64,000 nt of DNA, taken from positions 78,880-142,879 of the forward strand of contig JANQMX010000057.1 of NCBI GenBank assembly GCA_028279885.1, written 5' to 3'. Shown piece by piece: positions 1 to 64,000 of this stretch. The DNA is from Rhodovibrionaceae bacterium (GTDB lineage: Bacteria; Pseudomonadota; Alphaproteobacteria; Kiloniellales; DSM-21159). Made by a program: the position numbers and the translations under genes. Every line of letters begins with the position of its first letter. Position 1 is the first letter of the stretch. The notes beneath the pieces were generated by a model that saw only the letters and a list, made by a program, of their open reading frames with translations, ran no database searches and had not been told where the DNA came from.

Positions 1-1554
1 CGGCCCCAAAGGACGCCCGAACAGACGGCGCAGAAACACGACAGCGGCTGAGACGATGGCAAGCAGTAGGCCGCTTGCCGCAAGCCAGAACAGCCCGATG
101 TGTAGGGCGGCCTGGAGCGGTGTGAGCTTCTCGTAGCTGTTCTGCTGGTCGCCGAAGAGAACGAGAGAGTCGCCGTCGTCGAGAAAGAGTTGGGTCGAGA
201 CCCCAACGTCCGCTTCGCGGAAGAATCTCTTCGTTTCAGGAACGAGTGCGCGCGCGCCCAGCGGCAACAGCCCTGAGGTGACGGAGAGCCCGTTGTCCCC
301 GGCGCGCACCCGTTGCAGGCCAAGCGTCTCGGCTATCCAGGCCCTCTTCACGTTGTCGTCGGTGAAGGGGCGATACCATCCCTCCAGCATGGCCAGCTCG
401 GATGCCGGAACCTGCACCACCGGCGGTTCCGGCGGCGCCGGCAAGCTGCGCGACACGAATTCGGCGATCTCGCGTCTGACTTCGGCAAAGGCGCCCCGGT
501 TCCCGGTGTTGGTCACCACGGCGAAGCCGCGACCGGTGCCCGGCAGGATACCGAAGCTGGCCTGGAAGCCATCCACTCGCCCCCAGTGTCCCCAAAATAT
601 GCGGCCTGCTTCCAGGAAACCGAACGTGCCGAGTGCGTAGGAAAAGTCGTAGCCCTGCTGGGCCGCCAAACCGGTCTTCGGCTTTCGCATGCCCTCGATC
701 AACGCCGGGGGTGCAATCTGCGCCGTCGCACCGTTGCTCGCATGGAAGGCAACCAGCCGACCAAGATCATCGACCGACATGGAGAGCGAGCCGGCCGGGC
801 GAACCGCCATCCGCCAAAACTCTGCCTCGCTGCCTTCCGGGTTGAAGCTGCGCGGCCGGGCGTTCGGCTCGGCCGCCCAATCGAAGCGTGCGCTGGCCAT
901 CCCCAACGGCCGAAACACGCGCTCGGCCGCCAATTCGTCGAAGGAGCGGCCGGTGACCTGTTCCATGACCGCCGCTGCCAGGGTGGTGCCCAGGTTCGAG
1001 TAAGAGAAGTACCGGCCCGGCGGCCAGCGGAGGCTTAAAGGTCTCGCTAAGACAACCGCGGAGGGACTGAGCACCTCTTCGCTATTGACATGGCTGCGGT
1101 GGCCCGAGCCGGGCAGGCCGCCGGTGTGTTCGAGCAAATGCCCGAACAGGAGCGGCGACTCTTCGGCCCAGGGATTGTCGAGTTCCAGCTCAGGCAGAAC
1201 CTCACTCACCGGGGTGTCGAGGGTCAGCAGGCCCTCCGCCATGAGCGTCACCGCCACCAGGGCCGTCACATTCTTCGATATGGAGCCAACGCGCAGCGCG
1301 CTGGCTGTCGTCAGCGTCTCGCCACCCGGCGCGACCCGGCCGATGGCCGCGCTGCGCACGACCTGGCCGTCTTCCACAAGGCTGTAGGCCAGGCCGACGA
1401 TGCCTCGGTCTTCGACGATACGTTCCAGGCGCGTATCGAGCGCGTCCAACGATGCCGCAAGCGCAGCGCCCGAAAACGCGATCGCCAGAGCTGCGCTCCC
1501 TAGCAAAGATGCCCAGCTTCGAAGGCCAAACCAACTGCCAGCGGGCCGCATCAT
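1..1554 (-). CDS. Serine hydrolase, beta-lactamase/PBP family, with C-terminal membrane segment (3' end outside window)
   Basis: The reading frame stays open to the window edge, so 518 codons are visible and the C-terminus is missing. The start is the ATG that overlaps the stop of the upstream gene as ATGA. Residues 1-34 look like a signal peptide ending in Ala-Leu-Ala. The class C beta-lactamase-like signatures are present: SISK at 91-94 (nucleophile Ser and Lys), YSN at 185-187, and an HWG motif near 310 in place of KTG. After a further 150-residue domain, a hydrophobic helix near 490-510 suggests membrane anchoring. The family includes D-aminopeptidases, esterases and penicillin-binding-like proteins, so the substrate cannot be named. 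It forms a translationally coupled pair with a second, distinct member of the same superfamily. Confidence 0.85.
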   Translation of the reverse strand, partial: MMRPAGSWFGLRSWASLLGSAALAIAFSGAALAASLDALDTRLERIVEDRGIVGLAYSLVEDGQVVRSAAIGRVAPGGETLTTASALRVGSISKNVTALVAVTLMAEGLLTLDTPVSEVLPELELDNPWAEESPLLFGHLLEHTGGLPGSGHRSHVNSEEVLSPSAVVLARPLSLRWPPGRYFSYSNLGTTLAAAVMEQVTGRSFDELAAERVFRPLGMASARFDWAAEPNARPRSFNPEGSEAEFWRMAVRPAGSLSMSVDDLGRLVAFHASNGATAQIAPPALIEGMRKPKTGLAAQQGYDFSYALGTFGFLEAGRIFWGHWGRVDGFQASFGILPGTGRGFAVVTNTGNRGAFAEVRREIAEFVSRSLPAPPEPPVVQVPASELAMLEGWYRPFTDDNVKRAWIAETLGLQRVRAGDNGLSVTSGLLPLGARALVPETKRFFREADVGVSTQLFLDDGDSLVLFGDQQNSYEKLTPLQAALHIGLFWLAASGLLLAIVSAAVVFLRRLFGRPLGP

Positions 1555-2786
1555 GCCGTCTCAAGCTCGGACAGGAGGGCTTGGCCAAGGACGGTCGCCG
1601 GCGCCGACTTGTCCGCCAGATTCGAGAGGTTGGCCAGGACGACGACCACCGCGTCGCTCTTGGGATGCCAGGCCAGAAAGCTCGAAAAGCCCGGCACATC
1701 ACCGGCGTGGCCCAGGGCATCGCCATAGCGCGCGAGGCAGAAGCCGTAGCCAAAGGACTCGGCGACGGGGAGAAAGTCTCGCTGTGCGCGTCGGCTCTCC
1801 TCGCTAAGCGTCTCGCCGGCGGCCAAGACTCTACCCAGGCGCAGAAGATCGGCGAGCGTGCCATTCATGTTCCCCGCAGCGCCCGCCCAGGAAGCGCTGA
1901 AGTCCGTCGCATCGAAGAACACACCGCCGTACTCGATCGACCCCGCCTCAGCGCCGAAGCGGTAACCCCGCGGCGCCGGCGGCGCGAGCGCTTGGCTTTG
2001 CGGGATCACAATGCTCTCCGCCTCGTAGGGCACCAGAAGCCTCGACCGCAGCAGCGCCATCAGGGGCTCACCCGTCGCCCGCTCAAGTACATCAGCCAAC
2101 AGGACGGTGTTGGCATTGGAATAGTGAAAGCCCTCTCCGGGCGGCGCTGCCGGCGCATTGTTGAAGGCGACGCTCAGAACCTCCTCGCGTGGAATAGTGC
2201 GCGTCGGTGTCCGGTTGACTTGGGCGCGGAAGGCCGGATCCCGCAGGGGATTGAAAAGCCCGCTGGTGTGATTGCCCAGCATGCGCAGGCTGATCTCGTC
2301 CCCACCCGGCACGTCATCGCGATAGCTCGAGACCGGGTCGTCGAGGCCTATTCGCCCCCAATCGGAAAGCTGCAAAGCAATGGTGCCAACGAAGAGCTTG
2401 GCGATGCTGCCCAGCCGCATCGTCATCTCCGGCACCACCGGCGCGCCGCTGTCCACATCGGCAACCCCCAGGGCCAAAAGCTCCGCTGTCCTGTCGCCCA
2501 ACTGCAGCCCGATCAGCGCGCCCGGCAGCCCTTGCTTTGCCAGCTCTTCAAAGGTCCCGCGCGTCCGCGCCTTGAGCTTGCCAATAACAATGCCGGAGGC
2601 TGCGCCTTTGGTGGTGGCTGCTTGGGCCTTCCGAAGGCAAGGCCATACACCGGCAACCGCCATGGCCAAGCCGCAGCGAAAGACCCAGCGCCTTTGGTCT
2701 AAGAATGAGCGGCTCGCATCGTGTCGATTGGGCAGGGACTGAGCCTCTAAGGAAAGCAATGAGGAAAAGCGACGAGGTGGGAGCAT
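1551..2786 (-). CDS. Exported serine hydrolase, beta-lactamase family
   Basis: The protein has 411 residues. The N-terminal part carries a twin-arginine pair (residues 32-33) followed by a hydrophobic stretch and an AQA cleavage-like site near 54-57, so export, possibly by Tat, is likely. Motifs are SIAK at 127-130, YSN at 222-224 and an HAG triad near 365, the three active-site blocks of the serine beta-lactamase/PBP4* superfamily. No clear Shine-Dalgarno precedes the chosen ATG. A non-ATG start nearer the Arg pair is possible, which would shorten the leader by about 25 residues. The stop overlaps the start of the next serine hydrolase (ATGA), indicating one operon. Substrate unknown: an esterase, a peptidase or a cell-wall enzyme would all fit. 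Confidence 0.85.
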   Translation of the reverse strand: MLPPRRFSSLLSLEAQSLPNRHDASRSFLDQRRWVFRCGLAMAVAGVWPCLRKAQAATTKGAASGIVIGKLKARTRGTFEELAKQGLPGALIGLQLGDRTAELLALGVADVDSGAPVVPEMTMRLGSIAKLFVGTIALQLSDWGRIGLDDPVSSYRDDVPGGDEISLRMLGNHTSGLFNPLRDPAFRAQVNRTPTRTIPREEVLSVAFNNAPAAPPGEGFHYSNANTVLLADVLERATGEPLMALLRSRLLVPYEAESIVIPQSQALAPPAPRGYRFGAEAGSIEYGGVFFDATDFSASWAGAAGNMNGTLADLLRLGRVLAAGETLSEESRRAQRDFLPVAESFGYGFCLARYGDALGHAGDVPGFSSFLAWHPKSDAVVVVLANLSNLADKSAPATVLGQALLSELETA

Positions 2787-3013
2787 GGCTCTGGCCGCTC
2801 ACGAGAAGCTCTAGGACGGGTGTCGAAAAGAAGACGCACGTCGCCCCCATCTCCCCCATAGTCCGACGAGTTATCTGGGGCATGCACGGAGGCCGGCGGT
2901 AAAGAGGGGCCGAACTCCAGGGCATAGGTGGCTGGCAGGGCGGCCGGACGACCAAGATCCATCTAGCCGTCATGCCCAGGACCTTCTTCGGCCTACCCCC
3001 GTGCAGGAACAGC

Positions 3014-5077
3014 TCAGGCAGCTTCTGGCAGCCACACCGAGAATTTCGTGCCGATGCCTGGCTCGCTTTCGACGGACATCCTGCCGCCCTGCCGCTCGAT
3101 CAGCGTATGGCTGATCGACAGCCCAAGACCGGTTCCGCGATCTCGTTTGGTCGTGAAGAAGGGGTCGAAGACCTTCTGCAGGACCTCGGTCGGCATGCCG
3201 ACTCCACTATCCTCCACCTCGATCGTCACGCCGTCTCTGTCGTCGAGCCTGCTGTCGAAGGTGCGCAAAGTCATGCGTCCCCCGTCGGGCATGGCATGAA
3301 TGGCGTTGACCATCAAATTGACCAGCACCTGCTGCAGCTCCGTGCGGTTCATCACGATCAGCCGGGTCGCACTGTCCCCGCGCTCGATTGCGATATCCGA
3401 CTTGTGCAAGAGATGCTTGACCAGCGGTAGGCAGTCGGTGATGACGTCCGGCGGCCGATGGCTCTCGACATAGTCCGCATATTCCTCGGGTTTGGCGAAC
3501 TGAAGCAGCTTGGTCACGATCATGCTGATGCGGTGAATCTGCTCGTCCAAGAGCCGCAGTTCCGTCGCGGCCTGTTCAGCCTTGTCGCCCATGATGTTGC
3601 GGACGACTTCCAGATTGCCCTGCATGACGGCGATCGGATTGTTGATTTCGTGAGCAACGCCCGCCGTGATCTCTCCAATCGCCGCAAGCTTTTCCGACAT
3701 GATGAGCTGCTTCGTCGTCGCCTCCAATTGGCGATTGGCCAACTTGAGTTCGCGCGTGCGCTCTTCGACGCGCGCGTTCAGCTCCTCATTCCAGCTTCTC
3801 AGCTGGCGATCGCGCGCCTGCAGCCGGTCCAGGAGGTCGTCGAGGTGGGTCGCGACGCGGCCGATTTCGTCGTTGGCCTCATCGAGCCCGGTGCGCGCGC
3901 TCAGGTCTCCGCCTTCGACGCGGGCGATGGTGCCCGTCATGCGCTCCAGCGGCATGAAGATACCGCGCGCCCAGCGCAGGAAGATAGGAATGCTGGCCGC
4001 GGTGATGACGAGGAAAGCGAGGGCGATGATAAATAGCGTCTCGTATTTCATATCCTCGAAGGGCGCTTCGAGGAAGCCGACGTAGAGCATGCCGATGCGC
4101 TGGCCGAAGCTGTCGACGATCGGTTCATATGCGGAGATGTACCAGTCGTTGACGACGAACGCGCTGTCCAGCCAGGTTCGGCCCTCGTCGAGAACGGCAG
4201 AACGGACAATCGCCGATACGCGCGTGCCAAGCGCCCGGCGGCCTTCGAACAGCCTGACGTTAGTGCTGACGCGAACGTCTTCGAGAAACAGGGTCGCTGT
4301 GCCGCGGCTGCCCTCCGGCAGGCTCGCTTCCTGATAGACCAGGTCGTTGATCGTATCGATGAAGACAAGGTTCTGGTTCAGCAGGATGCCGCCGACCATC
4401 ACCCCCCGGCTCCCATCGCCGAAGCTGATCGGCGCGGCCGACTGGATCACCATGCCCCGGGTTTCCGTCGTTCGATCAGTTGGCACGGCGGCGGGCGTTG
4501 GCACGAGTTCCAGCCGTGATCTTTCAGCCAGATCGTCGGACAGCTCGGCCAGCTCATGATTTTCGAAAAGGTCGATTTCCGTATTGGCAATCCCCCGCAT
4601 GGCCGATGCAATGATCGGCCAATCGGTTCGCCGCGTCGTGGTCGTCGGTGCCGGGGCGGATGCGAAGACCCGGCCGTCGGGCTCGACGATATAGAGAAAG
4701 TCGAGACCGAGATCCCGCCGACTGGCATCGAGGTAAGAATCGATCTGTCCGTCGTCCGCCATGATGTCGCGGAACCGAGCCGACGCACCGAGCGCCTGAA
4801 TTCGATCCTCCGTGGTTTCGAGGATCCGAGACAGGTACTGGTGCGCGATCGTCAAATCACCATTCACCTTGGAGATCAGGGTCGCATCGAAGCGGTCGCT
4901 CCAGCGGCTGATCGTGATGGCGAGTAGCAGCGGCAGGATGACAAGCGTTGGCAGCAAGGCGATGGCGAGCAACCGAAAGCGGACCGACCGGCCCGGCTTC
5001 TTCGCCGTCACGCCCGGCGCAGGCTTGGCAGACTTCAGAGTGCCCGGTGTCAGAGCAGGTGACAGACCGTCATGCAT
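3014..5077 (-). CDS. Membrane sensor histidine kinase with Cache-type sensor domain
   Basis: 687 residues. Transmembrane helix 1 lies near 34-57, followed by a large periplasmic region (about 60-340) with Cache-like features such as FLYIVEPDGRVFAS, then TM2 near 346-368, a HAMP region (370-420) and a coiled coil (425-460). The H-box AHEINNP contains His476. The ATPase part shows an N-box (NAIHAM), G1 (DSGVGM) and G2 (GTGLGLS). The layout resembles DctB/NtrB-type kinases that phosphorylate NtrC-class regulators. It is co-transcribed with, and overlaps by 8 bp, the sigma-54 response regulator just upstream, its obvious partner. The ligand is unknown. The liv-type ABC operon about 1.4 kb beyond the regulator gene has a sigma-54 promoter, so sensing a solute taken up by that transporter is a reasonable inference. 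Confidence 0.92.
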   Translation of the reverse strand: MHDGLSPALTPGTLKSAKPAPGVTAKKPGRSVRFRLLAIALLPTLVILPLLLAITISRWSDRFDATLISKVNGDLTIAHQYLSRILETTEDRIQALGASARFRDIMADDGQIDSYLDASRRDLGLDFLYIVEPDGRVFASAPAPTTTTRRTDWPIIASAMRGIANTEIDLFENHELAELSDDLAERSRLELVPTPAAVPTDRTTETRGMVIQSAAPISFGDGSRGVMVGGILLNQNLVFIDTINDLVYQEASLPEGSRGTATLFLEDVRVSTNVRLFEGRRALGTRVSAIVRSAVLDEGRTWLDSAFVVNDWYISAYEPIVDSFGQRIGMLYVGFLEAPFEDMKYETLFIIALAFLVITAASIPIFLRWARGIFMPLERMTGTIARVEGGDLSARTGLDEANDEIGRVATHLDDLLDRLQARDRQLRSWNEELNARVEERTRELKLANRQLEATTKQLIMSEKLAAIGEITAGVAHEINNPIAVMQGNLEVVRNIMGDKAEQAATELRLLDEQIHRISMIVTKLLQFAKPEEYADYVESHRPPDVITDCLPLVKHLLHKSDIAIERGDSATRLIVMNRTELQQVLVNLMVNAIHAMPDGGRMTLRTFDSRLDDRDGVTIEVEDSGVGMPTEVLQKVFDPFFTTKRDRGTGLGLSISHTLIERQGGRMSVESEPGIGTKFSVWLPEAA

Positions 5078-6473
5078 TCCAGGCCGCGCACTTCCGGTCG
5101 ATCGTCTTCCGCGAGATGCCGAGCTGACGCGCAGCCTCCTCCCGGTTGCCGCCCACCTCCCTCAAGACCGACAGGATATGGCGGCGCTCGACCTCGGCAA
5201 GACTGCCTCCGTTTTTTGTCTGCGTCGGGCTTTCCGTGCCGAACTGATCGGGAAAGCGTCCCAAGATCAAGCTCCGCTCGATCACGTTGCGCAGCTCACG
5301 GACGTTGCCCGGCCAGTCGTAGCGCGCAAGCATGGTTTGGGCGCGCTCGTCCATGGGCAGCGGCGGCATGCCAAGCTGTTGCGACAGCCGAATCATCAGC
5401 AGCGCGGCAAGCTCTTGAACATCGTCGCCCCGGTCCTTGAGTGGCGGCAAGTGTATCTGCATGACGTTGATGCGGAAAAAGAGGTCGGCGCGAAACCGCT
5501 CCCGTTCGACCTGCAGGTTGAGGTCCGCATTGGTGGCGAAGAGAAGTCGCAGATCGACGGGGATCTCACGTTCGGCCCCCACGGGCCGCACCCGCTTGTC
5601 CTCCAACACCCGCAGCAGCTTGCTCTGCATCGGCAATGGCAGCTCGCCGATCTCATCGAGAAACAGAGTCCCGCCCTGCGCGTGCTGGAACAGCCCGTCG
5701 CGAGCGGCTTGCGCGCCTGTGAAAGCCCCCTTCACGTGACCGAACAGCTCGCTCTCGATCATCTCCGGAGGAATCGCCGCACAATTGACGGGAACGAAGG
5801 GCTTGTCGCTGCGGTCGGACAGGGAGTGAAGCATGCGCGCCGCGACCTCCTTGCCCGTTCCCGATTGCCCGGTGATCAGCACCGAGGTCGGCAGCGGCGC
5901 AACGCGCGCGATTGTCTCGCGCACCGACTGAATGGCTTGCGATTCCCCGATCAGGCGGTCGCTTAGACGATCGTCCGAGGAGGCTCGTAACTCGTAGCGC
6001 AGTACGTAGTTCTCACGCTGCAGTCTGACCCGGTCGAGGCAGCGCGCAACGGCGTTGAGGATCTGGTTCGACCGGAACGGCTTCAGCACAAAGTCCGCCG
6101 CCCCTGCGCGCAACGCCTGAATCGCCGTTTCCAGATCGGCATAGGCGGTGATGAGTATGGCGTCGGCGAAGAACCCAACGGCGCGCTGCTCAGCGAGCCA
6201 CTCGACCCCGTTCTTGCCCGGCATGAGATTGTCCAGGATCAAGACGTCGAAGTGATTCTCGTCGAGCTTGGCGGCCGCTTCCTCGGTATCCGCCGCGGTT
6301 TCGAGTCGCTTGCATCGAGGGCCGAGTGTGCGAACCAAAAAGTTGCGCATGCCAGGCTCATCGTCCACCACCAGGATCGACGCCTGGGCCAGCCAAGGCC
6401 CAAACTCCGGATTGCCATTCGGCTCCCTACTTCGGCTTGTAAGGTCGGCCTGTCTTTCCGCAACACGCGGCAT
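5070..6473 (-). CDS. Sigma-54-dependent response regulator, NtrC/DctD class
   Basis: 467 residues from the preferred ATG, which has a GGGAGG Shine-Dalgarno just upstream. An in-frame extension to 6542 would add 23 unlikely residues. The receiver domain (about 30-150) has phospho-acceptor Asp81 and Lys131. The AAA+ domain carries Walker A GQSGTGKE at 202-209 and the sigma-54 contact loop GAFTGA at 249-254. The C-terminus is a Fis-type helix-turn-helix (GGNREEAARQLGISRKT). It acts as an enhancer-binding activator of sigma-54 holoenzyme after phosphorylation by the overlapping kinase. The only sigma-54 promoter I found in the window lies upstream of livK, together with a dyad of the size bound by such proteins. 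That link is inferred. Confidence 0.94.
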   Translation of the reverse strand: MPRVAERQADLTSRSREPNGNPEFGPWLAQASILVVDDEPGMRNFLVRTLGPRCKRLETAADTEEAAAKLDENHFDVLILDNLMPGKNGVEWLAEQRAVGFFADAILITAYADLETAIQALRAGAADFVLKPFRSNQILNAVARCLDRVRLQRENYVLRYELRASSDDRLSDRLIGESQAIQSVRETIARVAPLPTSVLITGQSGTGKEVAARMLHSLSDRSDKPFVPVNCAAIPPEMIESELFGHVKGAFTGAQAARDGLFQHAQGGTLFLDEIGELPLPMQSKLLRVLEDKRVRPVGAEREIPVDLRLLFATNADLNLQVERERFRADLFFRINVMQIHLPPLKDRGDDVQELAALLMIRLSQQLGMPPLPMDERAQTMLARYDWPGNVRELRNVIERSLILGRFPDQFGTESPTQTKNGGSLAEVERRHILSVLREVGGNREEAARQLGISRKTIDRKCAAWNA

Positions 6474-6542
6474 GGCGCCTCCCCGCGGTTGGTTCGATGC
6501 CAACAGCTTGTGTTCTACACCCAGTGTAACGCAAAACCGCAC

Positions 6543-6554
6543 AAATACGTATTT
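6543..6554. promoter_or_regulatory. Perfect 12-bp palindrome upstream of the response regulator
   Basis: AAATACGTATTT lies about 70-80 bp upstream of the regulator start, in the 200-bp gap between it and the universal stress protein gene. It sits in an AT-richer stretch where a promoter for the regulator-kinase operon would be expected. It could be an operator. No family is recognised. Confidence 0.3.
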
Positions 6555-6675
6555 TTCTTACAACTACACCGATTTTGCCCCGCATATCAGACCCAAGGCT
6601 TGCGACGGCGGTCTGATTTCCAGTCTCGAAGCCTCCCTGTTCCTCGCCCGACGCGGTCGGTCCCTGCGTTGCTGA

Positions 6676-7515
6676 CTAATGCGACATGAAGACCGGAACG
6701 GTCATACTCTCCAATACGGTTCGGGTAACACCGCCGAGGATGACCTCGCGCAGCTTGGGTGTGCCGTAAGCGCCCATGATCAACACGTCGGCGCGCGAAT
6801 TCGAGAGCTCGTTCATGATCACGCTAGACGTGCTGATGTCGCCCTTGGGCACGCGCATCACGGAGTTGCTAATGCCGTGCGCCTCCAGGTGACGCGACAG
6901 TCCCTCGCCCGGCTTGGTTTTCTGATAGTGCTCGATGTTCTCCGGATCGACGACGAGGATCACGGCTTCCTTCATCGTTTCCAGCAGCGGCAGCGCATCG
7001 TGCACCGCGCGCGTGGCGGCCTTGCTACCGTCCCAGGCGATCAGTCCCTTGGCGAAAGGAATCTCGTGTGCGCCGATGTAGGGCATGAAGATAACAGGGC
7101 GGCCCGACGAGAACATGACCTCTTCGGAAAGCTCAGCGACGAACGCGGCGTGCTCGCGGTCGGGGTTGGCCTGACGCAGAATGCTCACGTCGTGGATGCG
7201 GGCCAGGCGTGACAGCTTTTCCGGTGCCTTGCCGTCGGCGCCCTCGATGATATGGGTCCTGGTGCCGATGCCGGCCGTCTCGGCCAGCTTGCAAAACTCT
7301 TCGAGCGTCGAGTGCGCATGCGCGCGCGTCCTTTCTATGACCGCGTCGCCCTCGGAAACGCCCAGTTTCCGAAGGATGCTCGAGTGAGGCAGTGCGTCAA
7401 CCGCGACGCCTGTCAGCGTGGCATCGTGCGCCTTGGCGATTGCAAGTGCGCTGTCGATACGCTCCGCATTGGACTCGCCCTGGTCCAGGTAAACCAAGAT
7501 ATCTTTGAATTGCAT
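6676..7515 (-). CDS. Tandem-domain universal stress protein (UspA family)
   Basis: 279 residues starting at Met-Gln-Phe-Lys. A longer frame to 7665 adds a basic, non-homologous extension. It has two Usp domains, roughly 1-145 and 150-279. The second keeps the nucleotide-binding pattern GAYGTPKLREVILGG...T near the C-terminus; the first is degenerate, as in other tandem (UspE-like) proteins. These are cytoplasmic ATP/AMP-binding stress proteins of unsettled mechanism. It lies directly after the liv transporter genes and a small membrane peptide on the same strand, about 140 bp beyond the peptide, so it may belong to that operon. Confidence 0.9.
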   Translation of the reverse strand: MQFKDILVYLDQGESNAERIDSALAIAKAHDATLTGVAVDALPHSSILRKLGVSEGDAVIERTRAHAHSTLEEFCKLAETAGIGTRTHIIEGADGKAPEKLSRLARIHDVSILRQANPDREHAAFVAELSEEVMFSSGRPVIFMPYIGAHEIPFAKGLIAWDGSKAATRAVHDALPLLETMKEAVILVVDPENIEHYQKTKPGEGLSRHLEAHGISNSVMRVPKGDISTSSVIMNELSNSRADVLIMGAYGTPKLREVILGGVTRTVLESMTVPVFMSH

Positions 7516-7651
7516 CGTGTCGCTCGACAATGGTCGCCAAGATGAGAGTGTTGGACTGGTACCCGTTGCGGCTTTCACAGGGATCGCATGCGGGCAGCCG
7601 CGCAGTCCTGATAACCACCCTGGGCTTTGGTCCACGCGGTCATTGGCGTTG

Positions 7652-7738
7652 CTAGAACACGCCAAAATTCTTATCGAACATCAGCCCGATACAGATGCCG
7701 ATCATCAGTGCCAACAGCAGTTTGGTTTGCTTGCTCAT
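7652..7738 (-). CDS. 28-residue putative single-helix membrane peptide after livM
   Basis: The reading frame MSKQTKLLLALMIGICIGLM...F starts 2 bp after the livM stop codon and is preceded by a purine-rich AGAGAG ribosome-binding sequence. The sequence is a basic N-terminus (Lys3, Lys6), a hydrophobic core of about 15 residues, then a charged tail (FDKNFGVF). This fits a small membrane-inserted peptide. Its position and spacing imply translational coupling to livM. It is too short for normal gene finders and could be either a genuine accessory subunit or a spurious frame. I recognise no family. Confidence 0.55.
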   Translation of the reverse strand: MSKQTKLLLALMIGICIGLMFDKNFGVF

Positions 7739-7740
7739 GC

Positions 7741-8823
7741 TCAACTCTCTTGTTTGCTCAAGCCTTTATGGTCGCGCGGCACCTCGTTTCTGAGTGACCG
7801 AGACCGCAGAAACCTCTGCTTGATGTTGTCCCAAAGCTTGGCCATCCCAAGCGGCTCGTAAATCATGAACACGATGATCAAAACGCCGAAAACCACCTGT
7901 TCGATCGAGGAGATGATCGTCGCGTCGATTGCGCCGTGAAAGAGGTTATTGCCGACGCTGTTCAGCACCACGGGAAAAAGCAGGATGAAGGCCGCACCGA
8001 TGAATGCGCCGTTTATGGTGCCGAGGCCGCCGAGAATGACCATGAAGAGGATCTCGAACGACAGCTTGATGTCGAAGGCCACCGGTTCCAGTGACTTCAG
8101 ATAAGTGAACGCAAACAACGCCCCGGCGACGCCGCAATAGAACGCGCTTATCGCAAAGGCCTGCAGCTTCGTTCTCAACAACGAGATGCCCATGGATTCG
8201 GCGGCGATATCCATGTCGCGCACCGCCATCCAGTTTCGCCCCGTACTGCCACGCGCCATGTTCATCGCAAGCAGTGTCAGGACGGTTACCACCACGACGA
8301 CGACGAAGAACATCTCCATCGGCGAGGTGAAGGCGTGACCGAAGATGACGATATCCTGCGCCGTGATGATGCCCGAGGTGTCGTAGTTCTTGAACCAGCC
8401 GAACTTGTCGATCATCCAGATGATGAAGAACTGCGAGGCGAGCGTCGCCACCATAAGGTAGATGCCCCGGACCCTCAGGCTCGGCAAACCGAACAGGATG
8501 CCGAAGCCAGCGGCGACCAAGCCGGATAAGCCCAGCGCGACGAAAAAAGGGATGTCCGGCACACGCAGAATGAAGTTGAAGCAGGCGAATGCGCCGGCAG
8601 CCATGAAGCCCGCCGCCCCGAGGGACAATTGCCCCGTGTAGCCCATAACGATCTGCTGGCCGATCGCGGCAAGCGCGAGGCAGAGCCAGGGTATCAGGAT
8701 CGACGTGTACCAATAGTCGGTCTCGACGATCGACGGAATGACGAGGAAAGCCAGGGCCATCAAGACGACGAAGTTTACCACGTCGCCTTTTGTGTAGGTC
8801 ATGAAGACCGGTTTCGCGCTCAC
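7741..8823 (-). CDS. livM: Branched-chain amino-acid-type ABC transporter permease, LivM family
   Basis: 360 residues. The GTG start has a strong GGAGGAG Shine-Dalgarno. About eight to nine hydrophobic helices are visible, and the family signature GYTGQLSLGAAGFMAAGA lies near 80-97. The EAA-like cytoplasmic loop, AESMGISLLRTKLQAFAISA, is near 210-230. It is the second membrane subunit of a HAAT (hydrophobic amino acid/amide) ABC importer, together with LivH, and acts in the inner membrane. It follows livH by 15 bp. The substrate cannot be deduced from the permease: HAAT systems carry branched-chain amino acids, urea, short amides or aromatic acids. Confidence 0.93.
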   Translation of the reverse strand: MSAKPVFMTYTKGDVVNFVVLMALAFLVIPSIVETDYWYTSILIPWLCLALAAIGQQIVMGYTGQLSLGAAGFMAAGAFACFNFILRVPDIPFFVALGLSGLVAAGFGILFGLPSLRVRGIYLMVATLASQFFIIWMIDKFGWFKNYDTSGIITAQDIVIFGHAFTSPMEMFFVVVVVVTVLTLLAMNMARGSTGRNWMAVRDMDIAAESMGISLLRTKLQAFAISAFYCGVAGALFAFTYLKSLEPVAFDIKLSFEILFMVILGGLGTINGAFIGAAFILLFPVVLNSVGNNLFHGAIDATIISSIEQVVFGVLIIVFMIYEPLGMAKLWDNIKQRFLRSRSLRNEVPRDHKGLSKQES

Positions 8824-8838
8824 GTGATGCTCCTCCCC

Positions 8839-9741
8839 CTAGACCCGTCTGATGATTTTTTCACCGAACAGGCCTTCGGGCCTGTACAGCAGGAAGAAGA
8901 TCGCCAGGACGTAAGGCGCCCAGCCCTCGATAGCGCCGCCGAAGAAGGGCCCGACATAGACTTCGAGGATCTTTTCTGTCGCCCCGATAATCAGGCCGCC
9001 GACGATTGCCCCCGGGATCGAGGAGAAGCCGCCTATGATCAAAACGGGCAAGGCCTTGAGCGCGAGATCGACAAGGGCAAACTGCACCCCGGCTCTGGCG
9101 CCCCACATCATCCCGGCGATCAGCGCAACGATACCGGCGGCCGTCCACACCATCAGCATGATGTTCTTTAACGGGATGCCGATCGAACTGGCCGCACCCG
9201 GATCGTCGGCGACCGCGCGCAAGCCAAGGCCCATCTTGGTGTATTTGAACAGCAGCGCGAGGCCGACGATCATCACCGTGGCGACGGCGCCCGCCGTAAG
9301 GTCCAGTGCGCTGATGAAGAGTCCCAGGTTGTCCACGATCCAGGGGATCGGGAAATCGCCGATACCGAGGTCCAGCCGCCGCACCTCGACGCCCCAGGCC
9401 GCCTGGGCCAGCCCCTCAAGCACGAAGCCGAGCCCGATGGTGGCCATCAGCAGCGTATCTTCGCTCTGGTTCATAAGCGGCTCGAGCACCAGGCGTTCCG
9501 TGCCCAAGCCAACGAGGAACATCAGAAAGATGGTGGCTATGAAGGCCAACGGAAACGAAAGCCCGAGCTCCATCAAGCCGACGAACGCGAGAACGGCGAA
9601 AAACACCATCGCGCCCTGGGCAAAGTTGAAAGTCGACGACGCCTTGTAGATCAGCACGAAGCCCAGCGCGACCAGCGAGTACATAGTCCCGGCCAGAAGC
9701 CCACCGACCAGAACTTCGATGAAGAAGAGAAATTCAGTCAT
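8839..9741 (-). CDS. livH: Branched-chain amino-acid-type ABC transporter permease, LivH family
   Basis: 300 residues, the usual length. It has multiple membrane helices and the LivH signature GLLAGTMYSLVALGFVLIYK near the N-terminus, followed by STFNFAQGAMV. The cytoplasmic loop RAVADDPGAASSIGIP near 190-205 is the coupling segment to the ATPase. It pairs with LivM to form the pore. The start overlaps the end of livG by 8 bp, so translation is coupled. Confidence 0.94.
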   Translation of the reverse strand: MTEFLFFIEVLVGGLLAGTMYSLVALGFVLIYKASSTFNFAQGAMVFFAVLAFVGLMELGLSFPLAFIATIFLMFLVGLGTERLVLEPLMNQSEDTLLMATIGLGFVLEGLAQAAWGVEVRRLDLGIGDFPIPWIVDNLGLFISALDLTAGAVATVMIVGLALLFKYTKMGLGLRAVADDPGAASSIGIPLKNIMLMVWTAAGIVALIAGMMWGARAGVQFALVDLALKALPVLIIGGFSSIPGAIVGGLIIGATEKILEVYVGPFFGGAIEGWAPYVLAIFFLLYRPEGLFGEKIIRRV

Positions 9742-10531
9742 GGGCGACTCCCAGGTATGCGTCGATGACGTTTTGATTGGATCGGACGTCTTCGGGCGGT
9801 CCGTCGGCGATGACTTTGCCGTAGTCGAGCACCACCACGCTGTCGGAGATATCCATCACCACGCCCATGTCGTGTTCGATGAGAACCATCGTGGTGCCGA
9901 GCTCATCGTTGACCTTGAGAATGAAGCGGCACATTTCCCGCTTCTCCTCGACGTTCATGCCGGCCATCGGCTCGTCGAGCAGGAGGACCTCGGCTTCCGT
10001 GGCCAGAGCGCGGCCCAACTCCACTTTCTTTTGCAAGCCGTAGGGCAGCTTGCCGACCGCTGTATCGCGGATATCCTCGATCTCGAGAAACTCGACGATC
10101 TCTTCGCTTTTCTCGCGGTTTTCCTTTTCCTCGCGCCGAGCCTTCGGAAGCTGAAAGGCCACCTCCAGGAAGTTGGCGTTCATGTGCAGCCGGCGGCCCA
10201 CCAAGATGTTGTCGAGAACCGACATGCGCTTGAACAGCGCGAGGTTCTGGAACGTTCGCGAAATGCCCTTTCGCGCAATGAAGTTCGGGTTGATCTTCTC
10301 AAGCACCTGACCCTTGAAGGCCACGGTGCCTTCCTGCGGCTTATAGATTCCGTTGATGCAGTTCAGCATCGAGCTCTTGCCGGCGCCGTTGGGGCCGATG
10401 ATGGCACGAATCTCGTGCTGGAGGACCTTGAAAGACGTACCGGTGATGGCCCTGACGCCGCCGAAGCTGAGCGAGATGTTGCTCAACTCCAGAATCGGAG
10501 CGCCGATGGGAAAGCTTCTCTCCGCTTGCAT
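9734..10531 (-). CDS. livG: HAAT ABC transporter ATP-binding protein, LivG family
   Basis: 265 residues. Walker A is GPNGAGKS near 48-55, the ABC signature is the variant LPYGLQKKVELGRAL, and Walker B is LLLDEPMAGM, followed by the switch His in IEHDMGVV. The LivG-type C-terminus ends in NQNVIDAYLG. It is one of two cytoplasmic ATPases of the importer. It sits between livF and livH, and the order K-F-G-H-M is compatible with one operon. The 59-bp gap to livF is small. Confidence 0.95.
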   Translation of the reverse strand: MQAERSFPIGAPILELSNISLSFGGVRAITGTSFKVLQHEIRAIIGPNGAGKSSMLNCINGIYKPQEGTVAFKGQVLEKINPNFIARKGISRTFQNLALFKRMSVLDNILVGRRLHMNANFLEVAFQLPKARREEKENREKSEEIVEFLEIEDIRDTAVGKLPYGLQKKVELGRALATEAEVLLLDEPMAGMNVEEKREMCRFILKVNDELGTTMVLIEHDMGVVMDISDSVVVLDYGKVIADGPPEDVRSNQNVIDAYLGVAHD

Positions 10532-10590
10532 ATCCGTCCCCTAAGTAATCCGCAGCCGCCTTTCGGTCTTCTCAAGACCCTTTCTGTCGA

Positions 10591-11391
10591 TCACGCGCTC
10601 TCTGCCCTGAGCACGTCGCGGAAGTTCTTTCGGCCTTCTTTTGAAATGCCGAGGTAGAGTTCCTTCACCTTGTCGTCCGTCAGCAGGCTTTCGGCGGTCC
10701 CGTGCAGCATCACGTGACCGGTTTCGATGATGTAGCCGTAGTCGGCATTCCGGAGCGCAACGTTGGTATTCTGCTCGGCGAGCAGAATGCTGACGCCCTC
10801 CTTCTCGTTCAGCTCCTTGACGATGTTGAAGATCTCGGCGACCAGCTGGGGCGCGAGGCCCATCGAAGGCTCGTCGAGCAGCAGCATTTTCGGTTTGGCC
10901 ATCATGGCTCTGGCGACGGCGATCATTTGCTGTTCGCCGCCAGAGGTGAACCCGGCCTGGCTCTTCCGCCTTTCCTTGAGTCGCTTGAAATAGGCGTAGA
11001 TCTTTTCGAGGTCGTTCCTGATCTCGGACTTCGACAGCTTTCGCGAATAGGCGCCGGCGATGATATTCTCTTCGACGGTCAAGTGCCCGAAGCAGCGCCT
11101 GCCTTCGAGCACCTGAACCATGCCGAGACCGACCATCTCGGCGGGCCCTTGGTTCTTCACCGGGGTTCCGTCGTAGGTGATGGTGCCTTTGGTCACCTTG
11201 CCGCGCTCCGCCGCCAGCATCGTGGACACGGATTTCAGGGTCGTGCTTTTTCCGGCGCCGTTGCCTCCCAGCAACGCGACGATGCTGCCCCGCGGCACGG
11301 TGAGCGAAACGTCATGCAGGGCGGCGATGACGTTGTCGTAAACGACCTCGATCGTATCGATCACCAATATGTCGTCTGAGTTCGCGCTCAT
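10591..11391 (-). CDS. livF: HAAT ABC transporter ATP-binding protein, LivF family
   Basis: 266 residues. Walker A is GGNGAGKST near 43-51, the signature is TSGGEQQMIAVARAM and Walker B is LLLDEPSMGLAP. The switch residue is Gln in LLAEQN, as is normal for LivF. It forms the ATPase pair with LivG. The gene follows livK after a 145-bp gap that holds a stable hairpin, a common way to leave more binding-protein mRNA than transporter mRNA. Confidence 0.94.
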   Translation of the reverse strand: MSANSDDILVIDTIEVVYDNVIAALHDVSLTVPRGSIVALLGGNGAGKSTTLKSVSTMLAAERGKVTKGTITYDGTPVKNQGPAEMVGLGMVQVLEGRRCFGHLTVEENIIAGAYSRKLSKSEIRNDLEKIYAYFKRLKERRKSQAGFTSGGEQQMIAVARAMMAKPKMLLLDEPSMGLAPQLVAEIFNIVKELNEKEGVSILLAEQNTNVALRNADYGYIIETGHVMLHGTAESLLTDDKVKELYLGISKEGRKNFRDVLRAESA

Positions 11392-11463
11392 TGAATTCCT
11401 ATCACCCCATCTTCTCAGGCCCGCACGGCGACTTAGCGTCGGGCGGACGGAACAAGCGCCGAG

Positions 11464-11511
11464 GGCGGGATCGAAATCGACTTGGAGGCCGCCACCGTTT
11501 TCGATCCCGCC
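11464..11511. other. 13-bp perfect inverted repeat between livK and livF
   Basis: GGCGGGATCGAAA at 11464-11476 is repeated inverted as TTTCGATCCCGCC at 11499-11511 around a 22-nt loop. No T-run follows on the minus strand, so it is not a simple intrinsic terminator. By analogy with other binding-protein operons, it could block 3' exonucleases or partially attenuate transcription, raising livK over livFGHM expression. Confidence 0.6.
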
Positions 11512-11536
11512 ACCCGGTTTTAGCTACCGTCAGCCA

Positions 11537-12886
11537 TCAACACTGCTTGGGCGTGATGTTGTTCTCGCTGGCGAACTTGGCCGCGGAGTCCTCGACCAAT
11601 TGGCGGATGTAGCCGGGATCCAGCGGGGCCTCCCAGTCCGTGACCTGCACGAACTTGTCGCCGTCCCACTGCATCATGGCGAACTTGCCGGCGCCTTCGT
11701 GGTTCTCGCAGGAGATGGCGAAGGGTGCGACCATGCCTTTGATGCCGATTTCCTCGAGGCGCTCCTCGGTCATGTTCAGGGCTTCGTAGCCGTCCCTGAA
11801 CTCGGCACCCGTGACGGCCTGGCCGACCTTGTTGTGCATCTCCTGGGCGTTCCGCATCGCCTCGATCCACATGACGGCAGCACCAAGACCGCGGTTCCAG
11901 TACACGGACCCGACACGGCTTTCCTCGGCCAGGTTGCCCTTGCCGGCGCCATAGACCTGTTCCTTGATCCGTTGCACCAGCGGGAAATGATCGCCCGGCA
12001 GCGCGTTGGCCATCGCGTAGGTGCCCTTGGCGGAATCCCCGGCCGGGTACATGTCCTCCTCGGCCGCACCGAAGGTCACGTAGATCAGGCGCTCGCGCGG
12101 AAACCCGACACGCGCGGCGTTGGTCATCCCGGTCGAGTTCATGCCGGACCCGGCGCCCCAGAAAGTCACCCAATCAGGCTGTTCCCGTCGGACCTGCAGC
12201 CACTGCGACTGCTGCTCCAACCCTGGTGGCGGAATCGAGATCTCCACCAGCTCGACGCCCCAATCCCCGGCGATCTTTCGCATCGCGGGCAGAGGCTCGC
12301 GGCCATAGGCGGAGTCGATATGAAGGTGCACGATCTTCTTGCCCCTCATGTTTTCGATGCCGCCTTCCTGCTCGGCCATGAACTTCATTTTGACGGCGAT
12401 CTGCGACCAGTAATGGCTGGCGGCATTGAAGACCCAGGGCCAGACCCGGCCGTCAGCGGCGTCGGTCCGTCCATAACCGTACTGGGCGAGAACGACCTCG
12501 TCGTCGGCCATGCGGTTGATGACCGCGTAAGCGCCGGGGGTGCCCAGCGTGTCGAACACAACAATGCGCTGACCGTCCTTTTCGAGCAGGCGCTGATAAC
12601 ACTCGACCGTCTTGACCGCGTTGTATTCGGTCTCGCATTCCTGCCACGTCAGCATGACGCCGTTCACGCCGCCGTTCATATTGACGTAGTTCATGTAATC
12701 GATTTGCGCGCCGTAATAGCCCGTACCCATGGCCGAGTAGGGACCAACGCGGCTACTGGCGACGGGGAAATACTGCGTTTCTTGGGCGCCCGCGGCTTGT
12801 GGCAACACAAGAGGCGAAGCCAGCGTCGCCACCGCGGCGACCCCGGCGACCGCGGGCAGCCAATTTCGCAATCTCCTTCGTTTCAT
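11537..12886 (-). CDS. HAAT ABC transporter periplasmic substrate-binding protein
   Basis: 449 residues with a typical signal peptide (basic start MKRRRLRNW, hydrophobic core, cleavage after AAGAQ near 33-35) and a GGGAGG Shine-Dalgarno. The mature part has the Peripla_BP_6/LivK-type pattern, including RVGPYSAMGTGYYGAQIDYMNYVN and FGAAEEDMYPAG. It lacks the LIV-specific features I would expect for certain leucine binding, and is nearer the group annotated only as 'ABC transporter substrate-binding protein'. It delivers ligand to LivHM in the periplasm. It is the first gene of the operon and lies behind a long leader with a sigma-54 promoter. Ligand unknown. Confidence 0.9.
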   Translation of the reverse strand: MKRRRLRNWLPAVAGVAAVATLASPLVLPQAAGAQETQYFPVASSRVGPYSAMGTGYYGAQIDYMNYVNMNGGVNGVMLTWQECETEYNAVKTVECYQRLLEKDGQRIVVFDTLGTPGAYAVINRMADDEVVLAQYGYGRTDAADGRVWPWVFNAASHYWSQIAVKMKFMAEQEGGIENMRGKKIVHLHIDSAYGREPLPAMRKIAGDWGVELVEISIPPPGLEQQSQWLQVRREQPDWVTFWGAGSGMNSTGMTNAARVGFPRERLIYVTFGAAEEDMYPAGDSAKGTYAMANALPGDHFPLVQRIKEQVYGAGKGNLAEESRVGSVYWNRGLGAAVMWIEAMRNAQEMHNKVGQAVTGAEFRDGYEALNMTEERLEEIGIKGMVAPFAISCENHEGAGKFAMMQWDGDKFVQVTDWEAPLDPGYIRQLVEDSAAKFASENNITPKQC

Positions 12887-13270
12887 TTACGTCCTCCCTT
12901 GGTTGAAAACTGCATTGGGAATTCCGGCGAACACCGCATCCGTGCGACGACAGGCGTCATGCCCGACGCATGGCGCAGCATTGCCGTGGTGGTTTTCTGA
13001 GCCCGAAGGTTTGATCGCCATCTGCCCTGTTCCCGACCGTCTCAGCCGAGACGCGCGGGCAGACTGCGAGTCACACCGAATGCAATCGTCACGCGTTATC
13101 CTCCCCGCCCGGATGCCGTCCCGGGTCGCGATCATTCTTTGTCTCCGTGTGAGCGTGGGCGGCGCTACGCGCCGCCTCCTCCACGGAGGCTTCAAGGTCG
13201 CGAGATCGACAGTGGCGGTTTGGCGTTTTCGCTCGTTTGGCCGATCTCGACCGCTTTTGCGTGGGAGGAA

Positions 13271-13286
13271 AGCAAACGCCGTGCCA
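13271..13286 (-). promoter_or_regulatory. Sigma-54 (RpoN) promoter for the liv operon
   Basis: On the minus strand the sequence reads TGGCACG-GCGT-TTGCT, an exact match to the -24/-12 consensus TGGCACG-N4-TTGCW with correct spacing. Transcription would start near 13260, giving a livK leader of about 370 nt. It is the only good match to this consensus I found on either strand of the window. Confidence 0.75.
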
Positions 13287-13337
13287 AGAAATTAACTGTT
13301 TATAAATCAGACGAGTAACACATCGCGCTTTCGCTAA

Positions 13338-13371
13338 TTGGACAAAATGTCCAAACGCTCGGACAAATTGG
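13338..13371. promoter_or_regulatory. Putative enhancer site: TTGGAC-N5-GTCCAA dyad plus half site
   Basis: TTGGACAAAATGTCCAA at 13338-13354 is a perfect 6+6 dyad with a 5-bp centre. A related half site, GGACAAATTGG, follows at 13361-13371. The dyad centre is about 86 bp upstream of the predicted sigma-54 start. The size, spacing and distance match binding sites of Fis-type enhancer-binding proteins such as NtrC. The candidate binder in this window is the response regulator at 5070-6473 (inference). Confidence 0.55.
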
Positions 13372-13715
13372 TACGGCCCGGCGTCATTGCGACATCTCGT
13401 TGTTGTCGCACCGCCATCGCCGGTCAGGCCGGCATTGTGGGCATTGCCGACTAGGCTCTCTACATCATTCGGACTCTCGCCCTTGGCAGGGCTGTTGTCG
13501 CGAGGAGATTGGTCGCCACAGTGGCGGATAGGCCGACACAAGAGTTCGTGTCGCTGCTGGCGCCACCATGCAACCTTTCGCTGCTTTGACTACTTTGGCG
13601 GCTGCCGCCCCCGGCAAGATCGCAGCGTTAAGAGCTACGAGCTCGGAGGTCGAACGACATCTTTATGTCGAGAGCTTTAGCCATCTCTTGCTGAAAGCCG
13701 ACAAAGACATCATTC

Positions 13716-15263
13716 CTACTCCCACTCGATCGTGCCGGGTGGTTTGGAGGTGACGTCGTAGACCACGCGGTTGATGCCGCGCACCTCGTTGATGATGCGG
13801 GTCGCCGTCGCGGCCAGGAAGGCATGGTCGAAGGCGTAGCTGTCGGCGGTCATGCCGTCGGTCGAGGTCACGGCCCGGAGCGCGCAGACGTAGTCGTAGG
13901 AGCGCGCGTCGCCCATCACGCCGACGGTCTTCACCGGCAGCAGCACGGCGAAGGCTTGCCAGATGGCATCATAGAGGCCGGCCTTGCGGATCTCGTCGAG
14001 ATAGACCGCGTCCGCCTTGCGCAAGAGCTCGGCCTTCTCCGCCGTCACCTCGCCGGGAATGCGGATGGCGAGACCCGGCCCCGGGAAGGGATGGCGGCCG
14101 ATCAAGGTCTCAGGCAGGCCGAGCTCCCGGCCCAGCGCGCGCACCTCGTCCTTGAAGAGCTCCCGCAGGGGCTCGACCAGGGCCATGTTCATGCGCGCCG
14201 GCAGGCCGCCGACGTTGTGGTGCGACTTGATGGTGACCGAGGGCCCGCCGGTGAAGGACACGGACTCGATCACATCCGGATAGAGCGTCCCCTGGGCCAG
14301 GAAGTCGGCGCCACCGAGCTTGCCGGCCTCCTCCTCGAAGACGTCGATGAAGGTCGCGCCGATGATCTTGCGCTTGCGCTCCGGGTCCTCGACGCCGGCC
14401 AGCTTGCCGAGAAAGAGATCGCTCGCGTCGCGATGCACCAGGGGAATGTTGTAGTGCCCGCGGAAGAGGGAAACGACCTCCTCGGCCTCGCCCAGACGCA
14501 GCAGGCCATGGTCGACGAAGATGCAGGTGAGTTGCTCTCCGATGGCCTCGTGGATGAGTACCGCGGCGACGGAGGAATCGACGCCGCCGGAGAGGCCGCA
14601 AATCACCCGCCGGTCGCCGACCTGCTTGCGGATCGCGTCGATCGCTTCGCTGCGAAAGGCGGCCATGGTCCAGTCACCGCCGCAGCCGCAGATCTTGAGC
14701 GCGAAGTTGGCCAGCAACTTGCCGCCGTCGGGTGTATGCACGACCTCCGGGTGAAACATCACCGCATAACGCTTGTTGGCCTCGTCGGCGGTGACCGCAA
14801 AGGGCGCGCCTTCCGAAGTAGCAACCACCTCGAAGCCCTCCGGCAAACGCACCACCCGGTCGCCGTGGCTCATCCAAACCTGATGACGCTCACCCGGCTG
14901 CCAAACTCCGTCGTAGAGCGTGCAGGGTTCCTTGATCTCCAAGAAGGCGCGGCCGAACTCCTGGTGATCGGAGTTCTCCACGACACCGCCGAGCTGATGG
15001 CAGAGAGTCTGCTGTCCGTAGCAGATACCGAGCAGCGGCACCCCGAGATCGAAGGCCAACTGCGGGGCTCGGGGCGTATCGTCGCTGGTGACCGAGGCCG
15101 GCCCGCCGGAGAAGATGATGCCGCGCGGCGCGAAGGCGCGGATGCGCTCTTCGTCCGTATTGAAGGGGAAGATCTCGCAGTAGACACCGGCTTCCCGCAG
15201 GCGCCGAGCGATGAGCTGTGTCACCTGCGAGCCGAAGTCGAGAATCAGAATACGGTCGTGCAT
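13716..15263 (-). CDS. guaA: GMP synthase (glutamine-hydrolysing)
   Basis: 515 residues, normal for the family. An N-terminal class I glutamine amidotransferase has nucleophile Cys81 in GICYGQQ and a His-Pro-Glu (FHPEVVHT) near 170. The ATP pyrophosphatase domain has the PP-loop GLSGGVDSS near 225, and the C-terminal dimerisation domain ends in the conserved [10 protein letters not shown]. It converts XMP to GMP with glutamine and ATP in the cytoplasm. It closes a housekeeping run on the same strand that includes guaB, the preceding enzyme of the pathway. Confidence 0.98.
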
Positions 15264-15311
15264 CTCTTGCTGCTTATCTCCCCTAACGTGCGTTTATCGG
15301 CCGAGCCACTC

Positions 15312-15854
15312 TCAGCGCCAGGCGGATAGCCAGGTGAACAAATCCGGCCAGGCGTAGGCGGTCTCCTCCAGCTCGGTGCCGGCGAAGCGCTCGCGGCGGC
15401 TGCCCACAGCGGTGCCGCCCATGGCCTCGTAGAAAAAGCGTGCCGGATTGCTGGCCAATACCCATAGCAGGGCACCTCCGTATCCGGCCGCGGCCATCTC
15501 CTCGAAGGCGGCCTTCAGGAGATCGCGGCCGATGCCCTGGTCCTGCCAGTCGGGCGCCACGTAGATGGCGTAGATCTCGGCCGGCTGTGGCGCCTTGCGT
15601 CCCCGGGTCTCGCCCCAGTTGACGAAGCCGATGACGCCCGACCCTTCGGCGGTGGCGACCAGCACCTCGCCCCGGCGGCCGCGGGCGATGGCTTCGCGCC
15701 AGCGCTCCGCCTGACTGGCCGGCGACAGGCTCGCCAAGTAGCGGTCCGGCAGCAGGCCCGGATAGGTTGCCTGCCAGGCTTCTACGTGGACGTCGGCAAT
15801 CTGCGCGGCGTCCATGGCCGTGGCTTCGCGCAGCTTGACCCCGGCTGCGGTCAT
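15312..15854 (-). CDS. GNAT-family N-acetyltransferase
   Basis: 180 residues from the ATG that overlaps the rsmB stop (ATGA). An upstream in-frame start would give 208 residues but runs into rsmB. The acetyl-CoA motif A is visible as IYVAPDWQDQGIGRDLL (Q/R-x-x-G-x-G/A form) near 105-122, followed by LWVLASNPARFFYEAMGG, typical of the GNAT fold. The acceptor substrate is unknown. It lies between rsmB and guaA, translationally coupled to rsmB. Confidence 0.88.
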   Translation of the reverse strand: MTAAGVKLREATAMDAAQIADVHVEAWQATYPGLLPDRYLASLSPASQAERWREAIARGRRGEVLVATAEGSGVIGFVNWGETRGRKAPQPAEIYAIYVAPDWQDQGIGRDLLKAAFEEMAAAGYGGALLWVLASNPARFFYEAMGGTAVGSRRERFAGTELEETAYAWPDLFTWLSAWR

Positions 15855-17152
15855 CGCGCCTGTCTCTCGAAGACGGCGGCAAAGAAACCATCGGTGCCGT
15901 CGCGTCCGGGGAGCAGTTGAAGATAGGGGCCAGGGCACGGCGGCTCATCGGGCAGCGTCTCGGACCAGGCCTGCTCCAGCTCGACAGTGCGGAAGTCCTC
16001 GTGCTCGGCGAGGAAGCGATCTGCCTGGCGCTGGTTCTCGACCTCGAGGAAGGAGCAGGTGGCATAGACCAAGCGCCCGCCAGGGCGGACCAGGCGCGCA
16101 GCACTGTCCAGGATCTCGGCCTGCAGCGCGATCAACTCGTCGATATCGCTTTCGCGCAGCCGCCACTTGGCATCGGGATTGCGGCGCCAGGTTCCGCTGC
16201 CGCTGCAGGGCGCATCGACCAGCACGCGGTCGAAGTCGCGCCGGTGCTTCTTGACCCAAACGTCTCGGGCGCTCTTCAGGGGACGGCGATGGATATTGAA
16301 TACGCCGGCCCGCTTGAAGCGCGCGGCGCTGCGGTCCAGCCGTCCCTTGGAGGTGTCGCAGGCGACGATGTGCCCCTTGTTGGCCATCTCCGCCGCCATC
16401 GCCAGGCTCTTGCCGCCGGCACCGGCGCAGAAGTCGCAGACCCGCATGCCGGGCGCAGCTCCGGTCAGCAGCGCAACGATCTGCGAGCCTTCGTCCTGCA
16501 CCTCGACCATGCCCTCGCGGAAGGCCTCGAGCCCAGCGATGGGCTTGCGCCCGTCGGCGCGCAGACAGAGCGGCGAGAGCGAACCGGGCAGCGTCTCGAT
16601 GCCAGCCTCGGCCAGCGTGACTTGCGCCTCCTCCCGTTCTCCCTTCAGGCGATTGACCCGCAGGTCGAGGCCGGCCGGCTGGTTGAGCGCCGCAAGCTCC
16701 GCCCCCGTCAATCCGCCGAGTGTTGCCTGCAACGCCGGCCAGAGCCACTCAGGCGTTTCCAGCTTGAGCCACTCCGGCTGCTCCGGATGGTCGAGTGAGC
16801 GACCTAGGAGCGCCTCGGCCAACTGCACCTCCTCGGCGCTCAGGCGCTCGGGGCCAAACTTGCTGCCGTCGAAGACGCCGGCCGGGGAGGCCTCGCCAAC
16901 GATCGCGACATAGGCGAGGACACGGCGGCGGGCGTCGAGCGCCGCAGCACCGGCACGGTCGAGCCACCAGTCCAGCCGCGCACGAGCCCGCATCACGCCG
17001 AAGATCATCTCGCTGATGGCCCGCCGGTCCTTCGAGCCGATGAAGCGGCGCTGGCGGAAGTAGTCCTGCACGATGCGGTCGGCGGGCGCCCTCGTCTCCT
17101 CCAGGGAGGCGAGGATCTCGATGGCGGCCTGCGTGCGCGCAGACGGAGTCAT
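15851..17152 (-). CDS. rsmB: 16S rRNA m5C967 methyltransferase-like protein (RsmB family)
   Basis: 433 residues. An N-terminal NusB-like helical region (about 1-140) is followed by a NOL1/NOP2/Sun methyltransferase domain. The SAM-binding segment is DFCAGAGGKSLAMA near 240, and the two catalytic Cys motifs are DAPCSGSGTWRRNPD near 315 and ATCSFLEVEN near 370. It methylates cytosine in small-subunit rRNA; the exact position is by family assignment. It starts 17 bp after the T-run of the guaB terminator, so either read-through or an internal promoter drives it. Confidence 0.9.
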   Translation of the reverse strand: MTPSARTQAAIEILASLEETRAPADRIVQDYFRQRRFIGSKDRRAISEMIFGVMRARARLDWWLDRAGAAALDARRRVLAYVAIVGEASPAGVFDGSKFGPERLSAEEVQLAEALLGRSLDHPEQPEWLKLETPEWLWPALQATLGGLTGAELAALNQPAGLDLRVNRLKGEREEAQVTLAEAGIETLPGSLSPLCLRADGRKPIAGLEAFREGMVEVQDEGSQIVALLTGAAPGMRVCDFCAGAGGKSLAMAAEMANKGHIVACDTSKGRLDRSAARFKRAGVFNIHRRPLKSARDVWVKKHRRDFDRVLVDAPCSGSGTWRRNPDAKWRLRESDIDELIALQAEILDSAARLVRPGGRLVYATCSFLEVENQRQADRFLAEHEDFRTVELEQAWSETLPDEPPCPGPYLQLLPGRDGTDGFFAAVFERQAR

Positions 17153-17168
17153 GTTGGATACCTTACGG

Positions 17169-17194
17169 AAAAAAAAACCGGCGCGGGTCGCGCC
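17169..17194 (-). terminator. Intrinsic terminator downstream of guaB
   Basis: On the minus strand GGCGCG-ACC-CGCGCC forms a 6-bp GC stem and is followed, after CC/GG, by a run of nine T residues. It begins 7 bp after the guaB stop codon, a classic Rho-independent arrangement. Confidence 0.85.
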
Positions 17195-17200
17195 CTCTGT

Positions 17201-18778
<1,578 letters not shown>

Positions 18779-19480
18779 TCAGGGGCGAAAGCCGGTCGCC
18801 AGCACGTAGAGCTCGGCCGAATCCTTGCGGCTGGCCTCAGGCTTGACGTGGCGCACCTGGGCGAAGTGCCTGCGCAGGTCATCCAGCAGGCTCTTCTCGC
18901 TGCCGCCCTGCAGCACCTTGGCGAGAAAGGCGCCGCCCGGCGCGAGAACCTGCAAGGCGAAGTGCAGCGCCGTTTCCGCCAGCATCATGATGCGCAAGTG
19001 GTCCGTCCCGGCGTGCCCCGTCGCGGGCGACGCCATATCGGACATCACCAGGTCAGCGGCACCGCCGAGCGCCGCTTTCACCGCGTCGTCCGCCCCCTCG
19101 TCCAGGAAATCGAGCTTGAGGACGATGGCTCCCTCGAGCGGCTCCATCTCCTGAATGTCGACGGCAACGACCTGCCCTTTCGGGCCGCAACGCTCCAGCG
19201 CCACCTGGGTCCAGCCGCCGGGTGCTGCCCCCAGGTCCACCACCCGCCCCTGCTTGGGCAGGATACGGTGCTTCTCGTCGATCTGCAGCAGCTTGAAGGC
19301 CGCGCGGGAGCGATAGCCACGCGCCTTGGCCTCGGCGACGTAGGGGTCGTTGAGCTGCCGCTCCAGCCACAGCTTGGAGGAGAGCTTACGCCCCTTGGCC
19401 GTCTTGACGCGCGTGTGAAGCTGGCGGCCTGCCGGGCGCGAGCCCCGACGGCCGCTCGGGCGCCTGGACCCTTCGGTCAC
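18779..19480 (-). CDS. rlmE: 23S rRNA (uridine-2552-2'-O)-methyltransferase
   Basis: 233 residues. The FtsJ/RrmJ pattern is complete: Lys in SRAAFKLLQID near 60, the SAM motif VVDLGAAPGGWTQVA near 83-97, Asp in MSDMASPATGH near 150, and Lys in FLAKVLQGG near 190. Together these give the K-D-K-E tetrad. It methylates U2552 of 23S rRNA on the 50S subunit. The N-terminus is basic (RRPSGRRGSRPAGRQ), fitting RNA binding. It overlaps ppx by 4 bp and is coupled to it. Confidence 0.95.
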   Translation of the reverse strand: MTEGSRRPSGRRGSRPAGRQLHTRVKTAKGRKLSSKLWLERQLNDPYVAEAKARGYRSRAAFKLLQIDEKHRILPKQGRVVDLGAAPGGWTQVALERCGPKGQVVAVDIQEMEPLEGAIVLKLDFLDEGADDAVKAALGGAADLVMSDMASPATGHAGTDHLRIMMLAETALHFALQVLAPGGAFLAKVLQGGSEKSLLDDLRRHFAQVRHVKPEASRKDSAELYVLATGFRP

Positions 19481-20559
19481 GAGCCGTAGCGACGCTGGGC
19501 CGGCGGCAGGCTGCCGCCGGAGCGGTCGAGCCCCATCATGGTCACCAGCAGGCCTTCGCGCAGGCCGCGGTCGGCGACGCGCAGGCGATCGACGGGCCAG
19601 AGCCGGCAGATCGCCGTCAGGATGGCGCAGCCGGCGATCACCATGTCGGCCCGGTCGCGGCCGATGCAGGGATGAGCGCAGCGCCGGGCATAGCTCATGT
19701 CGGCGATGCGCCAGCAGACGTCGATCACGCTCTGCATGTCCAGGTAACAGCCATCCACGGCCGCCCGGTTGTAGCGTGGCAAGCCCTTCTGCACGCCGGC
19801 CAAGGTCGTGACGGTACCGGAGGTGCCCAGCATCTGGACACCGCCGGCCTCGACCAGGGGTCTGAGGCCGACCTCCGCCTCGAAGGGCGCCAAGGCCGCC
19901 TCAACCTGATCGACCATCTCCTCGAAGAGGCGGGCCGTCACCTCGCGGCCGCCATGGCGTTCAGTCAAGGTGCCGACGCCGATGGGCACCGAGTGCCAGG
20001 CGCGCAGACCTGCGTCCTTCGCCGGACTCTCCTGCTGCCGACCGCTACGCCGCGACATCCAGGTGATCTCGGTCGAGCCGCCGCCGATATCGAACACCAG
20101 GGCGTCATCGATCGAGGAGTCGAGCAAGGGCAGGCAGCCGAGCAAGGCCAGTTGCGCCTCCTGCTCCGTCGAGATGATCTCGAGCTCGATCCCCGTCTCC
20201 TCTTCGACGAGGCGTAGGAAGGAATCGCGGTTCCGCGCCCGACGGCAAGCCTCCGTGGCGATGGCCCGCACTTGGGTTGCCGACTTGCGTTCGATCTTCC
20301 GGGCGCAAATGTGCAGTGCGTCGACCGTGCGCTGCATGGCATCTTCGCTCAGCGCGCCGCGGCGGCCCAGCCCCTCGCCCAGGCGCACGATGCGGGAAAA
20401 GGCGTCGATCACGCGAAAACCCCGCGCATTCGGGCGCGCAATCAGCAGACGGCAGTTGTTGGTTCCAAGGTCGATGGCGGCATAGACATCGCGTCGCCCG
20501 TTGCCGGCCCGGCCCATGCGCAACGCGTCGTCGAATCCAGCGCAACCAGACGACGTCAC
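19477..20559 (-). CDS. ppx: Ppx/GppA-family phosphatase (exopolyphosphatase/pppGpp phosphohydrolase)
   Basis: 360 residues with a GTG start preceded by a very strong GAGGGGAGG Shine-Dalgarno. The actin-like ATPase fold is shown by AAIDLGTNNCRLLIA (phosphate 1), FDIGGGSTEITW (phosphate 2 loop) and AGGVQMLGTSGTVTTLAG. The short, single Ppx/GppA domain without an HD domain is typical of Alphaproteobacteria. It hydrolyses polyphosphate and/or pppGpp in the cytoplasm; sequence does not separate the two. It is the first gene of the ppx-rlmE pair. Confidence 0.9.
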   Translation of the reverse strand: MTSSGCAGFDDALRMGRAGNGRRDVYAAIDLGTNNCRLLIARPNARGFRVIDAFSRIVRLGEGLGRRGALSEDAMQRTVDALHICARKIERKSATQVRAIATEACRRARNRDSFLRLVEEETGIELEIISTEQEAQLALLGCLPLLDSSIDDALVFDIGGGSTEITWMSRRSGRQQESPAKDAGLRAWHSVPIGVGTLTERHGGREVTARLFEEMVDQVEAALAPFEAEVGLRPLVEAGGVQMLGTSGTVTTLAGVQKGLPRYNRAAVDGCYLDMQSVIDVCWRIADMSYARRCAHPCIGRDRADMVIAGCAILTAICRLWPVDRLRVADRGLREGLLVTMMGLDRSGGSLPPAQRRYGS

Positions 20560-20764
20560 GCCTCCCCTCCTCTGCTCATTCTCTCCGGTTTTCCCGGAAT
20601 ATGGTTAACTGTCGGCGCAATAATGTCGCAATTTTCGTAGTACGGCAAATCCGGGGAGTCGCAAGCTCGTCAAGCCAGCTCTGCGGAAAGCTTGCCAGGC
20701 CCGACCAAGGCGCCTAGATACAGCGATCTCGCGCCAGCGATCGTTGCAGGAACCGCTGTAACGA

Positions 20765-20838
20765 TGGGGGATAGTTTAATGGTAGAACGACGGGTTCTGA
20801 CCCCGTTAGTCCAGGTTCGAATCCTGGTCCCCCAGCCA
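20765..20838 (+). tRNA. tRNA-Gln (anticodon CTG)
   Basis: A full cloverleaf can be drawn. The acceptor TGGGGGA pairs with TCCCCCA, the discriminator base is G and an encoded CCA follows. There is a D-arm with AATGGTA. The anticodon stem ACGGG/CCCGT encloses loop TTCTGAC with anticodon CTG, and the T-arm is CCAGG-TTCGAAT-CCTGG. U1-A72 and G73 are glutamine identity elements. A palindrome AAGCCTTTCAAAGGCTT starts right at the CCA end and may mark the 3' end of the transcript. Confidence 0.96.
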
Positions 20839-20853
20839 AGCCTTTCAAAGGCT
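20837..20853 (+). terminator. Hairpin abutting the 3' end of tRNA-Gln
   Basis: AAGCCTTTCAAAGGCTT is a near-perfect palindrome with an 8-bp arm on either side of one C. No long T-run follows. It is probably a processing or termination structure for the tRNA transcript. Low confidence in mechanism. Confidence 0.4.
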
Positions 20854-21015
20854 TAGCTTGTTGCGGCATGAGTACGGCACGTTCGAACCAACAGAGCGTT
20901 CCAAGATCGTGTCGAGGCTTATCCAGGCGCTAGCCCGTCACCCCCAAAGGCCTTGTCTCGGGAGTCCCGGCGAGATCCGCTTGATTGGCCGCGACCGAGC
21001 CTTAGCCTGTTCCGC

Positions 21016-21996
21016 ATGCGGGACATAAATCTCAAGGCCACCGAATACTTCGAAGCCGTGGCGCGTCTGGGCACCGTTACGAAGGCGGCCGGAGAACTCG
21101 GGGTTTCCCCCTCGGCCGTCAGCCAGCAGATCCGCCTGCTGGAGGCCCAGTTTGGGGTAAAGCTCTTCCGGCGCGAAAAGCGTCGGCTGCGCCTGACCAT
21201 CGACGGCGACCGGCTCTTCCAAACGACCACACAAGCGTTCGGAGCCCTTCGAAACGCGCGCAATGCAATCGCACGGCAGCGAGACACGCGCAGCCTGACG
21301 ATACGGGTGTCACCCAGTTTCGGTGTCCGCTGGCTGGGGCCTCGGATCGCCGGCTTCGCGGCGGCCAATCCGGACTGGAACATCCGGATCGATGCGACGC
21401 CGGACTTTTCCGCGTTCGAGACGGAAGCGGTGGATTTCGATCTTCGCTATGGTCTGGGGGACTGGGCGGGTCTGACTGTGGTGTGCATCATGCGCGACCT
21501 TATCCTGCCGCTGTGCAGCCCGAGCTATCTGGAGCGGTGGCAGGAGAGCGACGATCCGGTCCGCCGGCTGAGAGAGGCCCGGCTGATCGACAGCGTCAAG
21601 ACGCTCTACCGCTGGGACCTTTGGCTCGCCTCGAACCGGCTCGAATTGCCGGACTTGAGCTATCCCTTCCGGTTCGACCGCTCGTCCATGTCGATCGAGA
21701 TGGCGAAGCGAGGCGGCGGCGTTGCCTTCGACAGCGCCATGCTCTGCCTCCCCGAGCTCCAGCGCGGCGAACTGCTGCCCTTTGCTCCCGGCATTCCCGC
21801 CATCGAGTTTCCGGCCTACTGGTTCGTCTGCCCGTCGCGGCACCTGAACAGACGGATCGTGAACCGCTTCGCAGACTGGATCGGCACCGAAGCGAACGAG
21901 CATGAAGCACGGGTGCGCGGGATACTCGAAGAGCTCGGGTGCTCCTATCGGCAGGCGACGGGCCCGGAGCTGCTGGAGGGAGACAGACCTCAGTAG
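21016..21996 (+). CDS. LysR-family transcriptional regulator (GcvA-like)
   Basis: 326 residues from Met-Arg-Asp-Ile, where LysR homology begins; an upstream ATG would add 21 residues. The N-terminal winged helix-turn-helix is TKAAGELGVSPSAVSQQIRLLEAQFGVKLFRR (about 20-52). The effector domain has the GcvA-group style (VDFDLRYGLGDW, and LICPSRHLNRRIV-like PSRHLNRRIV near the end). It reads convergently into the TRAP dctM gene with a 7-bp overlap of the ends, and probably controls the TRAP-transketolase module. Such regulators normally bind upstream of their targets, so its site should lie near 24.8 or 27.5 kb, or at its own promoter. Confidence 0.9.
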   Translation: MRDINLKATEYFEAVARLGTVTKAAGELGVSPSAVSQQIRLLEAQFGVKLFRREKRRLRLTIDGDRLFQTTTQAFGALRNARNAIARQRDTRSLTIRVSPSFGVRWLGPRIAGFAAANPDWNIRIDATPDFSAFETEAVDFDLRYGLGDWAGLTVVCIMRDLILPLCSPSYLERWQESDDPVRRLREARLIDSVKTLYRWDLWLASNRLELPDLSYPFRFDRSSMSIEMAKRGGGVAFDSAMLCLPELQRGELLPFAPGIPAIEFPAYWFVCPSRHLNRRIVNRFADWIGTEANEHEARVRGILEELGCSYRQATGPELLEGDRPQ

Positions 21997-23246
21997 ATCG
22001 TCAGCGCCGGTAGGAACGAAATGAGGAAGAGCACCGCAAGCGCCACGGCATAGAACGGCAAAAGCGCGCGTATGACCTCGCCGATACCGACTTGGGCGAT
22101 GGCCGACGAGATAAAGAGCGTGGTGCCGACCGGCGGCGTATAGAGGCCGATCGAAAGGTTCACCACCATCATCAGACCGAGCTGCACCGGATCAAGGCCG
22201 ATCGCCTGTCCGATGGTCACGAAGATCGGACCGAGCAGCAGGACCGCCGCCGGCAGGTCGAGGAACGCACCGACAATCAACATCACGAGATTGAGGGCAA
22301 GGATCACCATCCAGGGCTCTTGAATGGTGGCGGCGACCCAGACGGCAAGCTCCTGCGGCACACGTTCAGCGGTCAGGACCCATTGGACGGTAGAAGAGGC
22401 CATGATGATGATCATCACCGCCCCGGTCATCATGGCGGTATCCACAGAGGCCCGCCAGAGGCTCCCGAAGGTCAGATCGCGGTAGATCAGCCCGCTGACC
22501 AGGAGCGCATAGGCCACCGCCATGACGCTGACCTCGGTGGGCGTCGCGACACCGAAGCGTAGCGTGCCGATCACGAAGACCGGCATCAGGAGGGCCGGAA
22601 CGGCGACGAAGACCTGACCGCGGAAGGCCTTGAAGCCCCCCTCGAGCGGGGCGCGGGGCAGATTCTTCCGCAGGGCGACGAACCAGACCATCGTGAAGAT
22701 GCCGAGCCCGAGCAGCAGCCCCGGCAGGATTCCGGCGACGAAGAGGTCCACGACCGAAGTGTTCGACACAAGGCCGTAGAGAATCAGCGGAATCGAAGGC
22801 GGGATGAGCACGGCGATCGTTGAAGAGGAGGAGTTTATCGCCGCAGCGAAGCCCCCGGGGTAGCCCGCCTTCTTCTGGACCGGAATCAGAGCATTGCCGA
22901 GCGCTGTCGCATCGGCGACGGCCGAGCCGGAAACGCCGCCGAACATAACGGACCCGAGGATGGAGACCTGCCCCAGGCCGCCCTTGAACCGGCCGACGAG
23001 GAGCCGTGCGACGTTGACCAGATACTCGCCGAAGCGGCCGGACATCATCAGGTTGCCCGCAAGGATAAAGAAGGGGATCGCGAGCATCGGAAAGCTTTGG
23101 GTCGGGGTGTAGAGGCGCTGGGCGAGCACCGCCATGGGCTTGCCATCGAACCAAAGCGCCACGGCGGCCGCGCCCAGCAGGGCATGGGCGACGGGAACCG
23201 AAAGGGCGAGAAGGAGAAGAAAAACCCAGAGGAGCGGCGCGGTCAT
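21990..23246 (-). CDS. dctM: TRAP transporter large permease (DctM)
   Basis: 418 residues from the Met that follows the dctQ stop by a few bases. It has about 12 hydrophobic segments and DctM signatures such as GGVSGSAVADATALGNALIP (about 95-115), SSSSTIAVLIPPSIPLILYG (about 130-150) and the C-terminal PPVGTTLFISSAIA. It is the sodium-coupled transport subunit of a tripartite importer. It is the last gene of the module, and its end overlaps the convergent LysR gene. Confidence 0.94.
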   Translation of the reverse strand: MTAPLLWVFLLLLALSVPVAHALLGAAAVALWFDGKPMAVLAQRLYTPTQSFPMLAIPFFILAGNLMMSGRFGEYLVNVARLLVGRFKGGLGQVSILGSVMFGGVSGSAVADATALGNALIPVQKKAGYPGGFAAAINSSSSTIAVLIPPSIPLILYGLVSNTSVVDLFVAGILPGLLLGLGIFTMVWFVALRKNLPRAPLEGGFKAFRGQVFVAVPALLMPVFVIGTLRFGVATPTEVSVMAVAYALLVSGLIYRDLTFGSLWRASVDTAMMTGAVMIIIMASSTVQWVLTAERVPQELAVWVAATIQEPWMVILALNLVMLIVGAFLDLPAAVLLLGPIFVTIGQAIGLDPVQLGLMMVVNLSIGLYTPPVGTTLFISSAIAQVGIGEVIRALLPFYAVALAVLFLISFLPALTIY

Positions 23247-23250
23247 CGGT

Positions 23251-23799
23251 TCAGCTGAGGCTTGTCCGCGCCCCGGTAACACCGCCGCCCATGAGAAGGC
23301 GGACGGACTCCAGTGCGACGATCAGGGCCATGCAGCCGAAGCCGTAGACGAGGCTCGCATAGCCCCAAACCTGCTTGATGCCGAGGGTGGCGAGGGTCTG
23401 GAACGTCGAGGCTTTCAGGATCGGCTGGCTCGACCAGAGCACATTGATGCAGATGATCAGGACGGCGATCTGGACGGCGAGCGGAAGGACGCACTGTCCG
23501 CGCGGGCCGAGGAGATTGGGCAGGACGGTTACGGAGATGTTCCGGCCCCTGGCGGCCGCGACCACGACGCCGCCGGCGACAAGCCATGGCAGAAGCACGG
23601 CGTGGATTTCATAGGCCCAGGGGATTCCCTCGCCCAGGCTGTAGCGCAGCACCACATTGATGAAGAGCAGGACGAACATCGCCAAGAGGCAGAGAACGGC
23701 GATGAGCCGCCCGCTCCAATCCAGCGCGTCGATCCCATGGCCTACCCAGGCAAGGAAGGGGCCCGAAGACCCCTTCCCAGTCTCGGAGGCGGACCTCAT
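23251..23799 (-). CDS. dctQ: TRAP transporter small permease (DctQ)
   Basis: 182 residues with four predicted membrane helices and the DctQ features YSLGEGIPWAYEIHAVLLPWLV and AARGRNISVTVLP. It complexes with DctM in the inner membrane. It is translationally coupled to dctP upstream (ATGA overlap) and followed immediately by dctM. Confidence 0.92.
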   Translation of the reverse strand: MRSASETGKGSSGPFLAWVGHGIDALDWSGRLIAVLCLLAMFVLLFINVVLRYSLGEGIPWAYEIHAVLLPWLVAGGVVVAAARGRNISVTVLPNLLGPRGQCVLPLAVQIAVLIICINVLWSSQPILKASTFQTLATLGIKQVWGYASLVYGFGCMALIVALESVRLLMGGGVTGARTSLS

Positions 23800-24758
23800 T
23801 CGAGGCCGGCAGCTTTCTTCAACGCGTCGACCAACTCAGGAAAGTCCTCGGCGTAGCGGTCGTAAACCGACGCCGTCGCGGCCTGGTAGGCGGCCTTGTC
23901 GGCGTCGGCGAACTTGGCGCCCTCCGCTTCCATCTTCGGACGCAGCGTCGCGTCGCCCTTCAACGAGAGCCCGCGCTGGATCTCACCCGCCGAGGCGGTT
24001 GCCTCCAGGGCGCAATTCTGCGTCTTCTCGTCGAGGCCCGACCACCAGGCGAGGCCCGCGACGACCGGGGTCGATTCGTACTTGTGGCCCGTCATGGTGA
24101 CATAGGGCGTGATGTCATGGAGCTTCGCCGAGTAGATGTTGGTCAGCGGATTCTCCTGGCCTTCGAAGACGCCGGATTGCAAGGCCGAAGGTAGCTCCGA
24201 CCAGGCAAGCGGGGCCGGATTTGCGCCGAGCGCTTCGAAGATGGCCAGGGTCATCGGGTCGGGCGGGGTCCGGATCTTCATGCCCTGGACGTCACCCGGG
24301 TCCGAGACGTTCTTGCTGGTGTGGGTGATGTTGCGGATTCCATTGTCCCAGAACCCGAGGATCTTGAGCCCCTTATCCTGAGCACGGCTGTCCAGCATAT
24401 CGCCGACGTCCCCATCCACCACGCTCCATGCGGTCGGAAGATCGTTGAAGAGGAACGGCAGCCCCAGAAGACCGATCTCCGGAACGACCTGACTCATCGC
24501 GCCCTGGGAGTTGGCGGTGATCTGGATCACGCCCGCCGTGGCCGAGGTCAGCATCTCGGCGTCGTCGCCCATGGTGGCGGACGGCGCGTGGTTGACCGTG
24601 TGGCCCGAGCAGGCCGCGAACGCGTCGGCCCAGGCCTCCGCCGCGATGTAGCGCGGGTTCCCGGGATTGGCGCCGTGGGCAAAGATCACCTCGTCGGCGT
24701 AAGCCGCACCGGCAATCATCGTAGAGGCGGTCAGGACCGCCATCAGTTTGATCTTCAT
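23796..24758 (-). CDS. dctP: TRAP transporter solute-binding protein (DctP)
   Basis: 320 residues. The signal peptide ends near AAYADE (residues 20-23) and a GGGAGG ribosome-binding site lies upstream. The DctP family features include the carboxylate-binding Arg region PGDVQGMKIRTPPDPMTLAIFEALGANPAPLAWSELPSALQSGVFEGQENP. The conserved Arg in KIRTP usually salt-bridges an acid group on the ligand. It binds the solute in the periplasm for DctQM. The operon also encodes a short-chain dehydrogenase and a transketolase, so the ligand may be a sugar acid or a polyhydroxy acid or sulfonate (inference). Confidence 0.93.
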   Translation of the reverse strand: MKIKLMAVLTASTMIAGAAYADEVIFAHGANPGNPRYIAAEAWADAFAACSGHTVNHAPSATMGDDAEMLTSATAGVIQITANSQGAMSQVVPEIGLLGLPFLFNDLPTAWSVVDGDVGDMLDSRAQDKGLKILGFWDNGIRNITHTSKNVSDPGDVQGMKIRTPPDPMTLAIFEALGANPAPLAWSELPSALQSGVFEGQENPLTNIYSAKLHDITPYVTMTGHKYESTPVVAGLAWWSGLDEKTQNCALEATASAGEIQRGLSLKGDATLRPKMEAEGAKFADADKAAYQAATASVYDRYAEDFPELVDALKKAAGLE

Positions 24759-24817
24759 GGTTGTTTCCTCCCTTTTTCTTCAAGACCTGAAGCAGCGTCC
24801 GCTTCAGGTGCAGTCAC

Positions 24818-25597
24818 TCAGTGGATCAAAGCTCCACCATTCACATCGACCTCCGTTCCCGTGCAGTAGGCAGAGAGGTCGGACGCAAGAAAGAGCGCGC
24901 AGCCCGCGACGTCGGACGCCTCGCCCGCACGGCCCATAGGAATGCCGGCGAGGACTTGCGCGCGCATTTCGTCGGTGAGCTTGCCGGCCGTGATGTCGGT
25001 CGCGATGAAGCCCGGGCAGATGGCGTTGGAGCGGACGTTGTCGGGTGCCAGTTCTCGCGCCATTGCCTTGGTAAGGCCGAGAATACCCGCTTTCGCCGCC
25101 GAGTAGTGCGGGCCGCCGAAGATACCGCCGCCCCGCTGCGCCGACACCGAAGAAAGATTTATGATCGACCCCGACCGTTGCGCGCGCATGGACGGGATGA
25201 CCGCCTGGCTCATATAGAGCGTGCCGCGCAGCGAGACGTCGGTGACGGCGTCGTAGTGCTCTGGCTCGATCTGCATCAGCTTGAGGGGCTGGGTGATGCC
25301 GGCGTTGTTGACCAGGATGTCGACCCGGCCCCACCTCCCTAACAGGGCTTCAACCGCGGCTTGGACGGCAGCCTTGTCGGTGACGTCGCAGGCCATGCCC
25401 ACATGCTCCGCGCCCAGATCCTCGGCGGCCGCCTCTGCCTCGTCCTTATCCAGATCGAGGATCGCGACGGTTGCGCCGTGCTCGGCGAACAGCCGGGCAA
25501 TCGCCTTGCCGAGACCCCGAGGGCTTGCTCCCCCCGTGACGATTGCAAATCTGCCGTCAAGAAGACCCATCTTTCCGTTCCCCGCGCGACCGGTCAT
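24818..25597 (-). CDS. Short-chain dehydrogenase/reductase (SDR)
   Basis: 259 residues from the ATG overlapping the transketolase stop. A second Met at residue 10 also fits the start of SDR homology. It has the classical SDR motifs: cofactor loop TGGASPRGLGKAIA, NNAG, catalytic Ser in NLSSVSAQRGG, and YSAAKAG with the Tyr-Lys pair. Asp in AILDLDKDEAE at the end of beta-2 favours NAD(H). It likely oxidises a secondary alcohol of the imported compound to a ketone, which would supply a ketol donor for the adjacent transketolase (inference). Confidence 0.92.
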   Translation of the reverse strand: MTGRAGNGKMGLLDGRFAIVTGGASPRGLGKAIARLFAEHGATVAILDLDKDEAEAAAEDLGAEHVGMACDVTDKAAVQAAVEALLGRWGRVDILVNNAGITQPLKLMQIEPEHYDAVTDVSLRGTLYMSQAVIPSMRAQRSGSIINLSSVSAQRGGGIFGGPHYSAAKAGILGLTKAMARELAPDNVRSNAICPGFIATDITAGKLTDEMRAQVLAGIPMGRAGEASDVAGCALFLASDLSAYCTGTEVDVNGGALIH

Positions 25598-26634
25598 AGC
25601 CAGCCCTTGATCTGTTTCACGACGCCTTTGGTGGAGATGCCGTAGAGGTCATGCAGCGTCGGCAGCGCACCCGCTTCGAGAAACTCGTCCGGCAGGCTGA
25701 TCATCCGAAAGGTCGGCGCTAGGCCGGCCAGCAAAAGCTCCTTCGCCACCGCTTCTCCAAGCCCGCCATTCGTACTGTGGTTCTCGGCCACGACGACGAG
25801 ACGCCCCCGACCGGACTCCTTCAGGATGGTCTCCACGTCGAGCGGCTTGATGGTGGGAACATGCAGGACGGCCACATCCACCTTGTCCTTCGCCAGTATC
25901 TCGGCGGCATCCAGCGCGCGCATGGTCATGATGCCGGTCGAGATGACGAGGACATCCGCGCCCTCGCGGATCATCTGCGCTTTGCCCAACTCGAAGCGGT
26001 AGTCGGGTTTGTGGCGGGTCAGCACGCTTGGCACTTTGCCCCGCAGCAACCTGGCGTAGACCGGGCCCGTGTGCGCAGCCATCGCCGGCACCATTCCGGT
26101 CAAGTCGCAGGCATCGCAGGGATCGATGACAACCATGTTCGGCAGGCCCCGGAAGATTGCGAGATCCTCGGTCGCCTGATGACTCGGCCCGTAGCCGGTG
26201 GTCAGCCCCGGCAGGGCACAGGCGATCTTGACCGGCAGGTTCTCCTCGGCAATCGCCATGGCGATAAAGTCGTAAGCCCGGCGCGATGCGAAGACGGCGT
26301 AGGTCGTCGCGAAGGGCAGGAAGCCTTCTCTCGCGAGGCCGGCCGCGGCGGAGAACAGCAGCTGCTCGGCCATGCCCATCTGGTAGAAGCGCTTCGGCAT
26401 GGCCTTCGCGAAGACATGCAGGTCGGTGTACTTGGAGAGATCGGCCGAAAGGCCGACGATCCGTTCGTCCGTCTTGGCCAGGTTCACGAGCGCATGGCCA
26501 AAGGGTGCCGCGACCGTGTCATAGCCCTCGGCCGCAAGCGATGCGATCATGGCCGAGGTCGCAACCTTCTGGCCATCGGGCCCCAGCTGAACCCGGCGCG
26601 GCTCGTACTTTCGTTTCATAGAGGCAAGCGTCAT
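25594..26634 (-). CDS. Transketolase, C-terminal (Pyr + C-terminal domain) subunit
   Basis: 346 residues, starting at the Met overlapping the upstream stop (ATGA). Transketolase pyrimidine-binding features include VGLSADLSKYTDLHVFAKAMPKRFYQMGMAEQ with the catalytic Glu in GMAEQ, and FATTYAVFASRRAYDFIAMAI. A transketolase_C region starts near 215 (LVISTGIMTMRALDA). It forms an active enzyme only with the N-terminal subunit encoded just upstream. It transfers two-carbon ketol units using ThDP. Split enzymes of this type occur in pathways for apiose, sulfosugars and other non-standard sugars. Confidence 0.93.
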   Translation of the reverse strand: MTLASMKRKYEPRRVQLGPDGQKVATSAMIASLAAEGYDTVAAPFGHALVNLAKTDERIVGLSADLSKYTDLHVFAKAMPKRFYQMGMAEQLLFSAAAGLAREGFLPFATTYAVFASRRAYDFIAMAIAEENLPVKIACALPGLTTGYGPSHQATEDLAIFRGLPNMVVIDPCDACDLTGMVPAMAAHTGPVYARLLRGKVPSVLTRHKPDYRFELGKAQMIREGADVLVISTGIMTMRALDAAEILAKDKVDVAVLHVPTIKPLDVETILKESGRGRLVVVAENHSTNGGLGEAVAKELLLAGLAPTFRMISLPDEFLEAGALPTLHDLYGISTKGVVKQIKGWL

Positions 26635-27485
26635 GCCGGCCTCGCGTCTTCCAGCTTGGCCAGAGCTCTCGACCACTCGTCGGCTTCGACGCGCACGAAA
26701 TGGGTGATCTCGCGGTTCTCGAGGAAGTCGACGCCCTTGCACATCTTCGTGTGGCAGATGATGACGCGCGGCTTCGGCTCGGTCAGGGCTCGGGCCGTAT
26801 CGAAAGCCGCGACCAGCGCGTCCAGATCGTTCCCGTCGACTTCCTGGGCGTGCCAGCCGAAGGCCGCCCATTTCGGCGCCTCGGCGCCGACGGCCAGCGC
26901 GTCGCGCGACGGTCCATCGGCCTGCTGATTGTTGAAATCGACGATGCAGATCAGGTTATCGAGCCGCCATTGGGTGGCCGACATCACGGCCTCCCAGGTC
27001 GCGCCCTCGCCCAGCTCGCCATCGGACATCAGGTTGTAGACGAAGGCCGGGTTGTTCTTGCGCTTAAGCCCCAACGCCATCCCAACGGCGATTCCGAGCC
27101 CCTGACCGAGCGAGCCGCCGGTGATCTCCATCCCCGGCGTATAGCTTGCCATGCCGGACATGGGCATGCGCGAGTCGTCCATCCCGTAGGTCTCGAACTC
27201 CTCCTCGGGCAGGATTCCCGCCTCCATCAGCGCTGCGTAAAGCGCGATGGCATAGTGGCCGATCGACAAGAGAAAGCGGTCGCGGCCCTCCCACTCCGGA
27301 TCCTCCGGGCGATAGTCGAGCGCATGGAAGTACGAGGTCGCCAGAACGTCCGCGACGCCAAGTGCCTGACCGATGTAGCCCTGGCCCTGCACCTCGCCCA
27401 TCAGCAGCGCCTTGCGCCGGATGTTCCAGGCGCGCATCTCCAGCGACACGTTCGACAGGTTGCCTACGCGCGGCTGCGCGGCCAT
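26631..27485 (-). CDS. Transketolase, N-terminal (ThDP pyrophosphate-binding) subunit
   Basis: 284 residues with a GGGAGG ribosome-binding site. His in SYFHALDY and SIGHYAIALYAAL, GGSLGQGLGIAVGMALG, and the metal/diphosphate motif SDGELGEGATWE...DFNNQQ are all transketolase PP-domain features. The usual Gly-Asp-Gly reads Ser-Asp-Gly, which also occurs in other split members. It is the first structural gene of the module after the AraC regulator (133-bp gap). Confidence 0.94.
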   Translation of the reverse strand: MAAQPRVGNLSNVSLEMRAWNIRRKALLMGEVQGQGYIGQALGVADVLATSYFHALDYRPEDPEWEGRDRFLLSIGHYAIALYAALMEAGILPEEEFETYGMDDSRMPMSGMASYTPGMEITGGSLGQGLGIAVGMALGLKRKNNPAFVYNLMSDGELGEGATWEAVMSATQWRLDNLICIVDFNNQQADGPSRDALAVGAEAPKWAAFGWHAQEVDGNDLDALVAAFDTARALTEPKPRVIICHTKMCKGVDFLENREITHFVRVEADEWSRALAKLEDARPA

Positions 27486-27618
27486 CCAATCCTCCCTGAA
27501 TTCTTGTTCTTTGATGGAGTGATAGCAGCGCGTGGCGCCGCTGAAACTTTCGAAAAACGCAAAACTTGTTTAGAAAATCTTCAAAGAAGGATCTCTCGAT
27601 CCCAGGCGACGCTGCGCC

Positions 27619-28509
27619 TTACGCGCCTGAGCGCAGCTTGCCCGGCGTCGTTCCGGTCGCCGCCTTCACGCGGCGGGTCATATGGGATTGGCTGGAAAAA
27701 CCGGTGCGAAAAGCGATCTCCGACAGCGGCAGCGTGCTGGAACGGATCATCTCGATGGCGCGTTCCGTTCGCCGTTTCTGCAGATATTGCGCCGGCGGCT
27801 CGCCCACGTGTTCCCTGAAGACCCGCGCGAAATGAAAGGGGCTCATGCCGACAAGGGCGGAGAGATCGCTCAATCGCAAAGGCTCGCCCAAGCGATCCTC
27901 GATCGCCATGAGGACGCGGCGCAAGTCGGCGCGACCGACCTCGGAGCGCTGCAGATCCACGAGCCGCATTCTTTTCTGGGTGGCGCGCAGCACGCCCAAG
28001 GCGATGAGATAGGACCGCGCGTCCATTTCCATGGAGCATGGCGGGTCGGCGGCATCCATGGCGCGCTGAAGATAGGCTTCCGCATCCCGCGCCGCGGCAT
28101 GATCGGACAAAGCGAAGAAGTCCTCCGGCTCGGCGATGTGGGAGAGCCCGGCTTCGTCGGAGACCTCGCAAAGCAGGCTTTGCTTGAAATAGAAGTGGCC
28201 GTATTCGACGACGCCTTCGGAGGAGAACTTGCCGCCGCTGTGCGGCCGCTGGAGTGACAGCGCCCCAATCCGCGCAGTCGGCAAAGGGGAGGCCGCGAGG
28301 CGCCGGGCCGACGCACCGCCGACGTGATAGGTGAGCACGTAGTGGTCGACGCCGCGGAAGTACAGGCCGTGGCCGAGCGTCCGGCGATGTCGCACCACCG
28401 GCATATTCCACCGCTCCTGCACGCCGAGAATAGGCGGCATGTTCGGGCCCACCAGCGCTCGGTAGACACCGCAGTGTTCAGGTTCGTGCTCGAAAGAGTG
28501 AATACCCAT
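27619..28509 (-). CDS. AraC-family transcriptional regulator
   Basis: 296 residues with a GGAGG ribosome-binding site. The N-terminal part is an unknown sensing domain. The C-terminal 100 residues carry two helix-turn-helices: LRLSDLSALVGMSPFHFARVFREHVG and LPLSEIAFRTGFSSQSHMTRRVKAATGTTP, the AraC/XylS signature. It lies immediately upstream of the transketolase genes on the same strand and divergent from the hydrolase at 28831, so it could control either or both. Confidence 0.92.
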   Translation of the reverse strand: MGIHSFEHEPEHCGVYRALVGPNMPPILGVQERWNMPVVRHRRTLGHGLYFRGVDHYVLTYHVGGASARRLAASPLPTARIGALSLQRPHSGGKFSSEGVVEYGHFYFKQSLLCEVSDEAGLSHIAEPEDFFALSDHAAARDAEAYLQRAMDAADPPCSMEMDARSYLIALGVLRATQKRMRLVDLQRSEVGRADLRRVLMAIEDRLGEPLRLSDLSALVGMSPFHFARVFREHVGEPPAQYLQKRRTERAIEMIRSSTLPLSEIAFRTGFSSQSHMTRRVKAATGTTPGKLRSGA

Positions 28510-28830
28510 CGGTGCCTCCGGGCAGACTTCTGCACGCTAAGGGCTCGGCGCCTCTCACCGCAAGGCCGTGCCATACGACGCCGCAGCCACGTGCAAGACG
28601 GCAGCTCTCCTTATCCTATCTCTCGATAGAAGTGAAACACTGTGCAGTCCACGCAAACGATGTCGAAGATAAAAACACAGACCAAAACAAACACAATACT
28701 TGTCAATATAGAACCTCAAAAAACCACATTATTACTATCGCTATTAAATGCAATTACAGGACGAACACTGTAGGTTTCCGACAAATCCGAACCGACACGC
28801 AGGCAACGCTGAACCCGGAGCGCACAAACG
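28510..28830. other. 321-bp AT-rich divergent control region
   Basis: This gap separates the AraC gene (minus) from the YcaC-like hydrolase gene (plus). From about 28630 to 28760 the sequence is markedly AT-rich with many A-tracts (AAAACA, CAAAACAAACA, CTCAAAAAACC), unlike the surrounding GC-rich DNA. No gene is seen. It probably holds both promoters. A CGGAG ribosome-binding sequence lies about 10 bp before the hydrolase start. Confidence 0.6.
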
Positions 28831-29532
28831 ATGAATGCAAAACTCGAACCGCTGACACCCGACAACAGTCAACTGATCATCATCGACCAACAGCCGCAGA
28901 TGGCCTTCGGCGTGCAGTCTATCGACCGCCAGGTCCTAAAGAACAACGTCGTCGCCTTGGCCAAGTCAGCGAAGCTCTTCGATATCCCGACCACGATCAC
29001 CACGGTCGAGACCGACAGCTTCTCCGGCCATACCTATCCCGAGATCCTGGCCGTGTTTCCCGATCACCCTTTGCTAGAGCGCACTTCGATGAACTCGTGG
29101 GACGATCAGAAGGTACGCGATGCTCTGGCCAAGAACGGCCAGAAGAAGGTGGTCGTTTCCGGGCTCTGGACGGAGGTCTGCAACACCATGTTCGCCTTAT
29201 CGGCGATGGCTGAAGGCGGCTACGAAATCTACATGGTCTCCGACTCCTCGGGCGGTACGACACAAGAAGCGCACGACTACTCAATGCAGCGGATGGTCCA
29301 GGCTGGCGTCGTGCCGATGACCTGGCAGCAAGTCCTGCTCGAGTGGCAGCGGGATTGGGCCCGGCGCGACACCTACGATGCCGTCATGGACATCGTGCGC
29401 GAGCACTCCGGTGCCTATGGCATGGGCGTCGACTACGCCTACACACTGGTCCACAAGGCGCCTGAACGGGTACCCCATGGCCCACGCCTCGACCCGGTTG
29501 CCGCCAGTGGAGCGGCCAAAGCCGCCGAGTAA
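28831..29532 (+). CDS. YcaC-like isochorismatase-family hydrolase
   Basis: 233 residues. The cysteine-hydrolase triad can be seen: Asp19 in IIIDQQ, Lys in the KKVVVSG region (about 105-107) and nucleophile Cys117 in WTEVCNT. The cis-peptide region VSGLWTEVC is characteristic. The length and the opening LIIIDQQPQMAFGVQS resemble the YcaC group, which forms octamers with unproven substrates. It starts a plus-strand run with an amidohydrolase, an adaptor and an MFS protein. Confidence 0.88.
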   Translation: MNAKLEPLTPDNSQLIIIDQQPQMAFGVQSIDRQVLKNNVVALAKSAKLFDIPTTITTVETDSFSGHTYPEILAVFPDHPLLERTSMNSWDDQKVRDALAKNGQKKVVVSGLWTEVCNTMFALSAMAEGGYEIYMVSDSSGGTTQEAHDYSMQRMVQAGVVPMTWQQVLLEWQRDWARRDTYDAVMDIVREHSGAYGMGVDYAYTLVHKAPERVPHGPRLDPVAASGAAKAAE

Positions 29533-29611
29533 GACGCCAGCTGCCAAGCCCGCCCCTTCCACCATCGGGTCGGGCTTGCTGAGTTATAGCCCCTTCATCG
29601 GAGACTGACGG

Positions 29612-31570
29612 ATGACCATACGCCGACGCGCGGTCGTAGGCGCGCTGGCGGCCACCTCCGCACTTGCCGGACTGCGGCCGCGTTTCGCCTGGAGCCAAAA
29701 CATGACCGACGCCCCTGACACGATCCTCAGAAACGGACGCATCACGACCCTCGACCCGGCCAAGCCCGAGGTGACCGCCATTGCCGTGAAAGAGGGGCTG
29801 GTGGCCGCCACCGGTGACGATGCCGAGATCATGCCGCTGGCCGACAATACGACCGAGGTGATCGACCTCGGCGGACGCCGCGTCATCCCAGGGCTCAACG
29901 ACAGCCACACCCACCTCATCCGCGGCGGCCTCAACTACAACATGGAGCTGCGCTGGGAGAACGTCCCCTCTGTCGCTGACGCGCTTCGCATGCTGAAGGA
30001 GCAAGCGGACCGTACCCCGGCGCCGCAGTGGGTCCGGGTGGTTGGCGGCTGGTCCGAGTTTCAGTTCGCCGAGCGGCGCATGCCGACGTTGGAGGAGATC
30101 AACGCGGCCGCGCCTGACACGCCGGTCTTCATCCTCCACCTCTACGGCCGCGCTCTGCTCAATCGCGCCGCTCTCGATGCGCTCGGGATGACCAAAGAGA
30201 CACCCAACCCGCCGGGCGGCACCATCGAGCGGGATGCCGCCGGCACCCCCACGGGGCTGCTGCTCGCCACCCCCTCCGCCTTCATTCTCTATTCGACCCT
30301 GGCGCGCGGCCCCAAGCTGCCGGTCGAGGATCAGATCAACTCGACGCGTCACTACATGCGGGAGATGAACCGGCTCGGCATCACCTCGGTGATCGATGCC
30401 GGCGGCGGCGGACAGAACTTCCCGGAGGACTACGACGTCATTCAGCGGCTGCACGACGACGGCCAGTTGACCTTGCGCATTGCCTACAACCTCTTTGCCC
30501 AGAACCCCGGCGGCGAGCTCTCCGACTACGAGCGCTGGGTCGGCATGACGGAACCGGGCGCTGGCTCTGACATGCTGCGCATGAACGGCGCCGGCGAGAA
30601 CCTCACCTGGTCGGCCGCCGACTTCGAGAACTTCCTGGAGCCGCGGCCGGACCTGGCGCCGACCATGGAGGAAGAGCTGGAGCCCATCGTCGCGCTCTTG
30701 GCGTCGAACAAATGGCCCTTCCGCATCCACGCCACCTACGACGAAACCATCGATCGGTTCCTGACGGTCTTCGAGCGGGTCAACGGCCGCCAACCCTTCG
30801 AGACCCGGTTCATCATCGACCATGCGGAAACCATCAGCCCGCGCAACATCGAGCGCATCAAGGCGCTGGGTGGCGGCATCGCGATCCAGCATCGCATGGC
30901 CTTCCAGGGCGAGTACTTCGTCGAGCGCTACGGCGCCGAGGCGGCCCAAGCCACGCCCCCGGTCGGCCGCATGCTCGAGATGGACGTTCCCGTCGGCGCG
31001 GGAACGGACGCCACCCGCGTCGCCTCCTACGACCCCTGGGTTGGACTCTACTGGATGACGACGGGCAAGACCTTGGGCGGCCTGCCGCTCTATCACGAAG
31101 ACAACGTGCTGGAGCGCGAGACGGCGCTTAAGCTCTGGACCCAGGGCTCGGCCTGGTTCTCCGGCGAAGCCGAGGTCAAGGGAACCCTGGCACCGGGCAT
31201 GTACGCCGACCTTGCCGCCTTGTCCGCCGACTACATGTCGGTGCCGCCAGAGGAGATCCGTCGCATCAACGCGGTCCTGACGATGGTGGGAGGCAAGGTT
31301 GTCTACGGCGAGCAGGACTTCGCCGACCTTTCTCCGCCGCTGCCGCCGGCCTCGCCGGGTTGGAGCCCGGTCGACGTCGCACCGAGCCCGGGAATGCGGG
31401 CAGAGGCCACAGGAGGAGCACCTGCGTTCGCAAGAGCCTGTCATGACGGCTGCAGCAATCACTGCACGCTGCATGGCCACGATCACCAGATCGCTTGGAG
31501 CAAGCCCATCCCTGTGGCCGATAAGAACAGCTTTTGGGGCGCGCTCGGCTGCTCCTGCTTTGCTGTGTAG
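29612..31570 (+). CDS. YtcJ-like amidohydrolase with Tat-type signal and Cys/His-rich tail
   Basis: 652 residues with a GGAGACTG ribosome-binding site. The N-terminus has consecutive Arg (TIRRRAVVGALAATSALAG), fitting a Tat signal. The metal motif GLNDSHTHL is near 98-106 and later metal ligands appear in RIHATYDE and IIDHAET, with the catalytic Asp in GAGTDA. This is the amidohydrolase_3/YtcJ family. Beyond about residue 570 it carries a Pro-rich linker and a terminal block with Cys610, 614 and 618, His621, 623 and 625, and a C-terminal FWGALGCSC motif (Cys647, 649). This tail would be expected to bind a metal or form disulfides. Substrate unknown. Confidence 0.88.
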   Translation: MTIRRRAVVGALAATSALAGLRPRFAWSQNMTDAPDTILRNGRITTLDPAKPEVTAIAVKEGLVAATGDDAEIMPLADNTTEVIDLGGRRVIPGLNDSHTHLIRGGLNYNMELRWENVPSVADALRMLKEQADRTPAPQWVRVVGGWSEFQFAERRMPTLEEINAAAPDTPVFILHLYGRALLNRAALDALGMTKETPNPPGGTIERDAAGTPTGLLLATPSAFILYSTLARGPKLPVEDQINSTRHYMREMNRLGITSVIDAGGGGQNFPEDYDVIQRLHDDGQLTLRIAYNLFAQNPGGELSDYERWVGMTEPGAGSDMLRMNGAGENLTWSAADFENFLEPRPDLAPTMEEELEPIVALLASNKWPFRIHATYDETIDRFLTVFERVNGRQPFETRFIIDHAETISPRNIERIKALGGGIAIQHRMAFQGEYFVERYGAEAAQATPPVGRMLEMDVPVGAGTDATRVASYDPWVGLYWMTTGKTLGGLPLYHEDNVLERETALKLWTQGSAWFSGEAEVKGTLAPGMYADLAALSADYMSVPPEEIRRINAVLTMVGGKVVYGEQDFADLSPPLPPASPGWSPVDVAPSPGMRAEATGGAPAFARACHDGCSNHCTLHGHDHQIAWSKPIPVADKNSFWGALGCSCFAV

Positions 31571-31578
31571 GCCGAACC

Positions 31579-32421
31579 ATGCTTGCGAAAAGCCCCGCGG
31601 TTCTGATTGCCCTTATGCTCGGCGTTGCGCCGCCGCTTGGCGAGACCCTTGAGTTCGAGGGCCGCGTCGAGGCCGCGCACAATGCCGCGCTCTACAGCCA
31701 CCTGAACGGCATCATCACCGAGATCGCCTTCGAGGGCGGCGAGGCGGTGCAAGCTGGCGATCCGTTGATCACCATCGATCCGGCGGAGTTCGAGCTCGCG
31801 GTTGCCGAGGCCAAGGCCGCTTTGGAGCGGGCGCGCGCCAATCAGACCTTGGCGCGACAGCAGGCCACGCGAGTGCGCGACCTCTCCGGCCGCGGCGTCG
31901 CGACAGAGGCGCGGCAAGACGTAGCAGAAGCCGAGCTCGCCGTCGCGCGTGCCGAAACCTTGATGGCGGAAACGGCGCTGGAACGCGCAGAGCTCGACCT
32001 TCGGCGCACCGTCATACCCGCACCCATCGCCGGCTTTGTCAGCCGGCCTATGGCTTTGGTGGGCACTTTCGTCGAGGCCGAGGCAGGGCCTCCGCTGGGT
32101 CTCATCGTTCAGTTGAACCCGGCCCTCGTCGCCTACCAGGTCCCCTACGCCGTCCGACTGGAAACCATGGAGAAGAGTGGCGCGAAAACACTCGACGAGC
32201 TTTTCCAGCACATCACCCTTGAGCTGGTTCTGCCCAACGGACAGGCCTACCCCTCGACCGCACGGCCGCGCTTCACCGACGCGACGGTCGACCCGGAAAC
32301 GGGCGACCTGACGCTCTGGGCGCACTTCGACAATCCGAACTGGATTCTGCGGCCGGGCATGCGGCTGACGGTGCTCTCGAACATCCCGGTGCGAGAGGGC
32401 TCCGGCCCGTCGGTCCAGTAG
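31579..32421 (+). CDS. HlyD/RND-type periplasmic adaptor (membrane fusion protein)
   Basis: 280 residues from Met-Leu-Ala-Lys; an earlier in-frame ATG would overlap the amidohydrolase. A signal-like hydrophobic N-terminus precedes the biotinyl-lipoyl-like half-motif NGIITEIAFEGGEAVQAGDPLITIDP (about 42-67). A helical hairpin rich in Ala/Glu/Arg (70-145) and the second lipoyl half ERAELDLRRTVIPAPIAGFV (about 137-155) follow, and the C-terminus is a beta domain. It is shorter than most RND adaptors. No RND pump is beside it: the next gene is an MFS protein, so it may couple to that or act in trans. Confidence 0.85.
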   Translation: MLAKSPAVLIALMLGVAPPLGETLEFEGRVEAAHNAALYSHLNGIITEIAFEGGEAVQAGDPLITIDPAEFELAVAEAKAALERARANQTLARQQATRVRDLSGRGVATEARQDVAEAELAVARAETLMAETALERAELDLRRTVIPAPIAGFVSRPMALVGTFVEAEAGPPLGLIVQLNPALVAYQVPYAVRLETMEKSGAKTLDELFQHITLELVLPNGQAYPSTARPRFTDATVDPETGDLTLWAHFDNPNWILRPGMRLTVLSNIPVREGSGPSVQ

Positions 32422-32423
32422 AC

Positions 32424-34055
32424 GTGTCGACCACCGCGGAAGACAAAGGCGCCGCTCAGTCAGGCCCTACAGTGTCCTCACCGCTGGCGCCTTTCGGGTA
32501 TCGGGCCTTCGCTATCCTTTGGGTCGCGACCGTCGTTTCCAACGTCGGCACCTGGATGAACGACGTGGGTGCCGCCTGGCTGATGACGGAGCTGGCACCC
32601 AGCCCGGCTCTCGTGGCTCTCGTTCAAACGGCCACGACGCTTCCCGTTTTTCTCCTGGCCCTGCCCGCCGGAGCGATTGCCGATATCGTCGACCGCCGAA
32701 AGTTGCTGTTGCTCGTCAATCTTCTGATGGCCGTGACCGCCAGTCTCATGACCATCCTGGTCTGGTCCGGGGCCATGACGGTCGAGCTTCTGCTGCTCTT
32801 CACCTTCCTGCTCGGTGCCGGCGCGGCCTTCATCGCACCGGCCTGGCAAGCCATCGTGCCGGGTCTGGTTCCGCGCGAGGCGCTACCGGCGGCCATCTCG
32901 CTCAACAGCGTCGGAATCAACGTCAGCCGGGCCATCGGCCCGGCCCTGGCGGGCGCGCTGATCGTCTCGGTCGGCCTCTACGCACCTTTCCTGGTGAACG
33001 CGCTGAGCTTCATCGGCATCGTCCTCGCCCTTTGGTTCTGGCGCAATGCAGACAGCAAAACCGGAACGCTGCCGGCCGAGAAGCTGCTGCCGGCCATGCT
33101 GGCCGGCCTGCGCTACGCCAGCCACAGCCCGCCGCTTAAGCACACCATTCTGCGCGCCATCACCTTCTTCGTCTTTGCCTCCGCCTATTGGGCGATGCTG
33201 CCGCTGATCGCCCGGGATGTGCTCGGTGGTGGCTCGGGGCTCTATGGGCTGTTGCTCGGTTGCGTCGGCGTGGGTGCGGTCAGCGGTGCCGTTGCCTTGC
33301 CGAAGCTGCGGCGGCATCTGGAGATCAACCGCTTGGTTCTGCTCGGCTCTCTCGGCACGGCGGCAGCCATCGCCATCATGGCGTCAATCCCTCACCCCGT
33401 CGCCGCGGCGGCGGCGGCGCTCGTGGCAGGCAGCGGCTGGATTGCCGTGCTGTCGAGCTTCAACGTCTCGGCGCAGACGGCGCTCCCCAACTGGGTGCGC
33501 GCCCGGGGCCTGTCGCTCTTTCTGACCGCGTTCTTCGGGGCTATGTCCGGTGGCGCCCTGCTATGGGGCCTGCTTGCCGAAGAGCTCGGCGTCGCAACGA
33601 CGCTGCTGGTCGCGGCCGCAGCGATGGCGGTTGTCGCACCGCTCGCCCTCCGGATTCGGCTGACGGCTGGTGACGGCAGCCAGCATGCGGCGAGCCTGCA
33701 CTGGCCGGCCGCGCCCATCGTGCCTGAGGACGTATCGCAGACAGGCCCGGTCATGGTGACCGTGGACTACCGCGTCGACCCGGCAAAGCGCGCCGTCTTC
33801 GACCAGCTGATGCAGCGGTTGCGTGAAAGCCGCCTACGCGACGGCGCCTACAGCTGGCAGCTCTACCAGCCTCTGGAGGAGGAGGGCCTGCTGCGCGAAG
33901 CCTTCATGCTCGGCTCCTGGCAGGACCATCTGCATCAGCACGAGCGGGTCACGGAAGCCGAGCGCAGCCTCCAAGCGGAGATCAGGCAGCAGCTCTTGCC
34001 CGGTGGCGACCCGGTGGTGCGGCACCATCTGCCGGCTCGGTTGACGGACAGCTGA
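32424..34055 (+). CDS. MFS transporter fused to an antibiotic-biosynthesis-monooxygenase-like domain
   Basis: 543 residues from a GTG 2 bp after the adaptor stop. Residues 20-410 hold about 12 membrane helices in the EntS/MFS_3 style (TWMNDVGAAWLMTEL, DIVDRRKLLLLVN, NVSRAIGPALAGALI). The last 110 residues are soluble and contain the ABM-like pattern VTVDYRVDPAKRAVFDQLMQRLRESRLRDGAYSWQLYQ...EAFMLGSWQDHLHQHERV. This fused form is known in other Proteobacteria without an assigned function. It likely exports a product or toxic compound related to the hydrolases upstream. Confidence 0.88.
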   Translation: MSTTAEDKGAAQSGPTVSSPLAPFGYRAFAILWVATVVSNVGTWMNDVGAAWLMTELAPSPALVALVQTATTLPVFLLALPAGAIADIVDRRKLLLLVNLLMAVTASLMTILVWSGAMTVELLLLFTFLLGAGAAFIAPAWQAIVPGLVPREALPAAISLNSVGINVSRAIGPALAGALIVSVGLYAPFLVNALSFIGIVLALWFWRNADSKTGTLPAEKLLPAMLAGLRYASHSPPLKHTILRAITFFVFASAYWAMLPLIARDVLGGGSGLYGLLLGCVGVGAVSGAVALPKLRRHLEINRLVLLGSLGTAAAIAIMASIPHPVAAAAAALVAGSGWIAVLSSFNVSAQTALPNWVRARGLSLFLTAFFGAMSGGALLWGLLAEELGVATTLLVAAAAMAVVAPLALRIRLTAGDGSQHAASLHWPAAPIVPEDVSQTGPVMVTVDYRVDPAKRAVFDQLMQRLRESRLRDGAYSWQLYQPLEEEGLLREAFMLGSWQDHLHQHERVTEAERSLQAEIRQQLLPGGDPVVRHHLPARLTDS

Positions 34056-34066
34056 TACGTCTGGCC

Positions 34067-34080
34067 GAGCCTTCGGGCTC
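34067..34080 (+). terminator. UUCG-tetraloop hairpin after the MFS gene
   Basis: GAGCC-TTCG-GGCTC is a short, very stable hairpin 11 bp after the MFS stop codon. There is no T-run, so it is more likely an RNA 3'-end stabiliser or a weak terminator than a full intrinsic terminator. Confidence 0.4.
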
Positions 34081-34254
34081 TGTGACCCCCCTGTGATGGA
34101 AACTCCTGTGGCAGAGCTATGAGAAGCGCAATGTCACTTCGGAGTAACTGGCAATCGCAGCAAATAATCCTCACAACTAGGCCAACTCCTGGGCTGGGAT
34201 GAGATTTGCAGGACCCCTGTCTTGACTGAAGCATCCGAACCCAACGGAGGTCCG

Positions 34255-34761
34255 ATGATGAAGTTTCTGAATTGCACCTTGGCCGCCGCCCTCGGCCTAT
34301 TCCTAGTCCTTGGGCACAACCAGACGGCCGAGGCAGCAAGCGTTACGCTTGGCGGCCCCGCCGATTTGGACTTTACGATTGACGCCGGCGAAACCGACGA
34401 CATCACCCTCACTTTAGGAATGGATTTCGACTTAGCACTGACCGCTTCCAGCTTGGTGGGAGACCCCTTCGATAGCGCCACCTTGTCGGTTTTCGACGAG
34501 GGCTCATCGACGGAAGTCTTCTCGCTGCCTCTGCTGGTGGGCGCTTCGCTGACCGGCCCGCTGGGAACGCTGGCCGCCGGTGAATACACCTTCAGCTTCT
34601 TCGATCCGGAGGAGATCGTCAGCGGCATGCTGTCGTTGGCGCTCGACCCGAGCGGCACGACACCGCAGCCGGTACCGCTACCGCCTGCCGCATTGCTGTT
34701 CCTGTCGGCCATCGGCCTCGTGGCAGCAGCGCGCCGCTTTAACCGCGTGAAAGCAAGCTGA
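34255..34761 (+). CDS. Small exported protein with VPLPA-type C-terminal sorting signal
   Basis: 168 residues from the Met-Met-Lys start, which has a GGAGGT ribosome-binding site. The signal peptide ends near AEAAS (residues 25-28). The mature part is Asp/Thr/Ser-rich and low in basic residues (LDFTIDAGETDDITLTLGMDF). The C-terminus has the tripartite sorting pattern PVPLPPAALLFLSAIGLVAAARRFNR: a VPLP motif, a hydrophobic helix and a basic tail. In PEP-CTERM-like systems such proteins are processed by an exosortase and linked to exopolysaccharide. No exosortase gene lies in this window. It is a monocistronic gene closed by a strong terminator. Confidence 0.8.
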   Translation: MMKFLNCTLAAALGLFLVLGHNQTAEAASVTLGGPADLDFTIDAGETDDITLTLGMDFDLALTASSLVGDPFDSATLSVFDEGSSTEVFSLPLLVGASLTGPLGTLAAGEYTFSFFDPEEIVSGMLSLALDPSGTTPQPVPLPPAALLFLSAIGLVAAARRFNRVKAS

Positions 34762-34792
34762 CCACTTACACCTTTTTGTCTCGAGAGCTTAG

Positions 34793-34829
34793 CGGCCCGG
34801 AGCCTTCCCGCTCCGGGCCGGTTCTTTTT
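34793..34829 (+). terminator. Strong intrinsic terminator after the VPLPA protein gene
   Basis: CGGCCCGGAGC and GCTCCGGGCCG form an 11-bp GC-rich stem with a 6-nt loop CTTCCC, followed by GTTCTTTTT. It is a textbook Rho-independent terminator 30 bp after the stop. Confidence 0.93.
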
Positions 34830-34914
34830 CGCACCCTGGCTGCACCACCATCTGGACCTCTGGGCGCTTCGCACCGCAAACTCACCCGATGCAACGGCCA
34901 CACGGGCAGACGCG

Positions 34915-35619
34915 ATGCCATCGGACCCTTTTCGCCTCGGCGTCTTGATGCTGGAGACGCGCTTCCCGCGCTTTCCGGGTGAAGTCGGACATCCCGAGAC
35001 CTTCTCCTTCCCCGTCGACTACGAGCGGGTGCCGGGTGCCGTGGTCGACCGCGTGGTGAGCGGTGAGGCCCTACCTGCTGAGCTGCAGCAGGTCTTCTGC
35101 GCTGCGGCGAGAGATCTCGCGGCACGAGGCGCCACGCTGATCACAACGTCATGCGGCTTTCTCTCTCCGATACAGGAAGAGCTGGCTGCGGCCAGCGGGC
35201 GGCCAGTGATCGCCTCCTCCATCCTGCTGCTGCCCTTGCTCCGCAGCCTCTATGGTCCGGATGTAGCCTTGGCTGTCCTCACCTTCGACGACCGAAAGCT
35301 CGGAGCCGTTCATCTTCCTCCAGCCGCAGGCCCGGTGACAATCGGCGGCCTGCCGCGCGAGGGGGCGCTCTACACCGCTATCGCCGAAGACCAAGAGCAG
35401 CTCGATCAGGACGCCGCCTTGGTCGACTGTCTGGCCGCGGCTCAAACGCTTTGCTGCAAGGCGCCCCGCCCCGCGGCGCTGCTGCTGGAGTGCACCAATC
35501 TATCGCCCTACAAGGCGACTCTGCGAGAGGCGCTTGGCCTTCCCATCTACGATCTGGTCGACGCGGTGCTGTGGCAAGCAAAGGCCGCCGGTTGGTCGGA
35601 GCGCTCGAAACCGATCTAA
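34915..35619 (+). CDS. Aspartate/glutamate racemase-superfamily protein
   Basis: 234 residues. The two catalytic-type cysteines of the superfamily are visible in TTSCGFLSP (Cys near 80) and LLECTNLSPY (Cys near 192). The middle RPVIASSILLLPLLRSLYG is typical of the Asp/Glu/hydantoin racemase fold. Members act as racemases, maleate isomerases or arylmalonate decarboxylases, so the exact reaction is open. It lies directly before a TRAP transporter on the same strand and likely acts on the imported acid. The start choice follows the onset of homology; no strong ribosome-binding site is seen. Confidence 0.82.
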   Translation: MPSDPFRLGVLMLETRFPRFPGEVGHPETFSFPVDYERVPGAVVDRVVSGEALPAELQQVFCAAARDLAARGATLITTSCGFLSPIQEELAAASGRPVIASSILLLPLLRSLYGPDVALAVLTFDDRKLGAVHLPPAAGPVTIGGLPREGALYTAIAEDQEQLDQDAALVDCLAAAQTLCCKAPRPAALLLECTNLSPYKATLREALGLPIYDLVDAVLWQAKAAGWSERSKPI

Positions 35620-35647
35620 GCACCGCCGTCTTCCTATTGCGCAGGCG

Positions 35648-35665
35648 ATGTTTCACGTTAAACAT
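35648..35665. promoter_or_regulatory. ParB-site-like 18-bp inverted repeat
   Basis: ATGTTTCACGTTAAACAT differs at one central base from ATGTTTCACGTGAAACAT, the form of the ParB-binding parS site seen in many bacteria. It sits between the racemase gene and dctP, 65 bp before dctP. It may be a genuine or secondary parS, or an unrelated operator for the TRAP genes. Confidence 0.45.
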
Positions 35666-35729
35666 TTTGCGTCGAAGAGTTTGAGACCAAAAAACCATAG
35701 AAAACATCGGAAAAAACGGAGGCTTCACA

Positions 35730-36704
35730 ATGAAGGGAATTCTCTCGACGGCTGCGGCCTTGGCACTCATGACCGCTCTGGCTCCTGCCCAAGCGGCAGA
35801 GAAGTGGGACATGCCGCTGGCTTACTCCGCCACCAACTACCACTCGGAGAACGCTGCCCTCTTCGCGAAGGCGGTCACCGAAGCAACGGGCGGCGAGCTT
35901 GAGATCGTCACCCATCCCTCGGGCTCGCTCTACAAAGGCGGTGAGATCTACCGCGCCGTGCGCACCGGCCAGGCGCCGATCGGTGAGCGCCTGATGTCGG
36001 CGCTGGGTAACGAACATCCGATCTTCGAGATCGATGCCTTGCCCTTCCTGGCCAGCAGCTTCGAGGCGGCGCACGATCTCTACCTGGCATCCCGCCCGGC
36101 CGTCGAGAAGATCCTCGATGAGCAGGGCCTGGTCTTCCTCTACGCCGTGCCTTGGCCGCCGCAAGGCCTCTATCACGAATCGCCAGTCAACAGCGTCAGT
36201 GACATGGAAGGGGCGAAGTTCCGCGCCTACAATGCGGCCACTGCCCGCCTCGCCGAGCTGATGGGCGCCGTGCCGACCAAGATCGAGGCGGCCGAAATCA
36301 GCCAGGCCTTCGCCACCGGCGTCGCCACCTCCATGATCTCCTCCGGCTCCACCGGCTACGATCGCAAGATCTGGGAGCACGTCGGCTACTGGTACGACGT
36401 CAACGGCTGGCTGCCGAAGAACATGGTGATCGCCAACAAGGACGCCTGGGACAGCCTGGATGACGAAACCCGCGCCGTCATCCGCGGTGCCGCCGCCATG
36501 GCCGAGCAGGCCGGCTGGGCCAAGGCGGAAGAGCTGAGCACCTGGTACGCCGAGCAATTGGCCGCCAACGGCATGACTGTCGAAGGCCCCTCGGATCAGC
36601 TCAAGGCGGACTTCGAGAAGATCGGTGAGATCATGACCAAGGAATGGCTGGAGCGCGCCGGCGACACCGGCCAGTCTGTGGTCGACGCTTACCGGAATAA
36701 GTAG
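35730..36704 (+). CDS. dctP: TRAP transporter solute-binding protein (DctP), second system
   Basis: 324 residues with an ACGGAGG ribosome-binding site and a signal peptide cleaved near AQAAE (residues 20-23). DctP features include the conserved Arg in MEGAKFRAYNAATARLAELMGAVPTKIEAAEISQAFATGVATSMISSGSTGYDRK, and PLAYSATNYHSENAALFAKAV at the mature start. Arg in KFRAY is the usual carboxylate-binding residue. It binds an organic acid, or a related anion, for the DctQM pair that follows. Confidence 0.94.
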   Translation: MKGILSTAAALALMTALAPAQAAEKWDMPLAYSATNYHSENAALFAKAVTEATGGELEIVTHPSGSLYKGGEIYRAVRTGQAPIGERLMSALGNEHPIFEIDALPFLASSFEAAHDLYLASRPAVEKILDEQGLVFLYAVPWPPQGLYHESPVNSVSDMEGAKFRAYNAATARLAELMGAVPTKIEAAEISQAFATGVATSMISSGSTGYDRKIWEHVGYWYDVNGWLPKNMVIANKDAWDSLDDETRAVIRGAAAMAEQAGWAKAEELSTWYAEQLAANGMTVEGPSDQLKADFEKIGEIMTKEWLERAGDTGQSVVDAYRNK

Positions 36705-36773
36705 CAGTCGCGCTGCCTCCGGGTGCGGACCGCGCCCGGAGGCTGTGCCGCTTCCGCCGGACGACCCGACCCC

Positions 36774-37283
36774 GTGCGCCGCTTTCTCGACCGTCTCTAT
36801 CTGCTCTGCGGAGCGGCCGCGGCCCTCTGCCTGATCGCTATCGGTCTGCTGGTACTGACCAGCATCATCAGCCGGCCGCTCGGACTCTACATTCCGGGCC
36901 TCAACGCCTACGCCGGCTATGCCATGGCGGCATCATCTTTCTTCGCCCTGGCCTACACCTTCCGGCGCGGCGGCCATATCCGGGTCAACCTGGTGCTGAA
37001 CCAGCTCTCTCACCGCCCACGCTGGTTCTTCGAGATCTGGTGCCACACGGTGGCGGCGGGCTTCGCCGGCTATCTCGCTTGGTTCTGCTACAAGATGGTT
37101 GCCGTTTCGATCGACTTCGGCGACGTCTCCGAAGGGCCGGATGCAACCCCTCTATGGATTCCGCAAACCGCCTTGGCGCTCGGCAGCGCGGTCTTCACCC
37201 TCGCGATAGTCGACCGCCTGATTGAGGTCGTCCGCAGAGGCCCGGAGCAGGTGACCTCCGTCGTCGCCGGCGACAGGCGTTAG
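36774..37283 (+). CDS. dctQ: TRAP transporter small permease (DctQ), second system
   Basis: About 169 residues from the GTG that gives a normal DctQ N-terminus (RRFLDRLYLLCGAAAALCLIAIG). Another GTG at 36723 would add 17 residues, and neither has a clear ribosome-binding site. It has four membrane helices and the family element GLNAYAGYAMAASSFFALAYTFRRGGHIRV. It partners with the next gene, 16 bp downstream. Confidence 0.88.
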   Translation: MRRFLDRLYLLCGAAAALCLIAIGLLVLTSIISRPLGLYIPGLNAYAGYAMAASSFFALAYTFRRGGHIRVNLVLNQLSHRPRWFFEIWCHTVAAGFAGYLAWFCYKMVAVSIDFGDVSEGPDATPLWIPQTALALGSAVFTLAIVDRLIEVVRRGPEQVTSVVAGDRR

Positions 37284-37299
37284 ATCGAAAGGCGAGGCT

Positions 37300-38607
37300 G
37301 TGGACCAGCTCCTTCTCACCGCGCTCTTCATCGTCGCGCTCTTCGCCTTCCTCGGGACCGGCGTCTGGGTCGGCATCGCCCTGGTCGGCGTCTCGGCGCT
37401 GGGCATGGCCTTCTTCACCACTCGGCCGGTCGGCGATGCCATGGTGACGACGATCTGGTCGCACGCCTCTTCCTGGACGCTGACGGCCCTGCCGCTCTTC
37501 ATCTGGATGGGCGAGATCCTCTTCCGAACACGTCTTTCGGAAAACCTCTTCCGTGGTCTTTCGCCCTGGCTCAACTGGCTCCCGGGTCGGCTGCTCCACG
37601 TCAACATCGTCGGCTGTGCCGTGTTCGCCGCCATCTCCGGCTCCTCCGCGGCAACCGTCGTGACGGTCGGCAAGATGTCGATGCCGGAGCTGCGCCGGCG
37701 CGAGTATCCGGAGCGCATCATCATCGGCTCGCTGGCGGGCGCCGGCACGCTCGGCCTTCTCATCCCGCCCTCCATCATCCTGATCGTCTATGGCGTCACG
37801 GTGAACGAGTCGATCGACCAGCTCTTCATGGCCGGCATCCTGCCGGGCATCATGCTGGCCGGCCTCTTCATGGCCTACGTCGCGGTCTGGTCGCTGTTCA
37901 ACAAGGACAAGATGCCGCCCGGCGAAGCCGCCATGGCGTTCACCCGACGGCTGCGGGAGTCGCTCCACCTCATTCCCGTCGCCGCCCTCATCATCGCCGT
38001 GCTCGGCTCGATCTACTTCGGCATCGCCACCGCCACCGAGGCAGCCGTGCTCGGCGTCATCGGCGCGTTGGTGATCTCCTACTTTCAGGGCTCGCTGACT
38101 CGCAGCAGCTTCATCGAAAGCCTGATGGGCGCCACCGTCACTTCGGCGATGATCGCGCTCATCCTGGCCGGGGCCGGCGTGCTGACCCTGGCCATGGGCT
38201 TCACCGGACTGCCGCGCAGCCTGGCCGAGTGGATCGCCTCGATGGAGCTGTCGCCCCTCGTCCTGATCGTCGCCCTGACGATCTTCTACATCATCCTGGG
38301 TTGCTTCCTGGACGGCATCTCCGCAGTGGTGCTGACCATGGCGGTGATCGAGCCCATGGTGCAAGCCGCCGGCTTCGACATGATCTGGTTCGGGATCTTT
38401 CTGGTCATCGTGGTCGAGATGGCGCAGATCACACCACCGGTCGGCTTCAACCTCTTCGTCCTGCAAGGCCTGACAAACCACGACATGGGCTATATCGCCC
38501 GCGCCAGCCTGCCGCTCTTTTGCATGATGCTGGTCGCCGTAGTCCTCATCGTCGCCTTTCCGGAAATTGCGACCTGGCTTCCCGAAACCCTGCGGTCCCG
38601 GTCCTGA
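37300..38607 (+). CDS. dctM: TRAP transporter large permease (DctM), second system
   Basis: 435 residues from a GTG start. The DctM signatures are ISGSSAATVVTVGKMSMPEL, AGTLGLLIPPSIILIVYGVTVNESIDQLFMAGILPG and TPPVGFNLFVLQG, within about 12 hydrophobic segments. It is the ion-coupled transport subunit. It is the last gene of the plus-strand racemase-TRAP run and is convergent with fae (17-bp gap). Confidence 0.95.
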   Translation: MDQLLLTALFIVALFAFLGTGVWVGIALVGVSALGMAFFTTRPVGDAMVTTIWSHASSWTLTALPLFIWMGEILFRTRLSENLFRGLSPWLNWLPGRLLHVNIVGCAVFAAISGSSAATVVTVGKMSMPELRRREYPERIIIGSLAGAGTLGLLIPPSIILIVYGVTVNESIDQLFMAGILPGIMLAGLFMAYVAVWSLFNKDKMPPGEAAMAFTRRLRESLHLIPVAALIIAVLGSIYFGIATATEAAVLGVIGALVISYFQGSLTRSSFIESLMGATVTSAMIALILAGAGVLTLAMGFTGLPRSLAEWIASMELSPLVLIVALTIFYIILGCFLDGISAVVLTMAVIEPMVQAAGFDMIWFGIFLVIVVEMAQITPPVGFNLFVLQGLTNHDMGYIARASLPLFCMMLVAVVLIVAFPEIATWLPETLRSRS

Positions 38608-38624
38608 TTAGGAAAGGTCCAAAA

Positions 38625-39134
38625 TCACGAGGCGGCGAAGGGGTGCTGAACCTTGTCCTTGCGCGCCACCACCTCGGCCGCATTCGGCTCGCCGCTGACC
38701 GCCCGGCGGATCGCCTCCTTGGTGGCGCTGTAGTTATAGTCCTGGATCTTGCGGTGATCCTCGGCCCGCCAATGGATGAAGACCCCGACGCACACGAAGA
38801 TGTCGTCGGCTTCCTCGGCCGGTATGATGCCCTCGGCGACGGCGTCGACCACAGCCTTGGCCACCGCATGCTGGGCTGGACCGAACATCTGCTCGGCCTG
38901 CCGCGCCTCACGAATAGTGATCTTGTTGAACATGACGGTACTCGGTTTGGCCGGCAGGTTCGGCGCGATGACCGCGAGCAGCCCGGTGAAGCCGGTCTTG
39001 TTGTTGGTCAGGCAATTGCAGAATGCCTGCTCGGCGGCGCTGCCGCGCGGCCCAAGAATGAGATCGATGTGCGCGACCTCCGGGCCTTCCCCGACTAGGC
39101 ACTCGCCAACGCAAACACGATCGATCTTCGGCAC
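38625..39134 (-). CDS. fae: Formaldehyde-activating enzyme homologue (Fae family)
   Basis: 169 residues from a GTG start with a GGGAG ribosome-binding site. The family blocks are nearly intact: [23 protein letters not shown] (with the conserved catalytic-type His22), [61 protein letters not shown] and [17 protein letters not shown]. Fae joins formaldehyde to tetrahydromethanopterin in methylotrophs. The other pathway genes (mtdB, mch, fhc) are not in this window. Fae paralogues also occur in non-methylotrophs with unclear roles, so the reaction is probable rather than proven. Confidence 0.92.
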
Positions 39135-39310
39135 AGTCTTGCTCCCTCACCTGACGCCGGCCCTGTTTGACGCGACCATAGGCGTGCGGCGAAAGCCGCA
39201 GCAAGCGCCGGAGAGGCGCTTAAGGGCATGAAAGCGAACTCGCCCGGCCGTTGGCCTCACCCGGTTCCACTCCTAAATGTCGAGTACGTGATAGCGAAGG
39301 AGGCATTGAG

Positions 39311-39688
39311 GTGGCACGGGAAAAGGACAAGACCTACAGCGACGAAGAAGTCAAAGCGGCATTGGCGGAACGCTTGCCGCAGTGGCGCCTGGAGGACGGG
39401 CACATCTGCCGGCGCTACAAGACCAGCGGCTGGCGCAGCAGCCTGATGGTGGCCAATGCCATCGGCCATCTCGCCGAGGTCGCCTGGCACCATCCCGACC
39501 TGCTGGTCACCTTTCCGGCCGTCGAGGTCCGGCTACAGAATCATGACGCCGGTGGCATCACCGACAAGGACTTCATGCTCGCCGAGCGCATCGAAGCGCT
39601 GGTGCTTTGGCAGCCAGGCAAAGAGGACGGCCCTTTCGAGGGCATTCCCGCAGGCAGCGCGCGCTTCGCCTACATCACCGAGGACTAG
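39311..39688 (+). CDS. Pterin-4a-carbinolamine dehydratase
   Basis: 125 residues from a GTG start; an upstream ATG at 39251 gives an unrelated extension. The active-site pattern of the family is present: the His pair in AEVAWHHPDL (60-61), followed by VEVRLQNHDAGGITDKDFMLAERIE with the third His. It dehydrates 4a-hydroxytetrahydropterins, or assists pterin metabolism more generally. It is divergent from fae with a 176-bp shared control region. Similar proteins accompany methanopterin-linked C1 genes in methylotrophs, which supports a pterin/C1 role here (inference). Confidence 0.88.
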   Translation: MAREKDKTYSDEEVKAALAERLPQWRLEDGHICRRYKTSGWRSSLMVANAIGHLAEVAWHHPDLLVTFPAVEVRLQNHDAGGITDKDFMLAERIEALVLWQPGKEDGPFEGIPAGSARFAYITED

Positions 39689-39696
39689 AGCCCCGC

Positions 39697-40467
39697 TCAG
39701 TCACGGAAGCCGGGCTCTTCCTCATCCAGGATGGCGAGGAGCTCGGCGAAGTGCTTCTCGGCGAACTCGGGATAGTCCTGCCATTGCTCCGCCGTCTTGG
39801 CCGCGACGGCGGGCGAGGCCTCGCGCAGTTCGCGCCCGGTCATCATGGCCATGACCGCCGTCTGACAGGCCCGCTCGAAGTAGTAAAGCTCATCGAAGGC
39901 CTGAGCGACAGACTCTCCCACCACCATGACGCCGTGGTTGCCCATCATGAGAATGGGCTTGTTACCAAGGCAGCGGCTGAGGCGTTCGCCTTCTTCCTCG
40001 AAACCCATGCCGTCATAACCGTCATCGATCGCGACGCGGCCATAGAACCGCATGGTGTTCTGATCGATCGGAGGAAGCGAAGAGTCCTTCAAGGACGCCA
40101 GCACCGTCGCGTACTTGGAGTGGACATGGAGAACGCAGCGCGCCTGCGGCAGATTGCGATGCATGGCGCCGTGAATGCACCAGGCCGTAGGATCGACCCG
40201 CTCGCCGATGTCGTCCGGTTTTTGCTTAGCATCAAGCAACAGCATGTCCGATGCGCGCATGCGGGAGAAATGGCGGCCATAGGGATTGATCAGAAACTCG
40301 GACCCGTCGTCGCTGACGGCCAAGCTGAAATGGTTCGCAATTCCCTCATGCATGTCGAGCCGCGCGGCCCAGCGGAAGGCCGCGGCCAGATCGGTCCGCT
40401 CCTGCCGGTGCGCCACGTCTTGGCTACCGTCTCGGGCTTTACCGCCGACCACCGAATGCAAGCTCAT
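39697..40467 (-). CDS. Class II aldolase/adducin-family protein
   Basis: 256 residues from the Met with an AAGGAG ribosome-binding site; the longer frame to 40560 is unlikely. The zinc-binding His pair lies in VLHVHSKYATVLAS and the third His in MMGNHGVMVVGES, as in the FucA/RhaD/adducin fold. The N-terminal EGIANHFSLAV fits the substrate loop. It is downstream of the ThDP decarboxylase gene on the same strand (31-bp gap) and convergent with the pterin dehydratase. A lyase reaction on a hydroxy-oxo acid is likely, but the substrate is unknown. Confidence 0.88.
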   Translation of the reverse strand: MSLHSVVGGKARDGSQDVAHRQERTDLAAAFRWAARLDMHEGIANHFSLAVSDDGSEFLINPYGRHFSRMRASDMLLLDAKQKPDDIGERVDPTAWCIHGAMHRNLPQARCVLHVHSKYATVLASLKDSSLPPIDQNTMRFYGRVAIDDGYDGMGFEEEGERLSRCLGNKPILMMGNHGVMVVGESVAQAFDELYYFERACQTAVMAMMTGRELREASPAVAAKTAEQWQDYPEFAEKHFAELLAILDEEEPGFRD

Positions 40468-40498
40468 GGCCTTCTCCTTTTGCTCACACAAAGCCCAG

Positions 40499-42103
40499 CT
40501 AAAAGCGGTCTTCGTGCACCTCGATAATCGTCGGACCGCCGGCCGTCCGCGCGGCGGCAACCGCGGCCGTGACCTCCTCCAAGGACTGCGGCGCCGCGTA
40601 GCCGCACCCGTAAGCCCGGGCGATGTCCGCGAAATCCGGGTTCTTCAGGCTCGTGCCCAGCGGCGTGATCTGCTTCTGCACCATGTCATCGCGAATCTGG
40701 CCCAAGGCATCGTTGTTCCATAGCAGGATGATCACAGGCAGATCATGCTCAGCCGCGACACCCAGTTCGTTGATGGTGTATTGGAAGCCGTAATCGCCGA
40801 TCAGCGCAACGACGGCGCGCTCCGGCTCGGCGATCTGCGCCCCGATGGCTGCTGGCAGCGCATAGCCCAGAGTGCCGAAGCCGCAGGGGTGCAGCCAGCA
40901 GCGCGGCTCATCCATGCCGTAAACCTCGGTGCCCGAGTAGGCGATCTGCGTCATGTCGGAAGCGATGATTGCATCCTTCGGCAGGGCGCTTTTCATCGCC
41001 TCCAGGACGGCCGCGTGACGGCGGCGCAGCGCCCCTCGGTTATTGACCACACGTGCCCGCAATGCGCTGATCTCATCATCTTGCAGGCGACTCGCGCCAC
41101 CTTTCGCCGGCAAGGCTGCCAGCAGTGCCTTGGCGAAGGCATCGGCATCGGCGCAGATCCCCAGGCTCGCCAGGTTGCCGTCGGCCAGGCTGCGCGGGTC
41201 GATATCGACGCGGAACAGCGTCTTGCCGGGCGGCACCGCATAGGAACCCCAGAAGTCGGTCTCCGACAACTCGGTGCCGATGGCCACGATCACATCGGTG
41301 GTTTCCATGAAGGCCTTGGTCTCGGAGGAGGTCAGGGTCGCGCCGAGGGAGAGCGGCGCACCGTCCTCGACAATGCCCTTGCCGGCTGCCGTCGTGGCCA
41401 CGGCGGCGCGCAACGTCTCGGCCAGGCGCCTGAGAGGCTCGGCCGCATCGACCGCGCCGCCGCCCAGCAGCAGCATGGGGCGTTCCGCATTGGTTAGGGC
41501 GGTCGCCACCTCGGCGACGTCGTCGGGGTTCGGCACCGGCCGCCCGGGTAAGCGCCGCGCGGTCCAGTTGGCCGGCACCTCGCTGGCCAGCACATCGATG
41601 GGCAGCTCGATATAAGCGGGGCGCGGCCGGCCAGTGGCAAAACCGGTGAAAGCGCGGGCGACCAGCTCCTCGCACTCCTCGGCCGCATAGGCGATCGCTG
41701 CAAAGCCCGAGACGCTGGCTGCAGCGCTCTTCTGATCGATCATCTCGTGCAGACGCCCGCCGGCCTGGGCGATGTCTCTCACGTCGAGGGTGCTGGCGAA
41801 GACCAGCATCGGCACCGAGTCGGAATAGGCTTGGCCGATCGGCGTCATGATGTTGGTGAGGCCCGGCCCGGTGATGACGAAGCAGGCCGCGGGGCGACCG
41901 CAGGCCCGGGCATAGCCGTCCGCCATAAAGCCGGCACCCTGCTCGTGCCGCGGCAGAAACAGGCGCATGCCGGTCTCTTCGAAGCCACGGAACAGCTCGA
42001 CGTTGTGCACGCCGGGAATGCCGAACACTGTGTCGATGCCGTAGTCCGCCAAAAGCCGGGACAGAGCGCGGCCAAGCTTGGTCTGCTGGCTCAAAGTATC
42101 CAT
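40499..42103 (-). CDS. ThDP-dependent decarboxylase, AruI-like (5-guanidino-2-oxopentanoate decarboxylase type)
   Basis: 534 residues from the Met preceded by GGGAGGT. The ThDP enzyme layout is complete: catalytic Glu54 in LPRHEQGAGFMADGYAR, a central nucleotide-fold domain, and the ThDP/metal segment GDYGFQYTINELGVAAEHDLPVIILLWNND near 425-455. The stretch LWNNDALGQIRDDM is the type seen in AruI. AruI decarboxylates the 2-oxo acid formed from arginine. The related acetolactate synthases and benzoylformate decarboxylases share the fold, so the assignment to 5-guanidino-2-oxopentanoate is tentative. Its partner gene is a class II aldolase. Confidence 0.82.
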   Translation of the reverse strand: MDTLSQQTKLGRALSRLLADYGIDTVFGIPGVHNVELFRGFEETGMRLFLPRHEQGAGFMADGYARACGRPAACFVITGPGLTNIMTPIGQAYSDSVPMLVFASTLDVRDIAQAGGRLHEMIDQKSAAASVSGFAAIAYAAEECEELVARAFTGFATGRPRPAYIELPIDVLASEVPANWTARRLPGRPVPNPDDVAEVATALTNAERPMLLLGGGAVDAAEPLRRLAETLRAAVATTAAGKGIVEDGAPLSLGATLTSSETKAFMETTDVIVAIGTELSETDFWGSYAVPPGKTLFRVDIDPRSLADGNLASLGICADADAFAKALLAALPAKGGASRLQDDEISALRARVVNNRGALRRRHAAVLEAMKSALPKDAIIASDMTQIAYSGTEVYGMDEPRCWLHPCGFGTLGYALPAAIGAQIAEPERAVVALIGDYGFQYTINELGVAAEHDLPVIILLWNNDALGQIRDDMVQKQITPLGTSLKNPDFADIARAYGCGYAAPQSLEEVTAAVAAARTAGGPTIIEVHEDRF

Positions 42104-42238
42104 TGCGGCACCTCCCATTTTGCCGGTCTTGAGACGGCTTGCTGCGAAGCCTTGCTTGCCCACGTTGTATCGGGGGCGGACGTCCTTCGCCAAGCCTTGC
42201 CGCACGCATGGGAGGGGCGCGCCGCAAGCGGTCGAACT

Positions 42239-45200
42239 CTATTGCGTTCGCTGTTCGATGGTCATCGCCGGGCTCGGCTCCCTGAGGTCGCGCAGGGCCC
42301 GCTCTTGCCCCAGCGGCGGCCGCTGACTTACGCCCATGACCAGGCGGAACATCGGCGGCACGAAATAGAAGGACACAACGGTGGACAGCAGCACGCCGCC
42401 GGCGATGGACATGGCGAACGGTGGCCAGAAGCCCCCGCCTTCCAGGATGAGCGGCAGAAAGCCGCCGAAGGTGGTGATGGTTGTGGAGAGGATGTGGCGG
42501 CTGGCCGCCAGCACGACCTTGCGAATGGCGGCGACCTCGCCGCGCAGCGCGGCCGGGTCCTGCTGCAACGCGGTCATGATGATGATCGCCGCGTTGATCG
42601 ACACGCCGATGGAGCCGATGACACCGATCACGGCCTGAATGCCGAAGGGATAGCCGAAGACGGCCAGCGCCAGCACACTGAGCCCCATGGACAGCACCGA
42701 CACGACACCAGCAACGGCCGCCAGGCGGTAGGAATTGAAGGTCAGAACCAGCGATACTACCATCAAGGCGACGACCAGGCCGATCGGCGACAGGAGGTTG
42801 CGGATGGTCTCGGCCCTGGCGTCGGAGTCCCCGCCGTACTCGATGCGGTAGCCGAGGGGCAGCGCCAGAGGCTGCTCGACCAGGCTCTGCTGCAGCACCT
42901 TGAGGGCTTCTTCCGGCAGCACGCCGAGCGCGACGTAGGCCTGCACCGTGTTGATCCGTTCACCGTTGCGCCGGGCGATCGGGCTGTCGGAGGGAACCAG
43001 CCGCATCTCGCCGAGCGCTTGCAGCGGGATGCCGCGCCAGTCTGCGCCCTCGACGTCGCCGCTTTGGCGCAGCACCTCGAGCGCGGCGATACGCTCGGCG
43101 CCGTTGCGCCAGACCTCGCCGACGCGCACCCTCACCGGCAGCTCCTCCGAGCCCTCGATCAGCGAGCCGCCGGTTGCGCCCTCGGTCAGGCTCTCCATCT
43201 GGCGGGCGATCTGCCCCAGGGTGAGGCCTGTCAGGCGGACCTTCTCCTCATCGAGATCGAGAACCAGCTTGGGCGGGCCGCCGAGGAGAGTCGCCGTGGT
43301 GTGGGTGACACCGGAGATGTTGGCCATGCGCAGACGCAGCTCTTCGCCCAGGCTGCGCAGCATCGAAAGCTCCGGGCCGACCAGGCGAACCTCCACCGGG
43401 GCAGCGACCGGCGGCCCCTGCACCAGATCGCGGACGATCACCTGCGCGCTGGGCAAACCGCGGTCGAGCGCCGCCTGCAGGCGCGGCAGCATGCTTTCCG
43501 CCGCCTCTTCCGAGGCCGTCGTCACCAGGGCTTCGGCGAAGCGCGGCACACCGTCCTGATCCGTCATCATGTTGTAGTAGAAGGCCGGCGCGCTCTCTCC
43601 CACAAACCAGTGGGTCCGGGTGACCTCGGGCTCGGACCGCAGTATCGCGTCGGCCCGAATCGCCGCGGCGCCGGTCTCGGCCAAGCTGGTGCCTTCCTGC
43701 AGCTCGATCTGGACGTAGAACTGATCGCGTTCGACGCCGGGGAAGAACTGAGCGGTCAGGGTGGGAAAGCTGCCGAAGCCGATCAGCGGCAACACCAGGG
43801 CGCCAAGGACGGCAAGCCGTGGATAGCGCAGCGCGAGATCGAGGGAGCGGGCGAAGAGCCTCCCGGCCAGGCCTGGCTGCAGGCCATTGCGCCACCAAGA
43901 CCTGCCCTTCTCACTGGCGGGAACCAGCATGCCGGCTAGGGCCGGCGTCACCGTCATCGCCAGGAGGAAGGAAACGCTCAACATGACGATCACGGAAATC
44001 GCGATGGAGCCGACGAAGTCGCCGGCCGGTCCGGGCAGGAGCGCCATGGGCACGAAGGCCAGCACCGTGGTCGCCGTTGAGGCCAACAGCGGTCCACGCA
44101 GACGCCGCACCGCATCGGTCACGGCTTCGACGCGGTTCTCCCCGGCTTCGAGACGCCGCCGCACTTCGTCGGTCATGACGATGGCCGCGTCGACCAGCAG
44201 ACCCAGCGCGACGATGAGACCGGTCACCGACATCTGGTGAATGGGCACGCCGAGCTTCTGAAGGATGGCCAGCGAAGCCAGGCTGGTGAGCGGCAGCATC
44301 AAAGCGACGACCATGGCGGCCCGCCAACCCAGGCTGATCACCAGCACCAGCACCACCAGACTGACGCCGATGGCCAGGTTCTCCGCCAGGCCTTGCAAGC
44401 GGAGGGCGGTATAGCCGCTCTGATCGAAGATCAGACGGTGCTCGATGCCGTCCGGCAACTCGGCCTCGAACTGGGCAATGGCAGCGCGAACCCGCGCCAT
44501 CCATGCGTCGACCTGCAGATCCGGCTCCATCCGCGTGGCCACGAAGACGGCAGCCTCCCCGTCGGTGAAAGCCTGGGTGGCCACCGGCTCGCGCACGGCG
44601 CGCGCGACCGTGGCGACGTCGCCGACCCGCACGGCGGCGCCGTTGCTGTCGTTGGCGACGATCACCTGGCGAATGCGCTCCAGGGAGTCGATCTCGCCGG
44701 CAACCTCGATGATGAAGTCCTCTCCGCTGCCGCGCACCCGGCCGGATTCCACCTTGCTGTCGGCGAGCTGGATGGCATCGGCCACCTCATCCACCGTCAG
44801 GCCAAGGGAGATCAGGCGGCGCGGCGCCACCTCGACCAGAATCTCCTCCTCGGGCACGCCGAAGAGACGCGATATCTCCGTGCCCTGGAGTCCGCGCATA
44901 CGGTCCTGCAGCACCTCGGCATAGCGGCGCAGGAAAGCGCTCGGCACGCTGCGCCCGTCGCGCGCCACCAAGGCGCTGATTGCCGTGTAGGCGCCCGTGC
45001 GATCGTCGTCCATCTCGGGCTCCGGCACGCCGGACGGAAAAGCCAGCGAAGCGTCAGCCAGAGCGTCGCGAATCTCCGACCAGGACTGCTCGATCTCGGT
45101 TTCGGTCAGGAACTCCGAAAGTTCGATCGTGACAACGGAAATGCCCGTGCGGGAGGTCGAGGCGATCTCCTTGATCTCTTCGATCTCGCGCAGTTCCTCC

Positions 45201-45397
45201 TCGATCTTCTCGGTCACCAAGGCCTCGACACGGCCCGGATCGGCGCCGGGATAGGGTGTGATCACGGTGGCGAAAAGGTTGGTGATCGTCGGATCCTCTT
45301 GCCGCCCGATGGTGAGGAAGGCAGTGGCCCCGATCGCCAGCACCAAGCCGACCACCAGCCATAGGAGGCGCCGCTCGCGATAGAGAAGGCTGCCCAT
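42239..45397 (-). CDS. RND-family efflux permease
   Basis: 1052 residues, normal for a trimeric RND pump. There are two repeats of TM1 plus a large periplasmic loop plus TM2-6. The TM4 segment reads GLLVDAAIVMTDEV, with one Asp where AcrB-type pumps have Asp-Asp, then Asp-Glu. PGPAGDFVGSIAISV and VIGSIGVSINAAIIIMTAL are other conserved helices. It expels substrates from periplasm or membrane using proton flow. It is the second gene after its adaptor (6-bp gap), both divergent from a TetR repressor. No outer-membrane channel gene is next to it, so a TolC-like protein must come from elsewhere. Confidence 0.94.
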   Translation of the reverse strand: MGSLLYRERRLLWLVVGLVLAIGATAFLTIGRQEDPTITNLFATVITPYPGADPGRVEALVTEKIEEELREIEEIKEIASTSRTGISVVTIELSEFLTETEIEQSWSEIRDALADASLAFPSGVPEPEMDDDRTGAYTAISALVARDGRSVPSAFLRRYAEVLQDRMRGLQGTEISRLFGVPEEEILVEVAPRRLISLGLTVDEVADAIQLADSKVESGRVRGSGEDFIIEVAGEIDSLERIRQVIVANDSNGAAVRVGDVATVARAVREPVATQAFTDGEAAVFVATRMEPDLQVDAWMARVRAAIAQFEAELPDGIEHRLIFDQSGYTALRLQGLAENLAIGVSLVVLVLVISLGWRAAMVVALMLPLTSLASLAILQKLGVPIHQMSVTGLIVALGLLVDAAIVMTDEVRRRLEAGENRVEAVTDAVRRLRGPLLASTATTVLAFVPMALLPGPAGDFVGSIAISVIVMLSVSFLLAMTVTPALAGMLVPASEKGRSWWRNGLQPGLAGRLFARSLDLALRYPRLAVLGALVLPLIGFGSFPTLTAQFFPGVERDQFYVQIELQEGTSLAETGAAAIRADAILRSEPEVTRTHWFVGESAPAFYYNMMTDQDGVPRFAEALVTTASEEAAESMLPRLQAALDRGLPSAQVIVRDLVQGPPVAAPVEVRLVGPELSMLRSLGEELRLRMANISGVTHTTATLLGGPPKLVLDLDEEKVRLTGLTLGQIARQMESLTEGATGGSLIEGSEELPVRVRVGEVWRNGAERIAALEVLRQSGDVEGADWRGIPLQALGEMRLVPSDSPIARRNGERINTVQAYVALGVLPEEALKVLQQSLVEQPLALPLGYRIEYGGDSDARAETIRNLLSPIGLVVALMVVSLVLTFNSYRLAAVAGVVSVLSMGLSVLALAVFGYPFGIQAVIGVIGSIGVSINAAIIIMTALQQDPAALRGEVAAIRKVVLAASRHILSTTITTFGGFLPLILEGGGFWPPFAMSIAGGVLLSTVVSFYFVPPMFRLVMGVSQRPPLGQERALRDLREPSPAMTIEQRTQ

Positions 45398-45403
45398 CGC
45401 GCG

Positions 45404-46561
45404 CTACTCGGCCGCCAGGACAACCGGTTCCCCCGGCACTACCCGATTGCTGCCGGAAACGACAATGCGCATGCCGTCGGCCAGGGTACCGCGCACATAG
45501 GCCCAGCTTCCTGTGACGTGGAGAATGTCGACGGCCTCCCGGCCGACCTGCAACGCGCCGCCGTCCTCTTCGATGACGGTGAGGATCTGCCACAACCCCT
45601 TCGGTCCTTCGGAGAGTGCGGAAAGCGGCACCCAGGCACCGTCCGCCGCCACCTCGCGCGGGACGGCAAGCTCGACCACCTCGCCGAACGGCAGGACATT
45701 CACGCCCTGCAATGCGAAGAGCGCCGGGACGGTGCGAGTCCCGCTGACCAGGTCCGGACGCAGGGCGAGCAGCCGGGCAGGCTGGCTCCAACTGCCGCTT
45801 TCCAGCGTCACGTTCTCGCCGACGGCCAAGCGCGCAGCGACGTCCGGCGACAGACCGATGCGGGCTTGCGGCCGATCGCTCTCCAGGAGCCGGAAGAGCG
45901 GGGTTCCGGCGCTGACCACCCGACCTTCGTCCAGCAGGCGATCGGCGATGCGCCCCGCAAAGGGCGCGCGCAAGAGAGACTTGTCGAGATCGATATCGAT
46001 GCCGCGAATGGCGGCCTCAATGCGCACAATGGCCGCCCCAACCGAGTCGACTGCCAGGCGTGCTTCGTCATAGCGCTGGGCCGAGGCGTGGCCTTCTTGA
46101 TGCAGGCGCTGCTGCCGCTCGGCGGTCAGCCGGGCGAGTTGCAGATCGGCCACCCGCTCCTCGCGCTCGGCGACCAGCTGCGCGCGCTCGGCTTCCAGCG
46201 GCTCCACATCGAGGCGCGCGACAAGCTGCCCGCTCTCCACGCGGTCACCTTCCTCGACCAGCATTTCCATGATCAGGCCTGCGCGCTCGAAGCCCAAGGA
46301 GGTCTCGCGCGCCGGCTCCAGACGGCCGACGAAACGGTCGACGATGCGATAGGCGTTCTCCATGGAAATGGTCTCGGTCGCCACCGGGATCGGCGGCCTA
46401 ACGCCCGCTGCAACTTGGCTTTCGGCCCGGAGATGCAAGGCAGCAATACCGCCACCGGCCAAGCCGATAAAGAGCACGGCGACCAGCAGGCGGGCGCCGA
46501 GGCCAGCGACCCGTCGCAGCAGGCTTGCCTTACCCTCTGGTGATCCGCTGTCCCGCTGCAT
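45404..46561 (-). CDS. RND efflux periplasmic adaptor
   Basis: 385 residues. An N-terminal membrane anchor (GARLLVAVLFIGLAGGGIAAL, about 23-43) is followed by the lipoyl half-motif LGFERAGLIMEMLVEEGDRVESGQLVARLDVEP. A coiled hairpin rich in Glu/Arg (110-180), the second half LLRAPFAGRIADRLLDEGRVVSAGTPLFRL, and beta-barrel and membrane-proximal domains complete the MFP architecture. It bridges the RND permease to an outer-membrane channel. It is likely repressed by the divergent TetR protein. Confidence 0.93.
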   Translation of the reverse strand: MQRDSGSPEGKASLLRRVAGLGARLLVAVLFIGLAGGGIAALHLRAESQVAAGVRPPIPVATETISMENAYRIVDRFVGRLEPARETSLGFERAGLIMEMLVEEGDRVESGQLVARLDVEPLEAERAQLVAEREERVADLQLARLTAERQQRLHQEGHASAQRYDEARLAVDSVGAAIVRIEAAIRGIDIDLDKSLLRAPFAGRIADRLLDEGRVVSAGTPLFRLLESDRPQARIGLSPDVAARLAVGENVTLESGSWSQPARLLALRPDLVSGTRTVPALFALQGVNVLPFGEVVELAVPREVAADGAWVPLSALSEGPKGLWQILTVIEEDGGALQVGREAVDILHVTGSWAYVRGTLADGMRIVVSGSNRVVPGEPVVLAAE

Positions 46562-46576
46562 TCGATGGCCTTTGCA

Positions 46577-46614
46577 ATGTTAGCAGCCCTCACATATGTT
46601 AGAACTAATAACAT
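46577..46614. promoter_or_regulatory. Probable TetR operator in the divergent efflux promoter
   Basis: The imperfect palindrome ATGTTAGAACTAATAACAT at 46596-46614 has 6-bp perfect arms (ATGTTA/TAACAT). A further ATGTTAG half site lies at 46577-46583. Both lie in the 114-bp gap between the RND adaptor and the TetR gene, where auto-regulating repressors normally bind. Confidence 0.6.
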
Positions 46615-46675
46615 TCAAGTCGAGCTGGAGTCCAGTGCTGTTCGAGGACGCCCGAACGTGTCATAGGAAACCATC

Positions 46676-47320
46676 ATGGATACGAGAGGCGGCGGCGAAG
46701 AGACCGCCAAAAAAAGCAGCTATCATCACGGCCACCTGCGGGAAGCGCTGCTGGACGCGGCCCACCTGCTGATTGCCGAGCACGGGCCGGCGGACTTCAC
46801 CCTGGCCGAAGCCTGCCGGCGCGCCGGTGTTTCGACCGCCGCACCCTATCGCCACTTCGCCGATCGCAGCGCTTTGATCGACGCGCTGGCCGGGCGCGGC
46901 TTCACCCGCCTCACCGAACGGCTCAGGACGGCCCGCGACCGGCATGAACAGGGCTCGGTGCAGAGCATTGTCTCGATGGGCCAGGCCTACGTGGCTTTCG
47001 CGGCTGCTGAACCGGCGCTCTTCCGCCTCATGTTCGGCCGCCACCGACTTCCCCCGCCGACCGAGCAAGCCATGACCGAAGGAGCCGGCTGCTTCAACGT
47101 CCTGCTGGAAGCCGTGGTTGCCTGGCTGGGCAGGACGGGCGGCACGCCGGCCGAGCAGCTCGACATCGCCGTGCCGCTCTGGACCATCGTCCACGGCACC
47201 TCGCACCTGCTGATCGATCACGATTTCGACAATGTCGCGCCAGGCACCGACGTCGATGAGCTTGTTGCCCGCGCCACCGAGGCCTTCCTGGCCGGCGCGT
47301 CTGCCAAAGGCGGGAAATAA
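46676..47320 (+). CDS. TetR-family transcriptional regulator
   Basis: 214 residues. The N-terminal helix-turn-helix is HGHLREALLDAAHLLIAEHGPADFTLAEACRRAGVSTAAPYRHFADRSALIDAL (about 17-72), the TetR_N signature with the recognition YRHF. The C-terminal ligand domain resembles the TetR_C_33/WHG group (LFRLMFG...). It is divergent from the RND efflux genes over a short gap with a palindrome, so it is the likely local repressor. The inducer is unknown. Confidence 0.92.
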   Translation: MDTRGGGEETAKKSSYHHGHLREALLDAAHLLIAEHGPADFTLAEACRRAGVSTAAPYRHFADRSALIDALAGRGFTRLTERLRTARDRHEQGSVQSIVSMGQAYVAFAAAEPALFRLMFGRHRLPPPTEQAMTEGAGCFNVLLEAVVAWLGRTGGTPAEQLDIAVPLWTIVHGTSHLLIDHDFDNVAPGTDVDELVARATEAFLAGASAKGGK

Positions 47321-47492
47321 CACCCTCTTGCAGTTGTATTACCTCGCTCGGCGAGTCACGGCGCAGATCAATAAGCACCTGTCGCGATGAGGGATTGACG
47401 CGCCGCGCGAGCGGCCGCAGCCTGCGCGAGCTATGACCGTGAGCGGCGAAGACCGCACGGCAGCATCAGTCGAAACCGGAGGCAGGCGGAAC

Positions 47493-48797
47493 ATGGGCGA
47501 GCGCTACGACGCGATCATCATCGGGGCAGGCATCATCGGCGCGGCGACCGCCTTCGAGCTCTGCAAGCGCGGCTGGAAAACCCTCAACGTCGACTTCCTG
47601 CCGGCGGCTGGCTACGGCTCCACCAGCAACTCCTGCGCCATTATCCGGGTGCACTACTCGACCTTGGAAGGCACCGCCTTCGCCTATGAGGGCTACCATT
47701 ACTGGCGCGATTGGGCCGACTACCTCGAAGCGGAAGACGAGCGGGGCTTTTCCGTCTTTCACGAGACCGGCGCCCTGGTGATGAAGACGGAGGCCAACGA
47801 CTACTTGCGCAAGCACGCCGAGCTTGCCGCGCAGCTCGACATTCCCCACGAGCACTGGGGCCCGAAAGAGATTCTCGCCAAGCTGCCGATCTACAACCTC
47901 AAGCGCTATGGCCCGCCCAAAGCGCTGAACGACGAGGGTTTCGGCGAGAGCGTCGGCGGTGAGGTCGAAGGCGGGCTCTATTTCCCCACCGCTGGATACA
48001 TCAACGACCCGCAGCTTGCGACCCACAATCTGCAGCGCGCCACCGAGGCCAAGGGCGGCACCTTCCTCTTCAACAGGCGGGTGGTCGAGATCCTGCGCGA
48101 AAACGGCCGGGCGGCGGGTGTCGTGCTGGACGACGGACGCCGCATCGACGCGCCCGTGGTCATCAACGTGGCCGGCCCCCACTCCTACAAGGTCAACGAG
48201 TTGGCGAATGTCCTCGACGACATGACCATCACCACCAAGGCCCTGCGGCAAGAGGTGGTGCATGTTCCCGCCCCGCAGGGATTCGACTTCGAGCACGACG
48301 GCCTGGTCGTCTCAGACAGCGATATCGGCTGCTACAACCGCCCGGAGCAGGGCAACCATATCCTGGTCGGCAGCGAAGACCCCGAATGCGATCCGCGGGA
48401 GTTCGTCGACCCGGACGAGTTCTATCGCGACTTCACCAACCAGTGGACGGTGCAGGCTTACCGCATGGGACAGCGGATTTCGGAGCTCGGCATCCCCAAC
48501 CAGCGGCGCGGCGTCGTCGACCTCTACGACGTGACCGAGGACTGGATTCCAATCTACGACCGCTCCAGTTTGCCGGGCTACTACATGGCCATCGGCTCGA
48601 GCGGCAATCAGTTCAAGAACGCCCCCATTGCCGGCGCCATGATGGCAGAGCTGGTCATCGCCTGCGAAAATGGCCGCGACCACGACAAGGAGCCGCTGCA
48701 ATTCGCGCTGCCCTATCTCAAGCGCAGCATCGATGTCGGCTTCTACTCCCGCAAGCGGGAGATCAATCCGGAAAGCAGCTTCTCGGTACTGGGATAA
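47493..48797 (+). CDS. FAD-dependent oxidoreductase of the DAO (sarcosine/glycine oxidase) family
   Basis: 434 residues from Met-Gly-Glu-Arg-Tyr, behind a GGAGG box about 12 bp upstream. The Rossmann motif AIIIGAGIIGAATAFELCKRG (about 7-27) and GSTSNSCAIIRVHY follow the DAO pattern, and the C-terminal FAD contact region is MAIGSSGNQFKNAPIAGAMMAELV. Relatives oxidise N-methylated or secondary amines such as sarcosine, releasing H2O2 or passing electrons on. There is no GcvT domain, unlike the larger homologue at 60270. It stands alone between the TetR gene and the convergent FNR-type gene. Confidence 0.87.
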   Translation: MGERYDAIIIGAGIIGAATAFELCKRGWKTLNVDFLPAAGYGSTSNSCAIIRVHYSTLEGTAFAYEGYHYWRDWADYLEAEDERGFSVFHETGALVMKTEANDYLRKHAELAAQLDIPHEHWGPKEILAKLPIYNLKRYGPPKALNDEGFGESVGGEVEGGLYFPTAGYINDPQLATHNLQRATEAKGGTFLFNRRVVEILRENGRAAGVVLDDGRRIDAPVVINVAGPHSYKVNELANVLDDMTITTKALRQEVVHVPAPQGFDFEHDGLVVSDSDIGCYNRPEQGNHILVGSEDPECDPREFVDPDEFYRDFTNQWTVQAYRMGQRISELGIPNQRRGVVDLYDVTEDWIPIYDRSSLPGYYMAIGSSGNQFKNAPIAGAMMAELVIACENGRDHDKEPLQFALPYLKRSIDVGFYSRKREINPESSFSVLG

Positions 48798-48816
48798 GCG
48801 ATTAGCGTTTGTTTGG

Positions 48817-48835
48817 AGGGATTTAACGTCCCTCG
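48817..48835. other. Hairpin at the convergent end of the oxidoreductase and FNR genes
   Basis: GAGGGA-TTTAACG-TCCCTC forms a 6-bp stem overlapping the stop codon of the FNR-type gene, 20 bp after the oxidoreductase stop. A shared terminator for the two convergent genes is possible, although no T-run follows. Confidence 0.4.
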
Positions 48836-49569
48836 CCGGCGGCCAGCGCCGAAAGCCGCGCCATGTCCAGCACCACGATGATACGCGGCGTGGCGTTGCG
48901 CACGATCTGTTGGCGCACGAAGCCCGAGAGCGTGCGGCTCACCGTCTCGAGGGTCAGACCGAGATAGTCGGCGATGTCGCCCCGCGTCATAGGCAGATCG
49001 ATCTCGTCGATGCGCTCTTCTTTCCGCGGCAGGCTGAGCAGGAAGGAAGCAACCTTCTCAGCCGCCGATTTCCGCCCGAGCAGCAGCATGCGGTCATGCG
49101 CCAAGGCAAGCTCGTTGCTGGCCATGCTGAGCAGCCGGTGCTCCAGATCGGGATGGTCCCGCATGATGCGGTTCAACTCCGCCTTGCGGAAGCGGCAGAC
49201 CTTCACCGGAGTGACGGCCTCGGCGCTGTAAGCGTAGCAATCCTGGTAGCTTAGCCCGAGGAAGTCACCGGGATGCAGAAAGCCGGTGATCTGCCGGCGA
49301 CCGTCCGGCAGCATCTTGGAGACCCGCGCTACGCCTTCGGTGAGGTTGAAGGCGAAGTCGGCCGGGTCGCTCTCGAACAGAATGGTCTCATCGGGCTCGA
49401 AACTGAGCCGGCTCGCCGCGGCATCCAGAACTTCAAGACGCGTGTCGCTCAGAGCGGCACACATACTGCTTTCGCGTACGGGGCAGGCTTCGCAACCGCT
49501 TCCGTCCCGCTCCTTGCGGCCGGCTTCGGGGAGAGTGTGGATATTGGACGAGCCCAATTGCGTTTTCAT
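48823..49569 (-). CDS. fnrL: FNR-type oxygen-responsive regulator (Crp/Fnr family)
   Basis: 248 residues. The four cluster-ligand cysteines of Fnr proteins are present: Cys26, Cys29 and Cys37 in the N-terminal CEACPVRESSMC, and Cys111 in SYQDCYAYS. The cyclic-nucleotide-like barrel spans about 45-150. The C-terminal helix-turn-helix contains ETVSRTL, the E-x-x-S-R recognition set that reads TTGAT half sites. It should bind a 4Fe-4S cluster and activate microaerobic genes. Two FNR boxes lie nearby: one in its own divergent promoter region and one in front of ccoN. It may be called FnrL or FixK-like; the cysteines favour FnrL. Confidence 0.93.
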   Translation of the reverse strand: MKTQLGSSNIHTLPEAGRKERDGSGCEACPVRESSMCAALSDTRLEVLDAAASRLSFEPDETILFESDPADFAFNLTEGVARVSKMLPDGRRQITGFLHPGDFLGLSYQDCYAYSAEAVTPVKVCRFRKAELNRIMRDHPDLEHRLLSMASNELALAHDRMLLLGRKSAAEKVASFLLSLPRKEERIDEIDLPMTRGDIADYLGLTLETVSRTLSGFVRQQIVRNATPRIIVVLDMARLSALAAGEGR

Positions 49570-49670
49570 CTCAACAACCCTCTGACCTACGGGACTTTAG
49601 CAAGCCGTCTGGCGGGCGACCAGTCAATTATGCTGCGGCGTTTTCGCTTCACAGGCAGCGCTCACACGCT

Positions 49671-49684
49671 TTGATTCACATCAA
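49671..49684. promoter_or_regulatory. Perfect FNR box between fnrL and the GNAT-like gene
   Basis: TTGATTCACATCAA is an exact match to TTGAT-N4-ATCAA. It ends 41 bp before the start of the rightward gene at 49726 and lies 102 bp upstream of the fnrL start, so it could activate the first and autoregulate the second. Confidence 0.9.
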
Positions 49685-49725
49685 AGCCACGTAAACGCAA
49701 CCCGCTAGGCTGACGCGACAACGAA

Positions 49726-50241
49726 ATGCGACTGTGTGCCACGATGGCCTACCCTTATAGCTGCATGACCCTCGACCCCAAGGCAGCGGAAAGCGCTTAT
49801 TCCCTGGTGGAGGCGGCCGGGTTGAACGTTGCCCATCAGGAATGGCTGAGTTCTGTGCATACCTCGATCGAGTCCCCGACGGCGGGCGTGATGGGCGTCC
49901 AGACACAGTGTGGCCGCATCCACGGCGTCTATCTCTACGACGTGAAGGAAGAGGCAAATGGAGCCTCGCTGTTCCACGTGCCCTTCTTCATCGCTTTCGA
50001 GATTCATGGACCGAGCGTGACGGAAATCATGATCACCTCGGCCGAGCAGATGGCAGCACGGCGCAATTGCGACTTCGTCGAGATCCATCTTGACCATGTG
50101 TCCGGAACGCGCTTGCTTGGACGCGCGACCGGTGGTGCAGCCCTGTTTACAAATAGCGGCTATAATGTCAGCGGGCTCCGCCTGCGCAAACCGCTGCGCG
50201 AGCTGAGAGCGCGAGGCACCGTTAGGGAGGGAAGCTATTGA
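49726..50241 (+). CDS. Uncharacterised protein, possibly GNAT-like, under an FNR box
   Basis: 171 residues from the first ATG; Met7 or Met14 could also be the start, and the FNR-box distance would favour one of these slightly later starts. I do not recognise a family with certainty. The C-terminal half (FIAFEIHGPSVTEIMITSAEQMAARRNCDFVEIHLDH...GGAALFTNSGYNVSGLRLRKPL) has the order of elements of an acetyltransferase: an Ala-rich helix after 'SAEQMAARRNC', a beta strand, then a 'GY-x-x-x-G' ending. The typical acetyl-CoA Q/R-x-x-G-x-G loop is not clear. It overlaps the DUF2189 gene start, forming a small FNR-controlled operon. Confidence 0.75.
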   Translation: MRLCATMAYPYSCMTLDPKAAESAYSLVEAAGLNVAHQEWLSSVHTSIESPTAGVMGVQTQCGRIHGVYLYDVKEEANGASLFHVPFFIAFEIHGPSVTEIMITSAEQMAARRNCDFVEIHLDHVSGTRLLGRATGGAALFTNSGYNVSGLRLRKPLRELRARGTVREGSY

Positions 50242-51035
50242 GCGAGACGCAAGCCACGGCGTCAGGATGGCCGATTAAGACCGAATCAGTCGGCATGGAT
50301 GCCCCTTGGGGCTGGCTAGCCGCTGGCTGGCGCGATCTTTGGAACCATCCGGCGATCAGCTTGGTGTACGGTGCGGTGATTGCCGCCGCCTCTGTCATCA
50401 TCGTCTTCGGCTTGATGCGCCTCGAGGTGGCCTCGCTCATGCTCGTGCTGTTGGGCGGCTTCCTGCTCATGGGACCGCTGCTCGCAGTAGGCCTCTACGA
50501 AAAGAGCCGGCGCCTGGAAGCCGGCGAGCCCCTGAACGTCAAGGATATCGCTCTGGTCGCAACACGCTCGCCCATCGGCTTGGCCTTCATGGGCGCGCTG
50601 CTGCTGGTCATTTACATGTTCTGGTTCCGGCTGGCCTATTTGCTGTTTGCCCTGTTTTTTGGCCATCAGGGAATCCCCACTCTGTCCGAGTTCGTGCCGA
50701 CCCTGCTGTTCACTACGCACGGCCTTGGGTTGCTGATTGTGGGGACGGCGGTCGGCGCCATTCTCGCAGGCTTCGTTTTCGCCATCACGGCAGTTTCCGT
50801 GCCGATGATGATGGCACGGCCGGTCGATACCTTCACCGCCATCGTCACCAGCATGAAGGCCTGCGCCCAGAACCCCCGTCCCATGCTGCTGTGGGCCGTG
50901 CTGATCGCCGGCATCACAGTGTTGGGCATCGGCACCTTGTTCATCGGGCTGATCGTCACCTTCCCGCTGCTTGGGCACGCCACTTGGCATGCCTATCGCG
51001 AGGTGGTCGAAGGCCAGAAACCGCCACAGCCTTAG
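50238..51035 (+). CDS. DUF2189 integral membrane protein
   Basis: 265 residues from a TTG that overlaps the upstream stop (TTGA), with a GGGAGGG ribosome-binding site 8 bp before it. It has six predicted membrane helices and the DUF2189 pattern: GWRDLWNHPAISLVYGAVI at the start, PLLAVGLYEKSRRLEAGEP in the middle, and FPLLGHATWHAYREVV at the C-terminus. Function unknown. Members are often found near cytochrome oxidase genes, as here. It is likely expressed with the preceding gene under low oxygen. Confidence 0.88.
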   Translation: MSETQATASGWPIKTESVGMDAPWGWLAAGWRDLWNHPAISLVYGAVIAAASVIIVFGLMRLEVASLMLVLLGGFLLMGPLLAVGLYEKSRRLEAGEPLNVKDIALVATRSPIGLAFMGALLLVIYMFWFRLAYLLFALFFGHQGIPTLSEFVPTLLFTTHGLGLLIVGTAVGAILAGFVFAITAVSVPMMMARPVDTFTAIVTSMKACAQNPRPMLLWAVLIAGITVLGIGTLFIGLIVTFPLLGHATWHAYREVVEGQKPPQP

Positions 51036-51077
51036 GCCTCTTTTTCCCGGCGCGTAGCTGAACCAACGCCAGCACTT

Positions 51078-51095
51078 GCGGGTTTAACGTCCCGC
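51078..51095. other. Hairpin after the DUF2189 gene
   Basis: GCGGG-TTTAACGT-CCCGC forms a 5-bp stem with an 8-nt loop. It shares the string TTTAACGTCCC with the hairpin at 48817-48835. A terminator or RNA-stability role is possible; there is no T-run. Confidence 0.35.
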
Positions 51096-51163
51096 CAGAG
51101 CCTTGCTCCGATACACGGATTGCACGAAGGTCGCGTATCCAAGTCTTGGGCGGGGCTGTGTTT

Positions 51164-52051
51164 ATGCTCGACGGCGCCATGATCGTCTGGTTCACGCTGG
51201 CCTTTCTCAGCGTGCTTTTCGTTATCTGGGATTCTCTGTTCAACGGCGTAACGAGCTGGGTCCAGCGCGTTGCCTGGATACTCGTAACGCTCTACACCGG
51301 TCCCGTCGGTGCTTTCCTTTATCTGATTGCCTGTCGCCGTCCGCTGCCCGGCACGCATGACGCCTTCACGGCGCCAACCTGGAAGCAGTCCCTCAACAGC
51401 GAGATGCACTGCCTGGCCGGCGATGCGACGGGAATCATGATCGCAGCATCAATCGTGCCCGCCTTCGGCCTCGCCAACGGATGGGACGCCACGATCGAGT
51501 ACCTCGCCGGCTTCGTCACCGGCCTGTTCGTCTTTCAGGCGCTGATGATGATCAACATGTTCGACGGCGACTACTGGAAGGCGGTGCGCAGGACGTTCTT
51601 TGCGGAAACAGTGTCGATGAACATGGTCATGACCGGCATGATTCCGGTGATGCTGATCCTCGGCACTCTCTGGGACGGTTCCGAGAGTCCGCTCAATCCG
51701 GAATTCTGGTTCCGCATGAGCCTGGCCACGATCGTCGGCGGCGTGATCGCCTATCCGATCAACTACTGGCTGGTCGCAAACCACCTGAAGCACGGCTGCA
51801 TGACCTTGCCCGGTGCCGACGCGCCCGCACCGCATCTCGGCTTCCGCTCCAGCGAGCCGTCCCGGATGACCGGACCGATGACGATGAACCCGGCAGAAAG
51901 CCAAGGCGACGGATCGGCGGGCCACATGGGCCATGGGATGACGATGCGCGAACTCCCCCTCGGTCAGGCCGTCATCTGGATTGCGATGACCTTCGTCATC
52001 CTCTTCGCAGCCATCTGGCTGACCGACTTCATCGTCCCTGTTCGGTTTTGA
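51164..52051 (+). CDS. DUF4396 membrane protein with His/Met-rich segment
   Basis: About 295 residues from Met-Leu-Asp-Gly; a Met five codons later or a TTG upstream are alternatives. It has six to seven helices, with the DUF4396-type regions NSEMHCLAGDATGIMIAASIVP, FFAETVSMNMVMTGMIPVM and IAYPINYWLVANHLKHGCM. A cytoplasmic or periplasmic loop near 235-265 is Met/His-rich (SRMTGPMTMNPAES...GHMGHGMTMRE), suggesting copper or another soft metal. It faces ccoS convergently (39-bp gap), at the edge of the cbb3 oxidase locus, which needs copper. A role in metal handling is inference. Confidence 0.83.
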   Translation: MLDGAMIVWFTLAFLSVLFVIWDSLFNGVTSWVQRVAWILVTLYTGPVGAFLYLIACRRPLPGTHDAFTAPTWKQSLNSEMHCLAGDATGIMIAASIVPAFGLANGWDATIEYLAGFVTGLFVFQALMMINMFDGDYWKAVRRTFFAETVSMNMVMTGMIPVMLILGTLWDGSESPLNPEFWFRMSLATIVGGVIAYPINYWLVANHLKHGCMTLPGADAPAPHLGFRSSEPSRMTGPMTMNPAESQGDGSAGHMGHGMTMRELPLGQAVIWIAMTFVILFAAIWLTDFIVPVRF

Positions 52052-52090
52052 AGGTGCCTCGCCGGGACCTTCTCGGAATGAGTTCCACCC

Positions 52091-52279
52091 TCAGGGCTTG
52101 TGGTCCGCGTCGTCCTTCTGCTTGGGCGCAGGCTCCTCATCGTCATCGTCGTAGAGGATGCGTTCGGCCGCCCCTTGCAGGTCCTCGAACTGCCCAGACT
52201 TGAGCGCCCAGAGAAAGGCGCCGAGGCCGAGCAGACCCAGGAAAAGCGCTGCCGGTATGAGATAGATCAGCGCTTCCAC
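52091..52279 (-). CDS. ccoS: cbb3-type cytochrome oxidase assembly protein CcoS
   Basis: 62 residues. It has one membrane helix (LIYLIPAALFLGLLGLGAFLWALK), then the conserved GQFEDLQGAAERILYDDD. CcoS is required for maturation of the cbb3 oxidase, including insertion of haem b and CuB into CcoN. It is the last gene of ccoGHIS, 20 bp after ccoI. Confidence 0.93.
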   Translation of the reverse strand: MEALIYLIPAALFLGLLGLGAFLWALKSGQFEDLQGAAERILYDDDDEEPAPKQKDDADHKP

Positions 52280-52298
52280 GACGGACCTTTCGGTTCGG

Positions 52299-54521
52299 TC
52301 AGGACGGGTCGCGGGACGAACGCAGGCGCAAGGCGTTGAGCGTCACCACGATGGAGGAGCTCGACATGGCCAACGCTGCGATCAGCGGCGTGACATAGCC
52401 AGCCATCGCCAGGGGTATGGCGACGACATTGTAGACACCCGCCAGGATGAAGTTCTGCACGGCCAAAGCCCGGCTGCGACGTGCCACGTCGAGCGCTTCC
52501 AGGACCGGGCTCAGATGGCTGCCTTGAAAGATGAAGTCGGCTGCCGTCTGGCTGATGTCGGCCGCGCTGGAGGGCGACATGGAGGCGTGAGCAGCGGCCA
52601 ACGCCGGCGCATCGTTCAACCCGTCGCCTACCATCAAGGGCAACCGCCCCTCTTTTTCCAAGCACTCGAGCCGGGCGATTTTCGCCGCCGGCCCCTGCTC
52701 TGCCGCGAAACGCTCCACCGAGAGGGCCGTGGCCGCGCTGCGCACGGCGCCAAAGCGGTCACCGCTGAGAATCTCCGCAGGAACGCCCCGCTTGGCGAGG
52801 TCCTGCAACGCCTGTGTGGCGTCATCGCGCAAGGCATCCTCGAAGGCAAAGCGGATCGGCGGCTGCCCGGGCCGGGCAAACCAAAGCTCCGGCGAGTCGC
52901 TTTCTCGTCCCTGATCAAGGCCGAGCCAGGCTGCCGAACCGAGACGCGCTTCGCCTTCGGGCAGAGACCGCGACAGGCCGCGCCCCGGCAACTCAACGAC
53001 GTCGGTAGCGGCGGTCACGCTGCCCAGCCGTTGCTGTGCCGCTCTGACCAGAGCGCGGGCCAGCGGGTGCTTGCTGTTGGCGGCCATGGCGGCGGCGGCG
53101 GCCAACTCAGAGTCGTTCAAGTCTTGGTCGTCGATCAGCTGCAGCTCGCCGCGGGTCAAGGTGCCTGTCTTGTCGAAGACTGCGCAGTCGATCTCGGCCA
53201 AGCGCTCCAGCGCATCAGCCGACTTCATCAGAATGCCCTGGCGCAACAGACGGCTTGCCGCCACGACCTGGACGACCGGGACGGCAAGCGCCAAAGCGCA
53301 GGGACAGGTGATGATCAAAACCGCAGCAGCGATCATCAGGGCGTCCTGCCAGGCGGCACCGGCAACAATCCATCCAACGAAGGCGATCAGGGCCAAGAGG
53401 TGCACGCCCGGCGAGTAGTAGCGCGCTGCGCGGTCGGCCATGCGGACATAGCGGGAGCGGTTCTGCTCCGCCGCCTCCATGATGCGGGCGATCTCCGCCA
53501 GCAGTGTCCCCTCGCCAACCTGCGTCACCTGGATGCGCAGAGGCTCAGCCAGGTTCACCGTGCCGGCAAAGACCTTATCTCCAGGCGTGACGGTGGCAGG
53601 CAGGCTTTCCCCGGTGATCAGCGCCGTGTCCATGCTGGATTGGCCCTCGGCGACGACGCCGTCGACGGGCAGTTGCTCGCCCGCGGCGACCAGGACGGTC
53701 ATGCCGGCTGCGATCCGCTCGACGGGCAGGAACTGCAGGCTTCCGTCCGCGCCCACCACGGTGGCGCCGGTCGCGCGCAGCAGCAGCAGGTTCTGCGCGG
53801 CATCGCGGGCTTTGGCGCGGACGAGATGGTCGAGATAGCGGCCGATCAGCAGGAAGAAGAGCAGGGTTACGCTGGCGTCGAAGTAGACATCATCGGCGCC
53901 GCGCACGGTCTGGTACAGGCTGACGCTGGTCGCCAGGATGACGGCGAGCGAGATCGGCACATCCATGTTAAGGCGCCGGTGGCGGATGGCCTGCAGCGCC
54001 GAGGTAAAGAAAGGTTGGCCGGCATAGGCCACCGCCGGCATGGCGATGAGCGCGGAGATCCAGTGGAACAGACCGCGCGTGGCATAATCCATATCGGAGG
54101 CCAGGCCGGCCCAAACGGCAACTGAGAGCAGCATGACGTTGGCCGCGGCAAAGCCGGACACGCCAAGCGCCCGCAGCAGGCGCCGACCTTCCTCGTCGGT
54201 CTCGATCAGCCGCGTATCGAAGGGCCGCGCCGTGTAGCCCGCCTCGGCCAGCGCAGCGACCAGCGCCTCTGTCGAGGGCGTACCGGCCTTCCCAGTCACC
54301 CGTACGCGCTTGGTGGTGAGGTTGGCCCGCGCCGTGGCAACGGATGGCAGGGCATTGAGCGCCCGCTCGATGCCGCGCAGGCAGCCGCCGCAGCGCATGT
54401 TCTCGACGAACAGGACGACCTCTTTGCCTTCGCCGGGCAGCGCCGTGGTTGCTCGATCTTCACCCTTGGCTGCGCCGCCACCGGCGACCAGCTTGGCTTC
54501 GGCCGTGGTTACCTGACCCAT
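52299..54521 (-). CDS. ccoI: Copper-translocating P1B-type ATPase CcoI
   Basis: 740 residues. The N-terminal metal site is MRCGGC (Cys44, Cys47), preceded by a soluble stretch. Eight helices carry the P1B metal motif CPC in IITCPCALALAVP, the phosphorylation site FDKTGTLTRG, a TITGES-like ITGESLP actuator loop and GDGLNDAPAL. It exports copper to the periplasm for the CuB centre of the cbb3 oxidase. It overlaps ccoH by 13 bp. Confidence 0.95.
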   Translation of the reverse strand: MGQVTTAEAKLVAGGGAAKGEDRATTALPGEGKEVVLFVENMRCGGCLRGIERALNALPSVATARANLTTKRVRVTGKAGTPSTEALVAALAEAGYTARPFDTRLIETDEEGRRLLRALGVSGFAAANVMLLSVAVWAGLASDMDYATRGLFHWISALIAMPAVAYAGQPFFTSALQAIRHRRLNMDVPISLAVILATSVSLYQTVRGADDVYFDASVTLLFFLLIGRYLDHLVRAKARDAAQNLLLLRATGATVVGADGSLQFLPVERIAAGMTVLVAAGEQLPVDGVVAEGQSSMDTALITGESLPATVTPGDKVFAGTVNLAEPLRIQVTQVGEGTLLAEIARIMEAAEQNRSRYVRMADRAARYYSPGVHLLALIAFVGWIVAGAAWQDALMIAAAVLIITCPCALALAVPVVQVVAASRLLRQGILMKSADALERLAEIDCAVFDKTGTLTRGELQLIDDQDLNDSELAAAAAMAANSKHPLARALVRAAQQRLGSVTAATDVVELPGRGLSRSLPEGEARLGSAAWLGLDQGRESDSPELWFARPGQPPIRFAFEDALRDDATQALQDLAKRGVPAEILSGDRFGAVRSAATALSVERFAAEQGPAAKIARLECLEKEGRLPLMVGDGLNDAPALAAAHASMSPSSAADISQTAADFIFQGSHLSPVLEALDVARRSRALAVQNFILAGVYNVVAIPLAMAGYVTPLIAALAMSSSSIVVTLNALRLRSSRDPS

Positions 54522-55024
54522 AGCTTGCGCTCAATGATGAAAGGCATTGCTTCCGAGCCCTGGTAGGCGGACAGCCGTGCCGACCACTGCCCCCCTGGCA
54601 ACAGCCCGACAGACGCCTCGTAGACGCCGGGAGTCGTCTGAACGAAGGCGATCGCACGGTCTTCCTGGGCCGAAGCCGGACGGCCGAGCACGCCCTCGAC
54701 ACGGAGGTCGCGCAGCGGCAGCTCGGCCCTATCGACCAGCACCAGACGCAGGACGCCCGGCCCGTCGTGGTAGGCCAGCTCACCCTGCCAGCCTTTGGCC
54801 GTTTGCGCATCGGCGGCGGCAATCTGCTGATTGTACCTGAGCCCCTTGCGATAGGCGTCGTCGACGGCAAGACCGCTGAAGGTGTTGAGCGCAAAATAGG
54901 TCATCACGCCGTTCACCGCGAAGATGACCCCGAAGAACGCCAGAATAGCGATGAGGACGTGGCGGCCGGTTAGGGGCCCTTTGATGATCATGGTCGCTTG
55001 CCTCGCCATCTGTTTTCCGCTCAC
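54509..55024 (-). CDS. ccoH: cbb3 oxidase assembly protein CcoH (FixH family)
   Basis: 171 residues. A single N-terminal helix (GRHVLIAILAFFGVIFAVNGVMTYFA) precedes a periplasmic domain with GLAVDDAYRKGLRYNQQIA and VYEASVGLLPGGQWSARL, both FixH features. It stabilises cbb3 assembly intermediates in the membrane. Its start overlaps ccoG by 4 bp and its end overlaps ccoI. Confidence 0.93.
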   Translation of the reverse strand: MSGKQMARQATMIIKGPLTGRHVLIAILAFFGVIFAVNGVMTYFALNTFSGLAVDDAYRKGLRYNQQIAAADAQTAKGWQGELAYHDGPGVLRLVLVDRAELPLRDLRVEGVLGRPASAQEDRAIAFVQTTPGVYEASVGLLPGGQWSARLSAYQGSEAMPFIIERKLWVR

Positions 55025-56517
55025 TCGCCCGGCGCGCGGAACACGGCATCATGCATCACCACATCCCCCGAGTTATCGTCGGTCATGGTGAAACGGATAT
55101 CATAGGACTCACGCGTAAGCGATTGAGCAACCTGGGGCGGGACCGTGACGTAAACCCGCAGGCTGACGACATCGTCGGCCGCGGCCGTGAAACGGGGCAG
55201 CCCCTCCTCGCCCAGAATGCGGACCCCGGCGTCCTCCAGACCGGAGACACCCAAGGTCATCTCGCGCTCGCCGTGGCGCTTGTTGACCACCTTGATCGTA
55301 TAGCCGTTGCGCAGACCGCCGTCGGAAAGCTGGACGTAAAGCGGATTGCGGTCGTGCAGAACGTTGACCTCCAAGCTTTCGCGGGCGAACAGTCCGACAA
55401 GGATGAGCAGACCGACGATGGCCAGAGCCGCGCCGTAGTAGATCGTCCTCGGCCGGATGAGACGCAGCTTGGCGCTGCCCCCCTGCGCCTCGGCCTCCAT
55501 GTTGTTGAAGGTGTCATAGGCGATCAGGCCGCGGGGCCGCCCGACCTTGTCCATGATGTCGTCGCAGGCGTCGATGCAGAGCGCACATTGAATGCACTCG
55601 AGCTGCGGCCCGTCGCGGATGTCGATGCCCATGGGGCAGACGACGACGCACTGCTTGCAGTCGATGCAGTCGCCGCGGCCTTCCCATGTCTGACCATGGC
55701 GATGCGGCCCGCGGGGCTCGCCGCGCCAGTCGCGATAGGTCACCAGAAGGCTGTCGGAGTCGAACATGGCGCCCTGAATGCGCGGCCAGGGGCACATGTA
55801 GATGCAGACCTGATCCCGCGCCAGGCCGCCGAGCAGGTAGGTGGTGCCAGCGAAGATGCCGACGAACACGTAGGCGATGGTCGGCGCCTGGAAGGTCAGG
55901 AGCTCGAGCGCCAAGGTCGGCGCATCGCGGAAATAGAATACGAAGGCGCCGCCGGTCGCCACGGCGATCACCACCCAAGTCACGTGCTTGGCCAGCTTCT
56001 TTCCGATCTTGCCAGCTCTCCAGGGCTGCCGATCGAGCCTTATGCGGGCGTTGCGGTCCCCTTCGAAGAAGCGCTCCACGGCGATGAAGAGGTCAGTCCA
56101 CACGGTCTGCGGGCAGGTGTAGCCGCACCAGACGCGACCGGCGACGGCGGTCACCAGGAACAGCGCCAGGCAGGAGAAGACCAGCACGCCGGTCAGCAGG
56201 TAGATTTCCTGCGGCCAGATCTCGAGAAAGAAGATGTAGAAGCGACGCTCGGCGAAATCGAACAACACTGCCTGGTCCGGCAGTCCCGCGCCGCGATCCC
56301 AGCGCAGCCAGGGCAGCAGGTAATAGATGCCGAGCGTCACCGCCATGATCGCCCACTTGATGCTGCGGAAACGGCCGTGAACCAGTTTCGGATGGATCGG
56401 GGGGCGCGATTCGTAAAGCGGACGGTCCTCAGCCTTGTTAACCGGCTTTACGTCGATCGCTTCGATGCCGGGGGCGGCCTCGCCCGCGCCGATACGCCCC
56501 GGCGCCTGTACGTTCAT
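55021..56517 (-). CDS. ccoG: Ferredoxin-type membrane protein CcoG (RdxA/FixG)
   Basis: 498 residues. There are five to six helices. In the middle are two 4Fe-4S motifs, CIDCKQCVVVCP and CIQCALCIDACD. A conserved CxxxxCP site sits in WCGYTCPQT near 130, and the C-terminal periplasmic domain is of FixG type (YTIKVVNKRHGEREM). It reduces Cu(II) to Cu(I) for delivery to the oxidase. It is the first of the ccoGHIS genes and lies directly after ccoP (27-bp gap). Confidence 0.95.
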   Translation of the reverse strand: MNVQAPGRIGAGEAAPGIEAIDVKPVNKAEDRPLYESRPPIHPKLVHGRFRSIKWAIMAVTLGIYYLLPWLRWDRGAGLPDQAVLFDFAERRFYIFFLEIWPQEIYLLTGVLVFSCLALFLVTAVAGRVWCGYTCPQTVWTDLFIAVERFFEGDRNARIRLDRQPWRAGKIGKKLAKHVTWVVIAVATGGAFVFYFRDAPTLALELLTFQAPTIAYVFVGIFAGTTYLLGGLARDQVCIYMCPWPRIQGAMFDSDSLLVTYRDWRGEPRGPHRHGQTWEGRGDCIDCKQCVVVCPMGIDIRDGPQLECIQCALCIDACDDIMDKVGRPRGLIAYDTFNNMEAEAQGGSAKLRLIRPRTIYYGAALAIVGLLILVGLFARESLEVNVLHDRNPLYVQLSDGGLRNGYTIKVVNKRHGEREMTLGVSGLEDAGVRILGEEGLPRFTAAADDVVSLRVYVTVPPQVAQSLTRESYDIRFTMTDDNSGDVVMHDAVFRAPGE

Positions 56518-56544
56518 TCCTCTGTTCGGTCCTCTTCCAAGCCG

Positions 56545-57429
56545 CTACTGCCCCCCGCCCAGCGAATGGACGTAAACGGCAAGCTGCTTGATGGTTACGG
56601 GGTCGAGCCGGTCGACCCAGCCCGGCATGACGCCGGCCCGGCTGTGGGTGATGGTCTCCACGATGTCGGCCTTGTCGCCGCCGTAGAGCCAGATGGAGTC
56701 GCGAAGGTTGGGAGCCCCCAGCTCCGTGATGCCCTCGCCTTCGTCGCCATGGCAGGCGGCGCACTGAATGGCATAGATCTCGGCCGCTTCTTTGAACTGC
56801 GCATCGGACAGCTCGGCCTGGCCGGAGAGCGACAGCACGTAGTCGGCCACCAGATCGATTTCCTCAGGCGTCAGGATCCCGTCGCCATAGGCCGGCATGT
56901 CGTTGAAGCGCGTATCGTCGAACTCGTCCCAGCGGATGCCGTAGAGCAGCGTGGTGTGGATGTCCTCCAGCGTGCCGCCCCAAATCCAGGCGTCGTCGTT
57001 CAGGTTGGGATACCCCTTGAAGCCCTGCGCACCGCTGCCGTGACAGGCCGCGCAGTTGTCGCCGAAAGCGGCCGCGCCGCCGGCCAGGGAGAAGCGCAGC
57101 AGTTCGTCGTCGGCGGCAATCTGCTCCAGATCGGCGGCGGCGATCGCATCGATGTACTGGGCCTGCTTGGTCCGCGCTTCGGTCAACTGCTCGGCGACCA
57201 CGTTGCGCTGGGAATAGCCGAGCACACCCTTGGTGTAGTCATCGGTGCCCGAGCCGCCCGTCGGCCAGGCCGGCATGGCGATCCAATAGGCAATCGACCA
57301 GACGATGGTGGCGTAGAAAACCCAGACCCACCACTTGGGCAGCGGCGTATTGAGTTCCTTGATGCCGTCCCACTCGTGGCCGGTGGTTTCCGTGCCGGTT
57401 GCCTCGTCGCGCTCTACGTTCGTTGCCAT
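56545..57429 (-). CDS. ccoP: cbb3-type cytochrome c oxidase subunit III, dihaem CcoP
   Basis: 294 residues. It has one or two N-terminal helices (WWVWVFYATIVWSIAYWIAMP) and two c-type haem sites, CAACH at 126-130 and CAACH at 223-227. Axial Met candidates sit in FNDMPAYGD and AGVMPGWVD. It passes electrons from cytochrome c to CcoO/CcoN on the periplasmic side. It starts 3 bp after ccoQ. Confidence 0.97.
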   Translation of the reverse strand: MATNVERDEATGTETTGHEWDGIKELNTPLPKWWVWVFYATIVWSIAYWIAMPAWPTGGSGTDDYTKGVLGYSQRNVVAEQLTEARTKQAQYIDAIAAADLEQIAADDELLRFSLAGGAAAFGDNCAACHGSGAQGFKGYPNLNDDAWIWGGTLEDIHTTLLYGIRWDEFDDTRFNDMPAYGDGILTPEEIDLVADYVLSLSGQAELSDAQFKEAAEIYAIQCAACHGDEGEGITELGAPNLRDSIWLYGGDKADIVETITHSRAGVMPGWVDRLDPVTIKQLAVYVHSLGGGQ

Positions 57430-57432
57430 CGC

Positions 57433-57615
57433 TTACTGCCCCTTGCCGCCTTTGACGGTGTCATCATCCTCGTCCAGCGGTATGCGGGACGCTTCGTCGA
57501 ACTTCTTCTTGTTGCCCGGCCAAAAGAACGTGTAGACGATGACGCCGACAAAGAGCACGACCAGGAAGACTAGGCCCCAACTCTGGGCGAAGCCGATCGC
57601 CGTTTGGTAGTCCAT
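57433..57615 (-). CDS. ccoQ: cbb3-type cytochrome oxidase subunit CcoQ
   Basis: 60 residues. It has one helix (GLVFLVVLFVGVIVYTFFWP) followed by the conserved NKKKFDEASRIPLDEDD. It stabilises the core complex. It lies between ccoO (9-bp gap) and ccoP. Confidence 0.95.
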   Translation of the reverse strand: MDYQTAIGFAQSWGLVFLVVLFVGVIVYTFFWPGNKKKFDEASRIPLDEDDDTVKGGKGQ

Positions 57616-57624
57616 TGTCCGCTC

Positions 57625-58359
57625 CTATCTCGAATAGGCCTCGGCATCGAAGGTCGCGAAGTCGACCAGGGTGCCCAGCATCTGCAGATAGGCGACCACG
57701 GCATCCATCTCCGAGACCATGTTCGGGTTGCCGTCGAAATCGCGCACGATGGCTTTTGGATAGCGCTCCGAAACCTCGTCCGCGAAGTCGCTGTCCGGGT
57801 TGGCCTGAGCCATCAGGTCTTGGAGCGCCTTCTCGATCATCTCGTCGCTGTAGGGCACGCCGGCTATCCGGTTGGCCTCCAGCACCGCGGCGACATTCCG
57901 CGTATCGAGCGGCCGCTCGATCAGGAAGGGATAGCCCGGCATGATCGACTCCGGCACCAGCGAGCGCGGGTCTATCAGGTGGGCCACGTGCCAGTCGTCC
58001 GAGAACTTGCCACCTACCCTGGCCAGGTCGGGGCCGCTGCGTTTCGAGCCCCACTGGAAGGGATGGTCGTACATGCTCTCGGCTGCCAGGCTATAGTGGC
58101 CATAGCGCTCAACCTCGTCGCGCAACGCCCGCACCATCTGGCTGTGGCAGGTATAGCAACCCTCGCGCACGTAGATGTTGCGACCGGACAGCTCCAGCGG
58201 CGTATAGGGCCGCATGCCGTCCACCTTCTCGATGGTGCTTTCGAGATAGAAGAGCGGCGTGATCTGCACCAGACCGCCAATCGACACCACCACCAGGATG
58301 CCGACCAACAGGAGCATCGAGTGCTTTTCGAAGATCGCATGCTTATTGAGCAAGGACAT
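57625..58359 (-). CDS. ccoO: cbb3-type cytochrome c oxidase subunit II, monohaem CcoO
   Basis: 244 residues. The N-terminal helix is [21 protein letters not shown]. The haem c site is CYTCH at 68-72 within [13 protein letters not shown], with downstream features [40 protein letters not shown], including the axial Met. It is the electron entry partner of CcoN. It follows ccoN by 15 bp. Confidence 0.97.
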
Positions 58360-58374
58360 AGGCTCGGCTCCTGC

Positions 58375-60039
58375 TTACTCGGCCGGCGCGACCGCAGGGC
58401 CGCCGGCGGCGCTCTTCGCCGGCGCCGCCACCTCGCCCTCGTCGGCGAGGCGGCCCCTGATGGTCTGCCAAATGTTGTAGGCCATGATAATCGCCCCGGC
58501 GAGGAAGAGCATGCCGCCCAAGGCACGGATGATGTAGTAGGGATGCATGGCTTCGACGGACTCGACGAAGGAGTACTCGAGGAAGCCCAAGCTGTCGTAG
58601 GCGCGCCACATCAGGCCCTGCATGATGCCGCTGACCCACATGGAGGTGATGTAGAGCAGGATGCCAAGGGTGGCGATCCAGAAGTGCCACTCGACCAGCT
58701 TCAGCGAATAGAGCCGCGGCCGCTTCCACAGCCAGGGCACCAGGCAGTAGACCGCGCCGAAGGTTACGAAGCCGACCCAGCCGAGGGCGCCGGAGTGCAC
58801 GTGGCCGACGGTCCAGTCGGTGTAGTGGCTCAGCGAGTTGACCGCCTTCACGCTCATCAGCGGGCCTTCGAAGGTGCTCATGCCGTAGAAGGCGACGGAG
58901 ACCACCAGCATGCGGATGACCGGGTCGGTGCGCAGCTTGTCCCAGGCGCCCGACAGGGTCATCAGTCCGTTGATCATGCCACCCCAGGACGGCATCCAGA
59001 GCATCACCGAGAAGGTCATGCCGAGCGTCTGCGCCCAGTCCGGCAGTGCCGTGTAGTGCAGGTGATGGGGACCTGCCCAGATGTAGAGGAAGATCAGCGC
59101 CCAGAAGTGGATGATCGATAGCTTGTAGCTGTAGACCGGGCGCTCAGCGCGCTTGGGCACGAAGTAATACATGATGCCGAGGAAGCCGGCGGTCAGGAAG
59201 AAGCCGACCGCGTTATGCCCGTACCACCACTGGGTCATGGCATCCTGAACGCCGGACCAGAGAATGACGCTCTGGGTGCCGGTCAGCGAGACCGGGATCG
59301 TCAGGTTGTTGACGATGTGCAGCATCGCGATGGTCACGATGAAGGCGAGGTAGAACCAGTTCGCCACGTAGATATGTGGCTCTTTGCGCTTCCAGATCGT
59401 GCCGAGGAAGACCAGCAGGTAGACCACCCAGACGATGGTCAGCCAGAGATCGACGTACCATTCGGGCTCGGCGTACTCCTTGCCTTGCGTAACGCCGAGG
59501 ACGTAGCCGCTGGCGGCCAGGACAATGAACAGCTGATAGCCCCAGAAGACGAACCAGGGGGCATAGCGGCCGGGCAGCCGCGCCTTGCAGGTCTTCTGCA
59601 CCACATAGAACGACGTGGCGATCAGCGCGTTGCCGCCGAAGGCGAAGATCACCGCCGAGGTATGGACCGGCCGCAGGCGGCCGAAGCTGGTCCAGGGCAA
59701 ATCGAGGTTCAGCGCGGGAAAGGCAAGCTGCCAGGCGATGATGACCCCGACCAGGAAGCCGACGATGCCCCAGAAAACCGTGGCGATCACGCCGGCCCGA
59801 ATGACGCCGTACTCATACGGCTCCTCGGCCACCGCGACGCGCCCTTCGCGCTTGTCGAAAGCGCGGATGTAGACCGCGCAGGCGCCGCCGCCGCTGACCA
59901 GGAAGATCAGCCAGCCGTGAAACTCCATGACGGGGTCGTTGGTGAAACCTGCGAGCAGGATACCCAAGGCCGCCCCGAGCGCGAGGCCGCCAAAGGCAAA
60001 CCAGTCGCTCAGGGGCTGACGTTCCGCAACAGCCGACAT
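58375..60039 (-). CDS. ccoN: cbb3-type cytochrome c oxidase catalytic subunit CcoN
   Basis: 554 residues with about 12-14 helices. Haem-copper ligands are in [26 protein letters not shown] (His and the cross-linked Tyr region), [13 protein letters not shown] (CuB His pair) and [17 protein letters not shown] (haem His). It is the high-affinity oxygen-reducing subunit of the terminal oxidase used at low oxygen. It is the first gene of the ccoNOQP-GHIS run, with an FNR box centred about 86 bp upstream of its start. Confidence 0.97.
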
Positions 60040-60118
60040 GGATAACTCCGTATAGCGCCTATATTTCTTGGTACTTTGTGCACCGCAGTAGAACTTGCCG
60101 GAGACGCCCTGACCCGCC

Positions 60119-60132
60119 TTGACCTAGATCAA
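60119..60132. promoter_or_regulatory. FNR box in front of ccoN
   Basis: TTGACCTAGATCAA matches TTGAT-N4-ATCAA at 9 of 10 defined bases. With activation centred at -41.5, transcription would start near 60084, giving a leader of about 45 nt to ccoN. This is the standard control for cbb3 operons. Confidence 0.85.
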
Positions 60133-60269
60133 CGGCAAAGCCTCGGGGAATCGAGCAGCCAAGCTTGGCGCCTTGAAATTAAAGGATTGTCGCCAACGCA
60201 GAGCCGATCGCGCGGCAGTTTGCCGCGTTCGACCATTGTCGGGTGCGATGCCCTGAAACGGACGACTGA

Positions 60270-62696
60270 TCAGGCGCGGAGTCGTTCGTTGGCGGGATCG
60301 TAGAGCGGCTCGCTGGCCACCTTGGCCGGTCGCCGTTCACCGAGAATCTCGATCTCGAGCTCCTCGCCCTCATTGGCCAGGTCGCAGCGCACGTAGCCCA
60401 GCGCGATCGAAGACTTTACGCGGTGGCCATAGCCGCCCGAGGTGACCAGCCCAACCGCCTCGCCGTTGCGCCAGATGGTCGAGCAAAACAGCGCATCGAC
60501 GTCGCCGTCCGCGACCAAGAGCGGCACGAAGCGGTCCACCGTGCCGGTCTGCTTCTCCCGCAGCAGCGCCTCCCGACCGATGAAGTCCGGCTTGTCGAGC
60601 TTGACGAAGCGGTCGAGCGCGGCCCGCAGCGGCGAATAGTCGCTGTCGAAGTCATGCTTCCAGCTCCGATAGCATTTCTCCAGGCGCAGCGACTCCATGG
60701 CGTAGAGACCGAAGTCGCGCAGGCCGAAGGCCTCGCCCTCTTCCCACAGGCGGTCGTAAACCGTGACCAGGCTCTCCATCGGGATATGCAGCTCCCAACC
60801 GAGCTCCCCGGCATAGCTGACGCGGAGCGCCCAGAGCCGCGCCGTGCCGATCTCGATGGCCCGCGCGGACATCCAGGGAAAGGCCTTGGACGACAGGTCG
60901 GCGTCGGTGACGGTGCTGAGAAGATCGCGCGAACGCGGCCCGGTCAGCACCAGGGTGCCGAAATTGGCGGTGCAGTTGGTCAGGGTGACGGAGCCGTCGT
61001 CGGGCAGTTGCGCCGCCAGCCAGTCGCGGTCGTGCCATTCTGCGGCCGCGGCGCCGAGCGCCCAGAAGCGGTCTTCCGCCAAGCGTGTCAGCGTCATCTC
61101 CGTGAGGATCTTGCCGCTCGGCAGGCAGAAGTAGGCCAGACCCACGCGGCCGACCTTTGGCACATTGCCGGCGATCAGGCCGTCGAGCCAGGCGGCGGCG
61201 CCCGGACCGGCGATCTCGAAGCGCGCGAAGCCGGTCAGGTCGAAGATGCCAACGTTCTCGGCGACGGCCCGGCACTCCTCGCCCACCGCATCGAACCAGT
61301 TGGTGTGATGGAAGGAGAGCTGCTCCTCGGCGGTGTCCTGCGGACGCGGGAACCAGGTGGCCCGCTCCCAGCCGCCGCGGGCGCCGAACATGGCGCCCTT
61401 GGCCTTGAACTTTTCGTAGAGCGGCGAGGTCTTGGCCGGCCGTCCGGCGGGGCGCTCTTCGAAGGGATAGCCGACGGCGTATTCGTGTTGGTAGAGCTCG
61501 ATGGCCTTGGCTTCGGTGTAGCTCTTGGTCACGTAGCCGGTGTAGCGCCGCGGGTCGAGGCCCCAGATGTCCCATTCGGGCTCGCCCTCGACGATCCAGT
61601 CGGACAACAGCTTGCCGGCACCGCCGGACTGCACGATGCCGAACGAGAAGACGCAGCATTCGTAGAAGTTGCGCAGGCCCGGCGCCGGCCCGATCAGCGG
61701 GTTACCGTCCGGCGTGTAGGGGATGGGACCGTTGACCACGCGCTGAACGCCGACGGTGCCGAGCAGCGGCACGCGGGCGCAGGCTTGCTCGATGTACCAT
61801 TCCAGACGCTCGAGATCGTCCGGGAAGAGCTCGAAGGAAAAGTCGGCCGGCAGCCCTTCCTGCCAGTGCGCCGTCGCCTGCCACTCGTAGGGGCCGAGCA
61901 GCAGGCCGTCACGCTCCTGCCGCAGGTAATAGCTGTCATCGGGGTCGCGCAGCAGCGGCAGCATTGCGTCCCGCTCGGCGATTTCCGCGAGGCCCTCGGT
62001 CACGAGATACTGATGGGACATGACGGCGCAGGGCACATCCCGCCCGACCAGGCGGCCAAGCTCTGCGGCGCGATAGCCGGCGGCGTTGACCACCACCTCA
62101 CAGGTGATACGGCCTTTGTTGGTGATGACGTCCCAACCGCCGTCGCGCCGCTCTTCCAGGCCGGTCACCTCGCAAAAGCGGACGACCTCGGCACCCAGAT
62201 CGCGCGCGCCCTTGGCGTAGGCCTGGGTGAGCTGCGCCGGGTCGATGTCGCCGTCGGTCGGATCCCAGAGCGCACCGTGAAGACCGTGCAACTCGATGAA
62301 GGGATAGACAGCCTTGAGCTCCTCCGGCGTCAGCACCTCGAAGCCGACGCCGTTGAGCCGCGCCATGCTGGCCATATGGTGGAACTCTTCCATGCGGTCG
62401 CGGCTTTGCGCCAGGCGCACCGAGCCGGTGACATGGTAGTTCATGGGGTAATCCACGGTCTCGCCGAGGCGTGCAAAGAGCTCTGTCGAGTAGTGCTGAA
62501 GCTTGAGGATGCTCCAGCTGCCCGAGGCGTTGGGGCAATTGCCGGCGGCATGCCAGCTCGAGCCGGAGGTCAGCTCGTTGCGTTCCAGCAAGACGCAGTC
62601 GGTCCAACCCTTGAGCGCCAGATGGTAGAGCACACTGGTGCCTACCGCGCCCCCACCGATCACCACCACTCTTGCCGTTCCGGGCACGTCCGCCAT
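60270..62696 (-). CDS. FAD-dependent dimethylglycine/sarcosine dehydrogenase-like protein with GcvT domain
   Basis: 808 residues. The N-terminal DAO domain has the FAD motif VVVIGGGAVGTSVLYHLALKG, and His49 in SGSSWHAAGN, the position that binds FAD covalently in dimethylglycine dehydrogenases. A FAO-M-like middle region spans about 375-430 and the GcvT folate-binding domain about 430-800 (WFDAVGEECRAVAENVGIFDLTGFARFEIAGP, LTGPRSRDLLS). Such enzymes demethylate N-methyl glycines and hand the carbon to tetrahydrofolate, forming methylene-THF. It follows ccoN's promoter region by 230 bp and is divergent from an amidohydrolase. The true amine substrate is not certain. Confidence 0.9.
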   Translation of the reverse strand: MADVPGTARVVVIGGGAVGTSVLYHLALKGWTDCVLLERNELTSGSSWHAAGNCPNASGSWSILKLQHYSTELFARLGETVDYPMNYHVTGSVRLAQSRDRMEEFHHMASMARLNGVGFEVLTPEELKAVYPFIELHGLHGALWDPTDGDIDPAQLTQAYAKGARDLGAEVVRFCEVTGLEERRDGGWDVITNKGRITCEVVVNAAGYRAAELGRLVGRDVPCAVMSHQYLVTEGLAEIAERDAMLPLLRDPDDSYYLRQERDGLLLGPYEWQATAHWQEGLPADFSFELFPDDLERLEWYIEQACARVPLLGTVGVQRVVNGPIPYTPDGNPLIGPAPGLRNFYECCVFSFGIVQSGGAGKLLSDWIVEGEPEWDIWGLDPRRYTGYVTKSYTEAKAIELYQHEYAVGYPFEERPAGRPAKTSPLYEKFKAKGAMFGARGGWERATWFPRPQDTAEEQLSFHHTNWFDAVGEECRAVAENVGIFDLTGFARFEIAGPGAAAWLDGLIAGNVPKVGRVGLAYFCLPSGKILTEMTLTRLAEDRFWALGAAAAEWHDRDWLAAQLPDDGSVTLTNCTANFGTLVLTGPRSRDLLSTVTDADLSSKAFPWMSARAIEIGTARLWALRVSYAGELGWELHIPMESLVTVYDRLWEEGEAFGLRDFGLYAMESLRLEKCYRSWKHDFDSDYSPLRAALDRFVKLDKPDFIGREALLREKQTGTVDRFVPLLVADGDVDALFCSTIWRNGEAVGLVTSGGYGHRVKSSIALGYVRCDLANEGEELEIEILGERRPAKVASEPLYDPANERLRA

Positions 62697-62937
62697 CTCA
62701 GGTCCTCTCTCGACCGCTTATCCGCTTTTAGGCCGTTGTACAGCTCGTCGCGGAGCAAACTGCATAGTGGCGGGCATGGAAGCAATAGCGCCGCTGCGGT
62801 GACTGCCGATCCGCGACATGGCATGCCGTTTTCCGCCAAGCATAGGAGATGCAACGTTCACGCGCTGGCGAGCCGGGGGCAACTGGTTCAGATTGGCACC
62901 CGACAAACAAACAAGCAGATCAGGGAAGGATAAGGTC

Positions 62938-64000
62938 ATGAGCGAAACCGTCGTGATACGCGGGGCGGACTGGGTGGTGGCTTGGGACGAGAGCCGCGGC
63001 GACCACGTTTACCTGCGCAACGCCGATGTCGCCTTTGCCGATGGCCGCTTCCTCCACGTCGGCGGCCGCTATGATGGGCCGGCGGCGACGGAGATCTCGG
63101 GCGACGGCGTCATGGTGATGCCCGGGCTGATCGACATCCACTCCCACCTCAGCTCCGAGCCGGGCAACAAAGGCCTGCTCGAGGAGCTCGGCAGTCCCAA
63201 GTTGGGGCAAAGCTCGCTCTACGAGTTCATGCCGGTCTTCCGCGTCGCCGAAGGGGCCGCCGCCGTGGCGACCCAGGCCGGCGTCGCTGAGATGCTGCGC
63301 AGCGGCGTCACCACTGTGGTCGATCTGTCCGGCGCCCGTCCGGGCTGGGACGAGCTACTCGCCTCCACCGGCATTCGCGCGGTGCTCTGCCCCATGTATC
63401 GCTCAGCCGTCTGGCGCACGCCCGACGGCCACTCGGTGGAGTACACCTGGGATGAGAAAGCCGGCGAGGCCGCCTTTAAGACCGCCTTGGACGCGGTTGA
63501 CGCTGGGGCAAAACACCCGAGCGGGCGGATCGGCGGCATGTTGAGCCCGGCCCAGCTCGACACCTGCACGCCGGAGCTGCTGCGCGACAGCCTGGCCGAA
63601 GCCAAGCGGCGCGGCATGAAGATGCACATCCATGCAGCGCAGAGCCTCGTCGAGTTCGAGCAGATCGTGCGCCGACACGGCAAGACGCCCATCGAATACC
63701 TGGACCATCTCGGCTTGCTGGGCCCCGACACCATCGTCGCCCACGGCATCTTCCTCAACGACCATCCGATGGTTCATTGGCCGGAGGCCGATGACTTCGG
63801 ACTGCTCAAGGCCTCCGGAGCCTCGGTCGCCCACTGCCCGACGGTGTTCTGCCGCCGCGGCATCGCACTCAACGACGTGCATCGCTATCACACCGCGGGC
63901 ATCGGTCTGGGCATCGGCACGGACACCTTCCCGCATAACCTGATCGAGGAGATGCGCCACGCCTGTCTGATGGGGCGCGTGGGCTCCGGCAAGCTGAGCA
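62938..64000 (+). CDS. Metal-dependent amidohydrolase/deaminase (3' end outside window)
   Basis: 354 codons are visible and the frame runs off the window. The start is the ATG after GGAAGGATAAGG. Metal-site motifs are HSH in GLIDIHSHL (His68, His70), a further His in MHIHAAQSL near 223, and VAHGIFL and VAHCPT segments followed by the Asp in GIGTDTFPHN. This is the ATZ/TRZ-SsnA-guanine deaminase-like amidohydrolase subgroup. It is divergent from the dimethylglycine dehydrogenase-like gene, with a 241-bp shared control region, so it may release a methylated amine precursor (inference). Confidence 0.88.
   Translation, partial: MSETVVIRGADWVVAWDESRGDHVYLRNADVAFADGRFLHVGGRYDGPAATEISGDGVMVMPGLIDIHSHLSSEPGNKGLLEELGSPKLGQSSLYEFMPVFRVAEGAAAVATQAGVAEMLRSGVTTVVDLSGARPGWDELLASTGIRAVLCPMYRSAVWRTPDGHSVEYTWDEKAGEAAFKTALDAVDAGAKHPSGRIGGMLSPAQLDTCTPELLRDSLAEAKRRGMKMHIHAAQSLVEFEQIVRRHGKTPIEYLDHLGLLGPDTIVAHGIFLNDHPMVHWPEADDFGLLKASGASVAHCPTVFCRRGIALNDVHRYHTAGIGLGIGTDTFPHNLIEEMRHACLMGRVGSGKLS

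Follow-up and report, generated by a model that had tools for sequence, protein, structure and literature searches.

The question raised by this locus is whether an NtrC-class two-component pair switches on the neighbouring Liv-type ABC operon from a sigma-54 promoter and, if so, in response to which solute. The window, i.e. the whole stretch of DNA that was analysed (64,000 nucleotides from a Rhodovibrionaceae bacterium), contains the following genes and gene parts:

11537-12886, minus strand: livK-like substrate-binding protein (Peripla_BP_6; PDB relative 4ru0)
10591-11391, minus strand: livF-like ATPase (domain match and homologues in relatives' loci)
9734-10531, minus strand: livG-like ATPase (domain match and homologues in relatives' loci)
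8839-9741, minus strand: livH-like permease (domain match and homologues in relatives' loci)
7741-8823, minus strand: livM-like permease (domain match and homologues in relatives' loci)
6676-7515, minus strand: Usp-domain gene (PF00582), between livM and the regulator gene
5070-6473, minus strand: NtrC-class response regulator with receiver, AAA+ and Fis HTH domains (its orthologues are linked with livK or OFA genes)
5712-5729, minus strand: GAFTGA loop of the regulator, the sole GAFTGA in six frames of the window
3014-5077, minus strand: sensor kinase (Cache, HAMP, HisKA, HATPase)
4223-4273, minus strand: kinase codons R269 to T285, with R269, T272 and T285 (R-x2-T-x12-T pattern)

All parts of a Liv/HAAT importer are represented, i.e. 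a Peripla_BP_6 binding protein, two BPD_transp_2 permeases and two ABC ATPases; in the curated NCBIfam Liv models, the F, G, H and M proteins scored below the cut-offs, and LivK had no NCBIfam match. The regulator comprises a receiver, an AAA+ domain with Walker motifs, GAFTGA and arginine finger, and a Fis HTH, and the Cache domain of the kinase matches sCache_3_3, Cache_3-Cache_2 and, more weakly, sCache_3_2. The domain calls made in an earlier note on this DNA (regulator, Cache-type kinase, Liv-type ABC proteins) held in this domain search, and the single GAFTGA in six frames agrees with its statement that the regulator at 5070-6473 is the only sigma-54 activator of the window. Its suggestion that the regulator might also control the Usp gene was not borne out: no homologue of this gene was found at E 1e-10 in the relatives' loci, and it was rejected as a member of the conserved unit for this reason.

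The region upstream of livK contains the following predicted features:

13338-13354, no strand: proximal operator dyad TTGGAC-N5-GTCCAA, TTGGACAAAATGTCCAA (perfect; centred 73 bp above the -12 GC)
13360-13374, no strand: degenerate second operator dyad (21 bp upstream of the first dyad; position conserved)
13286-13271, minus strand: sigma-54-type -24/-12 promoter, TGGCACGGCGTTTGCT (exact match; same dyad distance in L059, L060, L062, L191)
about 13260, minus strand: predicted livK transcription start (from the -24/-12 site)
12887-13260, minus strand: livK 5' leader (about 370 nt, read from sequence)

The consensus of sigma-54 promoters is TGGCAYR-N4-TTGCW, of which TGGCACG-N4-TTGCW is a stricter form. 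TGGCACGGCGTTTGCT has 0 mismatches to the stricter form, in agreement with the exact minus-strand site claimed before, and the source genome (G000) has one match to the RpoN family PF04552. The looser consensus has 5 exact sites in the 5.63-Mb genome against 5 for the reversed control, so that the weight of the site comes from its position. The perfect dyad, which had been placed about 86 bp above the start, is present at about -85 and is the sole perfect copy of TTGGAC-N5-GTCCAA in the genome; the 17 other places listed have one mismatch, which is chance level since the reversed control gives 16. One of these (C34:5004, L004) was rejected as a promoter site because it lies among overlapping frames with no clear promoter context. 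Among 300 first-order random 64-kb sequences, the dyad occurred in 1, an exact -24/-12 site in 20, and the pair of both within 40-110 bp in 0. The extra half site reported next to the dyad is there in sequence, but it is better described as a weak full second dyad (5 mismatches of 12 to TGGACA-N3-TGTCCA), centred 94 bp above the -12.

An Rfam search of the leader (12887-13260) matched no family, nor did the livK leaders of the searched relatives; the Rfam livK RNA, which is reported for Pseudomonadales in the accessible part of PMC2864571, was rejected as an explanation of the leader on these grounds. Long livK leaders recur in the relatives' Liv loci, for which no function was found. Separately, a hairpin of the form GCCAGG-stem-CCAAGC (or CCCAGC) lies about 120-250 bp upstream of livK in L064, L066, L067, L070, L072, L073, L075, L077 and L078, all without the sensor pair, and had no Rfam match where searched; it is a candidate for an RNA that regulates the orthologous operon. 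A loose version of its pattern also occurs at 5 further places in 4 loci, probably by chance.

Orthologues of the window's livK with 81-91% identity were found mostly in marine alphaproteobacteria. From 162 confirmed candidates 80 loci were kept, 54 of them titled Pelagibacter or Pelagibacteraceae; repeated loci were not counted (L185 = L063; L151, L030, L182 and L192 = L059, L060, L069 and L071; L187 = L088). The gene is patchily distributed: it is present in 5 of 385 genomes of the class (the window's own counted), in 8 of 394 genomes of the family of G261, in 2 of 43 and 2 of 397 genomes of two orders, and in 1 of 8 and 1 of 36 genomes of two families, where the match was each time an already known genome and no new livK locus was gained. 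Eleven other genomes of the window's own family either had no LivK or had copies no more than 43% identical, and a search of plasmids gave only relatives below 60% identity. One locus (L066), whose livK is 85% identical to the alphaproteobacterial one, comes from a record titled Flavobacteriales, probably through a binning error.

Regulator and kinase genes adjoin livK in 9 of the 80 kept loci, downstream as in the window in L059, L060 and L062 (73-78% identity) and upstream of livK in L063, L065, L069, L071, L091 and L100 (46-48% identity; L065 has a broken regulator with 64% identity over a 137-residue fragment). Other genomes yielded further cases, with the pair upstream in L184 and L186 and downstream in L191. 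When 22 livK genomes were searched whole, full-length regulator orthologues (at least 47% identity) were found in 8, all at the livK locus, and a ninth linked copy is the broken one; in the 13 genomes without a linked pair, full-length relatives did not exceed 41%, and G844, which belongs to these 13, had a 48% match that covers just the AAA+ part. The dyad follows the pair: with up to 2 mismatches it was found in 9/9 kept livK loci with the pair and in 0/66 without it (71 loci lack the pair, and 5 were dropped for having less than 300 bp upstream), compared with 2.6% of random 650-bp stretches of the same loci; the corresponding figure for a -24/-12 site with up to 1 mismatch is 0.9%. These counts and the conserved spacing support the link that the earlier note had drawn between regulator, dyad, promoter and Liv operon.

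Conservation of the -24/-12 bases above livK had been proposed as a check, and the outcome is divided: the site is kept in L059, L060, L062 and L191 (0-1 mismatch) and is absent in eight livK loci with an altered regulator. Where a Liv locus has a GAFTGA regulator (5/5), 72-74 bp separate the best dyad from the -24/-12 site (centre to -12 GC 73, 73, 72, 72 and 74 bp in the window, L059, L060, L062 and L191), although these count as about four independent loci since L059 and L060 are near relatives. The weaker second site stands at 93-96 bp in the same five loci; its position is thus kept, with 1-4 mismatches, in L059, L060, L062 and L191 and in six of the OFA loci described below. The strongest case for a sigma-54 architecture is L191, where the operon starts with an acyl-CoA ligase gene, and two dyads and TGGCATCCCCCTTGCT precede this gene and not livK, i.e. 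the predicted sites move with the operon start. An rpoN gene was found in 4/4 sigma-54-type genomes searched, a count that leaves out the genome of L191 (G905).

In the eight other loci (L063, L065, L069, L071, L091, L100, L184 and L186) no -24/-12 site with up to 1 mismatch was found within 650 bp upstream on the livK strand. Two dyads are spaced 42 bp apart in these loci, and in some of them the upper dyad is degenerate. A weaker third site follows about 42 bp further on, and a TTGAC hexamer stands 99-104 bp below the middle dyad; dyads and TTGAC are aligned in 8/8, and the hexamer suggests a sigma-70-like promoter. Of the regulators of these loci, 7/7 read have lost the GAFTGA loop, carry L in place of R at the arginine finger and M in place of R in sensor II, and have an altered Walker B; compared with the window protein, their receivers are 60-65% identical and their HTH regions 63-70%, against 35-40% for the AAA+ domain. 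The lack of a -24/-12 site in these eight loci therefore fits the mechanism, for their regulators are without GAFTGA in 7/7 readable cases and the eighth is broken. In this eighth locus (L065:5909-7600, Jiella pelagia) the regulator matches over 137 residues only, and kinase, dyads and the TTGAC promoter candidate are present; the broken regulator was excluded from motif tables and tree. For the TTGAC type, rpoN was found in 5/6 genomes searched, the exception being the metagenome assembly G841 (L091); searches of three Pelagibacter-titled genomes (G837, G839, G842) did not find it either.

The best 120 listed relatives of the window regulator type all have GAFTGA, and the best 120 listed relatives of the other type all lack it, with the arginine at the finger position kept in 5 of the latter. 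In the larger tree, the GAFTGA-less Liv type forms one clade (SH-aLRT 100). Presence of GAFTGA and of a -24/-12 site agree in 25/25 loci with a regulator read; the labels for the site were set by hand from scans (sites upstream of the operon with up to 1 mismatch; look-alikes within genes uncounted), so that this agreement is a tally, not a blind test, and it represents few events, not 25, as the best tree needs two changes and its well-supported branches force one.

The same unit also precedes a second family of transporters. Orthologous pairs adjoin an OFA-family transporter gene in 9 loci (Shinella, Sinorhizobium sojae, Rhizobium, Paracoccus aminovorans, and genomes G047, G349, G370, G276 and G310), with a regulator identity of 67-78% in 7/9, 61% in L211 and 49% in L208. 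In 6/9 loci (L202, L203, L204, L209, L210, L214) a -24/-12 site is preceded, at 72-73 and 94-95 bp, by dyads with 0-2 mismatches; in L205 the dyad distances are 87 bp (1 mismatch) and 129 bp (0 mismatches), and L208 has a -24/-12 site without a dyad. In L211 (Paracoccus aminovorans; L211:13787-13871) four dyads, forming two pairs 22 bp apart, lie between divergent OFA and regulator genes; GAFPGA replaces GAFTGA in its regulator, and no -24/-12 site was found in the intergenic stretch. The OFA protein scores best with the NCBIfam model of an L-lactate transporter (305.8 bits; cut-off 320), followed by models of oxalate/formate antiporters, all below their cut-offs.

In four further loci (L206, L207, L212, L213) the regulator, which lacks GAFTGA in all four, stands beside genes for an FDH3 formate dehydrogenase, and weak dyads (1-3 mismatches) but no -24/-12 site with up to 1 mismatch were found above the FDH3 operon; one-mismatch look-alikes inside genes further down in L206 (6316) and L207 (12890) were not counted. 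The dyad pairs at L206:13877-13918 and L212:6655-6696, above FDH3 operons, are 41 bp apart with 1-3 mismatches and resemble the arrays spaced by 42 bp in Liv loci of the sigma-70-like type.

With respect to the solute, genes that match an NAD-type formate dehydrogenase occur in the fetched livK flank of 9 of the 80 kept loci, i.e. in 8 of 26 not titled Pelagibacter and in 1 of the 54 so titled; in this sole Pelagibacter-titled case (L128) the Fdh-alpha match is at 33% only, against 57-71% in the seven other livK loci with the alpha gene in view, and L060 has FdsG and FdsB at the end of its stretch. Their placement at livK varies (upstream in either orientation, downstream, or beyond the pair). 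Fdh-alpha is also present in L191, and in L208 FdsGB, an Fdh-alpha relative (35%), the OFA gene and the pair occur together. These names were taken from NCBIfam, where the match to FdsG (192 bits) and that to Fdh-alpha (655 bits) fall just under the cut-offs, and FDH3 beta is over its cut-off. The 64-kb window itself gave no formate dehydrogenase in a tblastn search at 1e-20. An acyl-CoA ligase gene is present in the operons of L190 and L191, which counts against formate because formate would not need a ligase.

The R-x2-T-x12-T pattern of the kinase was found in 24/24 kinases compared. For the formate receptor PacF, the accessible part of PMC12501870 reports that changes of R142, T145 and T158 affect formate binding. 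The pattern is also present in both solved chemoreceptor domains that match the kinase (8py0 and 8py1), for which the ligands are not given; it is therefore consistent with formate, not decisive, and may mark the whole Cache family. On this evidence from sequence, the solute sensed and imported is probably formate, and the livK-like protein a probable formate-binding protein; that the kinase senses the solute, as the earlier note had it, is plausible.

We thus propose, as a probable reading, that the neighbouring pair would switch on the Liv-type operon, probably on external formate, with the dyads as its operator and the -24/-12 site as the sigma-54 promoter. The Cache domain would bind formate or a close monocarboxylate; the kinase would then phosphorylate the regulator, as is established for the family; the Fis domain of the regulator would bind both dyads, centred near -85 and -106, as their conservation suggests; and the GAFTGA-bearing AAA+ ring would open the promoter for sigma-54 polymerase, a step again established for the family, whereupon the Liv-type importer would be made. 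Sequence backs the sites, their fixed spacing, the linkage of the pair, the same unit before OFA genes, and the lack of a -24/-12 site where GAFTGA is not intact. Two wider proposals are offered jointly and tentatively, as a possibility short of probable: that marine alphaproteobacteria, SAR11 among them, use the Liv-type operon as an ATP-driven importer dedicated to formate, under a formate-sensing pair and a fixed operator that would also serve formate transporters of the OFA family and, with alterations, the operons for FDH3; and that a natural rewiring took place, in which at least one branch of the regulator shed the sigma-54 engine and its promoter turned sigma-70-like, with operator and DNA-binding helix kept.

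The same switch might serve another small carboxylate (lactate, oxalate, glyoxylate or pyruvate), with formate dehydrogenase as a frequent neighbour since formate would be a breakdown product. The OFA protein's best models, L-lactate and then oxalate/formate, all below cut-off, and the ligase of L190 and L191 speak for this, as do the pyruvate-sensing two-component systems reported to be coupled to transporters in E. coli; we regard it as somewhat unlikely, given that two kinds of formate dehydrogenase, NAD-type and FDH3, recur as neighbours and that Cache_3-type receptors are reported to bind formate (PMC12501870, accessible part). The operon could also encode a transporter for branched-chain amino acids, as the Pfam name of the permease family and some source names of the binding protein would have it, with the site then serving general nitrogen control by NtrC itself. 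This is very improbable: the dyad TGGACA-N3-TGTCCA tracks the regulator of this pair and not livK loci at large, it moves with the operon start and also precedes OFA transporters, and the proteins reached no NCBIfam Liv model at cut-off, with LivK unmatched.

For the clade without GAFTGA, the regulator might be a repressor or a dead relic, the TTGAC promoter constitutive, and the likeness of the operators inherited but unused. The lost AAA+ motifs and the broken Jiella copy would fit such decay; the alignment of two dyads 42 bp apart and TTGAC in 8/8 loci, the better conservation of receiver and HTH than of AAA+, and the report, in the accessible part of PMC10274813, that R. capsulatus NtrC without GAFTGA activates sigma-70 promoters make it unlikely. 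Finally, a -24/-12 look-alike and a palindrome could be neighbours by chance, as exact -24/-12 matches are no commoner in the genome than their reversed controls; the absence of the pair from all 300 random sequences and the spacing shared with four relatives' Liv loci and six OFA loci leave this reading scarcely credible, and conservation nearly excludes it.

In the literature searched, we found no Liv-type operon under a sigma-54 two-component pair, no ABC importer for formate, no formate-sensing kinase acting with sigma-54, no OFA transporter under sigma-54, and no case in which orthologous operons with one operator stand beside an intact regulator in some genomes and its GAFTGA-less orthologue in others; a search for ligands of SAR11 binding proteins showed no such system either. 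Added here are the probable solute, a further transporter family that shares the switch, and the matched change of regulator and promoter. If true, a strongly conserved marine importer now filed under 'branched-chain amino acid' would have its substrate named, and such bacteria would have an ATP-driven route for formate; the characterised formate transporters named in the accessible part of PMC7117926 are FdhC and FocA only, which belong to the FNT family and are not ATP-driven. There would also be matched orthologous regulator/promoter pairs, sigma-54 and sigma-70-like, on one operator, and an activator's change of polymerase would become testable part by part.

Two sigma-54-controlled transport systems are close in design. 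In rhizobia, DctB/DctD governs C4-dicarboxylate uptake through dctA by means of sigma-54; shared with the present system are the kinase with an NtrC-class activator, the dedication to one carboxylate transporter, the paired upstream sites and the -24/-12 promoter, whereas operator and transporter family differ and, here, OFA and Liv ABC transporters exchange under one operator. AauS/AauR of Pseudomonas controls the ABC importer aatJMQP, likewise by two-component sigma-54 control, but that importer belongs to the polar amino-acid family and the operator is different. With the Liv/HAAT importers (solved relative 4ru0) the operon shares the gene set KFGHM and the Peripla_BP_6 binding protein; it differs in that no curated Liv model is reached and formate dehydrogenases recur as neighbours. 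NtrC-class proteins without GAFTGA are reported at sigma-70 promoters for R. capsulatus (Rhodobacter capsulatus) and Caulobacter in the accessible part of PMC10274813, and here, unlike there, intact and GAFTGA-less orthologues stand beside orthologous Liv operons, with the -24/-12 site present or absent to match. The formate chemoreceptors PacF, McpF and Atu0526 have a Cache_3-type sensor as well, PacF with the same R-x2-T-x12-T spacing (PMC12501870, accessible part), whereas the sensor is here a histidine kinase for which formate is the predicted ligand. FdhC and FocA share formate, the predicted substrate, with the Liv-type importer and differ from it in protein family.
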